A stretch of 64,000 nt of DNA from Thermoflavifilum sp. GTDB lineage: Bacteria > Bacteroidota > Bacteroidia > Chitinophagales > Chitinophagaceae. Where the stretch lies: NCBI RefSeq assembly GCF_014961315.1, contig NZ_CP063141.1, positions 2,655,123 through 2,719,122 on the forward strand, in the 5' to 3' direction. A model generated the notes under the pieces. That model was not told the origin of the DNA, searched no databases, and saw only the letters and a list, made by a program, of their open reading frames with translations. Positions 1 to 64,000 of the stretch are shown in pieces (the stretch's first letter is position 1; each line of letters starts with the position of its first letter). Position numbers and translations under genes: made by a program.

Positions 1-482
1 CTTTTCTGGCAGAAGAAATTGGTTGTTCCCCTAAAGATATCGAAGCCCTCTTATTAGGCGGACATGGCGATACGATGGTGCCCTTGCCCCGATATACCAG
101 TGTTGCCGGTATTCCCGTTACCGAACTGGTGCCTGCCGAACGTCTGCAAGCGATTATCGAACGCACCCAGAAGGGAGGAGGCGAAATCGTGAATCTGCTG
201 GGTACCTCGGCCTGGTATGCACCTGGCGCTTCTGCAGCTCAAATGGTGGAAGCCATTTGCAAAGATGAACGACGCATCCTGCCCTGCTGTGCCTGGCTGA
301 CCGGACAGTATGGCTTGAAAAACATTTATCTCGGTGTGCCTGTGGTACTGGGCAGAAACGGGATTGAAAAAATCATCGAGCTGCAACTGAACGAACAGGA
401 AATGGCACTGGTGAAAGCTTCTGCCGATCATGTGCGTGAGGTCATGAATGTGCTTGACAACATGCAACTCGTGAAAAACTAA
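1..482 (+). CDS. mdh: malate dehydrogenase, C-terminal part (5' end outside window)
   Basis: This is the C-terminal half of an NAD-dependent malate dehydrogenase (malate to oxaloacetate, TCA cycle, cytoplasm). The reading frame enters the window at base 3. The visible part begins just before the active-site motif GGHGD, which holds the proton-relay His, followed by [16 protein letters not shown]. That pattern is typical of the lactate-dehydrogenase-like MDH group found in Bacteroidota and Chlorobi. The substrate-binding helix and C-terminal helix follow, and the protein ends normally in TAA. About 160 residues are present of an expected 310 or so. The N-terminal Rossmann domain is missing because of the window edge, not because of a deletion. 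A clear hairpin terminator follows. Confidence 0.93.
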
Positions 483-512
483 ATCCCTGCGACCGACTCG
501 CAAGGCTGAACG

Positions 513-540
513 AAAACCGGTTTCCATGACCGGTTTTTTT
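513..540 (+). terminator. hairpin terminator after mdh, probably shared with the convergent GT9 gene
   Basis: The inverted repeat AACCGG...CCGGTT has a 9-base loop and is followed by seven T on the plus strand. The left arm is preceded by A residues, so the minus-strand transcript also ends in a short U run. It lies between the mdh stop and the stop of the minus-strand glycosyltransferase at 539, so it can serve both genes. Confidence 0.8.
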
Positions 541-1564
541 ATTTCATTTCGGAAGCCTGCTTCCAGCGACGATGTACGGCCCGGGCAATTTCAAGCAAAT
601 CGAGCTCGCGCATGCACTTGAAATGGCCACGTGGACAGGCATCATACCCGATCTTGGAACAGGGCCTGCAGGACACCTCATGCTCGATGACATCAAACAG
701 TTCACTATGCCTGCCATGCTGATAGCGACTCCCATAATAAGGGAACATGCCGAATTCCGGGATGGTATTGCCCCAGATGGTGACCATGGGCTTATGAAAA
801 GCAGCACCAATGTGCATCATCCCGGTGTCGTGGGTAAGCAACAAACGCGATTGACGGATGAGATCAGCCGATTGATGCAGGGTGCACTGTCCGGATAGAT
901 TGCATATTTTTCGGGGATATTGCTTCGCAAGCATCTCACCCGTGGGGGCATCTTCCGGTCCACCCACAATCACCATAGGGTAAGGAATTAACGCTGCCAG
1001 CTGCAACAGGCGGTCGATGGGCAACTTTTTGGTGGCATGCGCTCCACCAATGGCCCAGGCGATATATCCCTGCTGAACATGATCCGGCAGACGTTCTGCA
1101 GGAAACCCGGCACCGGCAGGCATCCAGTATTCTACCCCCTCGCCATCAGGTCGAACGTCAAAAGTTTTTACAGCTTCAAAATAGCGATCAACGACGGAAA
1201 TATTCGGAAGCCAGGCTTTATGCTTGGTTTGTACGACCAACCATTTTTTCCAGTTTAATTTAGGGAAACGATACACAGGAACCCTTAAATCGAGCCATAA
1301 CCGCCATGTACGCAGATTATGATGCAAATCAATTACAGCATCATAACGTTCCATTTTTAATTGCCGTATAAGGGGACGCCAGTTATCTTCCAGCAAATAA
1401 AGTGTATCCACATACGGATTTACTTCCAGTAAAGGCCGATAAATGGATTTCGTCAAATAATGCAGCGTAACGTCAGGCAATTGTTGTTTGATACATCGCA
1501 GCACAGGTGTGGTTAACACAATATCCCCTATAGAAGAAAAACGCACAACCAGATACTTGGCCAT
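539..1564 (-). CDS. glycosyltransferase family 9 (ADP-heptose:LPS heptosyltransferase-like)
   Basis: A 341-residue GT-B fold glycosyltransferase of family GT9, expected to add a sugar to the lipopolysaccharide core at the cytoplasmic side of the inner membrane. The N-terminus has the family pattern RFSSIGDIVLTTPVL. Near residue 250 is the nucleotide-sugar site with HDTG and MHIGAA, followed by a WGNT.PEFG segment. The C-terminus carries several Cys (CRPCSKIGYDACPRG), a feature often seen in Bacteroidota members. An open frame extends 11 codons further upstream to 1597, but that would run into the preceding MFS gene. The ATG at 1564 starts the conserved MAKYLVVRFSS segment and leaves a 16-base gap. 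The exact sugar donor cannot be told. Confidence 0.85.
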   Translation of the reverse strand: MAKYLVVRFSSIGDIVLTTPVLRCIKQQLPDVTLHYLTKSIYRPLLEVNPYVDTLYLLEDNWRPLIRQLKMERYDAVIDLHHNLRTWRLWLDLRVPVYRFPKLNWKKWLVVQTKHKAWLPNISVVDRYFEAVKTFDVRPDGEGVEYWMPAGAGFPAERLPDHVQQGYIAWAIGGAHATKKLPIDRLLQLAALIPYPMVIVGGPEDAPTGEMLAKQYPRKICNLSGQCTLHQSADLIRQSRLLLTHDTGMMHIGAAFHKPMVTIWGNTIPEFGMFPYYGSRYQHGRHSELFDVIEHEVSCRPCSKIGYDACPRGHFKCMRELDLLEIARAVHRRWKQASEMK

Positions 1565-1580
1565 GAAACATCCAATAAAA

Positions 1581-2840
1581 TCACACTTTTTCAACAAAAT
1601 TCAGGTCCTTACCGTAGGTTTCCTTGAGCCAGAGTGCCGACAGAAAGGCTATTCCAATGCAAATAACTCCCGTCCAGAAGGCACCTCCTACATTGCTGTG
1701 AAATACCCGATTTTCCAGAAAATGATAGAGCAGCGTGATGAGCGGCAATGCACCCCGGGCATAATTAGGAGCCGTGATCGCAGCCGTAGCACGCAAATTG
1801 GTACCAAACTGTTCGGCTGCCACCGTCACAAATACCGACCAGAACCCAACTCCCAGACCCAATAAGCCACAAATCACGTAGAACGTGCCAAGACTCACCC
1901 GATAGGCCCTGAAATAAGCTACCACAGCCAGAAAGCAGATGAGATAGAAAACATACAACGCTTTTTTACGGCTTTTCAACAGCTGACTCAAATACCCACA
2001 AGCCAATCCGCCGAGCGTAAGAATGGTATAACTGATCATCACCGCTTTTCCTGGATCGGGCGTACCTTGAATCTGCAGGGTTTTGGCAAAACCATCAGAA
2101 AAAGCAATCAGTATTCCCACCACATACCAGGCTGGCAGTCCCAGCAAAATCACTGTCAGATATCGGAGGAAACGATTGGTATTGGTGAAAAAAGCCAGGT
2201 AATTGCCTTTTGAAATGGGTTGATGCTGTATAGCTTTATACATGCCCGATTCTAACACGCCTACCCGTAAAATCAATAGCAATAGCCCTAATCCGCCACC
2301 CACAAAATAGCATACTCGCCAGCTGGGAATCAGCTGGGCCACAAAATAAGCCGCCACGGCTCCCAGAATGCCCACACTGGCCACAATTGTGGTACCATAG
2401 CCTCGCTTATCGGCCGGCAACAATTCAGAAACCAACGTCACACCGGCACCCAATTCCCCGGCCAATCCCAGTCCTACAATCAACCGAAAGAACTTATACC
2501 AGAAAATTACATGTGGACCCTGAATCAGGCCATTGCCAATATTGCCCAAAGAATACAGCAAAATGGAGCCAAACAGCACCGAAATCCTTCCCTTTTTATC
2601 CCCCAGCATTCCCCATAAGATGCCCCCCACCAGCAGTCCAATCATCTGAAAATTCAACAGGGAAAGACCTACGGTTTGCTGGGCATCGCCTACAATACCC
2701 AGATCTGAAAGGCTGCGAATGCGGATAATGGTGAAAAGCAACAAATCATAAATATCTACGAAATACCCCAACGAAGAAACAATCACCACCAGACTGAATA
2801 CGGAAGTCGATCGAGCTTGGGTAGTGGATAATGGTTCCAT
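1581..2840 (-). CDS. MFS transporter, metabolite:H+ symporter type
   Basis: A 419-residue major facilitator superfamily permease with about 12 hydrophobic segments. It has the diagnostic loop 2-3 motif in the form GMLGDKKGR near residue 80, and the N-terminus YFVDIYDLLLF resembles the metabolite:H+ symporter group that moves organic acids, osmolytes or amino-acid-like compounds. A second conserved stretch, GLGLAGELGAG, near residue 125 fits the same group. The substrate cannot be inferred. The gene lies 12 bases downstream of the DedA gene on the same strand and 16 bases before the GT9 gene, so the three may form one transcript. Confidence 0.8.
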   Translation of the reverse strand: MEPLSTTQARSTSVFSLVVIVSSLGYFVDIYDLLLFTIIRIRSLSDLGIVGDAQQTVGLSLLNFQMIGLLVGGILWGMLGDKKGRISVLFGSILLYSLGNIGNGLIQGPHVIFWYKFFRLIVGLGLAGELGAGVTLVSELLPADKRGYGTTIVASVGILGAVAAYFVAQLIPSWRVCYFVGGGLGLLLLILRVGVLESGMYKAIQHQPISKGNYLAFFTNTNRFLRYLTVILLGLPAWYVVGILIAFSDGFAKTLQIQGTPDPGKAVMISYTILTLGGLACGYLSQLLKSRKKALYVFYLICFLAVVAYFRAYRVSLGTFYVICGLLGLGVGFWSVFVTVAAEQFGTNLRATAAITAPNYARGALPLITLLYHFLENRVFHSNVGGAFWTGVICIGIAFLSALWLKETYGKDLNFVEKV

Positions 2841-2852
2841 AGTGTGTATGTT

Positions 2853-3494
2853 TTAGGGAAGTGTTGACTTACGTGAGCCAAATACCAGGCGAAAAATCAC
2901 CGGCGCTGTGGTGATAAACACAATGCCCACCACAATCCATTCCAGATGATCACCCAGCCAGGGGAATGAAATGCCCAGGAAATAACCCGCGAACATCATC
3001 GTAAACACCCAGAGCACACAACCTATGATATTGAAAAGCGTAAACTTCCGGTAATCCATTTTCACAATGCCTGCAACAATAGGAGCAAACGTTCGAATAA
3101 AGGGTAAAAAACGCGCAAAAATAATGGCTATTCCCCCATGTTTTTCATAAAACTCGTGCGCGGCAATCAAATGCTTTTTCTTGAAAAACAGACTATCTTC
3201 TCGCTTGAAGAGCAAAGGACCCGATTTTCTACCGAACCAGTAACCCGCAAAATTGCCCAGAATACCGGCTATAGCAACCATCATCACCACCAGCGCAAAA
3301 GGCATTTGAAAAGGGTCATCAGGCTGGGCGGCAAGCATACCCGCTACAAATAGCAAGGAATCTCCCGGAAGAAAAAAGCCGACAAACAAGCCTGTTTCAG
3401 CAAAGATTACAAACAATAATAAATACAGTCCGCCATGGTGAATGATCCAGGAAGGATTGATGAGATGCTTGAGAAATTCAATCAAATCGTGCAT
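2853..3494 (-). CDS. DedA family inner-membrane protein
   Basis: A 213-residue DedA/VTT-domain protein of the cytoplasmic membrane. Family motifs seen are E-TGLFVGFFLPGDSLL near residue 33, a G-YWFGRKSG segment near residue 86, and the long RFLPFIRTFAPIVAG segment near residue 128, which has the conserved Arg residues within a re-entrant region. Members are linked to undecaprenyl-phosphate or phospholipid flipping and to membrane proton-motive-force maintenance; which role applies here cannot be told. Length and motif order are normal for the family. It is probably the first gene of a minus-strand run with the MFS and GT9 genes. Confidence 0.9.
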   Translation of the reverse strand: MHDLIEFLKHLINPSWIIHHGGLYLLLFVIFAETGLFVGFFLPGDSLLFVAGMLAAQPDDPFQMPFALVVMMVAIAGILGNFAGYWFGRKSGPLLFKREDSLFFKKKHLIAAHEFYEKHGGIAIIFARFLPFIRTFAPIVAGIVKMDYRKFTLFNIIGCVLWVFTMMFAGYFLGISFPWLGDHLEWIVVGIVFITTAPVIFRLVFGSRKSTLP

Positions 3495-3613
3495 AACAAT
3501 GCTTCAGCTATAATCGTGATCTAAAAGCTGCGTAAAAATAAGAGATTCCCGATTATACATAAGCGTTTTTGAAAAAGAGTGATTAACTTAGTTCACCCAA
3601 AATTTGTAAGACA

Positions 3614-4912
3614 ATGAATAAGCTCTTAAAATTGATTTATGCGCTTCTGGCTGGATTTATGCTGGCCGGGTTCAGCAATTGTCATTCCGATGCACAGCAA
3701 CAGGCATTATCTCATCTGGCATTTGCTCCAAACAATGATCAGCTAAAACTCCCCGCTGGATTTCATGCAGTAGTGGTGGCCGCGCATATTGGTGCAGCCC
3801 GTCATATTGTGGTGCGCGATAACGGGGATATTTACGTGGCACTTCGTGCTCCTCACCAGGGACACGCCATTGCCTGTTTGCGTGACCAGAATGGCGATGG
3901 AAAGGCCGACATCATCGAATACTTTGGGCCCAACACCCGTGGGGATGGCATCGGTATTTACAAAGGCTACCTCTATTTTGGCGCCGATACCGCCGTCATG
4001 CGTTTTCGACTGATTGAAGGTCAGCTCTTGCCCGACCCGCATGCCGAAATCATTGCCCGTTTCCCGATTCAGCATGAACATGAGACCAAGACCTTTACTT
4101 TCGATAACCAGGGTTATATGTATGTAAATGTGGGTGCACCTTCTAATGCCTGTCAATATGAAGACCGGCAGAAAGGTTCACCGGGCCAGAATCCATGCCC
4201 GCTGCTTGATCATCATGCCGGCATCTGGCGCTTCCGGGCTGATGTGCCCGATCAAACCGAAGAACAGGGGGGCATGCGCTATGCCACTGGCCTTCGTAAT
4301 TGCGTGGCGCTCGACTGGAATCCGGTGAATCATCAACTCTATGCAGCCATGAACGGGCGCGATCAGCTCTACCAGCTTTATCCACAATACTATAACGCCC
4401 AGCAAGGTGCCGAGCTTCCCGCCGAAGAATTTTTGCTGATCCGCCAGGGTGGCAACTATGGCTGGCCTTATACTTATTATGATCCTTTCCAGAAAAAACG
4501 CATCATTGCACCAGAATATGGAGGGGACGGCAAAAAAGCAGCACCGGCTAATCAATATGATCCCCCCATCATGGCCTTTCCCGGCCACTGGGCTCCCTTA
4601 GGATTATTATTCTATACCGGCAGTCAATTCCCATCATCCTACAAATACGGCGCGTTCATTGCTTTTCACGGCTCCTGGAATCGCGCTCCCCTGCCACAGG
4701 CTGGTTTTAAAGTGGTTTTTGTGCCATTTAAAAACGGAAGCCGTTTGCCGACAGGCAACTACACTGTTTTCGCGGATAATTTCACCCAATCTCCCAATAA
4801 CCAGAGTCCGGTCCATCGCCCGGTAGGCCTTGCTCAGGGACCGGATGGCTCACTCTACATCACCGATGATGTAGGAGGCAGCGTGTGGCGCATCGTATAT
4901 ACCGGGAAATGA
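3614..4912 (+). CDS. PQQ-type glucose/sorbosone dehydrogenase family protein, exported
   Basis: A 432-residue exported protein with a hydrophobic signal segment ending near residue 23. FSNC could be a weak lipobox, so it may be a lipoprotein. The body is a six-bladed beta-propeller of the soluble glucose/sorbosone dehydrogenase family, with LRDQNGDGKAD near residue 90, GLRNCVALDWNP near 225, GGNYGWPYTYYDP near 280 and FHGSWNR near 350. Relatives use PQQ to oxidise aldoses or sorbosone in the periplasm, but many homologs have never been tested and may not bind PQQ. No PQQ synthesis genes are in the window. It is transcribed alone, divergent from the DedA gene. Confidence 0.8.
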   Translation: MNKLLKLIYALLAGFMLAGFSNCHSDAQQQALSHLAFAPNNDQLKLPAGFHAVVVAAHIGAARHIVVRDNGDIYVALRAPHQGHAIACLRDQNGDGKADIIEYFGPNTRGDGIGIYKGYLYFGADTAVMRFRLIEGQLLPDPHAEIIARFPIQHEHETKTFTFDNQGYMYVNVGAPSNACQYEDRQKGSPGQNPCPLLDHHAGIWRFRADVPDQTEEQGGMRYATGLRNCVALDWNPVNHQLYAAMNGRDQLYQLYPQYYNAQQGAELPAEEFLLIRQGGNYGWPYTYYDPFQKKRIIAPEYGGDGKKAAPANQYDPPIMAFPGHWAPLGLLFYTGSQFPSSYKYGAFIAFHGSWNRAPLPQAGFKVVFVPFKNGSRLPTGNYTVFADNFTQSPNNQSPVHRPVGLAQGPDGSLYITDDVGGSVWRIVYTGK

Positions 4913-5055
4913 ATGACAGTTTGTCTGAAACGAGCAGTGACCTGTGCATTTTTATGTCAGCTTGATTGCGCACCTGCCAGTGGCATTTGATTTGATTTGA
5001 GGTGCATGCATTCGCTTCCTTTTCAAAAGGTTATGCCATGGTTTAACCCTAAAAA

Positions 5056-5061
5056 AGGAGG
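5056..5061 (+). promoter_or_regulatory. strong Shine-Dalgarno site of hsp20
   Basis: AGGAGG, preceded by a run of A, sits 5 bases before ATG 5067. It decides the start codon. It stands out in a window where most genes have A/T-rich leaders without a recognisable anti-16S match. Confidence 0.8.
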
Positions 5062-5066
5062 TGCCT

Positions 5067-5522
5067 ATGTCACTGGTAAAACGTTCGAGCGGTGGTTTCT
5101 GGAATGATTTTCCTTCTTTGTTTAATGATTTCTGGACTCGGGATTGGTTCGACTGGGCGCTGGGTAATTTCTCGGAAACCGGTACCACGGTCCCGGCAGT
5201 GAATATTATTGAAACGCGCGACAGTTTTGAGGTAGAGATGGCTGCTCCGGGCATGGATAAAAAGGATTTTAAAGTGGAACTGGATGGCAATCTGCTCACG
5301 ATTTCATCAGAAAAGAAAGATGAACGTGAGCTGAAGGAAGGTGAAAACTACACCCGGAGGGAATTCAGCTATCAATCGTTCCGTCGCACCTTCACGCTGC
5401 CCAAGGACGTGGTAGACGTCGATCAAATCAAAGCCCATTACAAAGATGGTATTCTCTATCTGACCATCCCGAAGAAAGAAGAAGCCCGTCAGAAGCCACC
5501 CAAAATGATTGAAATCGCTTGA
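5067..5522 (+). CDS. small heat-shock protein, Hsp20/alpha-crystallin family
   Basis: A 151-residue holdase chaperone that binds unfolding proteins in the cytoplasm. The alpha-crystallin domain covers about residues 40-145 and includes EMAAPGMDKKDFKVELDG and the closing strand with the family GxL signature, here DGILYLTIPK. The start at ATG 5067 is fixed by a perfect AGGAGG at 5056-5061 with a 5-base spacer. A GTG at 5061 overlaps that site and cannot be the start. The strong Shine-Dalgarno sequence is unusual for this phylum. A GC-rich hairpin terminator follows directly. Confidence 0.93.
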   Translation: MSLVKRSSGGFWNDFPSLFNDFWTRDWFDWALGNFSETGTTVPAVNIIETRDSFEVEMAAPGMDKKDFKVELDGNLLTISSEKKDERELKEGENYTRREFSYQSFRRTFTLPKDVVDVDQIKAHYKDGILYLTIPKKEEARQKPPKMIEIA

Positions 5523-5530
5523 GGGAAACG

Positions 5531-5556
5531 ACCCGGCCTTATGGCCGGGTTTTTTT
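5531..5556 (+). terminator. intrinsic terminator of hsp20
   Basis: A perfect 8-bp stem, ACCCGGCC / GGCCGGGT, with a 4-base loop, is followed by six more T. The last bases overlap the stop codon of the convergent mutarotase gene. Confidence 0.92.
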
Positions 5557-5914
5557 ATGACAACTGACTTTGCAAATCAAAAATCTTATTTCCTAAAACC
5601 CATTTTTCTCCTTCCCTGGCAAAAGGCAATCGCTGCTGAAAACCATCCATCAACTTCTCCCACGATTGTACAACTGGATTCCAATCGTCCATAGCCTGCT
5701 TTCGTTCAAACGAAAACGTATCATTCACCTCCATGATCATGCAGAGACGGTTTCCGGCCCGGTAAATCTCCATCTGTACGATGCCTGCATCCTGGATGCT
5801 TTTCAAAATTTCAGGCCATACCTGACGATGATAGGCTTCATAAAGGGCTATCTTTTCCGGGTCATCCTGTAAATCCAGAAACAGGCAATAGCGGTTTTTG
5901 ACTGGGTTCTGCAT
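5555..5914 (-). CDS. L-rhamnose mutarotase family protein
   Basis: A 119-residue protein of the L-rhamnose mutarotase (RhaM, DUF718) family, which interconverts alpha and beta anomers of L-rhamnose or related deoxy-sugars in the cytoplasm. It shows the conserved YHRQVWPEI segment near residue 28, with the family His, and the motif DWNPVVQSW near residue 77. Length matches the family (about 105-120). It is isolated: no rhamnose isomerase, kinase or aldolase lies nearby, so the sugar substrate is inferred only from the family. Its stop codon lies within the T-tract of the hsp20 terminator. Confidence 0.82.
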   Translation of the reverse strand: MQNPVKNRYCLFLDLQDDPEKIALYEAYHRQVWPEILKSIQDAGIVQMEIYRAGNRLCMIMEVNDTFSFERKQAMDDWNPVVQSWEKLMDGFQQRLPFAREGEKWVLGNKIFDLQSQLS

Positions 5915-6077
5915 GCGTATTTCAATGAAAAGCGTGGGTGAAAAAGATAAAATTTATCAAAAAAAACTGCGGAAAATTAAACAAGAATTTCATGATTTGG
6001 CATTATATTTAGGAGGAAAATAATAAGCTGTAAACCCGGTATGTGCCATAGGATTTAACCCCTCAAAATCATGAACC

Positions 6078-6551
6078 ATGTTCAAGATATGGTATCCCAA
6101 TCAGGATGAGCTCATTGTGGCCATCATTCCTTCCCGTGCTTATGCCGGTGCAGGTTTGCTGTTGATTGTGGGTGCATCCCTGGAAATATGTTCAGGTCAA
6201 CTCCCCTCTGGGGCGCAACACCTCGGGTTGGTCATGATAATCGGCTCCTTATGGCTTGCCTGCATGGGCATTCATCGAAAAGAACTGATTGTGAAGCGTA
6301 ACCTTCAGGTCATGTATTATATCCGCAAGAATTTATTTCAACGCAAAATCAAAAAGTATTATTTCTACGAAATCAAGCGATTTTTTGTACATGCACCTTC
6401 ACCATCAACGACGAAACAGGAAATCAAAACAAGATATCGGGTGTTGATGCAGAAAGTATCGGGTCGATATAAAGTTTTATTTCACGAACGGAATCTGCTT
6501 CGCGCCAAACATACAGTTCATCTGCTGGAAGATTATATCAAGATGGCCTGA
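6078..6551 (+). CDS. hypothetical membrane protein, two transmembrane segments
   Basis: A 157-residue protein that I do not recognise. Residues about 18-37 and 47-64 form two hydrophobic membrane segments with a very short loop between them. They are followed by a highly basic C-terminal half, rich in Lys/Arg/Tyr, that would lie in the cytoplasm (for example KNLFQRKIKKYYFYEIKRFF). This layout resembles small bacterial PH-domain-like membrane proteins, but no motif proves that. The ATG at 6078 starts the frame; an ATG at 6071 is in another frame and closes early. The 3' end overlaps the convergent coaE gene by 14 bases. Confidence 0.65.
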   Translation: MFKIWYPNQDELIVAIIPSRAYAGAGLLLIVGASLEICSGQLPSGAQHLGLVMIIGSLWLACMGIHRKELIVKRNLQVMYYIRKNLFQRKIKKYYFYEIKRFFVHAPSPSTTKQEIKTRYRVLMQKVSGRYKVLFHERNLLRAKHTVHLLEDYIKMA

Positions 6552-7140
6552 GGTTGGCCATCGCAAGAAATTGCTGATGTAAATGCAATACCTGCGGAAT
6601 AACGGCCCTTTGCTCGTCGTTATAAATCACATCATCGGCCAGTCGAATGGCTATTTCGGGAGCGATCTGTTGTAACATACGACGTTTCACCTCTTCTGCA
6701 GATACATGATCGCGTTGCATCACCCGTTGTATGCGTAACGCACGCGGTGCATATACCACGATGATACGGTCGAGATAATGAAAGGCTGATGTTTCAAATA
6801 ACAGCGCAGCCTCTTTAATGGCATACGGGGTATGTTGTTGTTTCATCCAGTTTTCTGCATCGCGAATAGTAGCCGGATGGGTAATTGCATTTAATTGTTC
6901 GAGAAGCCATTGATCCTGAAATACACGTTTTGCTACGTAAACCCGATTAAGTGTGCCATCGGGCAAATAGGCCTCATCGCCCAGCAATGTTTTCACCTGG
7001 CTGATGACCTCCGGATCGGTTTGCATGATGCTGCGGGCGGCCTGGTCGGCAAAATACACCGGAATGCCCAGCAATTGAAAGATGCGAGCAACCGTAGTTT
7101 TACCGGAACCGATACCGCCCGTGATCCCCACCTTTAACAT
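6538..7140 (-). CDS. coaE: dephospho-CoA kinase
   Basis: A 200-residue P-loop kinase catalysing the last step of coenzyme A synthesis: phosphorylation of dephospho-CoA on the ribose 3'-OH using ATP. The Walker A motif GGIGSGKTT is at residues 7-15. It is followed by the family segments FADQAARSIMQ and the lid region RVMQRDHVSAEEVKRRM near residue 135. The frame is open 15 codons further up to 7185, but the ATG at 7140 gives the normal N-terminus MLKVGITGG. It is the last gene of the nusB-DUF1573-yajC-coaE run and overlaps the convergent hypothetical gene by 14 bases. Confidence 0.95.
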   Translation of the reverse strand: MLKVGITGGIGSGKTTVARIFQLLGIPVYFADQAARSIMQTDPEVISQVKTLLGDEAYLPDGTLNRVYVAKRVFQDQWLLEQLNAITHPATIRDAENWMKQQHTPYAIKEAALLFETSAFHYLDRIIVVYAPRALRIQRVMQRDHVSAEEVKRRMLQQIAPEIAIRLADDVIYNDEQRAVIPQVLHLHQQFLAMANLRPS

Positions 7141-7194
7141 CAGCAAATCAGTTGAGGATGCGCATTGAAACGCGCGGTTACACAAAGATGCCGC

Positions 7195-7542
7195 TCATTT
7201 TTGTGAAGCACCACTGCGCTTCTGCATTTCCTGGGTGTATTCCATGGAAACGGCCGAACGTTCGATGGTCATATAGGTACTCGGCGCAATCTCAATTTGC
7301 AGGGTATTATCGTCGTTAATCTTGTTCACGCGACCATGAATACCCGCAATGGTAACAATTTTATCTCCCACCTTGATGCTGTCGCTGAATTGCTTTTGTA
7401 GTTTGGCTTTTTTAGCCTGAGGCCTGATTAAAAACAACCACATGACCAGAATGATGGCCAGCATGAAAATCAAGCTGAATGAAGGATTGGCCTGTCCGTT
7501 TTGCCCTACCATGAGTACTGGAGATAAGTGTTGCATGTGCAT
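7195..7542 (-). CDS. yajC: preprotein translocase subunit YajC
   Basis: A 115-residue accessory subunit of the SecDF-YajC complex in the inner membrane, supporting protein export. A single hydrophobic segment (about residues 22-41, FSLIFMLAIILVMWLF) is followed by the signature LIRPQAKKAK and by a small basic cytoplasmic domain with the motif VGDKIVTIAGIHGRV. Length is normal. Alternative in-frame ATG codons exist a few residues in. It sits between DUF1573 and coaE in an order common in Bacteroidota. Confidence 0.94.
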   Translation of the reverse strand: MHMQHLSPVLMVGQNGQANPSFSLIFMLAIILVMWLFLIRPQAKKAKLQKQFSDSIKVGDKIVTIAGIHGRVNKINDDNTLQIEIAPSTYMTIERSAVSMEYTQEMQKRSGASQK

Positions 7543-7572
7543 AAAAGTTTTAAGATGTGAAAAATAAAATCG

Positions 7573-7989
7573 TTATTGTTGAATGATGCGTGCTTTAAGA
7601 TAGAGGAATTGCCTTTCAGGATGAGCATTACTTACAATGGTGATTTGTTTGGTTTGCTCACCTGCCTGACCGGCCGAATGAAAATGAACCACGATATGCC
7701 CCTGCTGACCCGGATGGATGGGCTCGCCGGGAATAGCCGCAATGGTACATCCGCATGATGGGATAGCTTGCCTGATTTGCAGATCGGCACTACCTGTATT
7801 TTTGAAAGTAAACGTATATGTCACGTCGTCGCCTTCTTTTATCGTTCCCAGATTAGCCAGGGTATCCTTCCAGGAAATTTTTGCCTGACCCTGTAACTCG
7901 CTACCAGCCTGTGGTGTACCTGATGGTGAACCGCACGCCATCCATAAACCGGTTAATGCCAACATGAGCAGTCGGATGCAGGCACGCAT
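7573..7989 (-). CDS. DUF1573 domain lipoprotein
   Basis: A 138-residue exported protein. A signal peptide ends in a lipobox-like LWMAC at residues 15-19. The remainder is one immunoglobulin-like DUF1573 domain with the typical YTFTFKNTGSADLQI core and the family CGCT motif after PS. DUF1573 proteins are very common in Bacteroidota; their molecular role is unknown. It lies between nusB and yajC on the same strand. Confidence 0.85.
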   Translation of the reverse strand: MRACIRLLMLALTGLWMACGSPSGTPQAGSELQGQAKISWKDTLANLGTIKEGDDVTYTFTFKNTGSADLQIRQAIPSCGCTIAAIPGEPIHPGQQGHIVVHFHSAGQAGEQTKQITIVSNAHPERQFLYLKARIIQQ

Positions 7990-8015
7990 GGTCGCAAAAG
8001 TATAAAATTCATCAG

Positions 8016-8945
8016 TTAATTTCTTGCCTGATCGGTCTTCTGAATTTTTTCCTGCGCCAACAGGTCTTTCAAAATATTATCGAGAATACCATTTACAAAC
8101 TGGCCACTTTGCGGAGTGCTGTAAGCTTTAGCAATATCGATGTATTCATTGATGGTTACTTTGGTGGGGATGGTCGGAAAATATAAAAACTCACAAATCG
8201 CCATAATCATCAAAATCATATCAATCATTGCAATCCGCTCCGGATCCCAGTGTTCAAGCTTGGGGGTAATCAATTCCCGGCAGTATGATTTTTTCTCATA
8301 AGCCGTAAATAATAATTCTGCAGCGTATTCTCTTTTTTCTTCCGGTACAATGGCATTGAAATCAATACCCATGGGTTTCTGGAAGAAGTTGTTGATCAAC
8401 ACACTCATCATATCCCGATCATCCGACCAGTGAGGGAAATTATCTTCCATGTGTTGATCAAATTCTTCATTTTTCATCATCAGCTCATGAAAAATGTAGG
8501 ATAATATCTCTTTTTCTTCCTTTTCGTCGCGTTCAGCAGCTATGATATAAAAGCGATACACATCCAGATCGATCAGCTGATGATAAATCTTTTTCACCAG
8601 ATCCATATCCAGGATAGGCTCCAGCAGGGCCTTTTTCTTCTTCTGTTGAAACACAGGATGTTCTTGAAGATATTTTACCCATTTATTGTCGGCAATTTTG
8701 GTATTGACGTTCAGGTCTTCAGGTGTGGGCAACAGTTTGGATGCACGAATCTGGGCGTCTGTGCGGGCATAACAGGCCACTTCGGTAAGAAAATACAGCA
8801 GGTAAATGTAAATTGCTTCTGATTGATCTAAATGCTGGTCAATGAATCGACGTGCGGCCTCCCGGCTGGTAAGCGGTAATTCTGCCGATTCAAGAGCATA
8901 TAATATTTGCATGACCTTAACCCGAATATTTCTTCTGCTGATCAT
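8016..8945 (-). CDS. nusB: transcription antitermination factor NusB, long Bacteroidota form
   Basis: A 309-residue NusB. The canonical RNA/NusE-binding fold is in the C-terminal 140 residues, ending with the IDMILMIMAICEF and VTINEYIDIAKAYSTPQSGQFVNGILD signature. The N-terminal half begins SRRNIRVKVMQILYA, like the start of NusB, followed by an extra helical segment that makes Bacteroidota NusB about twice the length of the E. coli protein. It acts with NusA, NusE and NusG in rRNA antitermination. An upstream extension to 9005 is open, but the start MISRRNIRVK at 8945 matches the family. First gene of the nusB-DUF1573-yajC-coaE operon. Confidence 0.92.
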   Translation of the reverse strand: MISRRNIRVKVMQILYALESAELPLTSREAARRFIDQHLDQSEAIYIYLLYFLTEVACYARTDAQIRASKLLPTPEDLNVNTKIADNKWVKYLQEHPVFQQKKKKALLEPILDMDLVKKIYHQLIDLDVYRFYIIAAERDEKEEKEILSYIFHELMMKNEEFDQHMEDNFPHWSDDRDMMSVLINNFFQKPMGIDFNAIVPEEKREYAAELLFTAYEKKSYCRELITPKLEHWDPERIAMIDMILMIMAICEFLYFPTIPTKVTINEYIDIAKAYSTPQSGQFVNGILDNILKDLLAQEKIQKTDQARN

Positions 8946-9157
8946 TATTCCACCCGCTAAATGAACGCACAAAGATAATGATCTCCCTATATGCTGAAAG
9001 GACAAAACGGAATTTTATCAGAAATCCAGGTGCCTGACAATGTTGCTGAAAAAACTGACATGGTCTGTGGGCATGCGCAAGGTTTCTCGCGAAAAGCTGC
9101 AAAATTGGCTGGAAACAGCCGATGGCATAATTCTCGCTAATGGAGGGCACAGAAAAA

Positions 9158-9165
9158 TATTTTTG
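9158..9165 (+). promoter_or_regulatory. candidate -7 promoter element for groES-groEL
   Basis: TATTTTTG matches the Bacteroidota -7 consensus TAnnTTTG, 22 bases before the groES ATG. No good -33 TTTG is visible, and no CIRCE inverted repeat is found upstream. Confidence 0.4.
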
Positions 9166-9187
9166 ACTTCGTTAAAATTTCAAACCT

Positions 9188-9475
9188 ATGGCAAACAAGT
9201 TAAACATCACACCACTCGCCGACCGGGTGATCGTCAAACCCGCTCCCGCCGAAGAAAAAACAAAGGGAGGCATCATTATCCCCGACACCGCTAAAGAAAA
9301 ACCACAGAGGGGGACTGTTGTTGCTGCCGGTCCGGGCAAGAAGGACGAGCCCACCACGGTAAAGCCCGGTGACAAGGTTTTATACGGCAAGTATGCAGGC
9401 ACAGAAATCAGTTTCGATGGCGAAGATTACCTGATCATGCGTGAATCAGACATCCTGGCTATTGTGCCTGAATAA
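9188..9475 (+). CDS. groES: co-chaperonin GroES
   Basis: A 95-residue Hsp10 that caps the GroEL ring. It has LADRVIVKP near the N-terminus, the mobile loop [21 protein letters not shown] at residues 18-38, and the closing [21 protein letters not shown]. Length is standard. It is followed 56 bases later by groEL. No CIRCE element is present, so control by HrcA through that element is not supported by this sequence. Confidence 0.97.
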
Positions 9476-9531
9476 GTGTTGATGTTTTCTGTTATACCAC
9501 ATTATTCATCTTTCAAAAAAATCAATCAACT

Positions 9532-11163
9532 ATGGCAAAGCAACTGTTCTTCGACACCGAAGCTCGCAACAGAATGAAAAAGGGTATTGATACCCTTGCA
9601 AATGCAGTAAAAGTCACCCTCGGTCCAAAAGGCCGCAATGTGGTGCTGGAAAAGAAATATGGTGCCCCCAGTGTAACCAAAGACGGGGTTACCGTAGCTA
9701 AAGAAATCGAATTAGAAGATCCGATCGAAAATATGGGTGCCCAGATGGTAAAAGAAGTGGCATCCAAAACGTCCGATATCGCCGGTGATGGTACTACTAC
9801 AGCTACCGTACTTGCTCAGGCCCTGATTACCGAAGGCATGAAAGTAGTAGCCGCCGGTGCCAATCCAATGGATGTAAAACGGGGCATCGATAAGGCTGTT
9901 AAAGCTGTAGTTGAACACCTGAAAAAACAATCCGAAAAAATCGGTACGGATAATAAAAAGATCGAACAGGTAGCTACCATCTCCGCTAACAACGATCCCA
10001 CCATTGGTGCCCTGATCGCCGAAGCCATGCAAAAAGTAAGCAAAGACGGCGTCATTACGGTGGAAGAAGCGAAGGGTACCGATACTTACGTCGATGTCGT
10101 GGAAGGTATGCAATTCGACCGCGGATATCTCTCGCCTTACTTCGTGACCAACAGCGAAAAGATGGAAGCTGTGCTGGAAAATCCTTACATCCTGATCCAC
10201 GACAAGAAGATCAGCACCATGAAGGATATCCTGCACATTCTTGAAAAAATCGCTCAGCAAGGCGCTCCGTTGCTCATCATCGCCGAAGATGTGGAAGGCG
10301 AAGCCCTGGCTACACTGGTGGTGAATAAGCTCCGCGGTACATTGAAAGTTTGTGCCGTAAAAGCTCCTGGCTTTGGTGATCGTCGTAAAGAAATGCTGCA
10401 GGATATTGCTATCCTCACCGGTGGTGTGGTCATCAGCGAAGAACAGGGATATAAACTTGAAAATGCTGATCTCACCTACCTGGGTCGCGCCGAATCGGTA
10501 ACCGTGGATAAAGACAATACCACCATCGTGGGTGGCAAGGGCAAAAAGAGCGATATCCAGGCGCGCATCAACCAGATTAAGGCCCAGATTGAAACCACCA
10601 CTTCCGATTATGATAAGGAAAAACTGCAGGAACGCCTGGCTAAACTTAGCGGCGGCGTAGCCGTGCTGTATGTCGGTGCTGCTACCGAAGTGGAAATGAA
10701 AGAAAAGAAAGACCGTGTGGATGATGCCCTGCATGCTACCCGTGCAGCCGTTGAAGAAGGTATCGTTCCCGGTGGCGGCGTGGCTTATATCCGCGCACTG
10801 GAAGCCCTTGAAAAACTCCAGGGTGAAAACGACGATGAAACGACCGGTATCAATATCGTAAAACGCGCGATTGAAGAACCCCTGCGCCAGATTGCCAATA
10901 ACGCTGGATGGGAAGGTTCTATCGTTGTACAAAAAGTAAAAGATGGACAGGGTGATTTTGGATTCAATGCACGCACCGAAGAATTCGAAAAATTGATGTC
11001 GGCCGGTGTTATTGATCCTACTAAAGTTACCCGTATCGCCCTGGAAAACGCCGCTTCCATTGCCGGCATGTTGCTTACAACCGAATGCGTCGTGGCCGAC
11101 AAACCCGAACCCAAACAAAATACTCCTGCTCCTGCAGGTGGTATGGGTGGTATGGATTATTAA
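9532..11163 (+). CDS. groEL: chaperonin GroEL
   Basis: A 543-residue Hsp60 subunit that forms the ATP-driven folding chamber. Motifs seen are [13 protein letters not shown] (residues about 28-40), the ATP-binding [12 protein letters not shown] near residue 85, the apical substrate-binding domain, and the equatorial [15 protein letters not shown] near 408. It ends in the usual Gly/Met tail GGMGGMDY. Full length, with no odd features. It is co-transcribed with groES and ends at a strong terminator. Confidence 0.98.
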
Positions 11164-11189
11164 TCGAAAGACGCTTGAAATGCAAAACC

Positions 11190-11219
11190 AGCCGCTTCAA
11201 GAAACGAAGCGGCTTTTTA
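11190..11219 (+). terminator. intrinsic terminator of groES-groEL
   Basis: A 9-bp perfect stem, AGCCGCTTC / GAAGCGGCT, with a 7-base loop is followed by a T run. Confidence 0.9.
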
Positions 11220-11334
11220 TTTTATATGAAATTATCTCATCCCTCAACCGTTTCCATCCCATCTTTTTCATGCTTATTGTAATTTTTACGCAAAGTTTCT
11301 TTTTATTTGCTGTATCTTGGAAGAAAAATAACCC

Positions 11335-12708
11335 ATGCCACCACCCATACAACGCCCTCATTTGCATTTCCGGCAGATCTGGAACATGAGTGTAGGCTTT
11401 TTTGGCATTCAGATAGGCTTTGCGTTACAAAATGCCAATGCCAGCCGAATTTTTCAGACGCTTGGAGCCTCCATTGATCATATCCCTTTGCTGTGGATTG
11501 CCGCACCTGTGACAGGACTTCTTGTGCAGCCTATCGTTGGCTATCTCAGCGACCGCACCTGGCATCCTTTCTGGGGTAGAAGGCGACCTTATTTTTTTGT
11601 TGGCTCCATACTGGCAGCTTCGGCACTGGTGCTGATGCCCAACAGCCGGGCGGTATGGCAGGCAGCTATTGTGCTCTGGCTGATGGATGCTTCGATCAAC
11701 ATCACGATGGAGCCCTTCCGGGCTTTTGTCGGCGATCGCTTACCTTCTGCCCAGCGCACATTAGGCTTTGCCATGCAAACATTTTTTATCGGGCTGGGAG
11801 CCGTACTGGGTTCGCAGTTCCCTTATCTGATGACCCATCTCTTGCATCTAAGCAATGCTGTGCACCAGGGCATACCCGTTTCACTGAAATATGCTTTTTA
11901 TCTGGGGGCGATATGTTTTTTTGCAGCCGTCAGCTGGACGGTATTCACCACCAGCGAATATCCACCCGAGGACAGGGAAAAATGGGAAGCCCATAAAATG
12001 CAAACACGTGGCCTGTGGACGGGCTTTCGGGAAATAGGAAAAGGATTTGTGCACATGCCCCGTACCATGGTACAACTGGCTGTGGTGCAGTTTTTTACAT
12101 GGATCGCCTTTTTTGCGCTCTGGATCTATACTACGGCAGCCGTTGCCCAGCAAGTTTATCATACCACGGATGCACAATCTCAGGCTTTTCAGGATGCTGG
12201 CGACTGGGTGGGGGTATTGTTTTCCGTGTACAACGGTGTGTCAGCATTCATGGCGTTTCTGCTACCCTGGATAGCTCGTTCGCTCAAGCGCACGCATACA
12301 CATTTGATCTGTTTGTTCATCGGCAGTGCAGGATTAATCAGCATTTATTTCATTCATCAGCAATGGTTGCTGATATGGCCTATGCTGGCTATCGGCCTGG
12401 CCTGGGCTTCTACACTTACGATGCCCTACGCCATTCTGGCCGGATCGTTGCCGCCCGAAAAAATGGGATTTTACATGGGTGTATTTAATTTTTTCATCGT
12501 CATACCGCAAATTGTTGCAGCCGTATTGTTGGGCTTTTTAATCAGGTTTTTCTTTCATAACGAAAGCATATACGCGATGTTAATCGGTGGTGGATGTATG
12601 CTGATAGCCGCTTTTATGAATCTGCTGGTTTTTGATAGGGATGATGAAACCCGTAAAAGATTTTCATCTTCTTCCTCACAAAAAACTTTTCTGCCGGAAA
12701 CTTTATAA
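11335..12708 (+). CDS. MFS sugar transporter, SLC45/sucrose-maltose permease type
   Basis: A 457-residue inner-membrane permease with about 12 membrane segments. It belongs to the glycoside/disaccharide symporter branch: the N-terminal half has NMSVGFFGIQIGFALQNAN and the loop motif GYLSDRTWHPFWGRRRPY, a hallmark of plant sucrose transporters and bacterial maltose permeases. Given the amylase and maltose phosphorylase immediately downstream, uptake of maltose or short maltodextrins is the likely job; that is inference from context. It is the first gene of a cluster of five in the same direction, 11 bases before the amylase. Confidence 0.85.
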   Translation: MPPPIQRPHLHFRQIWNMSVGFFGIQIGFALQNANASRIFQTLGASIDHIPLLWIAAPVTGLLVQPIVGYLSDRTWHPFWGRRRPYFFVGSILAASALVLMPNSRAVWQAAIVLWLMDASINITMEPFRAFVGDRLPSAQRTLGFAMQTFFIGLGAVLGSQFPYLMTHLLHLSNAVHQGIPVSLKYAFYLGAICFFAAVSWTVFTTSEYPPEDREKWEAHKMQTRGLWTGFREIGKGFVHMPRTMVQLAVVQFFTWIAFFALWIYTTAAVAQQVYHTTDAQSQAFQDAGDWVGVLFSVYNGVSAFMAFLLPWIARSLKRTHTHLICLFIGSAGLISIYFIHQQWLLIWPMLAIGLAWASTLTMPYAILAGSLPPEKMGFYMGVFNFFIVIPQIVAAVLLGFLIRFFFHNESIYAMLIGGGCMLIAAFMNLLVFDRDDETRKRFSSSSSQKTFLPETL

Positions 12709-12719
12709 ATACATGGCTC

Positions 12720-14588
12720 ATGAAAAAGCTGATGATGTCCATATCTTCTGCCATTACGCTTGCAGTTACGCATCCTGCTGCTATTCGCGCACAACAATTT
12801 TTCGATCATATATGTCCGTCGTTCTGGTGGACAGGCATGAAATGGTCGCGTGTACAGATTTTATTTCATGCAGAAGAAAATCTACAACAGGCACAGGTAA
12901 GTACCCGGTATCCGGGTGTAAAAATTTTACAGGTTCATCATGTGGAAAATCCACATTATCTTTTTGTGGACCTGCAAATAGAGCCTGACGCGAAACCGGG
13001 CGACATACCACTGCTGTTCAAAATAACCGAACGTCGCCATCTTGTATATCCTTATCATCTGTATCCACGCAACCCGGATGATGGGAAAACACGGGCACTG
13101 GGAGTGAATTCCCGTGATTTCATTTATCTGCTGATGCCCGATCGATTTGCCAACGGCGATACCCTTAACGATCGTGTGGCAGGCATGCTCGATCAGAGCC
13201 TGAACCGGGATTCTCTGACTGCACGCCATGGAGGCGATTTGCAGGGGGTAATCGATCATCTGGATTACTTAAAAGATTTAGGTGTTACAGCCATCTGGAT
13301 GACACCCGTACTCGAAAACAATGAAGCACATGCTTCTTATCATGGATATGCGTTCACCGATCACTATCGTGTGGATCCGCGGCTGGGAACAAATGCGCTG
13401 TATAAAAAGCTGGTTGAGCAAGCCCATCAGATGGGATTAAAAGTGATTCAAGATATTGTATTGAATCATGTAGGCGAACAACACTGGTTTGTGCGCGACC
13501 TGCCGATGAAAGACTGGTTGCATCAGTGGCCTCGTTACACCAATACCAGTTATCGTGAGTCTCCCTTATTCGATCCTTATGCTTCATCTTCAGATAAAAA
13601 ACAAATGAGCGATGGATGGTTTACGCCATTCATGCCTGATCTCAATCAACGCAATCCCTATCTCGTTAACTATCTGATTCAAAATGCTATCTGGTGGGTA
13701 GAATATGCAGGTGTAGACGCATTCAGAATCGACACCTACATTTATTGTGATCTCAATTTTATGAACCAATTCAATGCAGCTCTGCTTCGTGAATTCCCGC
13801 ATCTGCATTTATTTGGTGAAACCTGGGTGCATGGCGTATTGCCTCAAGCTTATTTTGTACGAAATAAATTGAATATGCCATTCCAATCTAATTTACCGGG
13901 TGTATGTGACTTTCAGTGGTGCTTTGCCGTGCAGCATGCATTTACCGAGAAAAATGGATGGACTTCTGGCATCGTAGAACCTTATCTGACACTCGCACAG
14001 GATTTTGTATATCAGGATCCAATGAAAAATGTCATCTTCCTGGATAACCATGATATGAGTCGTATTTATAGCGTGGTAGGACAGGATATACACAAATTTG
14101 AATCGGCTTTCACCTTGTTGCTCACCTCGCGGGGTATTCCCCAGATGTATTACGGCGATGAAATCTTAATGAAAGGGATATCAGCTCCGGATGGACTCGT
14201 GCGAAAAGACTTCCCTGGCGGATGGCCCGGCGATACCGTGAATAAATTTTCAGATGCAGGCAGAACTGAAACGGAAAATATTGCCTTCCATTTTATTCAA
14301 AACCTTGCGCATTTTCGCCAGCAAAGCGAAGCGCTGCGTGAGGGGAAACTTATGCAATATGTTCCTGAAGGAAATGTATATGTGTATTTCCGGTATACAG
14401 CACACGAAAGCATCATGGTAGCCATCAATGGAAATGATGATACGGTTTCTGTTTCTACGAACCGTTTTGCTGAATCATTGCATGGATATAAAAAAGCATT
14501 TGATGTGTTGCATCACCAGATGATTGAAGACATTTCCCGTTTCCATCTTCCACCTTATGGCTCTCTGGTATGGCAATTAAAACCCTGA
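12720..14588 (+). CDS. secreted GH13 alpha-amylase / cyclomaltodextrinase-like enzyme
   Basis: A 622-residue glycoside hydrolase family 13 enzyme with a signal peptide ending near AAIRAQ (residue 25), so it is periplasmic or surface-exposed. A cyclomaltodextrinase-type N-terminal beta domain (about 26-125) precedes the catalytic barrel. The family motifs are VIQDIVLNH, VDAFRID with nucleophile Asp338, LFGETW with acid/base Glu367, and LDNHDM with Asp445. The domain order resembles the SusA/neopullulanase group that cuts starch oligomers and cyclodextrins to maltose. It lies between the disaccharide permease and the intracellular phosphorolysis genes, so it would supply maltose for import. Confidence 0.92.
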   Translation: MKKLMMSISSAITLAVTHPAAIRAQQFFDHICPSFWWTGMKWSRVQILFHAEENLQQAQVSTRYPGVKILQVHHVENPHYLFVDLQIEPDAKPGDIPLLFKITERRHLVYPYHLYPRNPDDGKTRALGVNSRDFIYLLMPDRFANGDTLNDRVAGMLDQSLNRDSLTARHGGDLQGVIDHLDYLKDLGVTAIWMTPVLENNEAHASYHGYAFTDHYRVDPRLGTNALYKKLVEQAHQMGLKVIQDIVLNHVGEQHWFVRDLPMKDWLHQWPRYTNTSYRESPLFDPYASSSDKKQMSDGWFTPFMPDLNQRNPYLVNYLIQNAIWWVEYAGVDAFRIDTYIYCDLNFMNQFNAALLREFPHLHLFGETWVHGVLPQAYFVRNKLNMPFQSNLPGVCDFQWCFAVQHAFTEKNGWTSGIVEPYLTLAQDFVYQDPMKNVIFLDNHDMSRIYSVVGQDIHKFESAFTLLLTSRGIPQMYYGDEILMKGISAPDGLVRKDFPGGWPGDTVNKFSDAGRTETENIAFHFIQNLAHFRQQSEALREGKLMQYVPEGNVYVYFRYTAHESIMVAINGNDDTVSVSTNRFAESLHGYKKAFDVLHHQMIEDISRFHLPPYGSLVWQLKP

Positions 14589-14589
14589 C

Positions 14590-15294
14590 ATGATAAATCA
14601 CAAAACTATGCATCCGCAATTCATTCATGCCTGTATTTTTGATCTCGACGGCGTACTGGTAAACACAGCACATTATCATTTTCTTTCCTGGAAACAAATT
14701 ACACTTGGATGGAATGTACCTTTTACAGAACACGACAATGAATTGTTGAAAGGATTAAGCCGGGAAGATTCACTCTCTCGTTTGCTGCAAATAACCGGTA
14801 AGCAACTTAACGCTGCGGAACGTGAACACATATTGCAGGAAAAAAACAAACTATTTCAGCAATATCTGGAGCAGATGACCCCTGATGATGTTTTACCCGG
14901 CGTACACGATTTCCTTATCTTTTTGAAAAATAACAACATACATCTTGCAGTAGCATCGTCGAGTAAAAATGCAAGAATTGTTTTACAAAAAACAGAACTA
15001 ACGAAATGGTTTGAGGTAATAATAGACGGCACACAGATTAAAAAAGCAAAACCTGATCCGGAAGTATTTTTAAAAGCTGCTCATGAGCTGGGCATAGCAC
15101 CCTTGCATACAGTGGTATTTGAAGATGCAAAAGCCGGTGTGGAGGCTGCACGTACAGGTGGTTTCTATTGTGTTGGAGTAGGCGATCCAACGATGCTATC
15201 ACAGGCACATCAGGTTATTCCCGATTTTACTTCCATATCTTTTGATGATTGGTGGCAATCACTATCCGATTCATCCACACAGGTAGTGCATTAA
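14590..15294 (+). CDS. pgmB: beta-phosphoglucomutase
   Basis: A 234-residue HAD-superfamily enzyme converting beta-glucose 1-phosphate to glucose 6-phosphate. The nucleophile motif FDLDGVLVNTA (two Asp) is near residue 17, with helical cap residues in between. Motif II appears as AVASSSKN, and motif III as KPDPEVFLKAA followed by VFEDAKAGVEAA. Start ATG 14590 is one base after the amylase stop; a second in-frame ATG lies at 14608. Beta-glucose 1-phosphate is exactly what an inverting maltose phosphorylase releases, and that gene follows directly. Confidence 0.93.
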   Translation: MINHKTMHPQFIHACIFDLDGVLVNTAHYHFLSWKQITLGWNVPFTEHDNELLKGLSREDSLSRLLQITGKQLNAAEREHILQEKNKLFQQYLEQMTPDDVLPGVHDFLIFLKNNNIHLAVASSSKNARIVLQKTELTKWFEVIIDGTQIKKAKPDPEVFLKAAHELGIAPLHTVVFEDAKAGVEAARTGGFYCVGVGDPTMLSQAHQVIPDFTSISFDDWWQSLSDSSTQVVH

Positions 15295-15305
15295 ACTTTC
15301 CGAAT

Positions 15306-17621
15306 ATGAAGCGCTTTGTGAAACCAGATGCATGGAAAATTATTCAGGAAGGATTTGATCCCGCACAACAACTCGTAGCCGAAAGCTTGTTCAGTATCGG
15401 AAATGGTAGAATGGGCCAACGCGGGAATTTTGAAGAAAAATATTCCGGCCAAACGCTGCAGGGTCACTATGTGGGTGGTGTATATTATCCCGACAAAACG
15501 AAAGTGGGATGGTGGAAGAATGGTTATCCAGAATACTTCGCCAAGGTATTGAATGCGCCTTCATGGATACAGATTTTATGGAGCATTGAAGGCGAAGATG
15601 TGGATCTGTATCGTGCAAAAGCCGTTTCCGCTTTTTATCGAGAGCTGAATATGCGGGAGGGTTATTTAAAACGAAGTTGTATAGTTGAATTAAAAAATGG
15701 CAAGCGATTTCAGATTGAAAGCATTCGATTTTGTAGCATGACGCGTCATGAAGCAGCCGTTGTTCGTTATGCCATCACGCCGTTGAACTTTTCCGGCATC
15801 CTACAACTTCGTTTGCCCGTGGATGCACATGTACAAAATGCGGATGCAAATTTCAAGGAAAAATTCTGGGAACATGTGCACGCCGAGACATCTGCTTCCA
15901 ACGCCTTTGTGGTGGCCCGCACCAGAAAATCCAACTTTGTCGTAAGCACGGGTATTCATGCTCGCATTTTACTTCGAGATGAAATATTGCCCGTTAATTT
16001 TCAGGGATTTGCCTGTGAAAAATACGCAGTTTTGCATACAGAGCTTCCGGTTGAAAAAGGAGAAACATATGTGATAGAAAAATACGCAGCAGTGCTTTCT
16101 TCTTTAAATCATCAACCATCCTGCATACTGAAAGCAACACACGATCAATTACAAGCATTTGTGGATGCAGGTTTTGACCGCTTATTCACCGAACAAAAAA
16201 ACTACTGGGCTGAGAAATGGCAAACCATGGATGTGCGGATTGAGGGGGATATACAAGCGCAACAGGGTATCCGTTTCAACATCTTTCAGCTGCACCAGAC
16301 CTACACAGGCGATGATGAACGATTAAATATCGGTCCGAAAGGCTTTACCGGTGAAAAATACGGCGGAGCAACATACTGGGATACAGAAGCCTATTGTTTG
16401 CCTTTTTATCTGGCTACTGCAGGTCAACAGGTGGCTCGGAATCTCTTGCTCTATCGCTACCGCCATTTACCAAAAGCCATTGAAAATGCAAAAAAATTAG
16501 GATTCGGGAAAGGGGCAGCGCTTTATCCCATGGTAACGATGGATGGTGAAGAATGCCACAATGAGTGGGAAATCACATTCGAAGAAATTCATCGCAACGG
16601 AGCTATTGCTTATGCAATCTGGAATTATATCAATTACACAGGAGATGAAACTTACCTGATTGATTACGGACTGGAAGTGCTGATCGCCATCGCCCGATTC
16701 TGGGCTCAACGGGTGAACTGGAGCGAACCAAAACAAAAATATGTAATACTGGGTGTAACCGGACCTAATGAATATGAAAACAATGTGAACAATAACTGGT
16801 ACACCAACTATATAGCGTGCTGGTGTCTGGAATATGCACAAACCGCCATCAATTATGTAAAGCAACAGGCACCGGAAAAATTTGCCGGCTTATGTGAACG
16901 GCTTGATTTCCATGAATCGGAAGAAGTTTCCACCTGGGAACATATCCGCCGCCACATGTATTTCCCCGAAGAGCCTGCACTGGGTATTTTTCTGCAGCAG
17001 GAAGGATACCTCGATAAAGCACAACAGCTGGTTAGCGATTTATCGCCTGAAGATCTGCCGCTGTATAAACACTGGAGCTGGGATCGCATCCTTCGCTCCT
17101 GCTTTATCAAGCAGGCCGATGTGTTGCAGGGATTGTATTTTTTTGAAGATCGTTTTTCCATGGAACAAATCCGAAGGAATTTCTATTTTTATGAACCACG
17201 AACGGTGCATGAATCCTCACTTTCGCCCTGCATTCATAGCATTCTGGCTGCCAGAATAGGGGATGAACAGAAAGCTTACGAACTCTATTTGCGGACGGCA
17301 AGATTGGATCTTGATGATTACAACAAAGACACCGCCGATGGTTGCCATATCACCAGCATGGCGGGTACCTGGCTGAGCATCGTACAGGGTTTTGCAGGCA
17401 TGCGGGTGAGGCGAGGAGCCCTGCATTTTCAACCCTTTATTCCACAACACTGGAAGGCTTATGAGTTTCGCATTCAGTTCAGGGGAAACTGGCTACAGGT
17501 GCAGGTTACCAGAAAAGAAATTTTGATCGAAAATCATGGAAATAAACCACTGGAAGTGTTTATATTTGATCAGCCACACTGGATTGATGAACAGCATCGG
17601 GTGTGTGTACAACGAACTTAA
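15306..17621 (+). CDS. maltose phosphorylase, GH65
   Basis: A 771-residue glycoside hydrolase family 65 phosphorylase that splits maltose with phosphate into glucose and beta-glucose 1-phosphate. Visible motifs are the barrel segment GGATYWDTEAYCLPFYLA and the catalytic region VTGPNEYENNVNNNWYTN. Its Glu489 matches the general acid of characterised maltose phosphorylases, and the NN-W-YTN form favours maltose over kojibiose or trehalose. The open frame begins upstream at 15249, inside pgmB; the ATG at 15306 (MKRFVKPDAW) gives the normal N-terminus. Cytoplasmic: no signal peptide. It is paired with pgmB, as in lactobacilli. Confidence 0.92.
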   Translation: MKRFVKPDAWKIIQEGFDPAQQLVAESLFSIGNGRMGQRGNFEEKYSGQTLQGHYVGGVYYPDKTKVGWWKNGYPEYFAKVLNAPSWIQILWSIEGEDVDLYRAKAVSAFYRELNMREGYLKRSCIVELKNGKRFQIESIRFCSMTRHEAAVVRYAITPLNFSGILQLRLPVDAHVQNADANFKEKFWEHVHAETSASNAFVVARTRKSNFVVSTGIHARILLRDEILPVNFQGFACEKYAVLHTELPVEKGETYVIEKYAAVLSSLNHQPSCILKATHDQLQAFVDAGFDRLFTEQKNYWAEKWQTMDVRIEGDIQAQQGIRFNIFQLHQTYTGDDERLNIGPKGFTGEKYGGATYWDTEAYCLPFYLATAGQQVARNLLLYRYRHLPKAIENAKKLGFGKGAALYPMVTMDGEECHNEWEITFEEIHRNGAIAYAIWNYINYTGDETYLIDYGLEVLIAIARFWAQRVNWSEPKQKYVILGVTGPNEYENNVNNNWYTNYIACWCLEYAQTAINYVKQQAPEKFAGLCERLDFHESEEVSTWEHIRRHMYFPEEPALGIFLQQEGYLDKAQQLVSDLSPEDLPLYKHWSWDRILRSCFIKQADVLQGLYFFEDRFSMEQIRRNFYFYEPRTVHESSLSPCIHSILAARIGDEQKAYELYLRTARLDLDDYNKDTADGCHITSMAGTWLSIVQGFAGMRVRRGALHFQPFIPQHWKAYEFRIQFRGNWLQVQVTRKEILIENHGNKPLEVFIFDQPHWIDEQHRVCVQRT

Positions 17622-17630
17622 TGGCTGAAT

Positions 17631-19574
17631 ATGGCTTCCATACCCACTTCCAGGGCCCAATCCACACAGGTGTTGCCGGCCTCACGTATTACGGATTTTG
17701 ATGTATCACTGTTTCAGGCCGGTAAACATTATCGCTTATACCAGAAGTTTGGATGCCAGCTCGATACGCTTGAAAATCAGCCTGGTGCTTATTTCTCGGT
17801 GTGGGCTCCTTATGCCGAACAGGTGTCGGTGATTGGCTCGTTTAACGACTGGCAACCCCATATCCACCCGTTGTATCCGCGATGGGATCAATCGGGTATC
17901 TGGGAAGGGTTTATCCCCGGGGTGAAAGCCGCTGATCTATACAAATTCTTTATTCGTTCGCGCGATGGTGAAGTGCTCTACAAGGGCGACCCCTATGCCT
18001 TTCACTGGGAAACACGGCCTAAAACGGCTTCCATAGCATGGTCGCTCGATTATCACTGGCATGATGAAGCATGGATGCAACATCGCCGTAGATACAATGA
18101 TCTGAAAAGTCCCTTCTCGGTTTATGAAGTACACTTAGGCTCCTGGCGCCGCCCCGATCCGGATAATCATGAGTTGTTTTACTCTTATCGACAAATTGCC
18201 GATCAACTGGTACCTTATGTGAAAGAAATGGGGTTTACCCATGTGGAATTGATGCCCGTGATGGAACATCCATTCGACGGTTCCTGGGGCTACCAGATCA
18301 CCGGTTATTTTGCACCCACCTCGCGTTATGGTACACCGCAGGATTTCATGTATTTCGTCGATACCTGCCATCAGGCCGGCATCGGTGTAATCCTCGACTG
18401 GGTGCCCTCACATTTCCCCGGTGATGCACATGGCCTTTTCCGTTTCGACGGTTCGCATGTGTACGAATATGCCGATATGCGGAAAGGTTTTCAAAAAGAT
18501 TGGAACAGTTATATTTTCAATTACGCCCGCAACGAAGTACGCTCGTTTCTGCTGAGCAATGCCGTGTACTGGCTCGATAAATATCATGTCGATGGCCTGC
18601 GTGTGGATGCCGTAGCATCCATGATTTACCTCGATTATTCCAGAAATGAAGGCGAATGGGTGCCCAACGATCGGGGTGGGAGAGAAAATTTAGAAGCAAT
18701 ATCATTGTTGCAGGAACTGAATATCATTGTTTACGAACAATATCCTGGCACACAAACCATTGCCGAGGAATCGACAGCATTTTACGGCGTATCGAAGCCT
18801 GTTTACCTGGGTGGATTGGGCTTTGGCATGAAATGGATGATGGGCTGGATGAACGATACGCTGGAATATTTCAAAAAAGATCCTTATTTCCGTCAGTTTC
18901 ATCATGATCAGCTCACCTTTAGTCTGGTCTATGCATTCAGTGAAAACTTTATGTTGCCGCTCTCTCACGATGAAGTGGTGCATGGCAAATCGCCCATGAT
19001 TTACAAAATGCCCGGTGACGACTGGCAGAAATTTGCTAACCTGCGTTTGCTATATGCTTATATGTTCACGCATCCCGGAAGCAAATTGTTATTCATGGGT
19101 AATGAAATCGCTCAAACTACTGAATGGAACTTCAAACGGGAGCTCGACTGGTATCTGTTGCAATATCCACCACACCAGGGTGTACAACGACTGGTGAAAC
19201 AATTAAACGTGCTGTACCGGCACTACACCGCTTTGCATGAAACCCAATTTATGCCTGTAGGATTTGAATGGATCGATATTGGTGATCGACAACATAGTAT
19301 TTTTATTTACTCACGACTCGAAAGCAACGGATATCGACGGTTGTTGATTGCACTGAACATGACACCTGTGCCCAGAATGAATTATGAAATAGGGATGCCG
19401 GAAAGCGCTAACTGGCGCGAAATTTTAAATACAGATCATCCCGATTTTGGAGGAAGTGGTGTGTTGAATCCGGATACCTATCAAACATGTAAGCAACCCT
19501 GTAAGGGTAAACCTTATCAGCTTACCATCCATCTACCACCGCTGGGCGCCGTGATCATGGAAAGAATAGCCTGA
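17631..19574 (+). CDS. glgB: 1,4-alpha-glucan branching enzyme
   Basis: A 647-residue GH13 branching enzyme that cuts alpha-1,4 glucan and rejoins it as alpha-1,6 branches. An N-terminal CBM48 domain (about 35-130, with GSFNDW) is followed by EVHLGSWRR, by the barrel with WGYQITGYFAPTSRYG, and by the catalytic residues Asp326 (LRVDAV), the Glu379-Glu380 pair (AEEST) and Asp447 (LSHDEVVHG). The C-terminal domain closes with PPLGAVIM. It sits 9 bases after the maltose phosphorylase gene, which links glycogen storage to maltodextrin use. No glgA or glgC is in the window. Confidence 0.94.
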   Translation: MASIPTSRAQSTQVLPASRITDFDVSLFQAGKHYRLYQKFGCQLDTLENQPGAYFSVWAPYAEQVSVIGSFNDWQPHIHPLYPRWDQSGIWEGFIPGVKAADLYKFFIRSRDGEVLYKGDPYAFHWETRPKTASIAWSLDYHWHDEAWMQHRRRYNDLKSPFSVYEVHLGSWRRPDPDNHELFYSYRQIADQLVPYVKEMGFTHVELMPVMEHPFDGSWGYQITGYFAPTSRYGTPQDFMYFVDTCHQAGIGVILDWVPSHFPGDAHGLFRFDGSHVYEYADMRKGFQKDWNSYIFNYARNEVRSFLLSNAVYWLDKYHVDGLRVDAVASMIYLDYSRNEGEWVPNDRGGRENLEAISLLQELNIIVYEQYPGTQTIAEESTAFYGVSKPVYLGGLGFGMKWMMGWMNDTLEYFKKDPYFRQFHHDQLTFSLVYAFSENFMLPLSHDEVVHGKSPMIYKMPGDDWQKFANLRLLYAYMFTHPGSKLLFMGNEIAQTTEWNFKRELDWYLLQYPPHQGVQRLVKQLNVLYRHYTALHETQFMPVGFEWIDIGDRQHSIFIYSRLESNGYRRLLIALNMTPVPRMNYEIGMPESANWREILNTDHPDFGGSGVLNPDTYQTCKQPCKGKPYQLTIHLPPLGAVIMERIA

Positions 19575-19668
19575 GGCATTACCTTGTGATTAAAATAGCA
19601 GCACAACTCATCACATACAACATGCAAATAAACGAATGCGTTGAATAATATCCGCAAACATCAGGAAT

Positions 19669-20418
19669 ATGTTAAAAGAAGAACGACAGGCATATATCCT
19701 CAAGCAAATCAACCTGCACAACAAAGTGCTCTCGTCGCAGCTGGCGGCTTCGCTTGGAGTTTCAGAAGATACAATTCTGCGTGATCTTAAAGAGCTTGCT
19801 AGCAAAGGAAGCATCGTGAAGGTACATGGCGGAGCCGTGAGCCCATCATTTTATCACCCCCTGAATCATCATGTCCCCACCTACGCTACGGAAGCTAAAA
19901 AACAGATTGCGCTGAAAGTTATCACGCTGATTAAAAAAGATATGGTGGTGTTAACCGGCGGAGGGACAACCATGATTGAACTGGCTAAAGCCATCCCCGA
20001 TAGCTTACGCGCCACTTTTTTCACCATCAGTCCACTGGTGGCCATTGAATTGGTCAGTCATCCAAACCTCACCGTAATCACCATCGGCGGAGAACTCTCC
20101 AAAGGATCATACGTTCATATTGGTTCCAGTGTGATTAATCAACTGCGCGATCTGCAGGCCGATCTTTGTTTGTTAGGCACGAATGGATTATCCATTGACA
20201 AGGGTATAACAGATTCTGACTGGGAAATTGTTCAGGTAAAAAAAGCTATGATCCAGGCCTGTGAAAAAACAGCCATACTTTGCATTTCCGAAAAATTAGA
20301 CTCCTATCAGAAATTCAAAGTATGCTCGCTGGAGAGCATTCACTACCTCATCACCGAACTGCCACCCAGCTCACCACTCCTTCAACCTTATGCACAAAAA
20401 CAACTCAAGATTCTGTGA
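19669..20418 (+). CDS. DeoR/GlpR family transcriptional regulator
   Basis: A 249-residue regulator. The N-terminal winged helix-turn-helix of the DeoR type (about 1-55) has the pattern SQLAASLGVSEDTILRDLKEL followed by VHGGAV. The C-terminal sugar-phosphate isomerase-like effector domain includes VVLTGGGTTMIELA and the GxNGLS...GITDSD region near residue 170, where family members bind phosphorylated sugars. It lies 94 bases after glgB in the same direction, so a sugar phosphate from the maltose route may be its signal; that is inference from position only. Confidence 0.88.
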   Translation: MLKEERQAYILKQINLHNKVLSSQLAASLGVSEDTILRDLKELASKGSIVKVHGGAVSPSFYHPLNHHVPTYATEAKKQIALKVITLIKKDMVVLTGGGTTMIELAKAIPDSLRATFFTISPLVAIELVSHPNLTVITIGGELSKGSYVHIGSSVINQLRDLQADLCLLGTNGLSIDKGITDSDWEIVQVKKAMIQACEKTAILCISEKLDSYQKFKVCSLESIHYLITELPPSSPLLQPYAQKQLKIL

Positions 20419-20435
20419 ATCATGAACAGGTGTAC

Positions 20436-21158
20436 CTATGGTGCTTGCGGATAACCGTTTGTGTAATAATCCAGCGTGATTTTTGTTTTACTGGTTGCCA
20501 GTGTATCATATTTCTTCCCGCGTACATACCAGGTATAATTGCGTGTCTGCGATAATGAAAGCGTAGCCTTTGCAAGCGTAATATTGGTGCCTGTCTCGCG
20601 CACCAGATAGGTGCCGGCATAAGGCAGCTTGATATAATCTTTCACCCCTTTGTAAGGTATAGCTGCAAACAACACCGTGCTATCGGGCAGCGAAAGGATA
20701 TCGATTGTTTGATTGGATTGAATCAGGTTTACACATTGCGCCATCACATATCCACTGTCGACAGGCTGACTGCGATTTTCAACGAGCACAAATGGATCCT
20801 TGCTCATATCTCCGCTCCAGATGATACCATATCGTTTGCCTGCTTCCAGGTTAACAGTAGCCTGAACCAGCGGGGTGAATGTGGTATCCGTACCCGCCGT
20901 GATGCTGATTGTGGCTTGCCCGGGTTGCACAGCGGCATATTCCACCGTACCCGGAAAGATGCCTGCATAAGCCAGCGCAGTACCGGTAATTTTCTGACCA
21001 TTCAATAAAAATTGATAGGTGGCGGTGGTATTGGGCTCACCATTGACGAATTTCACCGAAGCATTATTGGTAACAGGAACCACAGGCGCTTGAATCTGAT
21101 TTTTCTTACAGGCCTGGAGTAAGATGAGTGTAAACAATAAGCTGAATAAATATTTCAT
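20436..21158 (-). CDS. DUF4397 domain lipoprotein
   Basis: A 240-residue predicted surface or periplasmic lipoprotein. The signal peptide ends in LILLQAC (Cys16), followed by KK, a charge pattern common in Bacteroidota lipoproteins. Two tandem beta-rich segments fit DUF4397: VKFVNGEPNTTATYQFLLNG with TVEYAAVQPGQATISI, then a second set starting near residue 115. An upstream extension of the frame to 21263 would overlap susD and lacks a signal peptide, so ATG 21158 was chosen. It follows susC-susD in the same direction and may be an accessory protein of that uptake system. Confidence 0.78.
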   Translation of the reverse strand: MKYLFSLLFTLILLQACKKNQIQAPVVPVTNNASVKFVNGEPNTTATYQFLLNGQKITGTALAYAGIFPGTVEYAAVQPGQATISITAGTDTTFTPLVQATVNLEAGKRYGIIWSGDMSKDPFVLVENRSQPVDSGYVMAQCVNLIQSNQTIDILSLPDSTVLFAAIPYKGVKDYIKLPYAGTYLVRETGTNITLAKATLSLSQTRNYTWYVRGKKYDTLATSKTKITLDYYTNGYPQAP

Positions 21159-21210
21159 GGCACGATATCTTTTTTTGTTGAACAAATGAACATGAGATTG
21201 ATATACCGGT

Positions 21211-22773
21211 TTAAGGCTGACTGAACCAGCATTCCAGGGTATGATAATCGGGCTGATCGGCACCGATTTTTTTCAGGGCATTCATATTCCAGACATATTC
21301 TGAATTATACCTGGGCCTTACCCGATAAGCGGGCTTACCGTTATTGTCCACAAACATCTGGCTGGGCAGCGGAAGTGTAAAGCCCGTGAATACCTGTTGA
21401 CCGGTTTTCGGATCGTTATCGGTGTAATGATATTTGCGCAGATCGTTCCATACTTCCACAAAGCCAAATCCCCACAGGGCAATGAATTTCTGACACATGA
21501 TCATCGACAACGTAAGCTGACTCGGGTCGGTAGGAATGACCTGCGAATTGCCCAGATAACTTACCACAGCCGGATCTGTGAGTTTCAAACCGCAGAATTG
21601 TATATGAGCCTTGATGCCATTCTGATAGGCCGCCAGGGCTGTGGCCATATCGCCTTTTTTATACGCTGCTTCGGCCTTGCAGAACTGCAGCTCCGCATAA
21701 GTCATAATCGGGAAAGGGCCTTCGCTGAAGACATATTTACCCGGATCGCCATGCTGAGGTGATCGGCTTAATCCATAAGGATTCAACAAGGCACGACTGG
21801 TCACCGACCGGGCCGTATCGCCCAACACGGCATCGGCGCCTCGATATACACCCGCAGCATCGGTAACCAGCATCACGGGCATACGCGGATCGGACTGACC
21901 GAATACTGTGCCGTTCATCAAGTTCACGATAAACTGTGATTGACGATAAATGCTGAAGTTGTTGCGTGTGGGACCGAGAAAATTGGCGTCGGCCGATGAA
22001 TTGCCATTAAAAGGTACCAGCATATTATCGGCATTGCTGGCAAAGGATTGATTGACCCAGGCGATGACTGAATCGGGATTGTAATACTGTGTACTTTTAT
22101 TGGATAAGGTTTGCATGGCGCGGGCTTTCAGTCCATAGACAAACTTGATCCATTTGGTGCGATCACCTTTATAGACCAGATCCCCGCGAGCCAGATTGGT
22201 TTGCGACACGCCGCCATCGGTGCGATTCAAATAAGCGAGGGCGGAGTCGCAGAGCGCAAAAACGGTTTGATAAGCATACGACTGATCATCATAATCGTAT
22301 TCCGATTTGTTGGGATCTTCAATGAAAGCCTCTTTGATGATGATAGGCCCATGATAATCGGTAGCTGTGAGCCAGCCCCAGGCACGCAGGGCATAACCTA
22401 CGCCCACATAATCCCATTGTTGTGCCTGCATTCCATTCTCAATCATCCGACTCAGGTTCAAACCCATATCGAAATACACCATCCGCCAGATTTGCCCCAT
22501 GGCATCACTGGCCGGATAATATCCATACAAATCGGCATTGGAGCTACCGGCATAGTAATGAAAAAAATTATCATAACAACCCAGATACCGGCCGTCGAAA
22601 CCCACGTCCACCGCCATCTTGGAGAGGATGGGTGCCAGCCATAAGGCAGCTTCCACATTATCGGGATTACTGGGATCACTGTTGATATCCAGATATTTTT
22701 TGCAGCCGCTGAATGAAACAGACAGCGAGAGCAGCAGTAGAAGGCCGAAAGTATATGTACCGAGCTTTTTCAT
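21211..22773 (-). CDS. SusD/RagB-family nutrient-binding outer-membrane lipoprotein
   Basis: A 520-residue surface lipoprotein partner of the SusC channel, with a signal peptide and lipobox SVSFSGC near Cys23. The mature start KKYLDINSDPSNPDNV is the hallmark of the SusD-like-2 family. Helical TPR-like segments follow; PIMTYAELQFCKAEAAYKKGD near residue 360 is the conserved central repeat. It ends in the usual ARPRYNSEYVWN-type C-terminal region (here VRPRYNSEYVWN). Two other in-frame ATG codons lie 2 and 8 codons further upstream. The ligand cannot be told; no glycoside hydrolase is directly fused to this locus. Confidence 0.93.
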   Translation of the reverse strand: MKKLGTYTFGLLLLLSLSVSFSGCKKYLDINSDPSNPDNVEAALWLAPILSKMAVDVGFDGRYLGCYDNFFHYYAGSSNADLYGYYPASDAMGQIWRMVYFDMGLNLSRMIENGMQAQQWDYVGVGYALRAWGWLTATDYHGPIIIKEAFIEDPNKSEYDYDDQSYAYQTVFALCDSALAYLNRTDGGVSQTNLARGDLVYKGDRTKWIKFVYGLKARAMQTLSNKSTQYYNPDSVIAWVNQSFASNADNMLVPFNGNSSADANFLGPTRNNFSIYRQSQFIVNLMNGTVFGQSDPRMPVMLVTDAAGVYRGADAVLGDTARSVTSRALLNPYGLSRSPQHGDPGKYVFSEGPFPIMTYAELQFCKAEAAYKKGDMATALAAYQNGIKAHIQFCGLKLTDPAVVSYLGNSQVIPTDPSQLTLSMIMCQKFIALWGFGFVEVWNDLRKYHYTDNDPKTGQQVFTGFTLPLPSQMFVDNNGKPAYRVRPRYNSEYVWNMNALKKIGADQPDYHTLECWFSQP

Positions 22774-22809
22774 ATGCATATTTTTTGAGTTGAACAACCG
22801 ATCAGAAAA

Positions 22810-25800
22810 TTAAAAACGTGCATTTACGGTGAAATTAAATACACGTGGCTTGCCTACCACGTTGTAATCAATGCCGGCCCCACCCGAGCCCAGCGTGGCA
22901 GGCGTGGTTCCGTTCACATCCGGATCCTGTCCGCTGTAATTGGTAATCATAAACAGGTTGGAAGATGATATGCTCACACTCAACGATTGAATGGTGTGCT
23001 GGCGACCTAACCATTTCCGGGGCACTTCATACATGAGATACACATCGCGCAACCGAATCCAGTTGATATTCTTTTCTACATAATCCGATTCCACACTCAC
23101 GTTTGAAAAATAATTGGAATTATACATCGGCGTAATCTCGATGGTGTTGGGTGTGGGCTTGGATGAGTTTTCCATTCCGTCTTTCAACACTCCTTTCACC
23201 ACCACGGGCGTTTCGCGGTTCAGTGTGGCCGTGCTTAATCCCAGCCGGTAGAGTTGCAATGCCGTGGCATTGAACACATCCCCTCCATGCCGGAAATCAA
23301 ACAGAAAAGAAAGGGTGAATCCTTTCCATTGAAAGCTGTTGTTTACTCCTCCGGTATATTTTGGATTACGATCACCCACTACCTGAAAGCTATTATCTTT
23401 TAGCGGATAACCATTCAATGGATTGATCAGGATGTCACCATTGTTGTTGCGCATCCAGGTAGCGCCCGTGAAAGTCGTTAAGGGCCCACCCACTTTCATG
23501 CCATTGCGCAAATTACCATACAACCACGTATCGGAATTATAGAACTCTGTAACTCCAGATGGCAGGCTTAGCAATTTGCTCCGGTTAAAGGCATAATTAA
23601 AGGTAATATCCCAGCGCAAGGCTGAGGTTTGAATGGGTGTGCCCGTGATGGTCAGTTCCAGTCCATGATTGGTTAAGCTGCCGCCATTGATAGTATAGAG
23701 CACAAATCCAGGTGCATACGATTTACGCACCAGCGGCACAATTTGATGTATCGACTTGGTTTTGTAATATTCCCCATCCAGAATCAGGCGGCTGTTGTAG
23801 AACTCCAGATGTGCACCAAATGAATACGATGTCGTTTGCTCGGGCCGCAAATAAGGATTGGGACCATTAAAGTTAAAAGCAAATCCGCCGCCGGTTGTGG
23901 TTTGTGGCAATAACCCGGGATATACCTGGTAAGGCGGTGCATCTTTCCCCACCTGTGCCACCGAGGCACGCAATTTTCCGAAATTCATTACTTGTTTCAA
24001 TCCGGATAATGCGGGTATTTCGGTGAAAGCAAAACTCATGTTGGCCGATGGATAAAAGAAATGATTACGGCCGATGGGCAGGGTAGAGGTCCAGTCGTTA
24101 CGCCCCGTAAGCTGCAGATTAAAGATCTGTTTGTATCCGATATTGAATTCGCCAAATACGCCAATCAGGCGTTTCCTGACCAGGCTCGTGAGGTTGCTGA
24201 TGGTAAGCGGATTGGCGATATTCAACGATACGAAATCATTCACCAGAAAATTCTGTCCACTCTGCGCTTCCGTGTGATTGCTGTTGTTGTACACGGCGTT
24301 GCCCAGAAGCAAAGATGTGTTCCATTGTCCGAAATTATGCGAAGCTTTTACCAGCAATTGCGTGTACAGATTCTGCACGATAGATGTGTATTGATCGATA
24401 CGGCCTTTAAATTGATAGGCAAATGTGGAATTGGCATTATAATAAATCATGCCGTTGGTGGTATAGGCATCATTACCTATACGACCACTGATCGAAAGCC
24501 AGCGAAGCGGATCATAGGTAATGCCGAAATTCCCGATCACACGCCGGGTTTTATCATAAAAATGATTCTTGTTTACTGAAAAGAACGGATTATCGTATTC
24601 CTGATCGGGAGTGTGGTTCGGATAAACCAGTTTTTTGGAACCATCCGGGTTCAGATAATCGCGCACATCCATGTAGGGCGGCCAGAGATATAGGCCCAGC
24701 AGAAAGCTGGTAGGTCCTTTTTCCGCTTTGGTATTATCGGCCTGGATGTAAGAAATCGAAGCATCCGTAGAAAGCTTGCTGGATATGCGTGCATTCACAC
24801 GCAAGGCCACATTGATTCGCTTGTAATCGGTATTGGGCACTACCCCCTGATCGTCCATATAGCTGGACGATAGCCGGTAAGTAATCTGATTATTTCCACC
24901 GGAAAAAGAAAGGTTATGCGTTTGACGAATACCTGTGCGAAAGAAATGATGAATATTATCGTAAAATTGAGTGCCTGCCGGAATGCGTGGACCGAAATAA
25001 CTGACAGAACTGGGATCGAATACCCCGTTGAAACCCCGATCATATACACGTTGTACTTCCGGAAAACGATAGAGCCTGGTTGTGGTGAGCGTACCGTTGT
25101 AATCGACCGTGGGCTTACCCGCCCTGCCCGACTTGGTGGTAATGACGATAGCCCCGCTGGTGGCGTCAATGCCGTACAAAGCCGTTGCTTCTGGGCCTTT
25201 CAGAATGGTAATGCTTTCAATATCATTAGGATTTAAATCAGCAATCCGGTTGGTGAAATCAAACCGCCGATTGGCATAATCGACTGCACTCTGATTGATA
25301 GAGGTTAACGAAGCCGTGCTGAACGTGGAATTATCAACCGGTACGCCATCTACAATAAATAAAGGCGAGTTGCTCAATCCAATGGAATTGATACCGCGCA
25401 ATTGAATGGCATCAGATGCGCCGGGAAGGCCGCTGGTACTGTTGACCGTCAGGCCCGCTACACGCCCCTGTAATGCCGATACAAAATCCGTCCGATGCGT
25501 GTTTTCAATATCGGCACCGCTGATTTTTTGCACGGCATAGCCCAGCGTACGTTCCTGCTGTTGCTGTCCGAGGGCGGTCACCACCACTTCATTGAGTTGC
25601 GAACGCGTGGGTTGCATCACAATCCGGAAAGTAGATTGATCATCCACCTTTGTTTCCTGCGGCGCATAGCCAATAAAACTGAATTGTAAGGTTTCTCCCG
25701 CCGCCGCAGCAAGCTGAAACCGCCCGTTCACGTCTGTTGTGGTTCCTCTGCTGGTACCTTTTACCTTAACGGTAACGCCCACCAGTGGATTACCATCTGG

Positions 25801-25911
25801 CGCCAGCACCTGCCCCGATACGGGTTTTTCCTGGGCAAAGCCAGTCAAATAGCTGAACATCAAAAGCAGCAAGCTGTACCCTGAGATGCGAAATGGTAGT
25901 GTTTTGAACAT
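22810..25911 (-). CDS. SusC/RagA-family TonB-dependent outer-membrane receptor
   Basis: A 1033-residue TonB-linked outer-membrane channel that imports a ligand captured by the adjacent SusD. A signal peptide ends near GFAQ (residue 26). A carboxypeptidase-D-like regulatory domain follows (about 30-105, with SGQVLAPDGNPLVGV). The TonB box/plug start is LNEVVVTALGQQQQERTLGYA near residue 107, and the plug holds LQGRVAGLTV and LFIVDGVPVDN. The 22-strand barrel fills the rest and ends in Phe (VNARF), as required for BAM assembly. Length is typical. The closest partner is susD, 36 bases downstream; no sigma/anti-sigma pair is adjacent. Confidence 0.95.
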   Translation of the reverse strand: MFKTLPFRISGYSLLLLMFSYLTGFAQEKPVSGQVLAPDGNPLVGVTVKVKGTSRGTTTDVNGRFQLAAAAGETLQFSFIGYAPQETKVDDQSTFRIVMQPTRSQLNEVVVTALGQQQQERTLGYAVQKISGADIENTHRTDFVSALQGRVAGLTVNSTSGLPGASDAIQLRGINSIGLSNSPLFIVDGVPVDNSTFSTASLTSINQSAVDYANRRFDFTNRIADLNPNDIESITILKGPEATALYGIDATSGAIVITTKSGRAGKPTVDYNGTLTTTRLYRFPEVQRVYDRGFNGVFDPSSVSYFGPRIPAGTQFYDNIHHFFRTGIRQTHNLSFSGGNNQITYRLSSSYMDDQGVVPNTDYKRINVALRVNARISSKLSTDASISYIQADNTKAEKGPTSFLLGLYLWPPYMDVRDYLNPDGSKKLVYPNHTPDQEYDNPFFSVNKNHFYDKTRRVIGNFGITYDPLRWLSISGRIGNDAYTTNGMIYYNANSTFAYQFKGRIDQYTSIVQNLYTQLLVKASHNFGQWNTSLLLGNAVYNNSNHTEAQSGQNFLVNDFVSLNIANPLTISNLTSLVRKRLIGVFGEFNIGYKQIFNLQLTGRNDWTSTLPIGRNHFFYPSANMSFAFTEIPALSGLKQVMNFGKLRASVAQVGKDAPPYQVYPGLLPQTTTGGGFAFNFNGPNPYLRPEQTTSYSFGAHLEFYNSRLILDGEYYKTKSIHQIVPLVRKSYAPGFVLYTINGGSLTNHGLELTITGTPIQTSALRWDITFNYAFNRSKLLSLPSGVTEFYNSDTWLYGNLRNGMKVGGPLTTFTGATWMRNNNGDILINPLNGYPLKDNSFQVVGDRNPKYTGGVNNSFQWKGFTLSFLFDFRHGGDVFNATALQLYRLGLSTATLNRETPVVVKGVLKDGMENSSKPTPNTIEITPMYNSNYFSNVSVESDYVEKNINWIRLRDVYLMYEVPRKWLGRQHTIQSLSVSISSSNLFMITNYSGQDPDVNGTTPATLGSGGAGIDYNVVGKPRVFNFTVNARF

Positions 25912-25962
25912 AAATAAAAGGTTTAAAATGAAGGACTTGCGTTTTTATGCAAAATCTTGGAT

Positions 25963-25994
25963 GAAAAATACGCAGAATGTCGATAATAAACAAG
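25963..25994 (-). promoter_or_regulatory. candidate susC-susD promoter
   Basis: On the minus strand TATTTTTC (25970-25963) is one mismatch from TAnnTTTG, with TTG about 20 bases upstream (25993-25991). The transcript would start near 25957 and give a leader of roughly 46 bases before susC. Confidence 0.3.
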
Positions 25995-26280
25995 ATTTTA
26001 ACAAAAAAAGTTTTTCACACAGCCAACCCGTACCGATAAGGCTTCGTTTAACATGTAACCATTTTAGAAGAGCAGGCTGAATGGAAAAGTGAAAAAATAT
26101 AGCTTCTGGTTTTAAACTCACGCATACTTCTGGTGTCTGACTTGAAAAGCCATTTGAACGTAAACGCTATGCTTATATACATCAAGAATAGGCTCGTTAA
26201 ACACCGGTTAAAGAAATAAAAAAGGCATGCAATTTGGATTTAACATATCATCATTATTCACCTTTTAAAACTTTCCCACT
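25995..26280. other. divergent intergenic region between susC and the DUF4382 gene
   Basis: The whole gap is 369 bases (25912-26280) and AT-rich. I find no convincing gene, tRNA or strong hairpin in it. The short open frame at 25886-26080 has no domain and a skewed composition, so I treat it as chance. The region presumably holds the promoters of both flanking genes; only the susC one could be suggested. Confidence 0.5.
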
Positions 26281-27186
26281 ATGAAAAACAAAAGGTTTTC
26301 GTTTCTTGCCATGTGTATGGCAGTAGCAGGAATGCTGGGATTAGGACTTAGTTCCTGCCAGAAATCCAGCAGTTCGGATACCATTCCGCCCGATAAAAAC
26401 AAGCTGGAAATTCGGTTTACCGATGATGCTGGATTTTTCGATAGCATTGTAGTGGATGTGCAGATGGTGGCTGTAAGGATCGATACTTCACAAAGCAATG
26501 AAGGTCGTGAAGACCATCATCCCGAAGGAAGGGAATGGGGTGAATTGTTCCACGATCATGATCAGGGATGGGAAGATCCCGATGAACACGCCATCTGGGA
26601 TACATTGAACATCCAGGCTGGAGAATATGATCTCATGCAATTGAGCAATGGCGCCGATACGCTTTTGTCGAGCGATTACATTCCTAAGGGCAGAATCATT
26701 GCTATTCGCATCACGCTGGGCACCAATAATTATCTCGTAAAAAATGGTGTAAAGTATCCTTTAAATTTGATCGACGGCTTTAATAACGTGTATGTGCGGA
26801 TATATGGCGATCAAATTGTTCAGGTGCATCCCGGATCCTATCGCTTATGGATTGATTTTGATGCCGGACGTTCGGTGGTAAAAGTCTGGAATGGCAGCTT
26901 TTATCTGAAGCCCTTCATTCGCGCTTTTGTAGTTTCGAATATGGGTACCGTGCAGGGATTTGTTTTACCTATGGATGCCTATCCGGTGATTACGCTGTAT
27001 AATGCTTCTGATACTTTATATGCCCTACCGAGGAAAGATGGGTTCTTTAAGATATGGGGCGTGGATGAAGGAACATACAGCGTGTTTATCAATGCATCGA
27101 ATGGCTACCAGGATAGCACCATCACCAATGTTCAGGTAACAGCAGGGCATATTACGGATATTGGCACCGTGCACCTCTCTAAATAA
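26281..27186 (+). CDS. DUF4382 domain lipoprotein
   Basis: A 301-residue lipoprotein with the signal peptide ending GLSSC (Cys26). Residues about 40-180 fit DUF4382: LEIRFTDDAGFFDSIVVDVQMV, then YDLMQLSNGADTLL and GRIIAIRITLGTNNYLV. Between about residues 76 and 106 is an insert rich in Asp, Glu and His (EDHHPEGREWGELFHDHD), which could bind divalent metal. A C-terminal carboxypeptidase-regulatory-like repeat closes the protein. Function unknown. It ends at a strong terminator. Confidence 0.78.
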   Translation: MKNKRFSFLAMCMAVAGMLGLGLSSCQKSSSSDTIPPDKNKLEIRFTDDAGFFDSIVVDVQMVAVRIDTSQSNEGREDHHPEGREWGELFHDHDQGWEDPDEHAIWDTLNIQAGEYDLMQLSNGADTLLSSDYIPKGRIIAIRITLGTNNYLVKNGVKYPLNLIDGFNNVYVRIYGDQIVQVHPGSYRLWIDFDAGRSVVKVWNGSFYLKPFIRAFVVSNMGTVQGFVLPMDAYPVITLYNASDTLYALPRKDGFFKIWGVDEGTYSVFINASNGYQDSTITNVQVTAGHITDIGTVHLSK

Positions 27187-27219
27187 ATATCCTGCTGAAA
27201 AACAGGGATCATTCATTCA

Positions 27220-27254
27220 ACATCCCGGCGTCATCCGTCGGGATGTTTTTTTTT
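27220..27254 (+). terminator. intrinsic terminator after the DUF4382 gene
   Basis: The stem ACATCCCG / CGGGATGT has an 11-base loop and is followed by an uninterrupted run of T. Confidence 0.9.
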
Positions 27255-27349
27255 AAAACTCATCCACCTGCATGCACAAACGATTGAGCAAGCCCTTGCC
27301 GGTACCATGAATTGTATGTATTTTACCTTCTGGTAAATTGATATTTCGT

Positions 27350-29257
27350 ATGCAACAAGGTTTTTACGGTAAGGTCGTATGGCGAATCGTTCTACTCAGC
27401 TGTTGGTTGTGTTTCACATCTGTATCCGTTACGAAAGCTAACGTTATAGACACGCCAACCGTCATACCACGGCCGGTATCCATGCAGGTGCTGCCAGGAC
27501 ATTTTACCCTCAACGCACAGACCAGCTGCTGGCTTTCCAGTGATTCACTGCGTAGCGATTGGGAAATATTTCAACAGGACATTCAGCCGGCCACTGGTTT
27601 TACACTTACCGTAACCAACCGCAGATCAAATCGAAATGCGATTGCATTGCATATCCTGCCGGTAGCCGATAATCAGCTGGGCGCTGAAGGATATCGTTTG
27701 TCCGTATCGCCTAAAGGCATTGATCTTTCAGCCAATAGCCGCGCCGGAATCTTCTATGGTCTGCAAACTTTGTTGCAGCTACTCCCTCCGCAAATTGAAA
27801 GTCATGAGGCCGTGAAGGGAATTGCATGGGTTATACCCTGTGTAAACATCGAGGATTATCCGCGTTTTCACTGGCGTGGATTGATGCTCGATGTGAGCCG
27901 GCATTTTTTTACCAAACAGGAAGTAGAAGCCTATATCGATGAAATGTCCCGGTTTAAATTCAACGTGTTTCACTGGCATTTGAGCGATGATAATGGCTGG
28001 CGCATTGAAATCAAAGGTTTGCCCCGGCTCACCCGTGTTGGCGCCTGGCGGGTATCGCGCACGGGTGATTTCGGCACGTTTGATCCACCCCAGCCCGAAG
28101 AACCCGCAAATGATGGAGGCTATTACACCCAGGAAGATATCCGCGAAGTAGTGGCCTACGCTGCAAAGCGACACATCACAATTCTGCCAGAAATTGACGT
28201 GCCGGCACATTCTCTGGCCCTGATTGCTTCATATCCCAACCTTTCGTGTACCGGATTGCCTTATGCCGTAAATCCGGGAAGTCCCTTCTATCGCATATTA
28301 GATAATGTGCTCTGTACGGGTAATGATTCCACCTACATGATTTTAGATACCATCTTTGCACAGATTGCCCGCCTGTTCCCATGTCCTTATATCCATGTGG
28401 GAGGCGACGAAGCATACAAAGGTTTCTGGGCACAGGATCCCCGCGATCAGGCGGTTATGCAACAAAATGGCCTTCATACCCTGGAAGAGCTTCAGAGTTA
28501 TTTTGAAAAAAGAATCGAAAAAATCATCCTTTCGCATGGCAAAAAAATGATCGGCTGGGATGAAATCCTCGAAGGAGGACTGGCCCCTGAAGCCGCAGTT
28601 ATGAGCTGGCGAGGTATTCAGGGGGGTATCGCAGCCGCCCAGCAACATCATGATGTGGTGATGAGCCCCTGGGGACATTGCTACCTCGACCTTTACCAGG
28701 GCGATCCCCTCGTTGAACCTAAGACCTATGGCATGTTACGACTCGATAGCGTTTATTTCTATGAACCGGTTCCGCCGGGAGTAGATAGCCACTTTATCTT
28801 AGGCATACAAGGCAATCTGTGGACGGAACATGTGCCGAACCTGCGCCATGCCGAATACATGACCTGGCCGCGAGCGCTGGCCATTGCTGAAGTGGGATGG
28901 ACACCCGCTTCCGAAAAAAACTGGCCAGACTTCATCCATCGCGTGGAAGCCGAATTTCCCCGCTTCCAGGCCCAGGAGGTGAAATATGCCACCAGTATGT
29001 ATCAACCTATCCTACAACCTGTACGCGACAGCCTGACGGCCGAACTGGAAGTGAAACTACGGACCCAGATTCCCGGATTGACCATCTACTATTCCTTTGA
29101 TGGCACGAATCCCGACAATTTCTATCCGGCCTATACAAACACGCCGCTTCGCTTCCCGAAAGGAGCTACTGAACTACGCGTGGTGAGCTATCGCGGAGAT
29201 AAACAAATGAGTCCGATTATCGCCATCACAAAAGATGAGCTACGAAGGCGGCTTTGA
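27350..29257 (+). CDS. beta-N-acetylhexosaminidase, GH20
   Basis: A 635-residue exported exo-hexosaminidase that removes terminal GlcNAc or GalNAc from glycans or chitin oligomers. The N-terminal signal segment is near residues 8-30. An alpha/beta GH20b domain (about 40-155) leads into the (beta/alpha)8 barrel with the FHWHLSDDNGWRIEI motif near 205. The catalytic Asp353-Glu354 pair sits in HVGGDEA, the substrate-assisted retaining mechanism of this family. The C-terminal stretch IYYSFDGTNPDN resembles a chitobiase C-terminal (CHB_HEX_C) domain. The frame is open upstream to a TTG at 27338, but ATG 27350 is the better start. It overlaps the convergent methyltransferase gene by 18 bases. Confidence 0.93.
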   Translation: MQQGFYGKVVWRIVLLSCWLCFTSVSVTKANVIDTPTVIPRPVSMQVLPGHFTLNAQTSCWLSSDSLRSDWEIFQQDIQPATGFTLTVTNRRSNRNAIALHILPVADNQLGAEGYRLSVSPKGIDLSANSRAGIFYGLQTLLQLLPPQIESHEAVKGIAWVIPCVNIEDYPRFHWRGLMLDVSRHFFTKQEVEAYIDEMSRFKFNVFHWHLSDDNGWRIEIKGLPRLTRVGAWRVSRTGDFGTFDPPQPEEPANDGGYYTQEDIREVVAYAAKRHITILPEIDVPAHSLALIASYPNLSCTGLPYAVNPGSPFYRILDNVLCTGNDSTYMILDTIFAQIARLFPCPYIHVGGDEAYKGFWAQDPRDQAVMQQNGLHTLEELQSYFEKRIEKIILSHGKKMIGWDEILEGGLAPEAAVMSWRGIQGGIAAAQQHHDVVMSPWGHCYLDLYQGDPLVEPKTYGMLRLDSVYFYEPVPPGVDSHFILGIQGNLWTEHVPNLRHAEYMTWPRALAIAEVGWTPASEKNWPDFIHRVEAEFPRFQAQEVKYATSMYQPILQPVRDSLTAELEVKLRTQIPGLTIYYSFDGTNPDNFYPAYTNTPLRFPKGATELRVVSYRGDKQMSPIIAITKDELRRRL

Positions 29258-29863
29258 GGCTACCATGCGAATCACACTTCCCTGTCCGACATGGTAAAGG
29301 CCTTCCTGAAGGCTGATTTCACATGCTTCCAATCGCTTAATATCAAGCTCCTGAAAATCGTCGGCGATCTCTTCGATGGAAAACAATACCTGTTCATCCT
29401 GAGGCCCGCCAACACCGGGATTTTTTCGCTGGTAATCCCGATGTGCCTTGCTGAAGCCCTCCAGAATAATCGTGCCTCCCGGCTTCAATAAACGCACCAG
29501 ATGTCGGTGATATGCGTTTCTTCGAGATGCCGGAAAATGGGCAAAAATTAATCCGATGAGGTCGTAATGATTTTCGGGAAAGGATAAGCTATCCAGGTCT
29601 CCCACCAGGTAATGGATAGCTACACCCATTTCTTCGGCCAATCGCAATGCTTTTTCCCTTCCTTTTTCGCTGATATCAAATGCATCGACCATCCATCCTT
29701 TTCGAGCGGCATACACACCGTTGCGACCCTCACCTTCTGCAGGCATCAACAGCCGACCTGGTTGAAGAGGTTCGATTTGCTCACGAAAAAATACATTCGG
29801 CTCCCTGCCATAAGCATATTCCGGCTGGCTGTAGCGTTCATCCCAGAATTGTTGTAATCCCAT
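29240..29863 (-). CDS. class I SAM-dependent methyltransferase (TehB-like)
   Basis: A 207-residue Rossmann-fold methyltransferase. The N-terminus FWDERYSQPEYAYGREPN is typical of the TehB/thiopurine-methyltransferase-like group. Motif I is atypical, RLLMPAEGEGRNGVYAARKG, where E-G-E-G-R-N replaces the usual acidic GxGxG; this is usual for this subgroup. VDAFDIS holds the acidic SAM-ribose contact, and LKPGGTIILEGF is post motif II. Substrate unknown. It stands alone, divergent from the DUF167 gene and overlapping the GH20 3' end. Confidence 0.82.
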   Translation of the reverse strand: MGLQQFWDERYSQPEYAYGREPNVFFREQIEPLQPGRLLMPAEGEGRNGVYAARKGWMVDAFDISEKGREKALRLAEEMGVAIHYLVGDLDSLSFPENHYDLIGLIFAHFPASRRNAYHRHLVRLLKPGGTIILEGFSKAHRDYQRKNPGVGGPQDEQVLFSIEEIADDFQELDIKRLEACEISLQEGLYHVGQGSVIRMVASKPPS

Positions 29864-29915
29864 ATCAGGCGATTTTTTGCAAACTACCTATTTTTCATCA
29901 ATTTGCTTCCTGCTG

Positions 29916-30173
29916 ATGCAGACCACATTAACCATCCACGTACACGCCCCCGCTCGCCAGGCTCGTTACAGATGGCTGGATACCAGCACCTTAAAAATGC
30001 ATGTGTGCGCACCGCGAGAAAAAGGCAAAGCAAATGAGCAGTTAATAGCCGATCTGGCCAGCCATCTACACCTCAACAAACAGGATATCCAGATGGTCAG
30101 TGGCCACACTTCTACACTCAAACGCGTAATTCTACCTTTATCCCTTGAAGAAATTCACCAGCGCATGCCGTAA
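29916..30173 (+). CDS. DUF167 (YggU-like) small protein
   Basis: An 85-residue member of the DUF167/YggU family, with the pattern VHAPARQARYRW, then VCAPREKGKANEQLIADLASHL and the closing VSGHTSTLKRVILP. These small alpha/beta proteins are widespread from bacteria to human C15orf40; function unknown. The frame is open 13 codons upstream to a TTG, but ATG 29916 gives the normal family start. Confidence 0.85.
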   Translation: MQTTLTIHVHAPARQARYRWLDTSTLKMHVCAPREKGKANEQLIADLASHLHLNKQDIQMVSGHTSTLKRVILPLSLEEIHQRMP

Positions 30174-30254
30174 AAACTCAGCACTTTTTTGTTTGTTTAA
30201 TCGTTAAAATTCTGCAAGGAATTATCAAATGAGGCATCACGCAAATTTTTAGCG

Positions 30255-30262
30255 TAATTTTG
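30255..30262 (+). promoter_or_regulatory. candidate -7 element for the ccmE-ccmF cluster
   Basis: TAATTTTG matches TAnnTTTG, 18 bases before the ccmE ATG. No clear -33 element is seen. Confidence 0.4.
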
Positions 30263-30280
30263 TTTCTCAAACATCCTCTC

Positions 30281-30700
30281 ATGAAACGTTCCAGTATCAT
30301 TTTGCTGGTGTTGATTGCTGTCGCCATCGGTGTAATCGTGAGCCTGGTAGGTGATTTTAGCACTTATGAAACGTTTGCTTCGGCGGCCCGTCATCCGGAT
30401 AAAGAATACCGGGTGATCGGCGTACTGGATAAATCACTTCCGCAGGTGTATGATCCACAGAAAGACCCCAACTATTTCAGTTTTTATGTCAAAGACAAAG
30501 CCGGCAACATACGCAAGGTGGTGTACACGGGCAGCAGACCCACGGACTTTGAACGGTCTGAGCAGATTGTGCTGACCGGGCACATGCAGGATAGCGTTTT
30601 TGCATGTTCACAAATCCTGATGAAATGTCCTTCAAAATATAAAAATGATCAGGTGGCAATCGGTCGGATGCCCCAAACCTCATCCTCTCAAAGTCAATAA
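30281..30700 (+). CDS. ccmE: cytochrome c maturation heme chaperone CcmE, CxxxY type
   Basis: A 139-residue periplasmic heme chaperone anchored by one N-terminal membrane segment (about 5-22), followed by an OB-fold beta barrel. It receives heme and passes it to the CcmF-type ligase. The covalent heme-binding motif, His-x-x-x-Tyr in E. coli, is here KCPSKY, giving Cys116 and Tyr120. This CxxxY form is the one described for some Deltaproteobacteria and archaea with a modified Ccm system. The frame is open 7 codons upstream; ATG 30281 matches the expected N-terminus. It sits directly before the ccmF-like gene. Confidence 0.85.
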   Translation: MKRSSIILLVLIAVAIGVIVSLVGDFSTYETFASAARHPDKEYRVIGVLDKSLPQVYDPQKDPNYFSFYVKDKAGNIRKVVYTGSRPTDFERSEQIVLTGHMQDSVFACSQILMKCPSKYKNDQVAIGRMPQTSSSQSQ

Positions 30701-30715
30701 CCTAAACCATCAACC

Positions 30716-33211
30716 TTGGCTACGCATTATATTGGTGAACATCCGCTTGCTGGCCAACTTGGCCACCTGGCGGTCATCATCGCTTTCATTTCGGCCTTAG
30801 TAGCAACGATCAGTTATGTAAAAGCCAGTTTTCTCCAGAAAAAGGAATTACCCGACATGGCTTCCTGGCAGAAGCTGGGAAGGGCGGCTTTCATCATTCA
30901 GGTGGTTGCTGTGTTCAGTATTTTCGGGTTGCTGGTATGGATTATCAGTCGACATTATTTTGAATACTACTACGTTTGGGAGCACACTTCACGTGACTTA
31001 GCACCGAAATACCTGTTAGCCAGTTTGTGGGAAGGGCAGGAGGGAAGCTTTTTACTCTGGGCCTTATGGCATTGCGTACTGGGACTGATCTTGATTCGCA
31101 CCAGCAAAAGCTGGGAGAGTCCGGTGATGAGCGTAATTTCCTTTGCACAGTTTTGTATTGCTTCGATGTTACTGGGCATATACGTATGGGGTTATCGCGT
31201 AGGAAGTAATCCTTTCATTTTGTTGCGCAATGCTGGAGTAATGCCTTTTGAACCCAGTCCGAATTATCTTGCCATGATTCGCGATGGCGCCGGACTCAAT
31301 GCTCTTTTGCAGAATTACTGGATGGTGATCCATCCACCCGTTTTGTTCTTGGGATTTGCTTCTACCATTGTGCCCTTTGCGTATGCCTTTGGTGCCCTGT
31401 GGATGAAGCGATATACCGAATGGGTGAAGCCGGCGCTTCCCTGGTGTGTGTTTTCGGCCATGGTGCTGGGCACGGGTATCATGCTGGGAGGGGCCTGGGC
31501 TTATGAATCGCTTACCTTCGGCGGTTACTGGGCCTGGGATCCGGTGGAGAATGCTTCACTCGTACCCTGGCTTACACTGGTGGCCGGCATTCATACCCTG
31601 CTGGTTTACAAGCATACCGGTCATTCCCTGCGTGCCAGCTTTTTCTTTTTCATCATTTCTTTCATTCTGGTGCTTTACAGTACGTTTCTTACCCGTAGCG
31701 GTATATTAGGCGATAGTTCCGTACATGCATTTACCGATCTGGGTATGAGCGGACAATTGCTGGTATATCTGTTTGTGTTTCTGATTCCGGCCCTGGCGCT
31801 TTTTGCCTTTCGGTATCGACAAATTCCCGCGCCACATACCGAAGAGCCCTTACATACGCGTGAATTCTGGATGTTTATCGGTTCTTTGCTTTTATTCATA
31901 TCGGCCGTCTTTATTTCCTTCACCACTTCTATTCCGGTATGGAACAAAATTTTTCATACCCGGATGGCAGAACCAGTGGATCGGGAATTTCATTACAACC
32001 GCATTCAAATTTTCATAGCCATACTCATTGCCTTAGGTACTGCAGTGGTCCAGTATTACAAGTACAAACAAAATTCATGGCAATATCTCCGAAAAAAAAT
32101 TGCATGGCCAACCATTATTGCACTCGTGGCCTGTGTGGTTTTCGGCTGGCTGAGTGATATCCGATATCAACGTTATGGATTGGGGTTTTTGACAGCCATA
32201 TATTTACTCTTTTTCGTGAGCATTTACGCAGTAGTAGCGAACTTGAGTTATATCCTGATCATGCTCAAAGGCAGGCTCAGGAAAGCCGGAGCTTCTATTG
32301 CACATGCCGGATTCGCCCTGTTCCTGATCGGAGTAGTGCTTTCTTCGGCCAAGAAACAGGTGATTTCTATTGACCGGATGGGAATGATGGATGTATTCGA
32401 CTTCAGCAATAAAAATGAAAACCCGCGTGAGAACGTTTTTCTGCCCTTCGGTGTTCCTGTACAGATGGGCAATTATGATGTAACGTATGTGGGAGATTCA
32501 ACTGCACCCGGTGATCCCAAAATATACTACGCTGTACAGTTTGCCGATAGGGCACATCCAGATCAGCCGCTTTTTACCCTTTATCCCGACATTCTCAAAA
32601 ATACCAAAGGGATGCAGGGCTATTCAGCCAATCCGCACACCGAGCATTTCTGGAATAAAGATATTTTCACCTACGTGAATTATGCCAGTAATATTGAACC
32701 CGACCAGAGCGATACCGTACAGTATTATTCCCATGAACTGCGTGTGGGTGATACGGTGTACCTGCATAATGGCTATATGATTCTGAAATCGCTGTATCGT
32801 AACCCCGTGAAACCAGCTTACCGGCCTGAGTCAGGAGATATAGCGGTAGCCGCAGCATTGCAAATTTTCAGTGGTGGACGCAGTTATACGGCAGAACCCA
32901 TTTATTACCTGCGCGGCAATGAACCGGGCGCCGTTGATGATACGGTACAATCCTTACAGCTCTATCTACATTTTGCAGGCATTGATCCTCAAGCGAAAAA
33001 AATTATCCTGGCCGTTAAACAAATTCCGCCTAAAGACCATTTCATCGTGTTAAAAGCCTATGTTTTTCCTTTCATCAATATAGTATGGTTGGGTGTGGCA
33101 GTGACAATTCTCGGATTCTTGATAAGCTTGATACACCGCATCCGTCAGCAATTTCATCAACCTGCTTCATCAAAAAAATCAACTTATGAGGTTAAACATG
33201 TGGAAGTATAA
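30716..33211 (+). CDS. ccmF: cytochrome c biogenesis protein CcmF/CcsA type
   Basis: An 831-residue polytopic inner-membrane protein for heme attachment to apocytochrome c. The tryptophan-rich heme-handling motif GGYWAWDPVENASLVPWL lies near residue 265, with conserved His residues in flanking loops (WMVIHPPVLFLGF and GIHTLLVYKHTGHS). About 13-15 membrane segments and a large C-terminal periplasmic domain fit CcmF. No ATG lies near the N-terminus; TTG 30716 gives MATHYIGEHPLAGQLGHLA, which matches family starts, so a TTG start is inferred. It is 15 bases after ccmE and overlaps the rhodanese-like gene by 26 bases. No ccmA, ccmB or ccmC is in the window. Confidence 0.9.
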   Translation: MATHYIGEHPLAGQLGHLAVIIAFISALVATISYVKASFLQKKELPDMASWQKLGRAAFIIQVVAVFSIFGLLVWIISRHYFEYYYVWEHTSRDLAPKYLLASLWEGQEGSFLLWALWHCVLGLILIRTSKSWESPVMSVISFAQFCIASMLLGIYVWGYRVGSNPFILLRNAGVMPFEPSPNYLAMIRDGAGLNALLQNYWMVIHPPVLFLGFASTIVPFAYAFGALWMKRYTEWVKPALPWCVFSAMVLGTGIMLGGAWAYESLTFGGYWAWDPVENASLVPWLTLVAGIHTLLVYKHTGHSLRASFFFFIISFILVLYSTFLTRSGILGDSSVHAFTDLGMSGQLLVYLFVFLIPALALFAFRYRQIPAPHTEEPLHTREFWMFIGSLLLFISAVFISFTTSIPVWNKIFHTRMAEPVDREFHYNRIQIFIAILIALGTAVVQYYKYKQNSWQYLRKKIAWPTIIALVACVVFGWLSDIRYQRYGLGFLTAIYLLFFVSIYAVVANLSYILIMLKGRLRKAGASIAHAGFALFLIGVVLSSAKKQVISIDRMGMMDVFDFSNKNENPRENVFLPFGVPVQMGNYDVTYVGDSTAPGDPKIYYAVQFADRAHPDQPLFTLYPDILKNTKGMQGYSANPHTEHFWNKDIFTYVNYASNIEPDQSDTVQYYSHELRVGDTVYLHNGYMILKSLYRNPVKPAYRPESGDIAVAAALQIFSGGRSYTAEPIYYLRGNEPGAVDDTVQSLQLYLHFAGIDPQAKKIILAVKQIPPKDHFIVLKAYVFPFINIVWLGVAVTILGFLISLIHRIRQQFHQPASSKKSTYEVKHVEV

Positions 33212-33644
33212 TTTCTTGTTTCTGGCATTATTATCCTTTTCCATAGCCGGATGTGGACAATCATCCACCGACAAGGAGCCCTGGACAAATGCAGATTTAC
33301 TTTCACCCGATACATTAGCGGCCTGGTTGCGCAATCCGGCCTCGAGTCCTCACCCGGTTATTCTGGATGTAGGCCCGGCGGGAGTGATTCCTGGTGCCAG
33401 AGAATTGGGGCCTGCTCACGAACCGGAAGGAATGGCTCACTTAAAAGCCACGCTGAGTCAGCTGCCCAGAAATAGTCTGGTCGTCATTTATTGTGGCTGT
33501 TGCCCCTTTAGCAAATGCCCAAATGTACGGCCCGCTTTTTCGCTGGTAAAGCGTATGGGATTCAAACAGGCTCGTCTGTTGAATTTGAAAGATAATCTCA
33601 AGAAAGACTGGATTGACAAAGGTTATCCCATCGAGAACCCTTGA
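33186..33644 (+). CDS. rhodanese-like lipoprotein
   Basis: A 152-residue exported protein with lipobox SIAGC near Cys23, then one rhodanese-like domain with VILDVGPAG and the active-site loop VIYCGCCPFSKCPN near residue 101. The loop is longer and has four Cys instead of the single Cys of thiosulfate sulfurtransferases, so a redox or thiol role is as likely as sulfur transfer. Translation would start inside the last codons of ccmF (26-base overlap), which links it to cytochrome c maturation, possibly as a substitute thiol component; that role is inference. Confidence 0.72.
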   Translation: MRLNMWKYNFLFLALLSFSIAGCGQSSTDKEPWTNADLLSPDTLAAWLRNPASSPHPVILDVGPAGVIPGARELGPAHEPEGMAHLKATLSQLPRNSLVVIYCGCCPFSKCPNVRPAFSLVKRMGFKQARLLNLKDNLKKDWIDKGYPIENP

Positions 33645-33719
33645 ACCGCTCCCTTTCCGATAGGTATAAAAATAGCGTAAAATCAGAACCGGAATGATCA
33701 CCGGCCTGATTGGAAAATG

Positions 33720-33727
33720 TAACTTTG
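33720..33727 (+). promoter_or_regulatory. candidate -7 element for the DUF4294 gene
   Basis: TAACTTTG is an exact match to TAnnTTTG. It lies 22 bases upstream of ATG 33749 and downstream of the earlier possible start at 33710, so it favours the shorter protein. Confidence 0.45.
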
Positions 33728-33748
33728 TTTATCAAGCATTTTCCTGTT

Positions 33749-34387
33749 ATGCGTCGGATGTGGTTGATGGGATGTTTGTTGCTGATGAGCCTGACCGCCA
33801 GATCCCAGAATCTGGACAGCCTCGTGCGCAAGGCTATGCTATCTCCACATCGTGGACCTCACGATACCATCCTGGTTGCAGGCATTGTCGTGGGTCATGA
33901 CACCCTGCCTTATATTGGATTACCCGAGGTGGTGATTGTGGCTGATATGCCCCGGCGCTTGCGAAAACGGCTGGAGGAATGGACACGCCTGCGCAATGCT
34001 GTATATGTGACGTATCCATATGCCCGTGCGGCCGCCCGCATCCTGCGTGAAGCCGAGACCCAGCTGGCGGCTATGCCCGATAAAAAATCCCGAAAAGCCT
34101 ACATCAAGCAAAAAGAAGCTGAACTGCGCGCAACGTTCGGTCCGCAGATCGAAAACTTATCCGTTTACCAGGGACGCATCCTCATTAAACTCATTTACCG
34201 GGAAACAGGCACCAGCTGCTACGATATCATCAAGGAGTTGAAAGGTGGCTTTTCCGCCCGCTTCTGGCAAACCATCGCCTTTTTCTTCGGCAGCAACCTG
34301 AAAAGCACATACGACACGCAGGAAGATCGGGACATTGAAGCCATCGTACAGGAAATTCAACACAATCCTTATTACCGGTATTACTGA
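33749..34387 (+). CDS. DUF4294 domain protein, exported
   Basis: A 212-residue protein with a signal peptide (MRRMWLMGCLLLMSLTARSQ). The DUF4294 region covers roughly 45-190, with LPYIGLPEVVIV, then the Arg/Lys-rich helical stretch around YPYARAAARILREAE and the conserved IKLIYRETGTSCYDIIKELKG. The domain is largely limited to Bacteroidota and its function is unknown. A longer frame starts at 33710, but the signal peptide and the promoter element at 33720-33727 both favour ATG 33749. It is convergent with the fructose bisphosphatase gene. Confidence 0.78.
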   Translation: MRRMWLMGCLLLMSLTARSQNLDSLVRKAMLSPHRGPHDTILVAGIVVGHDTLPYIGLPEVVIVADMPRRLRKRLEEWTRLRNAVYVTYPYARAAARILREAETQLAAMPDKKSRKAYIKQKEAELRATFGPQIENLSVYQGRILIKLIYRETGTSCYDIIKELKGGFSARFWQTIAFFFGSNLKSTYDTQEDRDIEAIVQEIQHNPYYRYY

Positions 34388-34402
34388 TCAGGTAAATACA
34401 AC

Positions 34403-35410
34403 TCAGGTTGTAATCGTCTGTTCAAATGTTTCAATCATCTTTGAGGAACCAATAAACAGGGGTGTGCGCTGATGAATATCATCGGGTACGATTTCCAGAA
34501 TACGCCTGCTGCCGTCGGTGGCTTTGCCTCCTGCAACTTCAATGATAAAAGCCATCGGGTTACATTCATACATCAATCGCAATTTACCTTCAGGCTTATC
34601 TTTCCGGGCAGGATATAAAAAGATGCCACCCTTGATTAAAATGCGATGAATATCGGCAAGCATGCATCCGGCATAGCGTAATGCATAAGGCTTTTTATCT
34701 TTATCCTCACTCATACAATAATCCACATATCGCTTAACCGGAGGATCGAGTTGAAAATAATAGCGATGATCGAATGCATAAAATTCGCCGGTTTCGGGTA
34801 TGCGATAATTTGAAAAACAATGATAAAATTCACCCACGGTATCGTCGAGTGTAAAGCCGTTTACACCCCGTCGTGTAGCATATACCAGCATGGTGGAAGA
34901 ACCGTAAATGATGTATCCTGCCGCAACCTGTCTGATGCCGGGTTGTAAAAAATCTTCAATGCTGCATGGAGTACCCTGAGGTGTTACCCTCCGGTAAACA
35001 CCGAAAATGGTACCGATGCTGTTGTTTACATCAATATTGCCTGAGCCATCAAGCGGATCCATCATCACCACATATTTCGATTGATTGTTTTGCGGATCAT
35101 CAAATACCACCATTTCCTCCATTTCTTCCGACACAATACCTGCACAGTGAATACCGGCTCTGAGCACTTTAATGAATTCATTGTTGGCATAAGCATCTAA
35201 TTTCTGTACTTCTTCTCCCTGCACATTCGTACGACCTGCATTGCCCAGAATATCCACCAGTCCGGCTCTTCGTACCTCGGCATTCACCCGCTTTGCAGCT
35301 AAGCCTATGCTGCGTAACAAGCCGGATAATTCGCCTGTTGCATGGGGAAATAAACGCAATTGCTGAATGGTAAATTCGTCAAGTGTAAGAAAATGATGAT
35401 GCTCGCGCAT
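34403..35410 (-). CDS. fbp: fructose-1,6-bisphosphatase, class I
   Basis: A 335-residue metal-dependent phosphatase of gluconeogenesis (fructose 1,6-bisphosphate to fructose 6-phosphate). The metal-binding motif DPLDGSGNIDVN is near residue 115 with SEEMEE upstream. The sugar-phosphate contacts include YECNPMAFIIEVAGGKATDG near 280, which also carries the last metal Glu. Full length. It is transcribed divergently from aspartate kinase. Confidence 0.95.
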   Translation of the reverse strand: MREHHHFLTLDEFTIQQLRLFPHATGELSGLLRSIGLAAKRVNAEVRRAGLVDILGNAGRTNVQGEEVQKLDAYANNEFIKVLRAGIHCAGIVSEEMEEMVVFDDPQNNQSKYVVMMDPLDGSGNIDVNNSIGTIFGVYRRVTPQGTPCSIEDFLQPGIRQVAAGYIIYGSSTMLVYATRRGVNGFTLDDTVGEFYHCFSNYRIPETGEFYAFDHRYYFQLDPPVKRYVDYCMSEDKDKKPYALRYAGCMLADIHRILIKGGIFLYPARKDKPEGKLRLMYECNPMAFIIEVAGGKATDGSRRILEIVPDDIHQRTPLFIGSSKMIETFEQTITT

Positions 35411-35501
35411 AAACGCATTTTTGATAAAGATAAAACAACAAAGGCATGTATCTTCCGCTTCCGTCGTATTTTCGCATATTTTTATCGCAAACGTTGTCAG
35501 A

Positions 35502-36806
35502 ATGAAGATTTTTAAATTCGGTGGTGCCAGCCTTCAAAATTATTCACGCATTCAGCTGGTAATGGATATCCTCCAAACCACTCCTCACCGGCCCCTGGTA
35601 GTGGTGGTATCGGCTATGGGTAAAACAACCAATGCACTGGAAAAGGTGGTTGAATATGGCTATCATCAACAGGTTGACCTGGCCCTTCAAATGCTTGATG
35701 ATATTGTAGCACGCCATGCCGAGATTGTCCATGAAATTTTCCCGGATGGGAACGTGCACCTGATGCAGCAAATCCAAGCGCAGGCCGATCTTATTCGAAA
35801 CATGCTGACTGATTCCTGTACATACAGTTATGATGCATGCTATGACCAGGTGGTAAGTACAGGTGAAATCCTATCATCGCTCATCATCAGTGCCTGCATG
35901 CAACAGCATCACGTGCCTCATGGCTGGATAGATGCACGCACCATTATCCATACCGATGCGCGATACCGGGAAGCTGAATTGAACTGGACACAAACCCGGC
36001 AGGCCATTACTGAAAAACTAATACCCATGCTGCAACAAACCGGTTGCGTGCTTACACAGGGATTCATAGGCCGTGCCCCGGATGGCAGCACTACCACGCT
36101 CGGCCGCGAAGGAAGTGATTACACGGCGGCCATCCTCGGGAACATATTGAATGCCGAAAGTGTAACGATATGGAAGGATGTTCCAGGTCTGCAAAATGCC
36201 GATCCAAAGCTGATTCCCAATACCAGAACAATTCCAGAAATTTCGTATCGGGAAGTTATTGAAATGGCTTATTATGGAGCACAGGTCATTCATCCCAGAA
36301 CCATTCAACCCTTGCAACAAAAAAATATTCCGCTGCTGGTGAAATGTTTCTTAGATAAGCAACTGCCCGGCACACGCATACATCAACATATACCCGATGA
36401 ACCGCTGCCACCTATTATGGTGTGGAAGAAAAATCAGGTATGGGTGGAATTCAATACACGTGATTTTTCTTTTGTTACCGAACATCGCATCAGCAAATTA
36501 TACGATGTATTTCATCAATTGCATATCAAAATCAATTTAATGCAGAATGGTGCTATCAGTTTTTCGTGTTGCATGGATCATCAACCGGAGAAATTAAATA
36601 GATTGATTCACGATCTGCAACATGATTTTGATATTCAGTATCGGGAAGGAATGGAATTGCTTACCATCAGACATCCACAAAACGGATGGCATCAGGACAT
36701 GATACGCGATTATCTGGTATGGGTGGAACAACGAAGTCCGAACACCCTGCAGATGGTCATACAGCATGCATCACAGGCTTCTATTCCGGTAGTTCCCGTG
36801 CATTAA
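35502..36806 (+). CDS. aspartate kinase
   Basis: A 434-residue monofunctional aspartokinase, first step of the lysine, threonine and methionine route (aspartate to aspartyl phosphate). The N-terminal KFGGAS motif is at residues 4-9. Next come VVSAMGKTTNALE, the central GREGSDYTAAILG near residue 200, and KDVPGLQNADP. The C-terminal region after about 300 is ACT-like, so feedback control is likely, but the effector cannot be told. The frame is open 27 codons upstream to 35421; ATG 35502 begins the conserved MKIFKFGG. It is followed 13 bases later by the SprT-like gene. Confidence 0.93.
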   Translation: MKIFKFGGASLQNYSRIQLVMDILQTTPHRPLVVVVSAMGKTTNALEKVVEYGYHQQVDLALQMLDDIVARHAEIVHEIFPDGNVHLMQQIQAQADLIRNMLTDSCTYSYDACYDQVVSTGEILSSLIISACMQQHHVPHGWIDARTIIHTDARYREAELNWTQTRQAITEKLIPMLQQTGCVLTQGFIGRAPDGSTTTLGREGSDYTAAILGNILNAESVTIWKDVPGLQNADPKLIPNTRTIPEISYREVIEMAYYGAQVIHPRTIQPLQQKNIPLLVKCFLDKQLPGTRIHQHIPDEPLPPIMVWKKNQVWVEFNTRDFSFVTEHRISKLYDVFHQLHIKINLMQNGAISFSCCMDHQPEKLNRLIHDLQHDFDIQYREGMELLTIRHPQNGWHQDMIRDYLVWVEQRSPNTLQMVIQHASQASIPVVPVH

Positions 36807-36819
36807 GCTAAATTTGCTT

Positions 36820-37455
36820 ATGGCCAGAAAAGTAGAAGCACATCTACACGCCTTATCTCATTACCTGCCCGAAGGGGCTTTACCACGTGTGTTAGACTAT
36901 CTCCAGCAATATAAAGTACATCTTACCATTACATTACCACGCCAGACAGTACTGGGCGATTATCGCCATCCCGACGATTATAGCGGTCATCGTATCTCTA
37001 TTAATGGCAATCTTAATCCATACGAATTCTTGATTACGCTGTTACACGAATTAGCGCATCTTATTGTATTTATCGAATATGGCAATCGTGTGGAAACACA
37101 CGGTCCCGAATGGCAGTCCATCTATGCTCGGTTATTGAAAGAGTTTATGGCACTACAGATTTTTCCGGGCGATATCATGTACGTGCTGCACAAAAGCCTG
37201 CAGCGACCTGCAGCCACCAAGGCCGGTGAACAAGCTTTAGCCCGTGTATTGAGAAAATATAATCCGCCTAAAGACGGTATAGTGCTTATCGAAGAACTGC
37301 AGGAAGGGGAATTTTTTACTGCTGAAGATGGTAAAATATACAAACGCGGCCCCAGACTGCGTACTCGCTACCGATGTAAACAGATAGATACAGGTAAGGA
37401 ATATTTATTTCATGGTTTATATGAAGTGAAAAGATGGAAAATGAATAAAAGCTGA
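36820..37455 (+). CDS. SprT-like zinc metallopeptidase domain protein
   Basis: A 211-residue protein with a SprT-like domain. The zinc motif is HELAH (His76, Glu77, His80), with a likely third ligand His94 in VETHGPEW. Relatives include SprT and the eukaryotic DNA-protein crosslink protease Spartan; bacterial members are poorly studied. There is no signal peptide, so it acts in the cytoplasm. A TTG two codons upstream is possible, but ATG 36820 is preferred. It is probably co-transcribed with aspartate kinase. Confidence 0.82.
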   Translation: MARKVEAHLHALSHYLPEGALPRVLDYLQQYKVHLTITLPRQTVLGDYRHPDDYSGHRISINGNLNPYEFLITLLHELAHLIVFIEYGNRVETHGPEWQSIYARLLKEFMALQIFPGDIMYVLHKSLQRPAATKAGEQALARVLRKYNPPKDGIVLIEELQEGEFFTAEDGKIYKRGPRLRTRYRCKQIDTGKEYLFHGLYEVKRWKMNKS

Positions 37456-37472
37456 CTGTTAGCAGAGAAAAC

Positions 37473-38219
37473 TTATATGTGCAAATAATACGGTCTTAAC
37501 CACGCGCGAAAAAGCGGCATATAATGCCCTTCCTCATCCTGATACACACAGTTCCATTGATTGAGCTGCATGCGCTGCCTGGAATATATTCCGGCTACCA
37601 CATGTGGAGTATGCACGCGTGTGGTGGCATACATCTGGCAGCCGCCTATCAAACGAAGTCCATATTGATACGCAAGATGATCAAATTCCTGTTTTCTTGA
37701 CGAAGGCAATAACACAGCAAGCCAGCCCATCACAGTGAGGTATTGATCTGCAAAACGCAAAAGGTCTTCCAGTTGAAGCTGATGATCATGAAAGGCCAGC
37801 GCCCGCTCTTTTATGGAGGAAGACAGCTGATGATGATAAAAGGGAGGATTGCAGATGATGAGGTCTGCCGGACGGGTGCAACACCAGGTACGCACATCAG
37901 CGTGGATAGCCTGCAGATGATGTTTCCACGGACTGGCAGCAAAATTCTGTTCTGCCTGTTCACAAGCCCTTGCATCTATTTCCAGTGCCGTGATCTGAAA
38001 GGGAAGTGGGAGTTGCTGGGCCAGCATCAACGCCAGTAAACCCGTTCCCGTGCCTACATCCACAATATGGATTGACGGTGTTTGTGTAAAAATCCGCGCA
38101 TGCTCCCGGATCATATATGCTACATAGGCACCAAACACACAGGCATCGGTAGTGACCTTCATGCCACACCGATGCTGATGAACGTTGAACTGTTTAAACT
38201 GAAAATAAGGCTGCGGCAC
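37473..38219 (-). CDS. trmN6: tRNA1(Val) (adenine(37)-N6)-methyltransferase
   Basis: A 248-residue SAM-dependent methyltransferase of the YfiC/TrmN6 family, which methylates N6 of A37 in tRNA1-Val. The N-terminus FQFKQFNVHQHRCGMKVTTDACVFGAYVA is diagnostic of the family. SAM motif I is DVGTGTGLLALMLAQ near residue 52, and the catalytic N6-adenine motif is NPPF at about residue 125. It begins 9 bases downstream of the copper nitrite reductase gene on the same strand, which looks like chance linkage. Confidence 0.9.
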   Translation of the reverse strand: MPQPYFQFKQFNVHQHRCGMKVTTDACVFGAYVAYMIREHARIFTQTPSIHIVDVGTGTGLLALMLAQQLPLPFQITALEIDARACEQAEQNFAASPWKHHLQAIHADVRTWCCTRPADLIICNPPFYHHQLSSSIKERALAFHDHQLQLEDLLRFADQYLTVMGWLAVLLPSSRKQEFDHLAYQYGLRLIGGCQMYATTRVHTPHVVAGIYSRQRMQLNQWNCVYQDEEGHYMPLFRAWLRPYYLHI

Positions 38220-38228
38220 CCTGCAAAA

Positions 38229-39374
38229 TTAAGCATCGGGGTGCTCATTAAAGATTTCCGGTACGGGATTCCCGCTCACCTGAATCTCGGCACTTGCCCC
38301 CTGTCGAGCATGACGTGTAATTGCATGATCGGCTACAACAATCGTTTCTGCAATGGGCAGATCCATCTCTACCACCGCACAACTGCCGGGAGGCACGTTA
38401 ATGGTCTGTAGATATTTGTCAGGCGCATTTGCCAGTCCGCCATCACGCCAGGCACGCGTCCACACATTGCCAATCGGATGAAAACTACTCGATAAATTCG
38501 GTCCGCCATTTACAAAGAAAATCCTCACCCTTTCTTTTTGTTTTGCCTGCATGGCACCATACCGCTCGCTGGTCAATCCATTAAAAGCCCCATTAAATAC
38601 CACATACTGAGGAATTTCCTGCAACATGGCCTCCATGTCAAATAAGGCTTCCGTATGATCGTTTACCGGTGGTTTTACATAGATTTCGTGTTGACCCAGA
38701 TAAAACTCCCGATCCACCGGAGGCAAGCCTTCCGGCGGCTCTACCACCATCATCCCGAACATCCCACTGCTGATATGCATATCCAGATCAGGCACAGCAC
38801 AATGATAAATAAACGCACCGGGATACATAACCTTAAAACGAATATGACGCGTTTGACCGGGACCACACATCAGCGCAACAGCTCCGCCTCCTGTACCATA
38901 CACCGAATGGAAATCAATATTATGCGGATACTTATTGTTTTTATCACTGGTGAAATGCAGGTCAATCACATCGCCCTGTCGTACCCGAATCATAGGACCC
39001 GGAACCTGATCATTAAAAGCCATGAATCGAAAAATGACTCCCTTTTTTATCTCGGCCAGCACTTCTTTGATCGTCAAATGAATCTCGTGTACCTGTGGAG
39101 AGCCGTATGTGGGCGGTGGAGGTACTTTTGTGGGATCGGCGGCTACACGAGGTAGTTTTGTGGGATCTGCCACAACCTCACCCCCGATAGCCGATGTTTG
39201 ACCATTCGATACAGGGGTGGCAATTAATGACCCTGACTGGTTCTGGGAAGATGCCTGCTGATTTGTGGATGATTTGCAGGCTGCCAGCCCCAGCAGGCTT
39301 CCACCAATGGTCATGAGCCCGGTACGTTTTAAGAATTCGCTCCGGCTCAGCAATCTGGAATGATGATCTTGCAT
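38229..39374 (-). CDS. nirK: copper-containing nitrite reductase
   Basis: A 381-residue two-cupredoxin-domain enzyme reducing nitrite to nitric oxide outside the inner membrane. The N-terminus has an SRSEFLKR Tat-like stretch and a lipobox LAAC (Cys33), so it is probably lipid-anchored. All type 1 copper ligands are visible (His151, Cys192, His200, Met205), as are the type 2 ligands (His156, His191, His350). The catalytic pair is Asp154 in HNIDFH and His299 in SSSFHPIG. The C-terminal half resembles the AniA group. No NO reductase or other denitrification gene is in the window. Two CRP/FNR-type palindromes lie upstream. Confidence 0.9.
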   Translation of the reverse strand: MQDHHSRLLSRSEFLKRTGLMTIGGSLLGLAACKSSTNQQASSQNQSGSLIATPVSNGQTSAIGGEVVADPTKLPRVAADPTKVPPPPTYGSPQVHEIHLTIKEVLAEIKKGVIFRFMAFNDQVPGPMIRVRQGDVIDLHFTSDKNNKYPHNIDFHSVYGTGGGAVALMCGPGQTRHIRFKVMYPGAFIYHCAVPDLDMHISSGMFGMMVVEPPEGLPPVDREFYLGQHEIYVKPPVNDHTEALFDMEAMLQEIPQYVVFNGAFNGLTSERYGAMQAKQKERVRIFFVNGGPNLSSSFHPIGNVWTRAWRDGGLANAPDKYLQTINVPPGSCAVVEMDLPIAETIVVADHAITRHARQGASAEIQVSGNPVPEIFNEHPDA

Positions 39375-39400
39375 GGCATTGTTTTTACGTATAACGAGTG

Positions 39401-39408
39401 TAAAACTA
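39401..39408 (-). promoter_or_regulatory. candidate -7 element for nirK
   Basis: On the minus strand TAGTTTTA is one mismatch from TAnnTTTG. A start near 39396 would place the proximal palindrome at about -41.5, the usual position for class II activation by CRP/FNR proteins. Confidence 0.35.
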
Positions 39409-39429
39409 ATTTCAGATAATCAGCTTTGG

Positions 39430-39445
39430 GGTGACGTTGATCACC
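39430..39445. promoter_or_regulatory. CRP/FNR-type palindrome GGTGA-N6-TCACC
   Basis: A perfect inverted repeat, GGTGACGTTGATCACC. It has the GTGA-N6-TCAC architecture of CRP/FNR superfamily operators. Its centre is 63.5 bases from the nirK start codon, in the divergent nirK-HIT intergenic region. Confidence 0.6.
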
Positions 39446-39452
39446 ATAAGCA

Positions 39453-39468
39453 GATGATTTTTATCATC
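39453..39468. promoter_or_regulatory. second CRP/FNR-type palindrome GATGAT-N4-ATCATC
   Basis: A perfect inverted repeat, GATGATTTTTATCATC. Its core TGAT-N4-ATCA is the FNR-box core (TTGAT-N4-ATCAA) lacking the outer T/A. Its centre is 23 bases from the first palindrome, and both share the GA-N6-TC spacing. Confidence 0.55.
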
Positions 39469-39493
39469 CTGAACGTGCAATTCATTTCTTAAT

Positions 39494-39501
39494 TACTTTT
39501 G
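39494..39501 (+). promoter_or_regulatory. candidate -7 element for the HIT gene
   Basis: TACTTTTG is an exact match to TAnnTTTG, 14 bases before the HIT-family ATG at 39516. Confidence 0.4.
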
Positions 39502-39515
39502 AGAAAAACATATGG

Positions 39516-39977
39516 ATGTGTCCGTTTTGTGCAAAGCAAGAATCTGATTACTTTGCCGATTCTGCGGGATTTGCAGCGATTTATAATCTTGCCCCGATTG
39601 TACCGGGCCATTCACTTATCATTCCGAAACAACATATCGAAAGCCTTTTCGATTTATCGGATGAAGCCTTTCATGAAATGATGCAATTCAGCAGACAGGT
39701 TATGAAATTTCTCTGTCATTATTTTCATACAGATGCGTTTGACTGGGCTATTCAGGAGAAACCTCCAGCTGGGCAATCCATTGCACATCTTCATCTACAT
39801 TTGATTCCACGTTATGCACATGATTTACCTTTGCCGGGCGACTGGTATGCAGAGATGGTTGCATCGGAGAGCCAGCAAATTGATATCCATCAGCGTACCA
39901 GGTTAAACGAGAATGCATTAAAACAAATTACGGAGGAGCTCAAACAAGCCGCGACAAGCTATTTTGCATCAATTTGA
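39516..39977 (+). CDS. HIT family (histidine triad) hydrolase
   Basis: A 153-residue histidine-triad protein that hydrolyses nucleotide phosphoramidates or dinucleoside polyphosphates. The triad is HLHLHLIPR (His91, His93, His95), with the upstream PGHSLIIPKQH strand. The N-terminal MCPFC pair (Cys2, Cys5) often binds zinc in this family. Exact substrate unknown. It precedes pncB by 13 bases, so it may be co-transcribed with the NAD salvage genes, where AMP-containing adducts could arise. Confidence 0.9.
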   Translation: MCPFCAKQESDYFADSAGFAAIYNLAPIVPGHSLIIPKQHIESLFDLSDEAFHEMMQFSRQVMKFLCHYFHTDAFDWAIQEKPPAGQSIAHLHLHLIPRYAHDLPLPGDWYAEMVASESQQIDIHQRTRLNENALKQITEELKQAATSYFASI

Positions 39978-39990
39978 AAACAAAAACGAT

Positions 39991-41430
39991 ATGTACACCT
40001 ACAGTATTTCCGGCACTTATACAGATTTATATGAGCTTGTGATGGCACAGGCCTATTTTCTGGAAAACCGCCATCAAACGCCGGCTGTATTTGATTATTT
40101 CTTTCGTAAACTACCTTTTGATGGGGGCTATGTGGTATTTGCCGGACTGCATGAATTATTGGAAGTGCTGGAAGACTGGACTTTTTCCGAATCGGATATT
40201 GCTTATTTACAGGAATCCCTGCACCTGCATCCCGCATTTCTGGATTATTTGCGACAGTTTCATTTCACCGGCAACGTGTATGCCTGCAGGGAAGGGGAGG
40301 TGGTGTTTCCTTATGAGCCCGTGGTGCGAGTGGAAGCGCCTATTCTTGAAGCACAGATTCTGGAAACTTTGTTGCTGAATATCCTGAATTTTCAGTCGCT
40401 GATCGCTACCAAAGCCGCCCGCATCCGGTATGTGAGTGGTGAAAAATCATTAAGTGAATTCGGTTTCCGACGAGCACAGGGATTGGCCGGCATCATGACG
40501 GCAAGAGCTGCTGTGATTGGCGGTTTTCAATCCACCAGCAACGTGTATGCCGGTGAGCGATATGGTATTCCCGTAGTGGGTACCATGGCGCACGCATTTG
40601 TGCAAAGCTATGCCAGTGAAGTGGAAGCTTTTCGGGCATTTGCCCGACATCATCCACAGGGATGCATATTTCTGGTAGATACTTACGATACCCTGCATAG
40701 CGGCATTCCAAATGCAATTACCGTTGCAAAAGAAATGGAACAGCAGGGCAGGCAAGCGCTGGGCATAAGGCTCGATAGCGGCGATCTGGCTTATCTTTCG
40801 CGCCGGGCGCGTGTGATGTTAGATGAAGCCGGACTATCGTATATGAAAATAGCCGTGTCTAACCAGTTAGACGAATACCTGATCCGGAGCTTGCGTGAGC
40901 AGGGCGCCCCTATCGATATTTTCGGCGTGGGTACCAAGCTTGCCATCGGCCATCCAGATGCGGTTTTAGACGGTGTGTACAAACTCTGTGAAATTAACCA
41001 TGTACCGACCATCAAACTTTCAGAGAGCCTGACCAAGATGAATCTGCCCGGTAAGAAACAGGTGTTTCGTATTTTACATAACGACGGACAATTTCTGGGT
41101 GCAGATGTCATCACGCGGGACGATGAGCAAGAAACAGAAATCGATGTGATGTATCATCCGTTCGAACCTGGTAAGTTTAAAAAAATCAAGGGTTATGCAC
41201 GTGAACCCCTGTTGTTTCCTGTGATGAAAAATGGTAGCCGCATCACAGCCGCTCCATCGCTCAATGCCATTGCGGCTTACGCTCGTGAACGCCTGCAGCA
41301 GTTGCCACCCGAATACAAACGCTTTGAATTTCCGCATGTGTATAAGGTGGGGTTAAGCGAAAAACTATTGCATTTACGCGATCAATTGCGTGCCCAATAC
41401 CAGACATCCTGGCTAAATCACGATACTTGA
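39991..41430 (+). CDS. pncB: nicotinate phosphoribosyltransferase
   Basis: A 479-residue enzyme joining nicotinate and PRPP to nicotinate mononucleotide, the entry step of Preiss-Handler NAD salvage. The N-terminus YTDLYELVMAQAYF and the central region with EFGFRRAQG, GTMAHAFVQSY (active-site His), FLVDTYDT and GIRLDSGDLAYLS are diagnostic. Start ATG 39991 was chosen over an upstream TTG at 39964 that would overlap the HIT gene. It is followed by nicotinamidase pncA, giving the two consecutive steps from nicotinamide. Confidence 0.94.
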   Translation: MYTYSISGTYTDLYELVMAQAYFLENRHQTPAVFDYFFRKLPFDGGYVVFAGLHELLEVLEDWTFSESDIAYLQESLHLHPAFLDYLRQFHFTGNVYACREGEVVFPYEPVVRVEAPILEAQILETLLLNILNFQSLIATKAARIRYVSGEKSLSEFGFRRAQGLAGIMTARAAVIGGFQSTSNVYAGERYGIPVVGTMAHAFVQSYASEVEAFRAFARHHPQGCIFLVDTYDTLHSGIPNAITVAKEMEQQGRQALGIRLDSGDLAYLSRRARVMLDEAGLSYMKIAVSNQLDEYLIRSLREQGAPIDIFGVGTKLAIGHPDAVLDGVYKLCEINHVPTIKLSESLTKMNLPGKKQVFRILHNDGQFLGADVITRDDEQETEIDVMYHPFEPGKFKKIKGYAREPLLFPVMKNGSRITAAPSLNAIAAYARERLQQLPPEYKRFEFPHVYKVGLSEKLLHLRDQLRAQYQTSWLNHDT

Positions 41431-41537
41431 GTGCATGAACAGAATATTAGCTATTCAGTTTTGCATATGTGGAAATCCGCTTCCGGCTTTGTTTCCAGGG
41501 CTTCGAGAAATATAAAAAATTTCTTAACTTAGGTGCT

Positions 41538-42134
41538 ATGCAAGCTTTGATACTGGTTGATATTCAACAGGATTTTTTGCCGGGAGGTGCACTGGCCGTG
41601 CCCGAAGGCGATCGGATTATTCCTGTAGTCAATGAATTACAGGCCGATTATGCACTGGTGATTGCGACGCAAGATTGGCATCCGGTGAATCACATGAGCT
41701 TTGCCGTGAATCATCCGGGTAGAAAACCATTTGAAGTTATCGAGTGGAAGGGTATGTCACAAACGCTCTGGCCTGTACATTGCGTGCAAAACAGTCCGGG
41801 GGCCGAGTTTTCGCCTTTATTGTCGACCGATAAAGTAGAAGCCATATTTCGAAAAGGTACAGACCCCGATATCGATAGCTATAGTGGATTCTTTGATAAT
41901 GGACATTTAAAATCCACCGGGCTTGCAGGATATTTGCGTGAAAAAGGCGTGGATGAAGTGGTGATCGCCGGACTTGCAGGCGATATCTGTGTATATTACA
42001 CGGCAATGGACGCACTGGATCAGGGTTTTCAGGCTACCATCATCCGTGAAGCGGTACAACCGCTGAGCGAAAAAGATTTTCAAGCACGTATGCAGCAATT
42101 CCAGGCTAAGGGTGGAAAATTCATTTCCAGATAA
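41538..42134 (+). CDS. pncA: nicotinamidase
   Basis: A 198-residue cysteine hydrolase converting nicotinamide to nicotinate. The catalytic triad is visible as Asp8 (ILVDIQQDF), Lys106 (FRKGTD) and Cys151 (AGDICV). The metal site is Asp46, His48 and His52 in DWHPVNH. The frame is open 23 codons upstream, but ATG 41538 gives the standard start MQALILVDIQ. Its product is the substrate of pncB just upstream. Confidence 0.95.
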   Translation: MQALILVDIQQDFLPGGALAVPEGDRIIPVVNELQADYALVIATQDWHPVNHMSFAVNHPGRKPFEVIEWKGMSQTLWPVHCVQNSPGAEFSPLLSTDKVEAIFRKGTDPDIDSYSGFFDNGHLKSTGLAGYLREKGVDEVVIAGLAGDICVYYTAMDALDQGFQATIIREAVQPLSEKDFQARMQQFQAKGGKFISR

Positions 42135-42197
42135 CCGCACAGATATTTCCGGATAATCATCATTTGCACGCAACCTGAGGTGGCTGGTGTGATTATA

Positions 42198-44354
42198 TCA
42201 TGTGGATTTACGTTTGATAAGTTTGCGCATCCGACGGGTAAGACGTTCCAGGGTTTCAATAGGCTGGGGGAGACCTCCCGCGTACAAATCATCCATACGC
42301 ATAGCCAGTTCACGCTCTTCAAAAATTCTTTGCCCCGGATATAGCACCAGAAAATTCTGATCCAGAAAATGTTTATTCAACTTATCGGCCAGATGATCCA
42401 GCGCCGGTTGATGGGAGAGTGTACCTTTTCTTGCGCTTACGATCCAGAGCCAGTCGTCACGACCGATATCCCGCGAAGCAATCAAAAAATCTTCCATATC
42501 TTCAAACACCACAAAGCTGGGCTTCACGGCGGGTTTGACGTTTTCCAGTAAATTCAACAAAGGTGGAATACTCGATTCAGTACAATAAATAAGTGGTTGA
42601 GCACCGATTTCATTACTGATGCGTTTCAATTTCATGACCCATTGTTGAAATCCAATTTCATATTCCGCATTGCGTGGTACGATTACTACAATCTTGCGTG
42701 CAGTATTCAGGGGCAATACAAAATTACATACGTAAACCGATTGCCAGACTTCCTGGACGAGACTTCCCAGCGTATTTCCAAAAATCCACTCCAGTGTCCG
42801 CTTACGGCTGCTCCATCCCAGCACCAGATCGGTGACCATCAATTCTTTGGTTGCCCTTGCAATACCACTCACCGTATTTAAGTCAATCCGCGTAACTACC
42901 TGTACCCTGTGATTCGTTGCTGCTGCACGTCTCACAGCTTCTTCCAGCATACGATTGCGAATCAACACTTCATCACTTGCCTTTTCATTGTCCTTAATCA
43001 CCGATAACGTAAATAACGGATTCGCTTTATCTGAAACTTTCAACATCAAGGCAAAATCAAGCAGCCGTTCAATGGTTTGCGGATTGGAAATGGCTACCAT
43101 CACCACATCACGATCTTCCTCGCGTTCAGGAGTCTTCTGCGCTTCACTTATGGCCAGTTTTTTTCCGGAAGTTTCCGTAGCAAAAGAAGCCACCAGACAG
43201 GTAAACAAAATTAACACGATGGTGCCGTTCAGGATCTGTTCATCAACCAGACCCACTTTATAGCCCGTGAGGATAACGGCAAGTGTAGCCGCAGCATGTG
43301 CACTGGTAAGCCCGAAGATTACACCACGTTGAGCAGCATCGTAATGAAAAATTTTTTGTGCGATAAATGCAGCGATAAACTTTCCGGCAAATGCAGACGC
43401 AGTTAATGTAATCGCTACCAGCCAGGATTCCCAGCCCTGAAAAAGAATATGAACATCAACCAGCATTCCAACACCAATCAGAAAGAAAGGAATAAACAAA
43501 GCATTGCCTACAAATTCCAGCCGGTTCATCAACGGGGAAGTATGCGGTATCAAGCGATTTAATGCTAAACCCGCCATGAATGCACCGATAATCGCTTCCA
43601 CACCTGCAACCTCAGCCATAAATCCCGCCAGAAATACCATCCCCAGTACGAACATGAAATGCGATACTTCATCGTCTGGTATATGTCTGAAAAACCACCG
43701 ACCAACAGCTGGAAAGGTCAGAAATATTAAAGCCACAAACAACACAATAGCAACGCCGAGTTTTACCCAGAATGAAGCCGTGATGCTACCCTCGGCATAT
43801 CCTGTAATGACGGCTAAAATCAACAACACCACGGTATCGGTAATAATCGTTGCTCCCACTGCTATGGCCACCGCTTCATTCCCAATAATTCTCAATCGAC
43901 TGGCTATGGGATAAGCTACCAGTGTGTGCGTGGAAAACATGCTGGCAACCAGCACAGCACTGATCAGCGAAAGATGCAAAATATGCTCACATACGAATAA
44001 ACCAATAAGAAAAGGAAAAATGAACGTAAAAACGCCAAATAAAATACTTTTATGCTGGTTTTTTTTAAACTCGTTTAAATTTAATTCCAAGCCAGCTAAA
44101 AACATAATGTATAATAATCCCACCGTACCAAACAGGTTAATGCTGTTTCCCTTTTGTAGTAAATCACCTTCCAGAATATTAAACCCGTGATGCCCAAGCA
44201 AAATGCCCGCCAGAATGAGACCAATGATACCGGGAATGCGTAACTTCTTCATCAGCAGGGGGGCCAGCAAAATCACAAACAATACAATGCAAAAAACCAG
44301 AACAGGGTCCTGCAGAGGTAAATGAAAATTTATGGCTAAAAGAGGAAAATACAT
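42198..44354 (-). CDS. cation:proton antiporter (CPA2/Kef type) with C-terminal UspA-like domain
   Basis: A 718-residue inner-membrane antiporter. The first 400 residues hold about 12 membrane segments of the CPA2 family, including GIIGLILAGILLGHHGFN, the SMFSTHTLVAYPIASRL segment, and a VAGVEAIIGAFMAGLALNR helix. The C-terminal 300 residues are cytoplasmic: a universal-stress-protein-like module starts near DVVMVAISNPQTIERLLDFA and has VTDLVLGWSSRKR, in place of the TrkA-N domain of KefB/KefC. It may exchange Na+ or K+ for H+; the ion cannot be told. It is divergent from clpS. Confidence 0.87.
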   Translation of the reverse strand: MYFPLLAINFHLPLQDPVLVFCIVLFVILLAPLLMKKLRIPGIIGLILAGILLGHHGFNILEGDLLQKGNSINLFGTVGLLYIMFLAGLELNLNEFKKNQHKSILFGVFTFIFPFLIGLFVCEHILHLSLISAVLVASMFSTHTLVAYPIASRLRIIGNEAVAIAVGATIITDTVVLLILAVITGYAEGSITASFWVKLGVAIVLFVALIFLTFPAVGRWFFRHIPDDEVSHFMFVLGMVFLAGFMAEVAGVEAIIGAFMAGLALNRLIPHTSPLMNRLEFVGNALFIPFFLIGVGMLVDVHILFQGWESWLVAITLTASAFAGKFIAAFIAQKIFHYDAAQRGVIFGLTSAHAAATLAVILTGYKVGLVDEQILNGTIVLILFTCLVASFATETSGKKLAISEAQKTPEREEDRDVVMVAISNPQTIERLLDFALMLKVSDKANPLFTLSVIKDNEKASDEVLIRNRMLEEAVRRAAATNHRVQVVTRIDLNTVSGIARATKELMVTDLVLGWSSRKRTLEWIFGNTLGSLVQEVWQSVYVCNFVLPLNTARKIVVIVPRNAEYEIGFQQWVMKLKRISNEIGAQPLIYCTESSIPPLLNLLENVKPAVKPSFVVFEDMEDFLIASRDIGRDDWLWIVSARKGTLSHQPALDHLADKLNKHFLDQNFLVLYPGQRIFEERELAMRMDDLYAGGLPQPIETLERLTRRMRKLIKRKST

Positions 44355-44468
44355 ACCTGAAAGAATTAATTTTATCTGAATATCGGGTTTATATGCTGCA
44401 AAATAGTAAAATCTTTTCAGCAGATAGTCATATTTTCTTTACTGGATAAGCATTTCAGCTTCATTCAT

Positions 44469-44476
44469 TATATTTG
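44469..44476 (+). promoter_or_regulatory. candidate -7 element for clpS
   Basis: TATATTTG is an exact match to TAnnTTTG, 19 bases before the clpS ATG. Confidence 0.42.
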
Positions 44477-44495
44477 CCAGGTTCATGCTGAAATT

Positions 44496-44792
44496 ATGGG
44501 AGAACAAATAACATCCATCGAGCGGAACCCCCAAGCAGTTGATGCACTTACTGCATGGTATGAACTGATTGTCTGGAATGATGATGTAAATACATTCGAC
44601 TGGGTGATAGAATCGTTGATTGAGATTTGCCATCACACCCTTGAACAGGCTACGCAGTGCGCTTATATCATCCATTTCAAAGGAAAATATGCCGTTAAAA
44701 AAGGATCTTATGAGTTGCTGCATCCTATGAAAGATGCACTCATCGATCGAGGCATCCAGGCCACAATTTCAACATGCGGAGATGAAATTTAA
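44496..44792 (+). CDS. clpS: Clp protease adaptor ClpS
   Basis: A 98-residue adaptor that delivers N-degron substrates to ClpA/ClpC-ClpP. The diagnostic VWNDDVNTFDWVIESL at residues 25-40 contains the N-end-binding Asn-Asp-Asp and is followed by A-YIIHFKGKYAVKKGSYE. Length is typical. The aldo/keto reductase gene starts 21 bases downstream in the same direction. Confidence 0.93.
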   Translation: MGEQITSIERNPQAVDALTAWYELIVWNDDVNTFDWVIESLIEICHHTLEQATQCAYIIHFKGKYAVKKGSYELLHPMKDALIDRGIQATISTCGDEI

Positions 44793-44813
44793 CCTATAAA
44801 AATCAGTTGGGCT

Positions 44814-45806
44814 ATGGAATACCGTACTTTAGGAAAAACCAACATGCAACTATCTGTGGTTACTTTCGGTGCCTGGGCTATCGGTGGATGGATGTGGGGT
44901 GGAACGAATATCAAAGAGGCTGAAGAAGCTATCCACGCTGCTTATCATGAAGGCATCACTTCATTCGACACAGCTCCGGTATATGGACAGGGATTGAGTG
45001 AAGAAATCCTGGGTAGAGCCCTGAAAGCTTATCCGCGCGACCGGGTGCAGATCCTCACCAAATACGGTATGCGCTGGGATCTGGAAAAAGGTGAATTCGC
45101 TTTTCTCAGTAAAAACAACGAAGGCAAGGATATTAAAATCTATAAATATGCAGGCAAAGAAAGCGTAATCAAAGAATGTGAAGACAGTCTGCGCCGCCTG
45201 CAAACGGATTACATCGACCTGTACCAGATTCACTGGCCCGATAGTACCACACCGGTGGAAGAAACCATGGAAGCCGTGCAACGCCTCATCGAACAGGGAA
45301 AAGTAAGAGCCGCCGGTGTTTGTAATTATTCTGTGGAGCTCATGGAACGGGCCCGTACGGTCATTGAATTAGCATCCAACCAGGTGCCCTACAGCATGGT
45401 GCGCCGCGATATTGAAAAAGATGTGGTACCTTATTGCCAGAAACACCAGCTGGGTATCCTTGCCTATAGCCCATTGCAACGAGGATTACTCACGGGCAAA
45501 TATCAACCCGATCATGTGTTCCGTGAAGGAGATACGCGCCCCGACACGCCCTTTTTCAAACCGGAAAACATTCGCCGGGTGAATGCTTTCTTAGAAAAAA
45601 TCAAACCTATAGCTCAGGATAGGGGCGTAACCCTTTCCCAGCTGGTGGTGAGGTGGACCGTTCAACAACCTGGCATTACCGTGGCGCTGGTGGGTGCACG
45701 AAACGCCCAGCAGGCCAGGGAAAACGCACGGGCGGGTACGTTTACGCTTACGGCCGAAGAATTACAAAAAATTGAACAGGAATATCAACAACTTAGTTTA
45801 GTTTAG
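44814..45806 (+). CDS. aldo/keto reductase
   Basis: A 330-residue NADPH-dependent oxidoreductase with a TIM barrel. The catalytic tetrad is visible as Asp and Tyr in FDTAPVYGQG (near residue 45), Lys in ILTKYG (near 80) and His in YQIHWPD (near 140). The NADPH-binding end segment is VALVGARNAQQARENA. Sequence resembles the bacterial general-stress/voltage-channel-beta-like AKR group. The physiological substrate is unknown. It lies just downstream of clpS. Confidence 0.9.
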   Translation: MEYRTLGKTNMQLSVVTFGAWAIGGWMWGGTNIKEAEEAIHAAYHEGITSFDTAPVYGQGLSEEILGRALKAYPRDRVQILTKYGMRWDLEKGEFAFLSKNNEGKDIKIYKYAGKESVIKECEDSLRRLQTDYIDLYQIHWPDSTTPVEETMEAVQRLIEQGKVRAAGVCNYSVELMERARTVIELASNQVPYSMVRRDIEKDVVPYCQKHQLGILAYSPLQRGLLTGKYQPDHVFREGDTRPDTPFFKPENIRRVNAFLEKIKPIAQDRGVTLSQLVVRWTVQQPGITVALVGARNAQQARENARAGTFTLTAEELQKIEQEYQQLSLV

Positions 45807-45860
45807 TAGCGCAAATCATTCATACGGATTTTCGTAAACGAATAAATGGTGGGGTTAAGC

Positions 45861-46676
45861 ATGAAAAAGTTCTGGAAAGGCGTGGGGCTTTTGCCGGGTT
45901 TGATATTTACCCTCTCAGCCTGGGCTCAACATGGATTTTTACAACAGCAGCTCCGTTATCCCATGGTGCAAATGGCCTATCACAATAAAGATTCCCTGTT
46001 GAAGGCCGAATTTGCCGCAAAAGGGCTGAAGTGGCCACCACGTTACCTCTACATCCGTTCATTTAAATATGATAGCCAGCTGGAAGTGTGGGTGAAAGCT
46101 AATCCCGAAGATAGTTTCCGATTATTTAAAATCTATCGGATCTGTGCGCTTTCCGGTACCATGGGCCCCAAACGGATGCAGGGCGACTATCAGGTGCCTG
46201 AAGGTTTTTATTATATCAACCATTTTAATCCCCGCAGCAGTTATCATCTTTCACTGGGATTGAATTACCCCAATACATCGGATCTGCTCTCCATCCAGCA
46301 CGACAGTGATCCGGGTGGGGATATTTATATCCATGGCAGCTGTGTATCGCGGGGATGCATACCCCTGACCGACAGCCAGATTGAAGAACTGTACCTGCTT
46401 GCCGTATATGCCCATGATGCCGGACAGGATTTTATTCCCGTGCATATCTTCCCGATTCGTTTCGGCAACCCCCAGTCGGAAAATTATCTCTCCAGCCTGA
46501 ACGATGTGAATCCTGCCGCCCGACAGCTCTGGCAGACCCTGCGTGAGGCCTACACCTATTTTAATAAAGCCCATCAGCTGCCCGTGATCATGACCGACAC
46601 AAAAGGCCAATATGTGATGGCTGTTCCACAACCCAAAGAAATCGATATAAGCCAGGCAACTGGGGGGAGAGGCTGA
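45861..46676 (+). CDS. L,D-transpeptidase, YkuD domain (YafK-like)
   Basis: A 271-residue exported murein enzyme. A signal peptide ends near LSAWAQ. The YkuD catalytic motif is HGSCVSRGCIPLTD with His158 and catalytic Cys166. The preceding segment SGTMGPKRMQGDYQVPEGFYYI is typical of the YafK/DpaA-like branch, whose members form 3-3 crosslinks or detach lipoproteins from peptidoglycan. Start ATG 45861 (MKKFWKG) is preferred to the ATG five codons earlier because the Lys pair then opens the signal peptide. Confidence 0.87.
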   Translation: MKKFWKGVGLLPGLIFTLSAWAQHGFLQQQLRYPMVQMAYHNKDSLLKAEFAAKGLKWPPRYLYIRSFKYDSQLEVWVKANPEDSFRLFKIYRICALSGTMGPKRMQGDYQVPEGFYYINHFNPRSSYHLSLGLNYPNTSDLLSIQHDSDPGGDIYIHGSCVSRGCIPLTDSQIEELYLLAVYAHDAGQDFIPVHIFPIRFGNPQSENYLSSLNDVNPAARQLWQTLREAYTYFNKAHQLPVIMTDTKGQYVMAVPQPKEIDISQATGGRG

Positions 46677-46852
46677 TGAAGCGCAAACGCAGTTTTTCCC
46701 ATTTGCAACCACAAATGAGCAGCGAATAGTTAGGATACAACTCTGTGCAAAAATTATCTATTTAACATAATATAAATTATAGGACAAATTAAAGTAGCGC
46801 TTTTTTAACTTTTTTGCCTCCAATTCAAAAGCTACACTTAAATGGCTTTCCC

Positions 46853-46860
46853 TATCTTTG
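46853..46860 (+). promoter_or_regulatory. candidate -7 element for the subtilase gene
   Basis: TATCTTTG, followed by GCA, is an exact TAnnTTTG match 32 bases before ATG 46892. It lies downstream of the earlier frame opening at 46814, which supports the shorter start. Confidence 0.45.
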
Positions 46861-46891
46861 GCAGATATTTCCACGTCAAACCAATCATCTT

Positions 46892-48634
46892 ATGCATTTG
46901 AAAAAAGCGCGCCTGTTTGCATTGCTTGGAATCATCCTGCTCAATCTCAACCATCTGCATGCTGATGCTCAGTCGTACACCACACATCCACCACATGGCT
47001 GGCAACTGATGGACTTCGCTACAGATAGTGTGTATGGCGCCGAAGTTAATAAAGCATACCAGGAATTATTAAAAGGCAAAAAAAGTCATCCCGTCATCGT
47101 CGCGGTGATCGACGGTGGACTGGATACGGCCCAGGAAGACCTGCGCGGCCATATCTGGATCAATCCGGGTGAAATCCCCAACAACGGTATCGATGATGAT
47201 CATAATGGTTATGTGGACGATGTGCATGGCTGGAACTTTATCGGCGGTAAAAACGGAAAAAACATTATCGACGAAAGCAGCGAGGCCGATCGGGAATATG
47301 CCCGACTCGAACCCATTTTTGGTTCCATAACCGATAGCAATCAAATAAAAAGAAAACTCCGCCCGGAATATCGTTACTGGTTAAAACTAAAAGCCAAACG
47401 CGAAGCCGATTCAGCTGATAATGCAGAAACCTATGCGAATCTGTCACGCGTGTTAACCGTGTTTCATCAGGTAGATAGCATCCTGCAACATGCCCTTCAT
47501 CGCGACACCATTACCGAGCAAAGCCTAACCAGCTTTGAGCCCGAAGATTCGGCATCGGCATGGGCGTTGAATATTGCGTATCGGATTTTCGATCGTATTG
47601 GTAATGATGCATCACTCGAATCTTATATCGCCGAAGGGGATGATTATTTGCGCCAGACCGAACAAAAGTTAAAAGCTTTACACGAAGATCCCAATGCGCG
47701 TCGCCGCGAAATCGTTGGTGATAATCCTTTTGATATCCACGACAGGGATTATGGGAATAACAATGTAGCTGCAGGTAATCCCATGCATGGTACGCATGTC
47801 GCCGGTATCATCGCAGCTACACGAGGTAATGGCATCGGCATGGATGGAATTGCCGATAATGTAATTATCATGCCTGTTCGCGTGGTCCCCGATGGCGATG
47901 AACGCGATAAAGATGTAGCACTGGGTATTCGCTATGCCGTTGATAACGGTGCACAAATCATCAACATGAGTTTTGGTAAACCCTATTCGCCTCAAAAAAA
48001 ATGGGTGGATAAGGCCGTGAAATATGCCGAACGCAAAGGCGTTTTGCTTGTACACGCCGCCGGTAATGAAAGCAGTGACGACGATACCGTACCGAATTAT
48101 CCGAATGCCGATTTCCTGAACAGCCACAAACGAGCCTGGAACTTCATTAATGTGGGCGCAAGCACAGCCGGACCCGATAGCCTTATCGTCGCCAGTTTTT
48201 CGAATTACGGCAAGAAAGAAGTGGATTTGTTTGCTCCGGGTGAAGATATTTATTCTACTGTTACCCACAACCAGTATGCTTCCTACAGCGGTACCAGCAT
48301 GGCTTCACCCATGGTGACCGGTGTGGCAGCCCTTATTCTTGAGTATTACCCCCACCTCACCGCTCGCCAGCTGAAATACGTCATTGAACATTCCGTGACC
48401 ACACTTCCGGGTGATAGTGTGTATATCCCGGGTACAGACCAGAAAACGCTGTTTGCCAACCTTTCCCGAACGGGCGGATTGCTGAATGCTTATCAGGCAT
48501 TGAAACTGGCTTCTACCCTGCATGGCAAACGTAAAATCACCAAACGGGAAGAGGATCGACTACAGCGAATTGTAGCAATGATTAAAGGCCAACAGGGCCG
48601 TTCACCCGACGATGCTGCGCCGTCCGGTGAATAG
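46892..48634 (+). CDS. S8 family serine peptidase (subtilase) with large insert
   Basis: A 580-residue secreted subtilisin-like protease. The signal peptide covers about residues 1-27. The catalytic residues are Asp74 in VIDGGLD, His299 in HGTHVAG and Ser469 in SGTSMASPMVTG, with the oxyanion Asn in HAAGNE near 390. The 225 residues between Asp and His are far more than the roughly 30 in classical subtilisins. The insert has a Ca-binding-like DDDHNGYVDD and a long charged helical stretch. Such inserted subtilases occur in Bacteroidota; the substrate is unknown. No sorting domain is seen at the C-terminus. Confidence 0.9.
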   Translation: MHLKKARLFALLGIILLNLNHLHADAQSYTTHPPHGWQLMDFATDSVYGAEVNKAYQELLKGKKSHPVIVAVIDGGLDTAQEDLRGHIWINPGEIPNNGIDDDHNGYVDDVHGWNFIGGKNGKNIIDESSEADREYARLEPIFGSITDSNQIKRKLRPEYRYWLKLKAKREADSADNAETYANLSRVLTVFHQVDSILQHALHRDTITEQSLTSFEPEDSASAWALNIAYRIFDRIGNDASLESYIAEGDDYLRQTEQKLKALHEDPNARRREIVGDNPFDIHDRDYGNNNVAAGNPMHGTHVAGIIAATRGNGIGMDGIADNVIIMPVRVVPDGDERDKDVALGIRYAVDNGAQIINMSFGKPYSPQKKWVDKAVKYAERKGVLLVHAAGNESSDDDTVPNYPNADFLNSHKRAWNFINVGASTAGPDSLIVASFSNYGKKEVDLFAPGEDIYSTVTHNQYASYSGTSMASPMVTGVAALILEYYPHLTARQLKYVIEHSVTTLPGDSVYIPGTDQKTLFANLSRTGGLLNAYQALKLASTLHGKRKITKREEDRLQRIVAMIKGQQGRSPDDAAPSGE

Positions 48635-48670
48635 GTTTTTCCGCAGTTTGTACGTTACTTTGCAAGCCCT

Positions 48671-50257
48671 ATGTTCCGGAGCTCAAAGGCTTTTTTCTGG
48701 TTATTAATGGGTTTAACGGCTATCCTGCTGTTTGCCAGGCTTGGAGCCGAAAGCCTGTTTCAGGTTGCCGAAGCGCGTAATGCAGCTTGCGCAAGAGAAA
48801 TGATGGCACGCCACGACTGGATTGTACCCACCTTCAATGGAACCTTACGCACCGATAAGCCCGTACTGGAATATTTTTTCATGATCCTGTCCTATCATCT
48901 TTTCGGGGTTAATGAATGGGCCGCTCGATTCTTTTCAGCCTTGAGTGGCCTGCTGCTGGTGATCTGGACATATACCTTTGCACTGCGCCATCTGGGTCGA
49001 ATGGCGGCATGGTACACCGGCCTGACCCTGATCTGTGCCATTCATTTCATTGTACAATGTAGGCTGGCGACACCCGACCCCTATTTGATGCTTTTTCATG
49101 CCGGCTCTATCTATGCTTTTTATGAAGGCTGGATGCACCGCAAAGCCGGATGGTGGTGGTTGATGTATGGAATGCTGGCACTGGCAGTACTGGCTAAAGG
49201 GCCCGTGGGACTGGCACTTCCCGCATTTACCATTTTCTTGTTTTTGCTCTCCCGCAGACAGTTGCGCTGGCCTGTCATCCGACAGATGAAACCCTTCACC
49301 GGCGTGTTGCTCTTTTTATTGATTGCCCTACCCTGGTACATTGCCGTAGGAATACGCACACACGGTCAGTGGCTGCGCGAGTTTTTCTTCTACCATAATC
49401 TTCATCGGTATGGTTCCGCACTGGATGCGCATGGCGGCCCCTTCATCCTCCCGGCTTTATTTGTGCTCGGTGGCTTATTCCCCTTTTCAGTATGGAGTTT
49501 TCGGGCCATGAAAAAGGCCTGGCAAAAACGTAAGGAATCTGATGCCCTCTGGTTGATCATGCTGGCTTTCTGGGTGATATTGATTTTTTACAGCATCTCA
49601 CGCACCAAATTGATTAACTATACCTCACCCTCCTACCCCTTCCTGGCCTTATTGCTGGGCTATTTCTGGCAGGAAAAGCTGCAGATGCCGACAAATGAAA
49701 AACATAACTGGATTGAATGGACTATAATTGCCTGCATAGGATTAGCCCTACCCATTGGCATTTTTTTCTGGGCTAAATCCACTCCCCCATTCACTGCTTT
49801 GCCCTGGCTGGCCCTGTTGTTTTTACCGGCTGCACTGGGCGGATGCATGGGGCTGTTGCAAGCACGTAAGCTCAGGGAGACAGAAGGTTTAAACCATATC
49901 GGCACCGGATTCACCCTCAGCATCTTACTGGTCATGCTCATCGGCTATCCGGCCCTCGACCGTCAGACATCCGTACGCAAACAAGCACCCTATTTAGCCC
50001 ATGCTTCTAAAATTGTGGCCTTTCAACAAATGAATGATGCATTTGTGTTTTATGCTCGTAAAACGATACCGGTCATATCGCAGATGGATAGCCTGCAGGA
50101 ATGCCTCAAACGGGATTCAAGCCTGTGGGTCATTCGCCGGGCAAGAGATTTTGGCATGCTCGACAGCCTGCCTGAGCTCCAATGCGTTCGAAAAGACCGC
50201 GATGCTTTCAGTTTTCAATATAGTGCATTATATAAATCCCAATCCATTGACCCATGA
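48671..50257 (+). CDS. ArnT-like membrane glycosyltransferase (PMT/GT83 type)
   Basis: A 528-residue polytopic membrane transferase using a lipid-phosphate sugar donor on the periplasmic face. The first loop AEARNAACAREMMARHDW carries the acidic catalytic region of the PMT_2 superfamily, followed by RTDKPVLEYFFMILSYHLFG, typical of ArnT-like proteins that decorate lipid A. About 11-12 hydrophobic segments are present. Its TGA overlaps the ATG of the next gene (ATGA at 50254), a GT2 that would make the lipid-linked sugar. The transferred sugar is unknown. Confidence 0.87.
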   Translation: MFRSSKAFFWLLMGLTAILLFARLGAESLFQVAEARNAACAREMMARHDWIVPTFNGTLRTDKPVLEYFFMILSYHLFGVNEWAARFFSALSGLLLVIWTYTFALRHLGRMAAWYTGLTLICAIHFIVQCRLATPDPYLMLFHAGSIYAFYEGWMHRKAGWWWLMYGMLALAVLAKGPVGLALPAFTIFLFLLSRRQLRWPVIRQMKPFTGVLLFLLIALPWYIAVGIRTHGQWLREFFFYHNLHRYGSALDAHGGPFILPALFVLGGLFPFSVWSFRAMKKAWQKRKESDALWLIMLAFWVILIFYSISRTKLINYTSPSYPFLALLLGYFWQEKLQMPTNEKHNWIEWTIIACIGLALPIGIFFWAKSTPPFTALPWLALLFLPAALGGCMGLLQARKLRETEGLNHIGTGFTLSILLVMLIGYPALDRQTSVRKQAPYLAHASKIVAFQQMNDAFVFYARKTIPVISQMDSLQECLKRDSSLWVIRRARDFGMLDSLPELQCVRKDRDAFSFQYSALYKSQSIDP

Positions 50258-51207
50258 TACTCTCTGTGGTGATCACGGTTATGAATGAAGAAGAAAATAT
50301 AGAGCCGTTGATCCATCAACTTACCGCGGCGCTTCAGGGTATGGATTATGAAATCATTTTTGTGGATGATGGCTCCACCGACAGAACCGTGGAACGAATC
50401 AAATCATGCATGGATAATCATATCCGCCTGATTGTATTGAAGCGCAATTACGGACAAACCTTTGCTATGGAAGCCGGCATTCAACAAGCCTCGGGCGACT
50501 ATATTGTAACCATGGATGGCGATTTGCAAAACGACCCGGCCGATATTCCCATGCTGTTAAAAATCGCCCGGGAAGAAGGCTGGGAAGTGGTCGCCGGATG
50601 GAGAGCAAACCGACAGGACGACTGGCTGTTGCGTAAGCTTCCCAGCCGCATGGCCAACTGGCTTATCAGACGGATGACGGGTGTACGCCTGCACGATTAC
50701 GGATGCACCCTGAAACTCTTCACTCGAGATATTGCCAAAAACCTCGGCTTATACGGGGAAATGCATCGCTTCATACCCGTGCTGGCGGCTATGCAGGGCG
50801 CCCGCATGACTGAAGTGGCAGTTCGACATCATCCCCGTGTACACGGCCACTCCAAATACGGTCTGGGACGCACCTTCAAAGTATTAAGCGATTTGCTGCT
50901 GGTGGTGTTCTTCCAGAAGTATTTCCGCAGCCCCATGCATTTTTTTGGACCGATTGGCTTACTCGTATTCCTGGCGGGTATCTTTATCAATCTCTATTTG
51001 TTTGTATTAAAACTCAGCGGTGAAAAAATCGGAGAACGTCCGCTGCTCATCCTGGGAGTCATCCTTTTGTTGAGCGGCCTGTTGATTGTGCTGTTCGGTT
51101 TTTTAATGGAAATCATGATGCGTATTTATTACGGCTCCCATCCCGAACGCAAATTCCAGATACGCGAAAACATCACCCTGCAGGATATCCAGAAGCAACA
51201 CAGCTAA
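50254..51207 (+). CDS. polyprenyl-phosphate glycosyltransferase, GT2 (GtrB/ArnC-like)
   Basis: A 317-residue GT2 enzyme that transfers a sugar from a nucleotide donor to undecaprenyl phosphate on the cytoplasmic face. The N-terminus VVITVMNEEENIEPLI, the donor motif VDDGSTDRT, and the DxD-like MDGDLQNDP are clear. HRFIPVLAAMQG and the RHHPRVHGHSKYG segment are typical of dolichol-phosphate-mannose synthase-like enzymes. Two C-terminal membrane helices (about 228-250 and 265-290) match the GtrB/ArnC topology. It is translationally coupled to the ArnT-like gene, which would use its product. Confidence 0.91.
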   Translation: MILSVVITVMNEEENIEPLIHQLTAALQGMDYEIIFVDDGSTDRTVERIKSCMDNHIRLIVLKRNYGQTFAMEAGIQQASGDYIVTMDGDLQNDPADIPMLLKIAREEGWEVVAGWRANRQDDWLLRKLPSRMANWLIRRMTGVRLHDYGCTLKLFTRDIAKNLGLYGEMHRFIPVLAAMQGARMTEVAVRHHPRVHGHSKYGLGRTFKVLSDLLLVVFFQKYFRSPMHFFGPIGLLVFLAGIFINLYLFVLKLSGEKIGERPLLILGVILLLSGLLIVLFGFLMEIMMRIYYGSHPERKFQIRENITLQDIQKQHS

Positions 51208-51270
51208 AGGTCTGGACACCTAACCCTATTTGTCCTGAGCTTTATGTTCCCTTATCCATAACGCGTACAT

Positions 51271-52140
51271 GTGAAAACAGCAATCAAGTGGTTGATTAAG
51301 TTACTGGTAACCGGCACCGCGTTGTATATCACATTCCGTAAGGTCAACTGGCCACAGACCCGTGCGGTGTTGATGCATGTACATCTTTTCTGGTGCTTGA
51401 TAGCACTATTTTTGTTTAATCTTTCTCAGCTCATCAGTGCTTTACGCCTGTATTATTTTTATCGTGCTTTATCTATTCCCATTTCCTTTTTGCAAAATCT
51501 AAAGCTCTACTACATCGGCATGTTCTACAATTTGTTTTTGCCCGGCGGTATTGGTGGGGATGGATATAAAATTCATTATTTGTATCGAATGAGTCACAAA
51601 TCGCTGAAATCATTATTTACAGCCACTTTGCTCGATCGGCTGCAGGGCTTATGGGGGCTGTTACTGTTGATATCTGTTTTCATAGCCCTGGATTATTCCC
51701 GATTTCCGCATAGCTGGCAGCAATATACCATCATTGCGTTGTCGCTTGTGTGGTTGGTGTGTGCCATCTATGCCGCACTGTTCCGGGGTATATTCTCTGC
51801 TTATCGTTCCATTTTCTGGAAAACGGCCTGGCTATCCCTTGCAGTTCAAATCTGCCAGCTGCTTGCAGCCGGAGCGCTGTTGCAGGGCCTGGGCCATGGG
51901 TATGCAACGGGTTTATACCTGATGTTGTTTCTTTGTAGTTCCATTGCAGCCGTGATTCCCTTTACCATAGGGGGAATGGGCGCCAGAGAACTGGTCTTTG
52001 TATGGGGAGCTATGCTATTACCCATTCAGGTTCATGAAGCGATTGCCATGAGCCTGTTATTTTTTCTGCTCACTGCAATAAGTTCATTTATCGGTGCTTT
52101 TTTATCCATGCCCGAACAGCCGCTGGTTTCACCAGACTAA
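51271..52140 (+). CDS. UPF0104/lysylphosphatidylglycerol-synthase-TM-like membrane protein
   Basis: A 289-residue polytopic protein with about 7-8 hydrophobic segments and family motifs NLKLYYIGMFYNLFLPGGIGGDGYK and FTIGGMGARE, as in the YbhN/AglD group. The soluble transferase domain of true MprF is absent. Members often accompany lipid-linked sugar genes and are suspected of lipid flipping or activation. The start is GTG 51271; no in-frame ATG fits. It lies 63 bases after the GT2 gene and completes a plausible three-gene unit for glycolipid modification. Confidence 0.82.
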   Translation: MKTAIKWLIKLLVTGTALYITFRKVNWPQTRAVLMHVHLFWCLIALFLFNLSQLISALRLYYFYRALSIPISFLQNLKLYYIGMFYNLFLPGGIGGDGYKIHYLYRMSHKSLKSLFTATLLDRLQGLWGLLLLISVFIALDYSRFPHSWQQYTIIALSLVWLVCAIYAALFRGIFSAYRSIFWKTAWLSLAVQICQLLAAGALLQGLGHGYATGLYLMLFLCSSIAAVIPFTIGGMGARELVFVWGAMLLPIQVHEAIAMSLLFFLLTAISSFIGAFLSMPEQPLVSPD

Positions 52141-52231
52141 AACCCGCTATACAGGCCCATTCTATGATCATATCCCGATAACCTGTTGAAGATTTAACAA
52201 TTACATGTCAATAGCCTTCAAGTTTCTGCAC

Positions 52232-52239
52232 TATTTTTG
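52232..52239 (+). promoter_or_regulatory. candidate -7 element of the small-protein transcript
   Basis: TATTTTTG followed by C is an exact TAnnTTTG match. A start near 52245 would give a leader of about 110 bases before the small gene and would overlap the palindrome at 52246-52258. Confidence 0.4.
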
Positions 52240-52245
52240 CATCCG

Positions 52246-52258
52246 ATTTTGACAAAAT
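52246..52258. promoter_or_regulatory. 13-base perfect palindrome at the predicted transcription start
   Basis: ATTTTG-A-CAAAAT has six-base arms around a central A. Its place just downstream of a -7 element makes it an operator candidate; no regulator is identified. Confidence 0.3.
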
Positions 52259-52353
52259 TCAATTCGTAACTCCGCTTCTGGAATTTCCCTGCTACCAACA
52301 GAATTGTTTAATGCACACTTTATTTTAACAGGGATTTAAAAACACATCATACT

Positions 52354-52554
52354 ATGGAAAGAACAAACTTAACACCGAAGGTGGAAGTGAACCTGAATGG
52401 ATTAGTGGTAGAAGAAAGGCTGGCAAAAGGTCTGGCAAAGGGTACACGCAGAGGCCAGCAACCCGTATTTGGATATGCTGATCTGTGGAAATGCCAGAAA
52501 CAATTCAAACCCAGAAAACCAATCCTCAACAGGATTATGCATACCACCATTTAA
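52354..52554 (+). CDS. small hypothetical protein, 66 residues
   Basis: I do not recognise this protein. It is basic (many Lys and Arg), with no signal peptide or membrane segment. It starts MERTNLTPKVEVNLNGLVVE, continues with KGLAKGTRRGQQPVFGYADL and ends in a KPRKP-type basic region. It stands in an isolated gap, preceded by a TAnnTTTG element about 115 bases upstream and followed by an intrinsic terminator, so it looks like a one-gene transcript. It might be a nucleic-acid-binding or ribosome-associated small protein from its charge, but nothing in the sequence proves this. An A-rich stretch precedes the ATG; no Shine-Dalgarno is seen. Confidence 0.55.
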   Translation: MERTNLTPKVEVNLNGLVVEERLAKGLAKGTRRGQQPVFGYADLWKCQKQFKPRKPILNRIMHTTI

Positions 52555-52561
52555 AGCATGT

Positions 52562-52602
52562 GCATGTAGAGGCAACATTTAGCTGTCTCTACATGCTTTT
52601 TT
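52562..52602 (+). terminator. intrinsic terminator of the small-protein gene
   Basis: A 10-bp perfect stem, GCATGTAGAG / CTCTACATGC, with a 15-base loop is followed by six T. The stop codon of the convergent deacylase gene lies inside the loop. Confidence 0.85.
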
Positions 52603-53670
52603 CTCCTCCTGAAACACTTCTTCCAGTAGCCTGATATACGTTTCTATTCCCTCTTTTATTTCATCAAGATAAATAAATTCGTCGGCGCTATGTGAACGAG
52701 CCGAGTCACCCGGGCCTATTTTTACAGACGGGCCGGGAATCAAAGCCTGATCGGAAGTAGTGGGCGAACCATACAATTGTTTACCCATTCGCTGTGCTGC
52801 CCGCACGATGGGATGGTCGAGCGATATCGATGAACTGCGCATACGCAATGAACGTGGCTTCACCTCACATTGCACATGCTGGCTTATCACTTCGAGGATT
52901 TCTTCATGAGTATAAGCATCTGTAACGCGAATATCTACGGTAAAATGGCAACAGGCAGGCACGACATTATGCTGCTGACCGGCCTGAATCATGGTTACAT
53001 TCATATTGACCTGGCCGAGCATGGGCGATATCTTTGGAAATTGAAACGTACGAAACCATTCGATATCGGGCAGGGCTTTGTAAATCGCATTTTCCCCTTC
53101 CTGTCGGGCTGCATGGCCGGCCTTACCATAGCTGGTACAATCCAGCACCAGTAAACCTTTTTCGGCGACCGCCATCTGGGTAAGCGTGGGCTCTCCCACA
53201 ATGGCAAATGCAAAACCGGGTAGCTGAGGCAGAATGCTTTCAATGCCGTTAAAACCCGATATTTCTTCTTCCGCGGTAGCCGTAAGAATAAGATTATAGG
53301 GCAGATCCGGTAGGTTGTAAAAATGCAGAAAGCTGGCAATCAGTGCAACCAGGCATCCACCGGCATCGTTACTACCCAGGCCATAAAGTCGCCCCTCCTC
53401 AATCGCAGGATCAAATGGATCACGGGTATATGCCGGATTGGGCTTTACGGTATCGTGATGGGAATTTAACAGAATACCTGGTTTTGAGGCATCGAAATAA
53501 CGGTTTACTGCCCAGACATTGTTTAGATGCCGATGGACAACAACTCCATGCGCCTCCAGAAATTCAGCAATCATGCTGGCTGTTTGCGCTTCTTCCCGAC
53601 TGAAAGAAGGCGTGGCGATGAGCTGACGCAGCAAGGCAACTGCGTCATGATATAAGGAAATATTCCACAT
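52579..53670 (-). CDS. M20 family deacylase of arginine synthesis (ArgE-type)
   Basis: A 363-residue zinc amidohydrolase expected to release the acyl group at the end of the pathway (N-acyl-citrulline or N-acyl-ornithine). The metal ligands are visible in LLNSHHDTVKP (His), SNDAGGC (Asp), TATAEEEISG (catalytic and ligand Glu) and FAIVGEPT. Length fits the ArgE/DapE group. In Bacteroidota that use acylornithine carbamoyltransferase, the M20 enzyme deacylates N-acylcitrulline to citrulline for ArgG; that assignment is from pathway logic. Last gene of the arginine operon. Confidence 0.88.
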   Translation of the reverse strand: MWNISLYHDAVALLRQLIATPSFSREEAQTASMIAEFLEAHGVVVHRHLNNVWAVNRYFDASKPGILLNSHHDTVKPNPAYTRDPFDPAIEEGRLYGLGSNDAGGCLVALIASFLHFYNLPDLPYNLILTATAEEEISGFNGIESILPQLPGFAFAIVGEPTLTQMAVAEKGLLVLDCTSYGKAGHAARQEGENAIYKALPDIEWFRTFQFPKISPMLGQVNMNVTMIQAGQQHNVVPACCHFTVDIRVTDAYTHEEILEVISQHVQCEVKPRSLRMRSSSISLDHPIVRAAQRMGKQLYGSPTTSDQALIPGPSVKIGPGDSARSHSADEFIYLDEIKEGIETYIRLLEEVFQEEKKACRDS

Positions 53671-53712
53671 AAAATCTGTTTAAAAATGAATACAACAATC
53701 CACCAAGCAGGC

Positions 53713-54522
53713 TTAGAGACGGATGATGGTGCCAAAGGCCCGGGTCGATGTTTCTGTTGAAAGTGCCGACAATGCGTAGGCCGGACCGATAAGCACCTGT
53801 TCAACACCGGCGCGACAGGCAGCAAAGGCATTTTCAAGCTTGGGTAAGATACCATCCCGCAAGGCTCCTTCCGCCATGAGTGCTGGCATGTCCGCAGGGC
53901 GGATCAGCGGGATCACGGAATCGGGATCATGGGGATGACGCAATACACCTTTTTGATCAAAACAAAATACGAGATGCACCCGGTAATGAGCCGAAAGTGC
54001 TACCGCTACACAGGAAGCAATGGTATCGGCATTGGTATTGAGTAAATGTCCATTCCCGTCGTGCGTCAATGGTGCCAGAACCGGCACTTCTCCAGCCTCT
54101 ACTAACCGCATAAAAGCTTCTACACGTATCCCTTCGGCCGTGAGGTCGCCAACCCAGCCGTAATCAGTTTCCTTTACGGGTCGTTTCACGGCACGCATCA
54201 GATTCATATCAGCGCCGGTAAGCCCGATAGCCGGGCATCCCAGCGCCTGCAAACGAGCCACCAGTTGCTTATTAATGAGTCCGCCATACACCATGGTCAC
54301 CAGCTGAAGGGTGGCTTCGTCGGTTATCCGACGCCCCTGTACATATTGACTGGTCACACCCAGCTGTTCGCCTATACGGGTGGCCAATTTGCCCCCACCA
54401 TGAACCAGGACTTTAGGCCCGGGCAAGGCTGCAAAAGCGTGTAAAAAATCTGCGCATGCGACAGGATCATCGATAACCTGACCGCCAATCTTCACTACAT
54501 AAAGCCGGGATAATGTGGTCAT
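53713..54522 (-). CDS. argB: N-acetylglutamate (or N-succinylglutamate) kinase
   Basis: A 269-residue amino-acid kinase phosphorylating N-acylglutamate. The KIGGQVIDDP start, VHGGGKLATRIGEQLG near residue 40, and LNTNADTIASCVAVAL near 165 are family motifs. YVQGRRITDEATLQLV is the substrate region. There is no N-terminal extension of the arginine-inhibited type, so direct feedback inhibition is less likely. It lies between the carbamoyltransferase and the M20 gene. Whether the acyl group is acetyl or succinyl cannot be read from this gene. Confidence 0.93.
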   Translation of the reverse strand: MTTLSRLYVVKIGGQVIDDPVACADFLHAFAALPGPKVLVHGGGKLATRIGEQLGVTSQYVQGRRITDEATLQLVTMVYGGLINKQLVARLQALGCPAIGLTGADMNLMRAVKRPVKETDYGWVGDLTAEGIRVEAFMRLVEAGEVPVLAPLTHDGNGHLLNTNADTIASCVAVALSAHYRVHLVFCFDQKGVLRHPHDPDSVIPLIRPADMPALMAEGALRDGILPKLENAFAACRAGVEQVLIGPAYALSALSTETSTRAFGTIIRL

Positions 54523-54539
54523 AGAAGCATGCTCATTTT

Positions 54540-55496
54540 TTATAGATGCTGTAACATTTCACTCAACACCGCCTGCGCAGCCCACACGCGATTGGCCGCC
54601 TGCTGGGTGACGATGCTGTGTGGACCATCCAGAATTTCATCGCTCAACTCTACATTGCGACGCACCGGCAGGCAATGCATCACCCGCGCATTTCGGGTGA
54701 TAGAGAGTTTTTTTTCGGTAAGCATCCATTCCGGATCATTGCTATAAATCTTGCCATAATCGCGATAGGTGCTCCAGTTTTTCACATACACAAAGTCGGC
54801 ATCGCGCAGGGCTTCGTTTTGATCATAGGTAATATAGGCTCCCCGGGTAAAGGATTCATCCAGTTCGTAATCTTCCGGATGTGTAATCACAAATTCCGCT
54901 TTTCCCCAGGCATTCACCCATTGGGCAAAGCTATTGGCCACGCACTGGGGAAGGGGTTTTACGTGCGGGGCCCAGGTCAGCACCACCTTAGGTCGAGCCT
55001 TGCTGTTGGGCCAGCATTCGTGCATGGTAATTAAATCGGTAAGGCTTTGTAGTGGATGCAGTGTGGCACTTTCCAGGCTCACTACCGGCACACCGGCATA
55101 TTTCACAAACTGCTTGATGTAGAGCTCACTGTAATCTTCTTCCTTATTCACCAGTGTAGGGAAGGTGCGGATACACAGGATATCAAAATATTTTCCCAGA
55201 ATAGGCGCGGCATCTTTGACATGTTCGCTGGTATGGCCGCTCATGATAGCGCCTTCTTCAAACTCCAGCGCCCACCCTTCTTTATCCACATTAAACACAA
55301 TCACTTCCATGCCCAGATGACGGGCGGCAATTTGCGTGCTGAGCCTGGTACGCAAACTGGGGTTAAGAAAAAGCAAACCCACGCGTTTGTTTTTCCCGAG
55401 ATGCTGATCTTTCCATGGATTGGCTTTATAGGACAGTGCCCGCTGAATAAGCGCATCGATATCCTGCACATCGTGTACGGAAAGAAATTGTTTCAT
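54540..55496 (-). CDS. argF': N-acylornithine carbamoyltransferase, probably N-succinylornithine type
   Basis: A 318-residue transcarbamylase transferring carbamoyl phosphate to N-acylornithine, giving N-acylcitrulline. The carbamoyl-phosphate motif is FLNPSLRTRLSTQ, in place of the S-T-R-T-R of ordinary ornithine carbamoyltransferase. The C-terminal MHCLPVRRNVELSDEI has HCLPV-R instead of HCLP-R-rich OTC forms. Both mark the AOTCase/SOTCase group. At the position that sets acyl specificity (Glu in acetylornithine enzymes, Pro in the Bacteroides fragilis succinylornithine enzyme) this protein has Ser90 in GHTSEH. From memory, Ser at this site goes with succinyl specificity. It lies between argD and argB. 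Confidence 0.9.
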   Translation of the reverse strand: MKQFLSVHDVQDIDALIQRALSYKANPWKDQHLGKNKRVGLLFLNPSLRTRLSTQIAARHLGMEVIVFNVDKEGWALEFEEGAIMSGHTSEHVKDAAPILGKYFDILCIRTFPTLVNKEEDYSELYIKQFVKYAGVPVVSLESATLHPLQSLTDLITMHECWPNSKARPKVVLTWAPHVKPLPQCVANSFAQWVNAWGKAEFVITHPEDYELDESFTRGAYITYDQNEALRDADFVYVKNWSTYRDYGKIYSNDPEWMLTEKKLSITRNARVMHCLPVRRNVELSDEILDGPHSIVTQQAANRVWAAQAVLSEMLQHL

Positions 55497-55505
55497 GGTG
55501 TTGAT

Positions 55506-56681
55506 TCACATTTGCTGTTTTTCCTGAAATGAAACGGTAGAAGAGGTTTGCCCGCGCATTTCTTCCAGAGCCTGCCGCAAGGCTTGCAGGAAAAATCTGG
55601 CCTCCGCTTCCTGGAGGTTAAGTGGCGGTAATAACCGTATGGTATGAGGCCTGGCTTCTCCGGTAAAAATCCGATGACCATGTAAGAGATGTGCCCGGAG
55701 TTCGGCGAAATCGGGGTGTGGGTCAAGCCCTATCATCAGTCCGCGTCCCCGGATATGCTGAATTTCCGGGAACTGACCAAGTTCTTCCATCAGCCATTTT
55801 CCCATCCGGGCTGCATGGGCCATCAGGTTCTCCTGTTCTATGACTTCCAGCACGGCCAGTGCCGCTGCACATGCCAGATATCCCCCGCCGAAAGTGGTAC
55901 CCAACATGCCTTTTCGAGCCGGGATATCGGGGTGAATGAGCACTCCACCTATAGGGAAACCATTACCCATGCCTTTGGCCATGGTAATCAGATGAGGCCG
56001 GATGCCCGCATATTGATGGGCAAAAAATTGGCCCGTGCGGCCGTAGCCTGATTGTACTTCATCCAGAATGAGTAATGCCCCATGGTGCTCACAAAGTGCG
56101 GACAGATGCTGCAAAAAGGCATCATCAGGAAGCTGTATGCCTCCCACTCCCTGAATACCTTCCACGATTACGGCAGCCACATCGCCTCCCATGGCCTGCT
56201 CTACGGCTTCCCGGTTATTTAAAGGCACAAAACTTACCTCATGCTGCTGGTTAAAAGGCGATTGAATAGCCGGATTGTCGGTCACAGCTACGGCGCCGGA
56301 GGTGCGGCCATGAAAAGATTTGTGAAAGGCGATGACTCGCTTGCGACCCGTAATAAAGGAAGCGATCTTGAGGGCATTTTCATTGGCTTCCGCACCGGAA
56401 TTACAGAGAAAAAGCCGGTAATCAGCATAACCGCTTAATTTCCCTAACTTATCGGCCAGCTCTTCCTGCAACGGATTCATCACACTATTCGAGTAGAAAG
56501 CTATTCGCCTGAGCTGTTGTTCAATTCGCTGGATATAATGTGGATGGCTGTGCCCGATAGCAATCACGGCATGGCCTCCATACAAATCCAGATACCGGTT
56601 GCCCTGTGCATCCCACAGAAACCTGCCTTCCGCCCTTACAGGCGTGATAGGCAATAATTGATATACATCGAAAAGTGGCAT
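55506..56681 (-). CDS. argD: acetylornithine/succinylornithine aminotransferase
   Basis: A 391-residue PLP-dependent class III aminotransferase converting N-acylglutamate semialdehyde to N-acylornithine. Motifs are DLYGGHAVIAIGHSHP near residue 35, FCNSGAEANE-like LFLCNSGAEANENALKIA near 90, ILDEVQSGYGRTG near 205 with the PLP Asp, and the Schiff-base Lys in MAKGMGNGFP near 235. An in-frame ATG at 56705 would overlap argC, so ATG 56681 (MPLFDVYQLLP) is chosen, 13 bases after the argC stop. Confidence 0.93.
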   Translation of the reverse strand: MPLFDVYQLLPITPVRAEGRFLWDAQGNRYLDLYGGHAVIAIGHSHPHYIQRIEQQLRRIAFYSNSVMNPLQEELADKLGKLSGYADYRLFLCNSGAEANENALKIASFITGRKRVIAFHKSFHGRTSGAVAVTDNPAIQSPFNQQHEVSFVPLNNREAVEQAMGGDVAAVIVEGIQGVGGIQLPDDAFLQHLSALCEHHGALLILDEVQSGYGRTGQFFAHQYAGIRPHLITMAKGMGNGFPIGGVLIHPDIPARKGMLGTTFGGGYLACAAALAVLEVIEQENLMAHAARMGKWLMEELGQFPEIQHIRGRGLMIGLDPHPDFAELRAHLLHGHRIFTGEARPHTIRLLPPLNLQEAEARFFLQALRQALEEMRGQTSSTVSFQEKQQM

Positions 56682-56694
56682 AATGGGTTTTGTT

Positions 56695-57687
56695 TTAAAA
56701 AACACTTGCTTTCAGTTGCAGGCCGAGCGTTTCATCCCAGCCCATCATCAGATTCAGGTTCTGTACGGCCTGTCCTGAGGCGCCTTTCACCAGATTATCT
56801 TCCACCGAATGCACTACCAGTTGATCACCAATTTTTTCCGGATAAATCAACACTTTATTGGTATTCACCACCTGCTTGATATCTACCATTTCCCGGCTCA
56901 CATGCGTGAAAGGATGCGGAGCATAGTAGTTTTCATACAGTTCAAATACTTCATCTTCGCTGAGGGTGCAACGCAACTGGGAACTCACAAAGATGCCCCG
57001 TGTGAAATCGCCCCGCCAGGGAATAAAAAACAATTGTCCATTGTAACCGGGCTGCAGGGAGAGAAGCGTCTGGTGAATTTCCCGAAGGTGCTGATGGGTA
57101 AGGGTTTTATAGGCATTCACGTTATTGGCGCGCCAGGAGAAATGTGTGCTGGCCTGCAGTTTCTGTCCTGCTCCCGTTGAACCCGTGATGGCCGTCGTAT
57201 GCACATCGGTTAACAACCCGGCTTTTGCCAGCGGTAGTAAACCCAGCTGAATGGCCGTGGCAAAACATCCCGGGTTGGCGATATCGTGTGCCTGACGAAT
57301 ACATTCCCGCTGCCATTCAGGTAATCCATAAACAAACTCGCGCCCGGCAAATTGAGCCGAAGACTGCAAACGAAAATCCTGACTTAAATCAATGATACGA
57401 ATATGCCCGGGCACCTGGTGTTCCTGTAGAAAACGTTGCGACTCGCCATGACCCATGCATAAAAACCAAACATCGGTTTGATCATCGAGCTGATCGGTGA
57501 ACTTCAGCTCCGTGTCGCCCAACAAGTCACGATGTACCCGATATATCGGATCTCCGGCGTGGCTACGGCTGTGTACAAAAGCAATCTCTACACGCGGGTG
57601 ATGCAACAAGATACGGATCAACTCACCGCCCGTATAGCCCGCGCCACCTATGATACCCACTTGAATTTTTTCCTTCATATCACTCAT
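56695..57687 (-). CDS. argC: N-acetyl-gamma-glutamyl-phosphate reductase
   Basis: A 330-residue NADPH-dependent reductase of N-acylglutamyl phosphate. The Rossmann start is VGIIGGAGYTGGELIRIL. The catalytic Cys lies in NPGCFATAIQLGLLPL near residue 140, and an active-site His region is near HFSWRANNVNAYK. The ATG at 57687 overlaps the argG stop as ATGA, indicating translational coupling and supporting this start over ATG three codons later. Length is normal. Confidence 0.95.
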   Translation of the reverse strand: MSDMKEKIQVGIIGGAGYTGGELIRILLHHPRVEIAFVHSRSHAGDPIYRVHRDLLGDTELKFTDQLDDQTDVWFLCMGHGESQRFLQEHQVPGHIRIIDLSQDFRLQSSAQFAGREFVYGLPEWQRECIRQAHDIANPGCFATAIQLGLLPLAKAGLLTDVHTTAITGSTGAGQKLQASTHFSWRANNVNAYKTLTHQHLREIHQTLLSLQPGYNGQLFFIPWRGDFTRGIFVSSQLRCTLSEDEVFELYENYYAPHPFTHVSREMVDIKQVVNTNKVLIYPEKIGDQLVVHSVEDNLVKGASGQAVQNLNLMMGWDETLGLQLKASVF

Positions 57688-58886
57688 TTTATTTCTGCCT
57701 GTTCAGCGGTTTGATACCAGATGCTCAATGCATTGGCCATGATTTTAGAAAAACCGCGAACATCCTCTCCGGTCCATGCATTGTTCATTTCTCCGTATGT
57801 GCCGAATTTACGTTGCATGAGATCGTACGGCGAAGCAATACCATTTACCTGAAAGCGATATGGGAACAAGCTCACAAACACTTTCCCGCTCACCCGTTGC
57901 TGGGAAGAGGTGAAGAAAGCCTCAATATCGCGCATCACCGGGTCGAGTAACAGACCTTCATGTACCCAGTTGCCGTAAAAGATGGATAGCTGGTCTTTCA
58001 TCATCAATTGCCATTTGGTAAGCACATGCTTTTCGAGGGCATGATGCGCTTTCAGGATAATCAGGGGACCGGGCGCTTCAAAGCCCACCCTGCCCTTGAT
58101 GCCGATGATGGTATCGCCTACATGAATATCACGTCCGATGGCAAATGCAGCAGCCTTTTCATTTAAAGCAAGAATGGTCTGCGTGGGATGATCGAAAAGC
58201 TGATCGTTGAGTCCTACCGGTTCACCTTTTTCAAACCAGAGAGTAATATCTTCCGGTTCATGCCGGCTCAGCTGATGTGGAAATGCCGTTTCCGGCAAAA
58301 ACTGATGTGAAGTAAGCGTTTCTTTCCCTCCCACAGAGGTTCCCCAGATACCTTTGTTGATGGAATAAGCTGATTTTTCAGCCGACACATCCACTCCGTG
58401 TGCTTTCAGATATTCCACCTCCTGTTCACGACTCAGGCGCAGATCGCGGATGGGTGTGATGATCTCCACTTTCGGCGCCAGTACATGAAACACCATATCA
58501 AAACGTACCTGATCGTTGCCGGCCCCTGTGCTGCCATGTGCAACAGCATCGGCCTGGATTTGCTGTGCCTGTTCAACCAGCATCAAGGCCTGCGTGATGC
58601 GCTCGGCACTGACACTGAGCGGATAGGTGTTATTTTTCAATACGTTTCCAAAAATGAGGTATTTCAGCACGCGTTCATAATAAGGTTTTACGGCATCGAT
58701 AGTGGTATGCTTCACCGCGCCCAACGCATAAGCACGTTGCTCGATCGTCTTCAGCTCATCGGGAGTAAAACCACCGGTATCGATAGTAACGGTATAGACC
58801 TCATATCCTTTTTCCGCACTCAGGTATTTTACGCAAAAGGAGGTATCCAATCCTCCGCTAAATCCCAGAACAACTTTTTTACGCAT
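57684..58886 (-). CDS. argG: argininosuccinate synthase
   Basis: A 400-residue enzyme joining citrulline and aspartate with ATP. The ATP pyrophosphatase motif LGFSGGLDTSFCVKYL is at residues 7-22. GSTGAGNDQVRFD near 118 and the SAEKSAYSINKGIWGTSVGG segment near 172 are diagnostic. Full length. It is the second gene of the operon, 9 bases after the GNAT gene and overlapping argC by 4 bases. argH is not in the window. Confidence 0.96.
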   Translation of the reverse strand: MRKKVVLGFSGGLDTSFCVKYLSAEKGYEVYTVTIDTGGFTPDELKTIEQRAYALGAVKHTTIDAVKPYYERVLKYLIFGNVLKNNTYPLSVSAERITQALMLVEQAQQIQADAVAHGSTGAGNDQVRFDMVFHVLAPKVEIITPIRDLRLSREQEVEYLKAHGVDVSAEKSAYSINKGIWGTSVGGKETLTSHQFLPETAFPHQLSRHEPEDITLWFEKGEPVGLNDQLFDHPTQTILALNEKAAAFAIGRDIHVGDTIIGIKGRVGFEAPGPLIILKAHHALEKHVLTKWQLMMKDQLSIFYGNWVHEGLLLDPVMRDIEAFFTSSQQRVSGKVFVSLFPYRFQVNGIASPYDLMQRKFGTYGEMNNAWTGEDVRGFSKIMANALSIWYQTAEQAEIK

Positions 58887-58895
58887 GGTTTCAGG

Positions 58896-59663
58896 TTAAA
58901 ATAAATCGAAGAAGAAAAACTTTTTTTTCTCCGGCATGGTACCGCCGGTTACGGGAACCTCTTCTTTTTTGCGATAAGGCTTCAGCAGCACGTAACGTTT
59001 AAAGCGCAGCCAGCGCTCAAACAGTTTCCAGTTACCTGCAAATGTTCTTCTTTTTTTACCGTTGACCCGTTGAACGGGGGTTGCAGGTACCGCAACAGCT
59101 TGTGCTTCCTTTTTCTTTTGTGCCGCCGGGTCAAACAACATGGCCGTGCAGAGGCAATTTTTCCGGTTTTTGCTCATCAATATTTCATAATTCACACAGC
59201 TCTGGCAACCTTTCCAGAATTCGTCATCATCCGTAAGTTCCGAATAGGTGACGGGAACATAACCCAGCTCAGAATTAATTTTCATTACCGCCAGCGTGGT
59301 GGTGAGACCGAATATCTTGGCTTCAGGGTATTTTTCACGCGACAATTCAAAGATTTTGCGTTTGATAGCCCTGGCCGCGCCGCTGCCCCTGAACGGTGGG
59401 GAGACAATCAAGCCTGAGTTAGCCACAAATTTGCCGTGACTCCAGGCTTCAATATAGCAGAAGCCCACCCACTCGCCAGAGGGGGTCACTGCAATTACGG
59501 CTTTGCCTTCCTGCATTTTCTGGCGGATATATTCGGGCGAACGACGAGCAATACCGGTGCCTCTGGCCTTAGCCGAGGCGGCCATTTCTTCGGTAATCTG
59601 TTCGGCATAACGGGCATCATCTGCCGTGGCTACCCGTACGATAAACGGTTGTTTGTTTTCCAA
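58896..59663 (-). CDS. GNAT acyltransferase, probable N-acylglutamate synthase of the arginine operon
   Basis: A 255-residue protein. Residues about 8-165 are a GNAT domain with the acyl-CoA loop VSPPFRGSGAARAIK near residue 88. Its place as first gene of the arginine operon suggests the missing first step, acylation of glutamate; that is inference. After the GNAT core come Cys153, Cys156, Cys170 and Cys172 (CxxC and CxC), a possible metal site, and then a basic tail of about 70 residues ending FFFFDLF. The start is TTG 59663. The ATG 13 bases upstream is out of frame. Its initiation context is nearly identical to that of the leader peptide upstream. Confidence 0.8.
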   Translation of the reverse strand: MENKQPFIVRVATADDARYAEQITEEMAASAKARGTGIARRSPEYIRQKMQEGKAVIAVTPSGEWVGFCYIEAWSHGKFVANSGLIVSPPFRGSGAARAIKRKIFELSREKYPEAKIFGLTTTLAVMKINSELGYVPVTYSELTDDDEFWKGCQSCVNYEILMSKNRKNCLCTAMLFDPAAQKKKEAQAVAVPATPVQRVNGKKRRTFAGNWKLFERWLRFKRYVLLKPYRKKEEVPVTGGTMPEKKKFFFFDLF

Positions 59664-59666
59664 CTT

Positions 59667-59682
59667 TGTTTAGCATTAAAAG
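59667..59682 (-). repeat. initiation-region repeat, copy 1 (before the GNAT gene)
   Basis: On the minus strand CTTTTAATGCTAAACA lies 3 bases before the TTG start of the GNAT gene. It matches copy 2 at 59891-59906 at 15 of 16 positions. Confidence 0.75.
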
Positions 59683-59716
59683 AACCAATAGATATGAGTA
59701 TGAAAGGATTTCAGGT

Positions 59717-59781
59717 GCACCGATGGTGAAGTGAAGCAACTGATGCAGCCGGTGCCTATCCCGCAGGGATGAGCTGCATCA
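59717..59781 (-). promoter_or_regulatory. predicted pseudoknot in the arginine operon leader
   Basis: On the minus-strand RNA, the 9-bp stem TGATGCAGC / GCTGCATCA pairs 59781-59773 with 59749-59741. Inside its loop is a 5-bp hairpin, ATCCC-TGC-GGGAT (59770-59758). The loop sequence GCACCG (59755-59750), directly next to the 3' arm, can pair with CGGTGC (59722-59717). This gives an H-type pseudoknot with no bases between the two helices. The first three bases of the structure are the leader peptide stop codon, so a terminating ribosome would open it. No U-run follows, so it is not a plain intrinsic terminator. Confidence 0.6.
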
Positions 59782-59886
59782 ACGGCGAGGTCGTCGGGGT
59801 CGGACAGTCCATCGTGTGAATGGCCTGATGGCATTTCCCCGTTCGGAAAGCTGGAAGAATTTCTGATATGAAATCCGCTGGTTCAA
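59779..59886 (-). CDS. arginine-rich leader peptide of the arginine operon (35 codons)
   Basis: Translation from TTG 59886 gives 35 residues ending RPRRPRR before TGA. Nine of the 35 residues are Arg (CGG, CGA, CGC, CGT and AGG codons), and five of the last seven are Arg. It starts about 50 bases after the predicted transcription start and ends 115 bases before the first structural gene of arginine synthesis. The TTG start and its upstream 16 bases mirror those of that gene. The stop codon is the base of a strong RNA stem. This is the expected form of an attenuator peptide: ribosomes would stall on the Arg run when charged tRNA-Arg is low. No known peptide family is recognised; function is inferred from position and codon content. 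Confidence 0.7.
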   Translation of the reverse strand: MNQRISYQKFFQLSERGNAIRPFTRWTVRPRRPRR

Positions 59887-59890
59887 TTTC

Positions 59891-59906
59891 TGTTCAGCAT
59901 TAAAAG
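59891..59906 (-). repeat. initiation-region repeat, copy 2 (before the leader peptide)
   Basis: On the minus strand CTTTTAATGCTGAACA lies 4 bases before the leader TTG. It differs from copy 1 at 59667-59682 by a single base. Confidence 0.75.
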
Positions 59907-59942
59907 TTGTGAAACGAAATATGATTTTCCTGTTATAGCACG

Positions 59943-59977
59943 CAAAGTTATGGGAAAAACTATTGATAATTTCAAAA
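59943..59977 (-). promoter_or_regulatory. promoter of the arginine operon
   Basis: On the minus strand TAACTTTG (59950-59943) is an exact -7 TAnnTTTG, with TTTTG (59977-59973) 22 bases upstream as a -33 element. Transcription would start near 59937, giving a leader of about 275 bases. It lies about 35 bases after the ypdA stop, so the arginine operon has its own promoter. Confidence 0.55.
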
Positions 59978-60010
59978 TTTTTCTGTGCACCTGTCGTAAC
60001 CGGATAGGCA

Positions 60011-61028
60011 TTAAACCGACTGAGGTTGCAGGGCTAATTTTTTACGTTTGAGATCCTGAATGATGGTTACAGCGTGCACACGCGAATTTTCGATAAACCA
60101 CTTATTGGTTTGCAAGCCGCCGCACACCACTCCAGCCAGATACACATTGGGTTGATTGGTTTCCATGGTCGCCTCGTTATACACCGGTGTGCGCATCTCA
60201 TCATCCTGAATCTGTACACCTAAATTTTCCAGCAAACCAAAGTTGGGCAAATAGCCGGTCATGGCCAGCACAAAATCGTTGGGTAGTGTGATGAGCCCCT
60301 GCGGCGTCTGCACATCAATATCCTCCTCTCGAATGGCAACTACATGAGATTGAAAATAGGCCTTGATTTCCCCGTTTTTAATACGGTTTTCAATGTCGGG
60401 TTTCACCCAGTATTTCACCCGATCAGAGATCTGGTCTTCACGTATAATCATCGTCACTTCAGCGGCTCCCTTTGCGATAGGTTTCGAGTGCAACGTCCAC
60501 GGCCGAGTTGGCCGCGCCAACCACGGCAATGCGCTGGCCAAAATAAGGATGGGCTTCTCGATAATAGTGATGCACCTTAGGCAGGTCTTCACCCGGTACA
60601 TTCAGCTTATTGGGAATGTCATAAAATCCCGTAGCCACGATGATGGCCCGGGCAAGAAAACTGTTTTTCCTTGACGTATGAACCACAAACAACTCGCCTT
60701 CTTTATCTACATGTGTTACCGCTTCATACAGCCTGATGCGCAGCTTCCAGCTCAAAGCCACCCTGCGGTAATATTCGAGTGCTTCCGCACGCGTGGGTTT
60801 GTAGTTGTGTGAAATAAAAGGCACACCACCGATTTCCAGCCGATCAGAAGTGGAAAAAAAGGTCATGTTCAACGGATAGTTATACAACGAATTCACCAGA
60901 CAGCCTTTTTCCACAATCAAATAAGACAGATCGTTTTTCACGCATTCAATGCCGCAGGCCATCCCGATAGGCCCGCCACCAATGATTAACACATCCAGGA
61001 TATCGGTAGAAGCAGGTGTTTGCATCAT
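60011..61028 (-). pseudogene. ypdA: YpdA-family FAD/NAD(P) oxidoreductase, interrupted by a frameshift
   Basis: Two overlapping frames together make one YpdA-type protein (putative bacillithiol disulfide reductase). The N-terminal part (61028 to about 60470) has the FAD motif LIIGGGPIGMACGIE and the NAD(P) motif VVGAANSAVDVALE, then runs ETYRKGSR to a stop at 60459. The family continuation AEVTMIIREDQISDRVKYW is found in the +1 frame and runs to 60011, ending with the GVVCGGLQTNKWFIENSR segment. One extra base in the minus-strand run AAAGGGA (plus 60467-60473) explains the break. It could be an assembly or sequencing error in a homopolymer, or a true inactivation. Outside this point the protein looks intact. 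Confidence 0.82.
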
Positions 61029-61127
61029 GAATAAAACCTTTCTTGGCGTGGAACAAAGTTACGAAAATCCACGCCGGCCAACGTGTAAGAAAACGGAGCT
61101 TTTATTCACGTTTCTGTAAAAATGCCT

Positions 61128-61631
61128 TCATTTTTTCAGCACCGTTCGCGGCCATTCCACCACCTCGGCACTTTCAATTTTTCCCGGCTGCAGATGCAGC
61201 TTCACGGCCGTACGCACCCGATGCCAGCCCTGCATACCCGCAGCCCCGGGATTAATATGCAATAATTTTCTGGACGGATCGGGAATGATTTTCAGGATAT
61301 GTGAATGACCGCAGATAAAAATATCCGGATGATACACATCGAGCAAGGCGCGGATTTCGGGTGTATAAAGAGGCGGATAAGCTCCGATATGAATCATCCA
61401 GATCGTGAGATTACAACAGGAAAACAACAGCGATTCAGGAAATAAACTTCTAATCTCTTTCCCATCCACATTGCCATACACAGCCCGTAAGGGCTTACGC
61501 GACTGCAGTTCAGCTACTACCTGCATATCACCCACATCGCCTGCATGCCATATTTCATCCACTTCATCAAAATACCGCCACCAGTCGGCCGGCAGGCTGC
61601 CATGGGTATCGGAAAGAATACCAATAATCAT
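61128..61631 (-). CDS. metallophosphoesterase, YfcE/MJ0936 family
   Basis: A 167-residue calcineurin-like phosphodiesterase. Metal-binding motifs appear in order: SDTHG (near residue 8), GDVGD (near 32), GNVDG (near 55), GHSH (near 107) and NPGA (near 127). This small class hydrolyses model phosphodiesters; the physiological substrate is unknown. The frame is open 10 codons upstream, but ATG 61631 gives MIIGILSDTHG, the standard start, 5 bases after the SET gene stop. Confidence 0.92.
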   Translation of the reverse strand: MIIGILSDTHGSLPADWWRYFDEVDEIWHAGDVGDMQVVAELQSRKPLRAVYGNVDGKEIRSLFPESLLFSCCNLTIWMIHIGAYPPLYTPEIRALLDVYHPDIFICGHSHILKIIPDPSRKLLHINPGAAGMQGWHRVRTAVKLHLQPGKIESAEVVEWPRTVLKK

Positions 61632-61636
61632 ATTGT

Positions 61637-62032
61637 TCAGGAATTTCTTACCGGGAACCACATGGGCGCTCGATCATGCACATCTCCGTTGTAATTAATC
61701 AGCAACTCCTCCCCTTTTTTAATTTTTCTCCGGGTGATGATACGCATGACTTCTTTCTCAAAATCCATTTCATATATACAATTGGGATCGTAAGAGTGAT
61801 TGTACAGCGAACAATAGCCGAGTGCCAGACAGGTGCGGGTGGATCGAGCTCCCCAGAGAAAGATGTAATTGTGTAAGAGGGTTTTATCCACATATCGCGT
61901 ATCTTTTCTGGATAAAACCAGTACGGGCGATACTTCCACTACAGTGCGGGCAGGAATATCGGCCCGGGTGAATACGCCTCTACCCTTTCCTTTAATCTTT
62001 TTCACATGCAAGTATGGCTTAATCATCAGCAT
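61637..62032 (-). CDS. SET domain protein
   Basis: A 131-residue single-domain SET protein, a lysine-methyltransferase fold. The N-terminal KGKGRGVFTRADIPA segment, the SAM/active-site region LYNHSYDPNC near residue 80, and the closing IKKGEELLINYNGD are the SET signatures. Bacterial stand-alone SET proteins may methylate ribosomal, nucleoid or other proteins; the target is unknown. ATG 62032 and ATG 62026 are both possible; the longer opening to 62077 adds residues outside the domain. It is followed directly by the phosphoesterase gene. Confidence 0.87.
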   Translation of the reverse strand: MLMIKPYLHVKKIKGKGRGVFTRADIPARTVVEVSPVLVLSRKDTRYVDKTLLHNYIFLWGARSTRTCLALGYCSLYNHSYDPNCIYEMDFEKEVMRIITRRKIKKGEELLINYNGDVHDRAPMWFPVRNS

Positions 62033-62204
62033 AGCATCAAATGATTTTTGATGAACGAAAATAAGATAATCACGCATGAATGGGCAAGGATTTTATCCGG
62101 TATATATCCATGTGTTTGATATTACACGTTCCCAGAGAGAAGCCTCTCCATAATATTTTTTACTTTGCATTACCTCGTTCATCTACCGTATTCATTCTGC
62201 ATGT

Positions 62205-63596
62205 ATGGAAACATTAACCGAAATCAAAGATCAGGTGCTGGAGCTGCTTTCGAAAGACGATAAACAACAGCTGCATGTCCTGTTAGATGAAATGAATATC
62301 TCTGAAGTAGCCGCTCTGTTGCAGGATATGCCCGATGAAGCTCCCGTGCTATTCCCTCTGCTTTCGTTTAACAGAGGCATACATGTGTTTCGTATTCTGG
62401 ATTTTTCGCTGCAGCGCGATATTATACGTGCACTGCCTCCCGCACGCGTTGCTGAATTGTTAAACGAATTACCGCCCGATGATCGTGTGGCCTTTCTGGA
62501 AGAACTGCCCCCGAAAGCCGTGAGCGAACTGTTGAAATTGCTTACCGATGAGGAAAGAAAGATCACCCTTTCCTTGATGGGCTATCCGGAAGACAGCGTG
62601 GGGCGCATCATGACGCCCGATTATATCGCGGTATATCCCGACTGGACGGTGCAGGAGGTATTACAATATATCAGGCATCACGGGAAAAACAGCGAAACCA
62701 TTGATGTGATTTATGTGATTGACGAAGAAGGTCATTTGCTGGAAGACCTGCGTATTCGCGAGTTCCTGCTCGTGGATCCCCAAACCCGCGTGCGTGACCT
62801 GATGGATAATCGAGCTACCATTGTGTTGCATACACACGATAAGCAGGAGGATGCCATACAATTGTTTCGGCTGAATAATCGCGTGGCCTTGCCGGTCGTG
62901 AATGAACAACAAATCTTACTGGGCATTGTGACGATTGATGATGTGCTCTGGATTGCCGATGAAGCCTATGAAGAAGATATTCAAAAAATTGGCGGTACCG
63001 AAGCCTTCGACGAACCTTATCTGGATGCACCCATCCCTCTGCTGGTACGCAAAAGAGCGGGCTGGCTCGTGGCCTTATTTCTAAGTGAAATGCTCACCGC
63101 TTCGGCCATGCAACATTATCAGGAAACCGGCATCTTTATGCGTTTTGCAGATTTAATCTTGTTCATCCCGCTCATCATGTCAAGCGGCGGCAATAGCGGA
63201 TCACAGGCATCTACCCTCATCATCCGCGCCATGGCCGTAGGTGAGGTGAAGTTGCGCGACTGGTGGCGGGTGATGCGTAGAGAACTGATATCCGGATTTT
63301 CACTGGGTTGTATCTTAGGCGCCATCGGCTTTTTGCGGGTTACCCTCTGGCAAAAAATGCATATTTACAACTACGGTCCTCACTGGATCTGGATGGCCAT
63401 CACCATTTTCTTTTCCTTAATTGGCGTAGTGCTCTGGGGAAGCCTCATCGGTTCGATGTTGCCTATTGTGTTAAAACGACTGGGCTTTGACCCGGCGGCT
63501 TCATCAGCTCCATTCGTAGCTACCCTGGTGGATGTGACGGGTATTGTGATTTATTGCACGGTGGCCGCCCTGGTGCTGGGCTATTCGGTATATTAA
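62205..63596 (+). CDS. mgtE: magnesium transporter MgtE
   Basis: A 463-residue Mg2+ channel of the inner membrane. The N-terminal helical superhelix domain (about 5-130) has ALPPARVAELLNELPPDDRVAFLEEL-type repeats. Two CBS domains follow (SVGRIMTPDYIAVYPDWTVQEVL near 133 and VRDLMDNRATIVL near 200), which act as Mg2+ sensors. The plug helix and five membrane segments complete it, with the pore motif IMSSGGNSGSQA near 325. Length is typical. A TTACTTTG near 62161 may be part of its promoter (one mismatch). The stop overlaps that of the convergent phosphatase gene. Confidence 0.95.
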   Translation: METLTEIKDQVLELLSKDDKQQLHVLLDEMNISEVAALLQDMPDEAPVLFPLLSFNRGIHVFRILDFSLQRDIIRALPPARVAELLNELPPDDRVAFLEELPPKAVSELLKLLTDEERKITLSLMGYPEDSVGRIMTPDYIAVYPDWTVQEVLQYIRHHGKNSETIDVIYVIDEEGHLLEDLRIREFLLVDPQTRVRDLMDNRATIVLHTHDKQEDAIQLFRLNNRVALPVVNEQQILLGIVTIDDVLWIADEAYEEDIQKIGGTEAFDEPYLDAPIPLLVRKRAGWLVALFLSEMLTASAMQHYQETGIFMRFADLILFIPLIMSSGGNSGSQASTLIIRAMAVGEVKLRDWWRVMRRELISGFSLGCILGAIGFLRVTLWQKMHIYNYGPHWIWMAITIFFSLIGVVLWGSLIGSMLPIVLKRLGFDPAASSAPFVATLVDVTGIVIYCTVAALVLGYSVY

Positions 63597-64000
63597 TTAT
63601 CCGATGGAGTTTGATGTGCCGGTAAAGGTGGCCTGCCATACCGTATTCCAGTGGCGCTTACCCGACCATGATCGATGATGATGATGAAACCACGATCAAA
63701 AGCGGTATCTGAAAAGTTAGCCGCTGCTTTACTCACCCCTAAAGCATGGAGTATGCCCGGAATTTCTTCCGGTAAAGCAATCACCAGCAAACGTTTGCCA
63801 TAATCCTGATGTTCAGTCAGGCTATGTACCAACGATGCACCGCTGTCATCCCAGCGAAAATAGGCGGTATCAATATTTTTTGCAGTGCGTAACGAATCGG
63901 CCGTATGTTCACAACGCGCAAACGGATTGAAATAAATGCGCTGCACACCCGAATCCTGCAACCAGCGCATCAAATCTCCCGCACGCAAACGACCATACCA
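63593..64000 (-). CDS. histidine phosphatase superfamily protein, partial (5' end outside window)
   Basis: The frame stays open to the window edge, so only the C-terminal 135 residues are seen and the N-terminal RHG catalytic motif is missing. GRLRAGDLMRWL and IYFNPFARCEHTADSL fit the phosphoglycerate-mutase-like fold, where the second segment normally reads S-P-x-x-R-x-x-x-T-A. The later stretch with HGRVSATGIRYG is less typical. The assignment rests on these weak matches. It overlaps the mgtE stop by 4 bases in convergent orientation. Confidence 0.55.
   Translation of the reverse strand, partial: WYGRLRAGDLMRWLQDSGVQRIYFNPFARCEHTADSLRTAKNIDTAYFRWDDSGASLVHSLTEHQDYGKRLLVIALPEEIPGILHALGVSKAAANFSDTAFDRGFIIIIDHGRVSATGIRYGRPPLPAHQTPSDN

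Follow-up and report, generated by a model that had tools for sequence, protein, structure and literature searches.

A probable arginine-sensing leader frame before the arginine operon of Thermoflavifilum and related Bacteroidota

The arginine operon and its leader frame

A stretch of 64,000 nt of Thermoflavifilum sp., here referred to as the window, contains an arginine operon. The operon comprises seven genes on one strand (minus) and covers the complete arginine pathway. Its first gene encodes a GNAT-family N-acetyltransferase (58896..59663, minus), starts with TTG and adjoins argG. The rest of the operon (52579..58886, minus) consists of argG, argC, argD, argF' (N-acetylornithine carbamoyltransferase), argB and a gene for an ArgE/DapE-type deacylase. 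A GNAT protein with 89% identity to that of the window was found in a Thermoflavifilum sp. assembly. Within the Chitinophagaceae the start codon of GNAT was mostly GTG or TTG (L008, L010-L013, L044 and others), and ATG was found in much of the group here named D.

Upstream of the operon a frame of 35 codons is located on the same strand (59779..59886, minus). It starts with TTG at 59886, not with ATG, and ends with a TGA stop codon (59781-59779). The peptide MNQRISYQKFFQLSERGNAIRPFTRWTVRPRRPRR includes nine Arg residues, encoded at positions 4, 16, 21, 25, 29, 31, 32, 34 and 35, and the last seven codons hold five of them. These seven codons, CGA CCC CGA CGA CCT CGC CGT for R P R R P R R (59782..59802, minus), represent the presumed ribosome stall site. 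The distance from the leader stop to the TTG start of GNAT at 59663 is 115 nt. A promoter element of the Bacteroidota type TAnnTTTG, TAACTTTG, was read from the sequence at 59943..59950 (minus), and the transcript is predicted to start a few bases downstream of it. Relatives likewise showed TAnnTTTG-like elements before the leader. The initial annotation had listed the promoter element, the 35-codon frame with nine Arg codons (five within its final seven positions), the gap of 115 bases and the seven-gene operon, and all of these were confirmed.

Within the leader frame the consensus fold of four sequences of the genus contained a hairpin, TTTCC-GAACGG-GGAAA (59834..59849, minus), whose inferred role is possibly that of an RNA polymerase pause hairpin. 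In several other groups, too, the arg leader frame contained hairpins with a U-rich run behind them, approximately 20-30 nt before the Arg codons. These are possibly pause sites as well.

Additionally, a near-identical direct repeat of 22 nt precedes the start of the leader (59906-59884, minus; CTTTTAATGCTgAACAgAAaTTG) and the start of GNAT (59682-59661, minus; CTTTTAATGCTaAACAaAgTTG). The exact sequence TTTTAATGCTNAACA occurred only twice in the genome, at these two starts. A start region shared by leader and GNAT was not general among the relatives and was clear only in the species of the window. No tRNA gene was present in the window.

Conservation of the leader within Bacteroidota

Orthologous operons were gathered with the GNAT protein as query. 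In the first 30 relatives an Arg-ended frame was found in nearly every upstream region, about 85-150 nt before GNAT. The complete leader sample consisted of 93 loci of the family, 40 loci of other families in the class or order and 79 usable loci of GTDB genomes, with some overlap of genomes. At least two Arg codons in the last eight positions were reached by 202 leaders, which together had 170 distinct tails. The Arg fraction across the leaders was 0.69 at codon -4 and 0.56 at codon -2. As the detection keeps the top-scoring of several frames at each locus, some background is inherent in the score. Neither the recurrence of the tails nor the constant position nor the codon test described below depends on this scoring. 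In shuffled upstream regions a best frame with five Arg codons in the last eight was rare (5/1860).

Four groups of tails were distinguished, here named A to D. Group A (RPRRPRR) is that of the window genus, group B carries RRPRI, group C PRPRRGC or RPRRRPEC, and in group D two Arg codons (..RR) stand immediately before the stop codon. All Thermoflavifilum sequences shared the tail RPRRPRR with little or no change, and the residues upstream of it differed. Leader-bearing members included Chitinophaga, Sediminibacterium, Terrimonas, Pinibacter, Ferruginibacter, Chryseosolibacter and metagenome-assembled genomes of the Cyclobacteriaceae. Thus, the Arg-ended leader is not confined to the Chitinophagaceae but precedes the orthologous GNAT-argG operon at about 200 loci, including those of other families. 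The initial annotation had proposed to look in relatives for a short Arg-ended frame upstream of GNAT-argG operons with otherwise variable residues. Such a frame was indeed conserved, and the variation of the other residues was seen in the window genus and between clades.

A lone frame of 35 codons with a TTG start is not unusual, and as such it could be a chance frame or a relic without any regulation. However, about 200 loci share its position, the Arg tail, the codon-position bias and the association with the operon, which makes the absence of regulation extremely improbable. Judged from the sequences, conservation on this scale rules out a short frame by chance.

Translation of the leader and constraint on the peptide

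For leader pairs of at least 70% identity, the differences in the 20 codons preceding the Arg tail were distributed over the codon positions 1, 2 and 3 as 1175, 1054 and 3634. As a control, the 60 nt after the stop codon read in the same register gave 3467, 3540 and 3593 and therefore no third-position bias. The leader pairs are not independent of each other, but the contrast with the control behind the stop is large. Since third-position changes are concentrated in the frame and not after the stop, the substitution pattern establishes that the leader frame is real and translated, as far as sequence comparison can do so.

The constraint on the peptide differed between the leader types. In HTKQ-type leaders (the NNILTHTKQFAFHAPITSGVYAVGFDVF subgroup, C1) a pN/pS of 0.13 was obtained from 307 pairs, indicating strong purifying selection. 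Leaders of the Chitinophaga type and of the PRPRRGC type gave a ratio of approximately 0.4. In group D (..RR types), where the constraint is weak, it was 0.74. In the window genus the leader body varies freely and the Arg tail is fixed.

Ordinary attenuators have no need of a conserved leader peptide sequence. As the peptide of the HTKQ type is under constraint, it might act as an arrest peptide in this subgroup. Known arrest peptides include TnaC, SpeFL and the fungal arginine attenuator peptide, the last of which senses free arginine as a nascent peptide. Applied to the arg leader, high arginine would stall the ribosome at the stop codon, a hairpin that begins there would be held open and the operon would be off. 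The strong purifying selection in the NNILTHTKQFAFHAPITSGVYAVGFDVF subgroup and the position of the stop codon at the foot of a hairpin in several groups, described below, are in line with such a control. However, the window genus shows no conservation of the leader body, the constraint elsewhere is weak, as in group D, and an in-frame hairpin may account for part of the constraint. We therefore regard control by an arrest peptide as unlikely.

RNA structure behind the stop codon

In the window a hairpin is predicted directly at the leader stop (59741..59781, minus). Its 5' arm, TGATGCAGC, opens with the stop codon TGA and its 3' arm is GCTGCATCA. It encloses an inner hairpin, ATCCC-TGC-GGGAT (59770-59758, minus), and a loop segment GCACCG (59750..59755, minus), which is complementary to and would pair with the segment CGGTGC further downstream (59717..59722, minus). 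This pairing was kept in other Thermoflavifilum sequences as GCACC/GGTGC, and as TGCACC/GGTGCA in L004.

The stop codon was found inside the 5' arm of the hairpin in groups A and C and in the Chitinophaga part of group B. Group D carried other structures close behind the leader stop.

The hairpin of group C follows the consensus TGAYAGG-ACGA-RCC..GGY-C-CCTRTCA. In 31 relatives of this group 99.4% of the cells of the equivalent hairpin were paired. Two-sided changes numbered 25, compared to 8.5 in shuffles and 0-2 when slid. Thus, covariation of the stop-codon hairpin is evident from the aligned sequences of this best-sampled subgroup. In group C 9-12 nt separate the last Arg codon from the stop, and the 5' arm has a length of 14 nt. 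The element was present in one copy per genome in 56 genomes.

Furthermore, in approximately 40 loci the loop of group C, ACC(A), pairs with a segment (T)GGT that lies some 30-45 nt before the first gene. Beyond this core the pairing is prolonged by changes that match between the two sides, and both partners were exchanged jointly in L010, L019, L081, L082 and L091. None of 5000 permutations reached the observed pairing, a count in which relatedness is ignored. The conserved ACCA/TGGT was also considered as a sign of a riboswitch or T-box; this was rejected, since both segments change together within one RNA (TTGGCA/TGCCAA, TGCCG/CGGCA and ATTAAA/TTTAAT). The pairing was absent in the Sediminibacterium-type loops, and a universal contact of loop and downstream segment was therefore rejected as well.

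Outside the Chitinophagaceae a different hairpin behind the stop, CC-UAYGY-GG, was found in 14 of 78 loci, compared to 0.1 expected from shuffles (among them L099, L100, L101, L103, L106, L112, L113, L117, L120, L122, L124 and L186). It is absent from Rfam. A pairing of a post-stop GCGTA with the UACGC loop of this hairpin was considered and dropped, as it was seen only in some loci. None of the arg leaders tested matched an Rfam family at gathering or sensible permissive thresholds. Downstream of GNAT, a sub-threshold match to Flavo-1 RNA was found at L019:2202-2284 (37.7 bits, gathering threshold 42).

Comparison with the his and trp leaders of the same genome

The genome of the window also carries a his leader, MKRHVHHHAAQVSPGKPR, and a trp leader, MNFKYVHISWWWHGVSCKAL, both on G000:C1. 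They are located in L249 (~212.5-216 kb) and L256 (~217-220.5 kb), respectively, and five relatives each have them, too. In both leaders of the window genome the cognate codons stand mid-frame. A strong hairpin with a U-run, i.e. an intrinsic terminator, followed the his leader in 6/6 genomes and the trp leader in 6/6 genomes.

The arg leader is arranged differently: its Arg codons abut the stop, and the hairpin begins at the stop codon. No intrinsic terminator was present between leader and first gene in the window. Using the same script as for his and trp, a hairpin with U-run turned up in 29 of 202 arg loci; these cases were sporadic and their form varied, so that no conserved arg terminator could be recognized. 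A search for mutually exclusive hairpins yielded the stop-codon hairpin and the loop-downstream pairings but no terminator as their partner.

In a classical trp/his attenuator the stalled ribosome favours an antiterminator over an intrinsic terminator hairpin before the first gene. A leader with cognate codons in front of the cognate operon would suit this arrangement, and the same genome has such his and trp leaders. The lack of the terminator in the window, its scarcity among the arg loci compared to the his and trp loci, and Arg codons set against the stop instead of mid-frame nevertheless render a classical attenuator quite improbable. The match to his and trp leaders as claimed by the initial annotation was not supported in this form, as both the position of the codons and the output differ.

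In every class the RNA behind the hairpin contained more C than G. We consider premature transcription termination without an intrinsic terminator, i.e. Rho-dependent, as the most likely output. The excess of C over G lends weak support to a role of Rho.

Alternatively, the stop-codon hairpin and the loop contact might set the efficiency with which ribosomes start on GNAT. The loop partner of group C about 30-45 nt upstream of the GNAT start, the conservation of the structure even though a terminator is missing and the mostly GTG or TTG start codons in Chitinophagaceae would all be in agreement with such a translational control. However, the computed unpairedness of the GNAT start was nearly equal for all assumed ribosome positions (0.53-0.59, group C). 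Sequestration of the start site was rejected, as the computed accessibility does not differ. Translational control thus appears possible but rather doubtful.

Distribution of ArgR

Arginine control in bacteria is commonly ascribed to the repressor ArgR. No ArgR (PF02863) was found in the genome of the window, and 146 of 147 genomes of the family lacked it. The sole match was borderline, lay at the cut-off and contained an internal stop. With the exception of this one borderline match, ArgR was missing in all leader-bearing genomes tested.

In a sample of 60 genomes of the class ArgR was clear in seven, and in all seven argR ends just upstream of GNAT. At L121, L132 and L133 argR sits upstream of GNAT in the place where other members carry the leader. 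Clear leaders were found in 43 of the 53 genomes without ArgR and in none of the seven with it (Fisher p 5e-5, ignoring relatedness and with leader calls that are our own judgement). The remaining ten genomes without ArgR comprised six without a visible leader and four uncertain cases.

Proposed mode of control

Sensing of arginine by the leader is indicated by the conserved, Arg-ended and translated frame, its tie to the arg operon, the missing ArgR and the stop-codon hairpin. On these comparative grounds we consider arginine sensing by leader translation well supported, and we estimate a probability of roughly 70% that a translated arginine-sensing leader controls the arginine operon. Regarding the initial annotation, its proposal of sensing through translation of the leader is strengthened by the codon-position bias and the absence of ArgR; a classical attenuator is supported in part only, as a conserved terminator is missing.

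With ample Arg-tRNA the ribosome would pass the Arg codons and reach the stop codon. A ribosome reaches about 12 nt downstream (PMC4833913). Standing at the stop it would cover the 5' arm of the hairpin and block the hairpin during synthesis of the RNA further downstream. If Arg-tRNA is scarce, it would stall some codons upstream and the stop-codon hairpin could form. The loop of the formed hairpin may then pair with the segment nearer to the first gene, and the operon would be expressed. We infer this assignment of the ON state.

The geometry of stall and hairpin fits best in group C, given the distance of its Arg codons from the stop and the length of the 5' arm. In leaders such as that of the window, with Arg codons immediately before the stop, stalling on the final Arg codon would place the ribosome over part of the hairpin. 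The distance from stall to hairpin, the hairpin sequence and the loop pairing vary among the clades, which counts against the model. The stop-codon hairpin forms in the ribosome-free fold, too. This and the nearly equal accessibility of the GNAT start leave the switch between the ribosome states a proposal. Folding by itself discriminated neither between the two possible ON states nor between Rho-dependent termination and translational control.

Relation to known leaders

The trp and his attenuators of the E. coli type, including the his and trp leaders described above, resemble the arg leader in having a short translated frame and a run of cognate codons before a biosynthetic operon. In the arg leader, by contrast, the Arg codons lie directly at the stop, where the hairpin also starts, and an intrinsic terminator is not conserved. 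In Bacteroidota, the Bacteroid-trp RNA (RF01692) is a leader RNA before the tryptophan operon (PMC2864571). It is likewise located before an amino-acid operon of this phylum, yet that of tryptophan instead of arginine, and its covariance model matched neither the genome of the window nor the sampled members of the family.

The closest described logic is that of the speF leader orf34 of Salmonella, which has 34 amino acids, paired Arg codons in mid-frame (12 and 13), belongs to the peptide family PF10940 and controls ornithine decarboxylase (PMC6386406). According to the proposed model, a ribosome at its stop prevents the hairpin downstream of the stop from forming, whereas pausing at the Arg codons allows this hairpin to form; Rho is involved and an intrinsic terminator is absent (PMC6386406). 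A hairpin just past the leader stop is shared by both systems, and that of the arg leader includes the stop codon. However, orf34 is gamma-proteobacterial, its Arg codons are in mid-frame instead of terminal and no relation is visible. Compared by the speF core HIRRT as quoted in PMC6386406, the arg leader peptides showed no likeness to it.

Furthermore, the rbfL leader of S. aureus contains Arg codons and senses arginine by ribosome pausing (PMC13009471). While this is shared with the arg leader, rbfL targets a biofilm regulator, acts by blocking a ribosome-binding site, uses two rare codons and has the opposite sign, as low arginine represses (PMC13009471). For Flavobacterium psychrophilum, a transcriptome study gives clues of leader peptides before amino-acid operons without detail (PMC9723704). 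A leader of an arginine operon in Bacteroidota was found neither in Rfam nor in the literature searched; as subscription papers were mostly outside this literature, an earlier description is possible. Control by leader peptides is already known, as are Arg-codon leaders of other genes, and the leader of the arginine operon in Bacteroidota is probably little known.

Implications for arginine control in Bacteroidota

Tentatively, and with a chance that we rate as rather low, the leader might represent a class-wide arginine control of Bacteroidota which replaces ArgR. In this scenario the leader peptide, which in some clades would be a genuine arrest peptide responding to arginine, would let the ribosome open or close an RNA element anchored at the stop codon (hairpin and loop contact) without an intrinsic terminator.

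A large part of the Bacteroidota has no ArgR and appears to sense arginine by translation of a leader, with an RNA layout that differs from the his and trp attenuators of the same genome. The leader would provide a concrete example of control coupled to translation, in a phylum whose translation initiation is unusual. It includes at least one conserved RNA element that is absent from Rfam.
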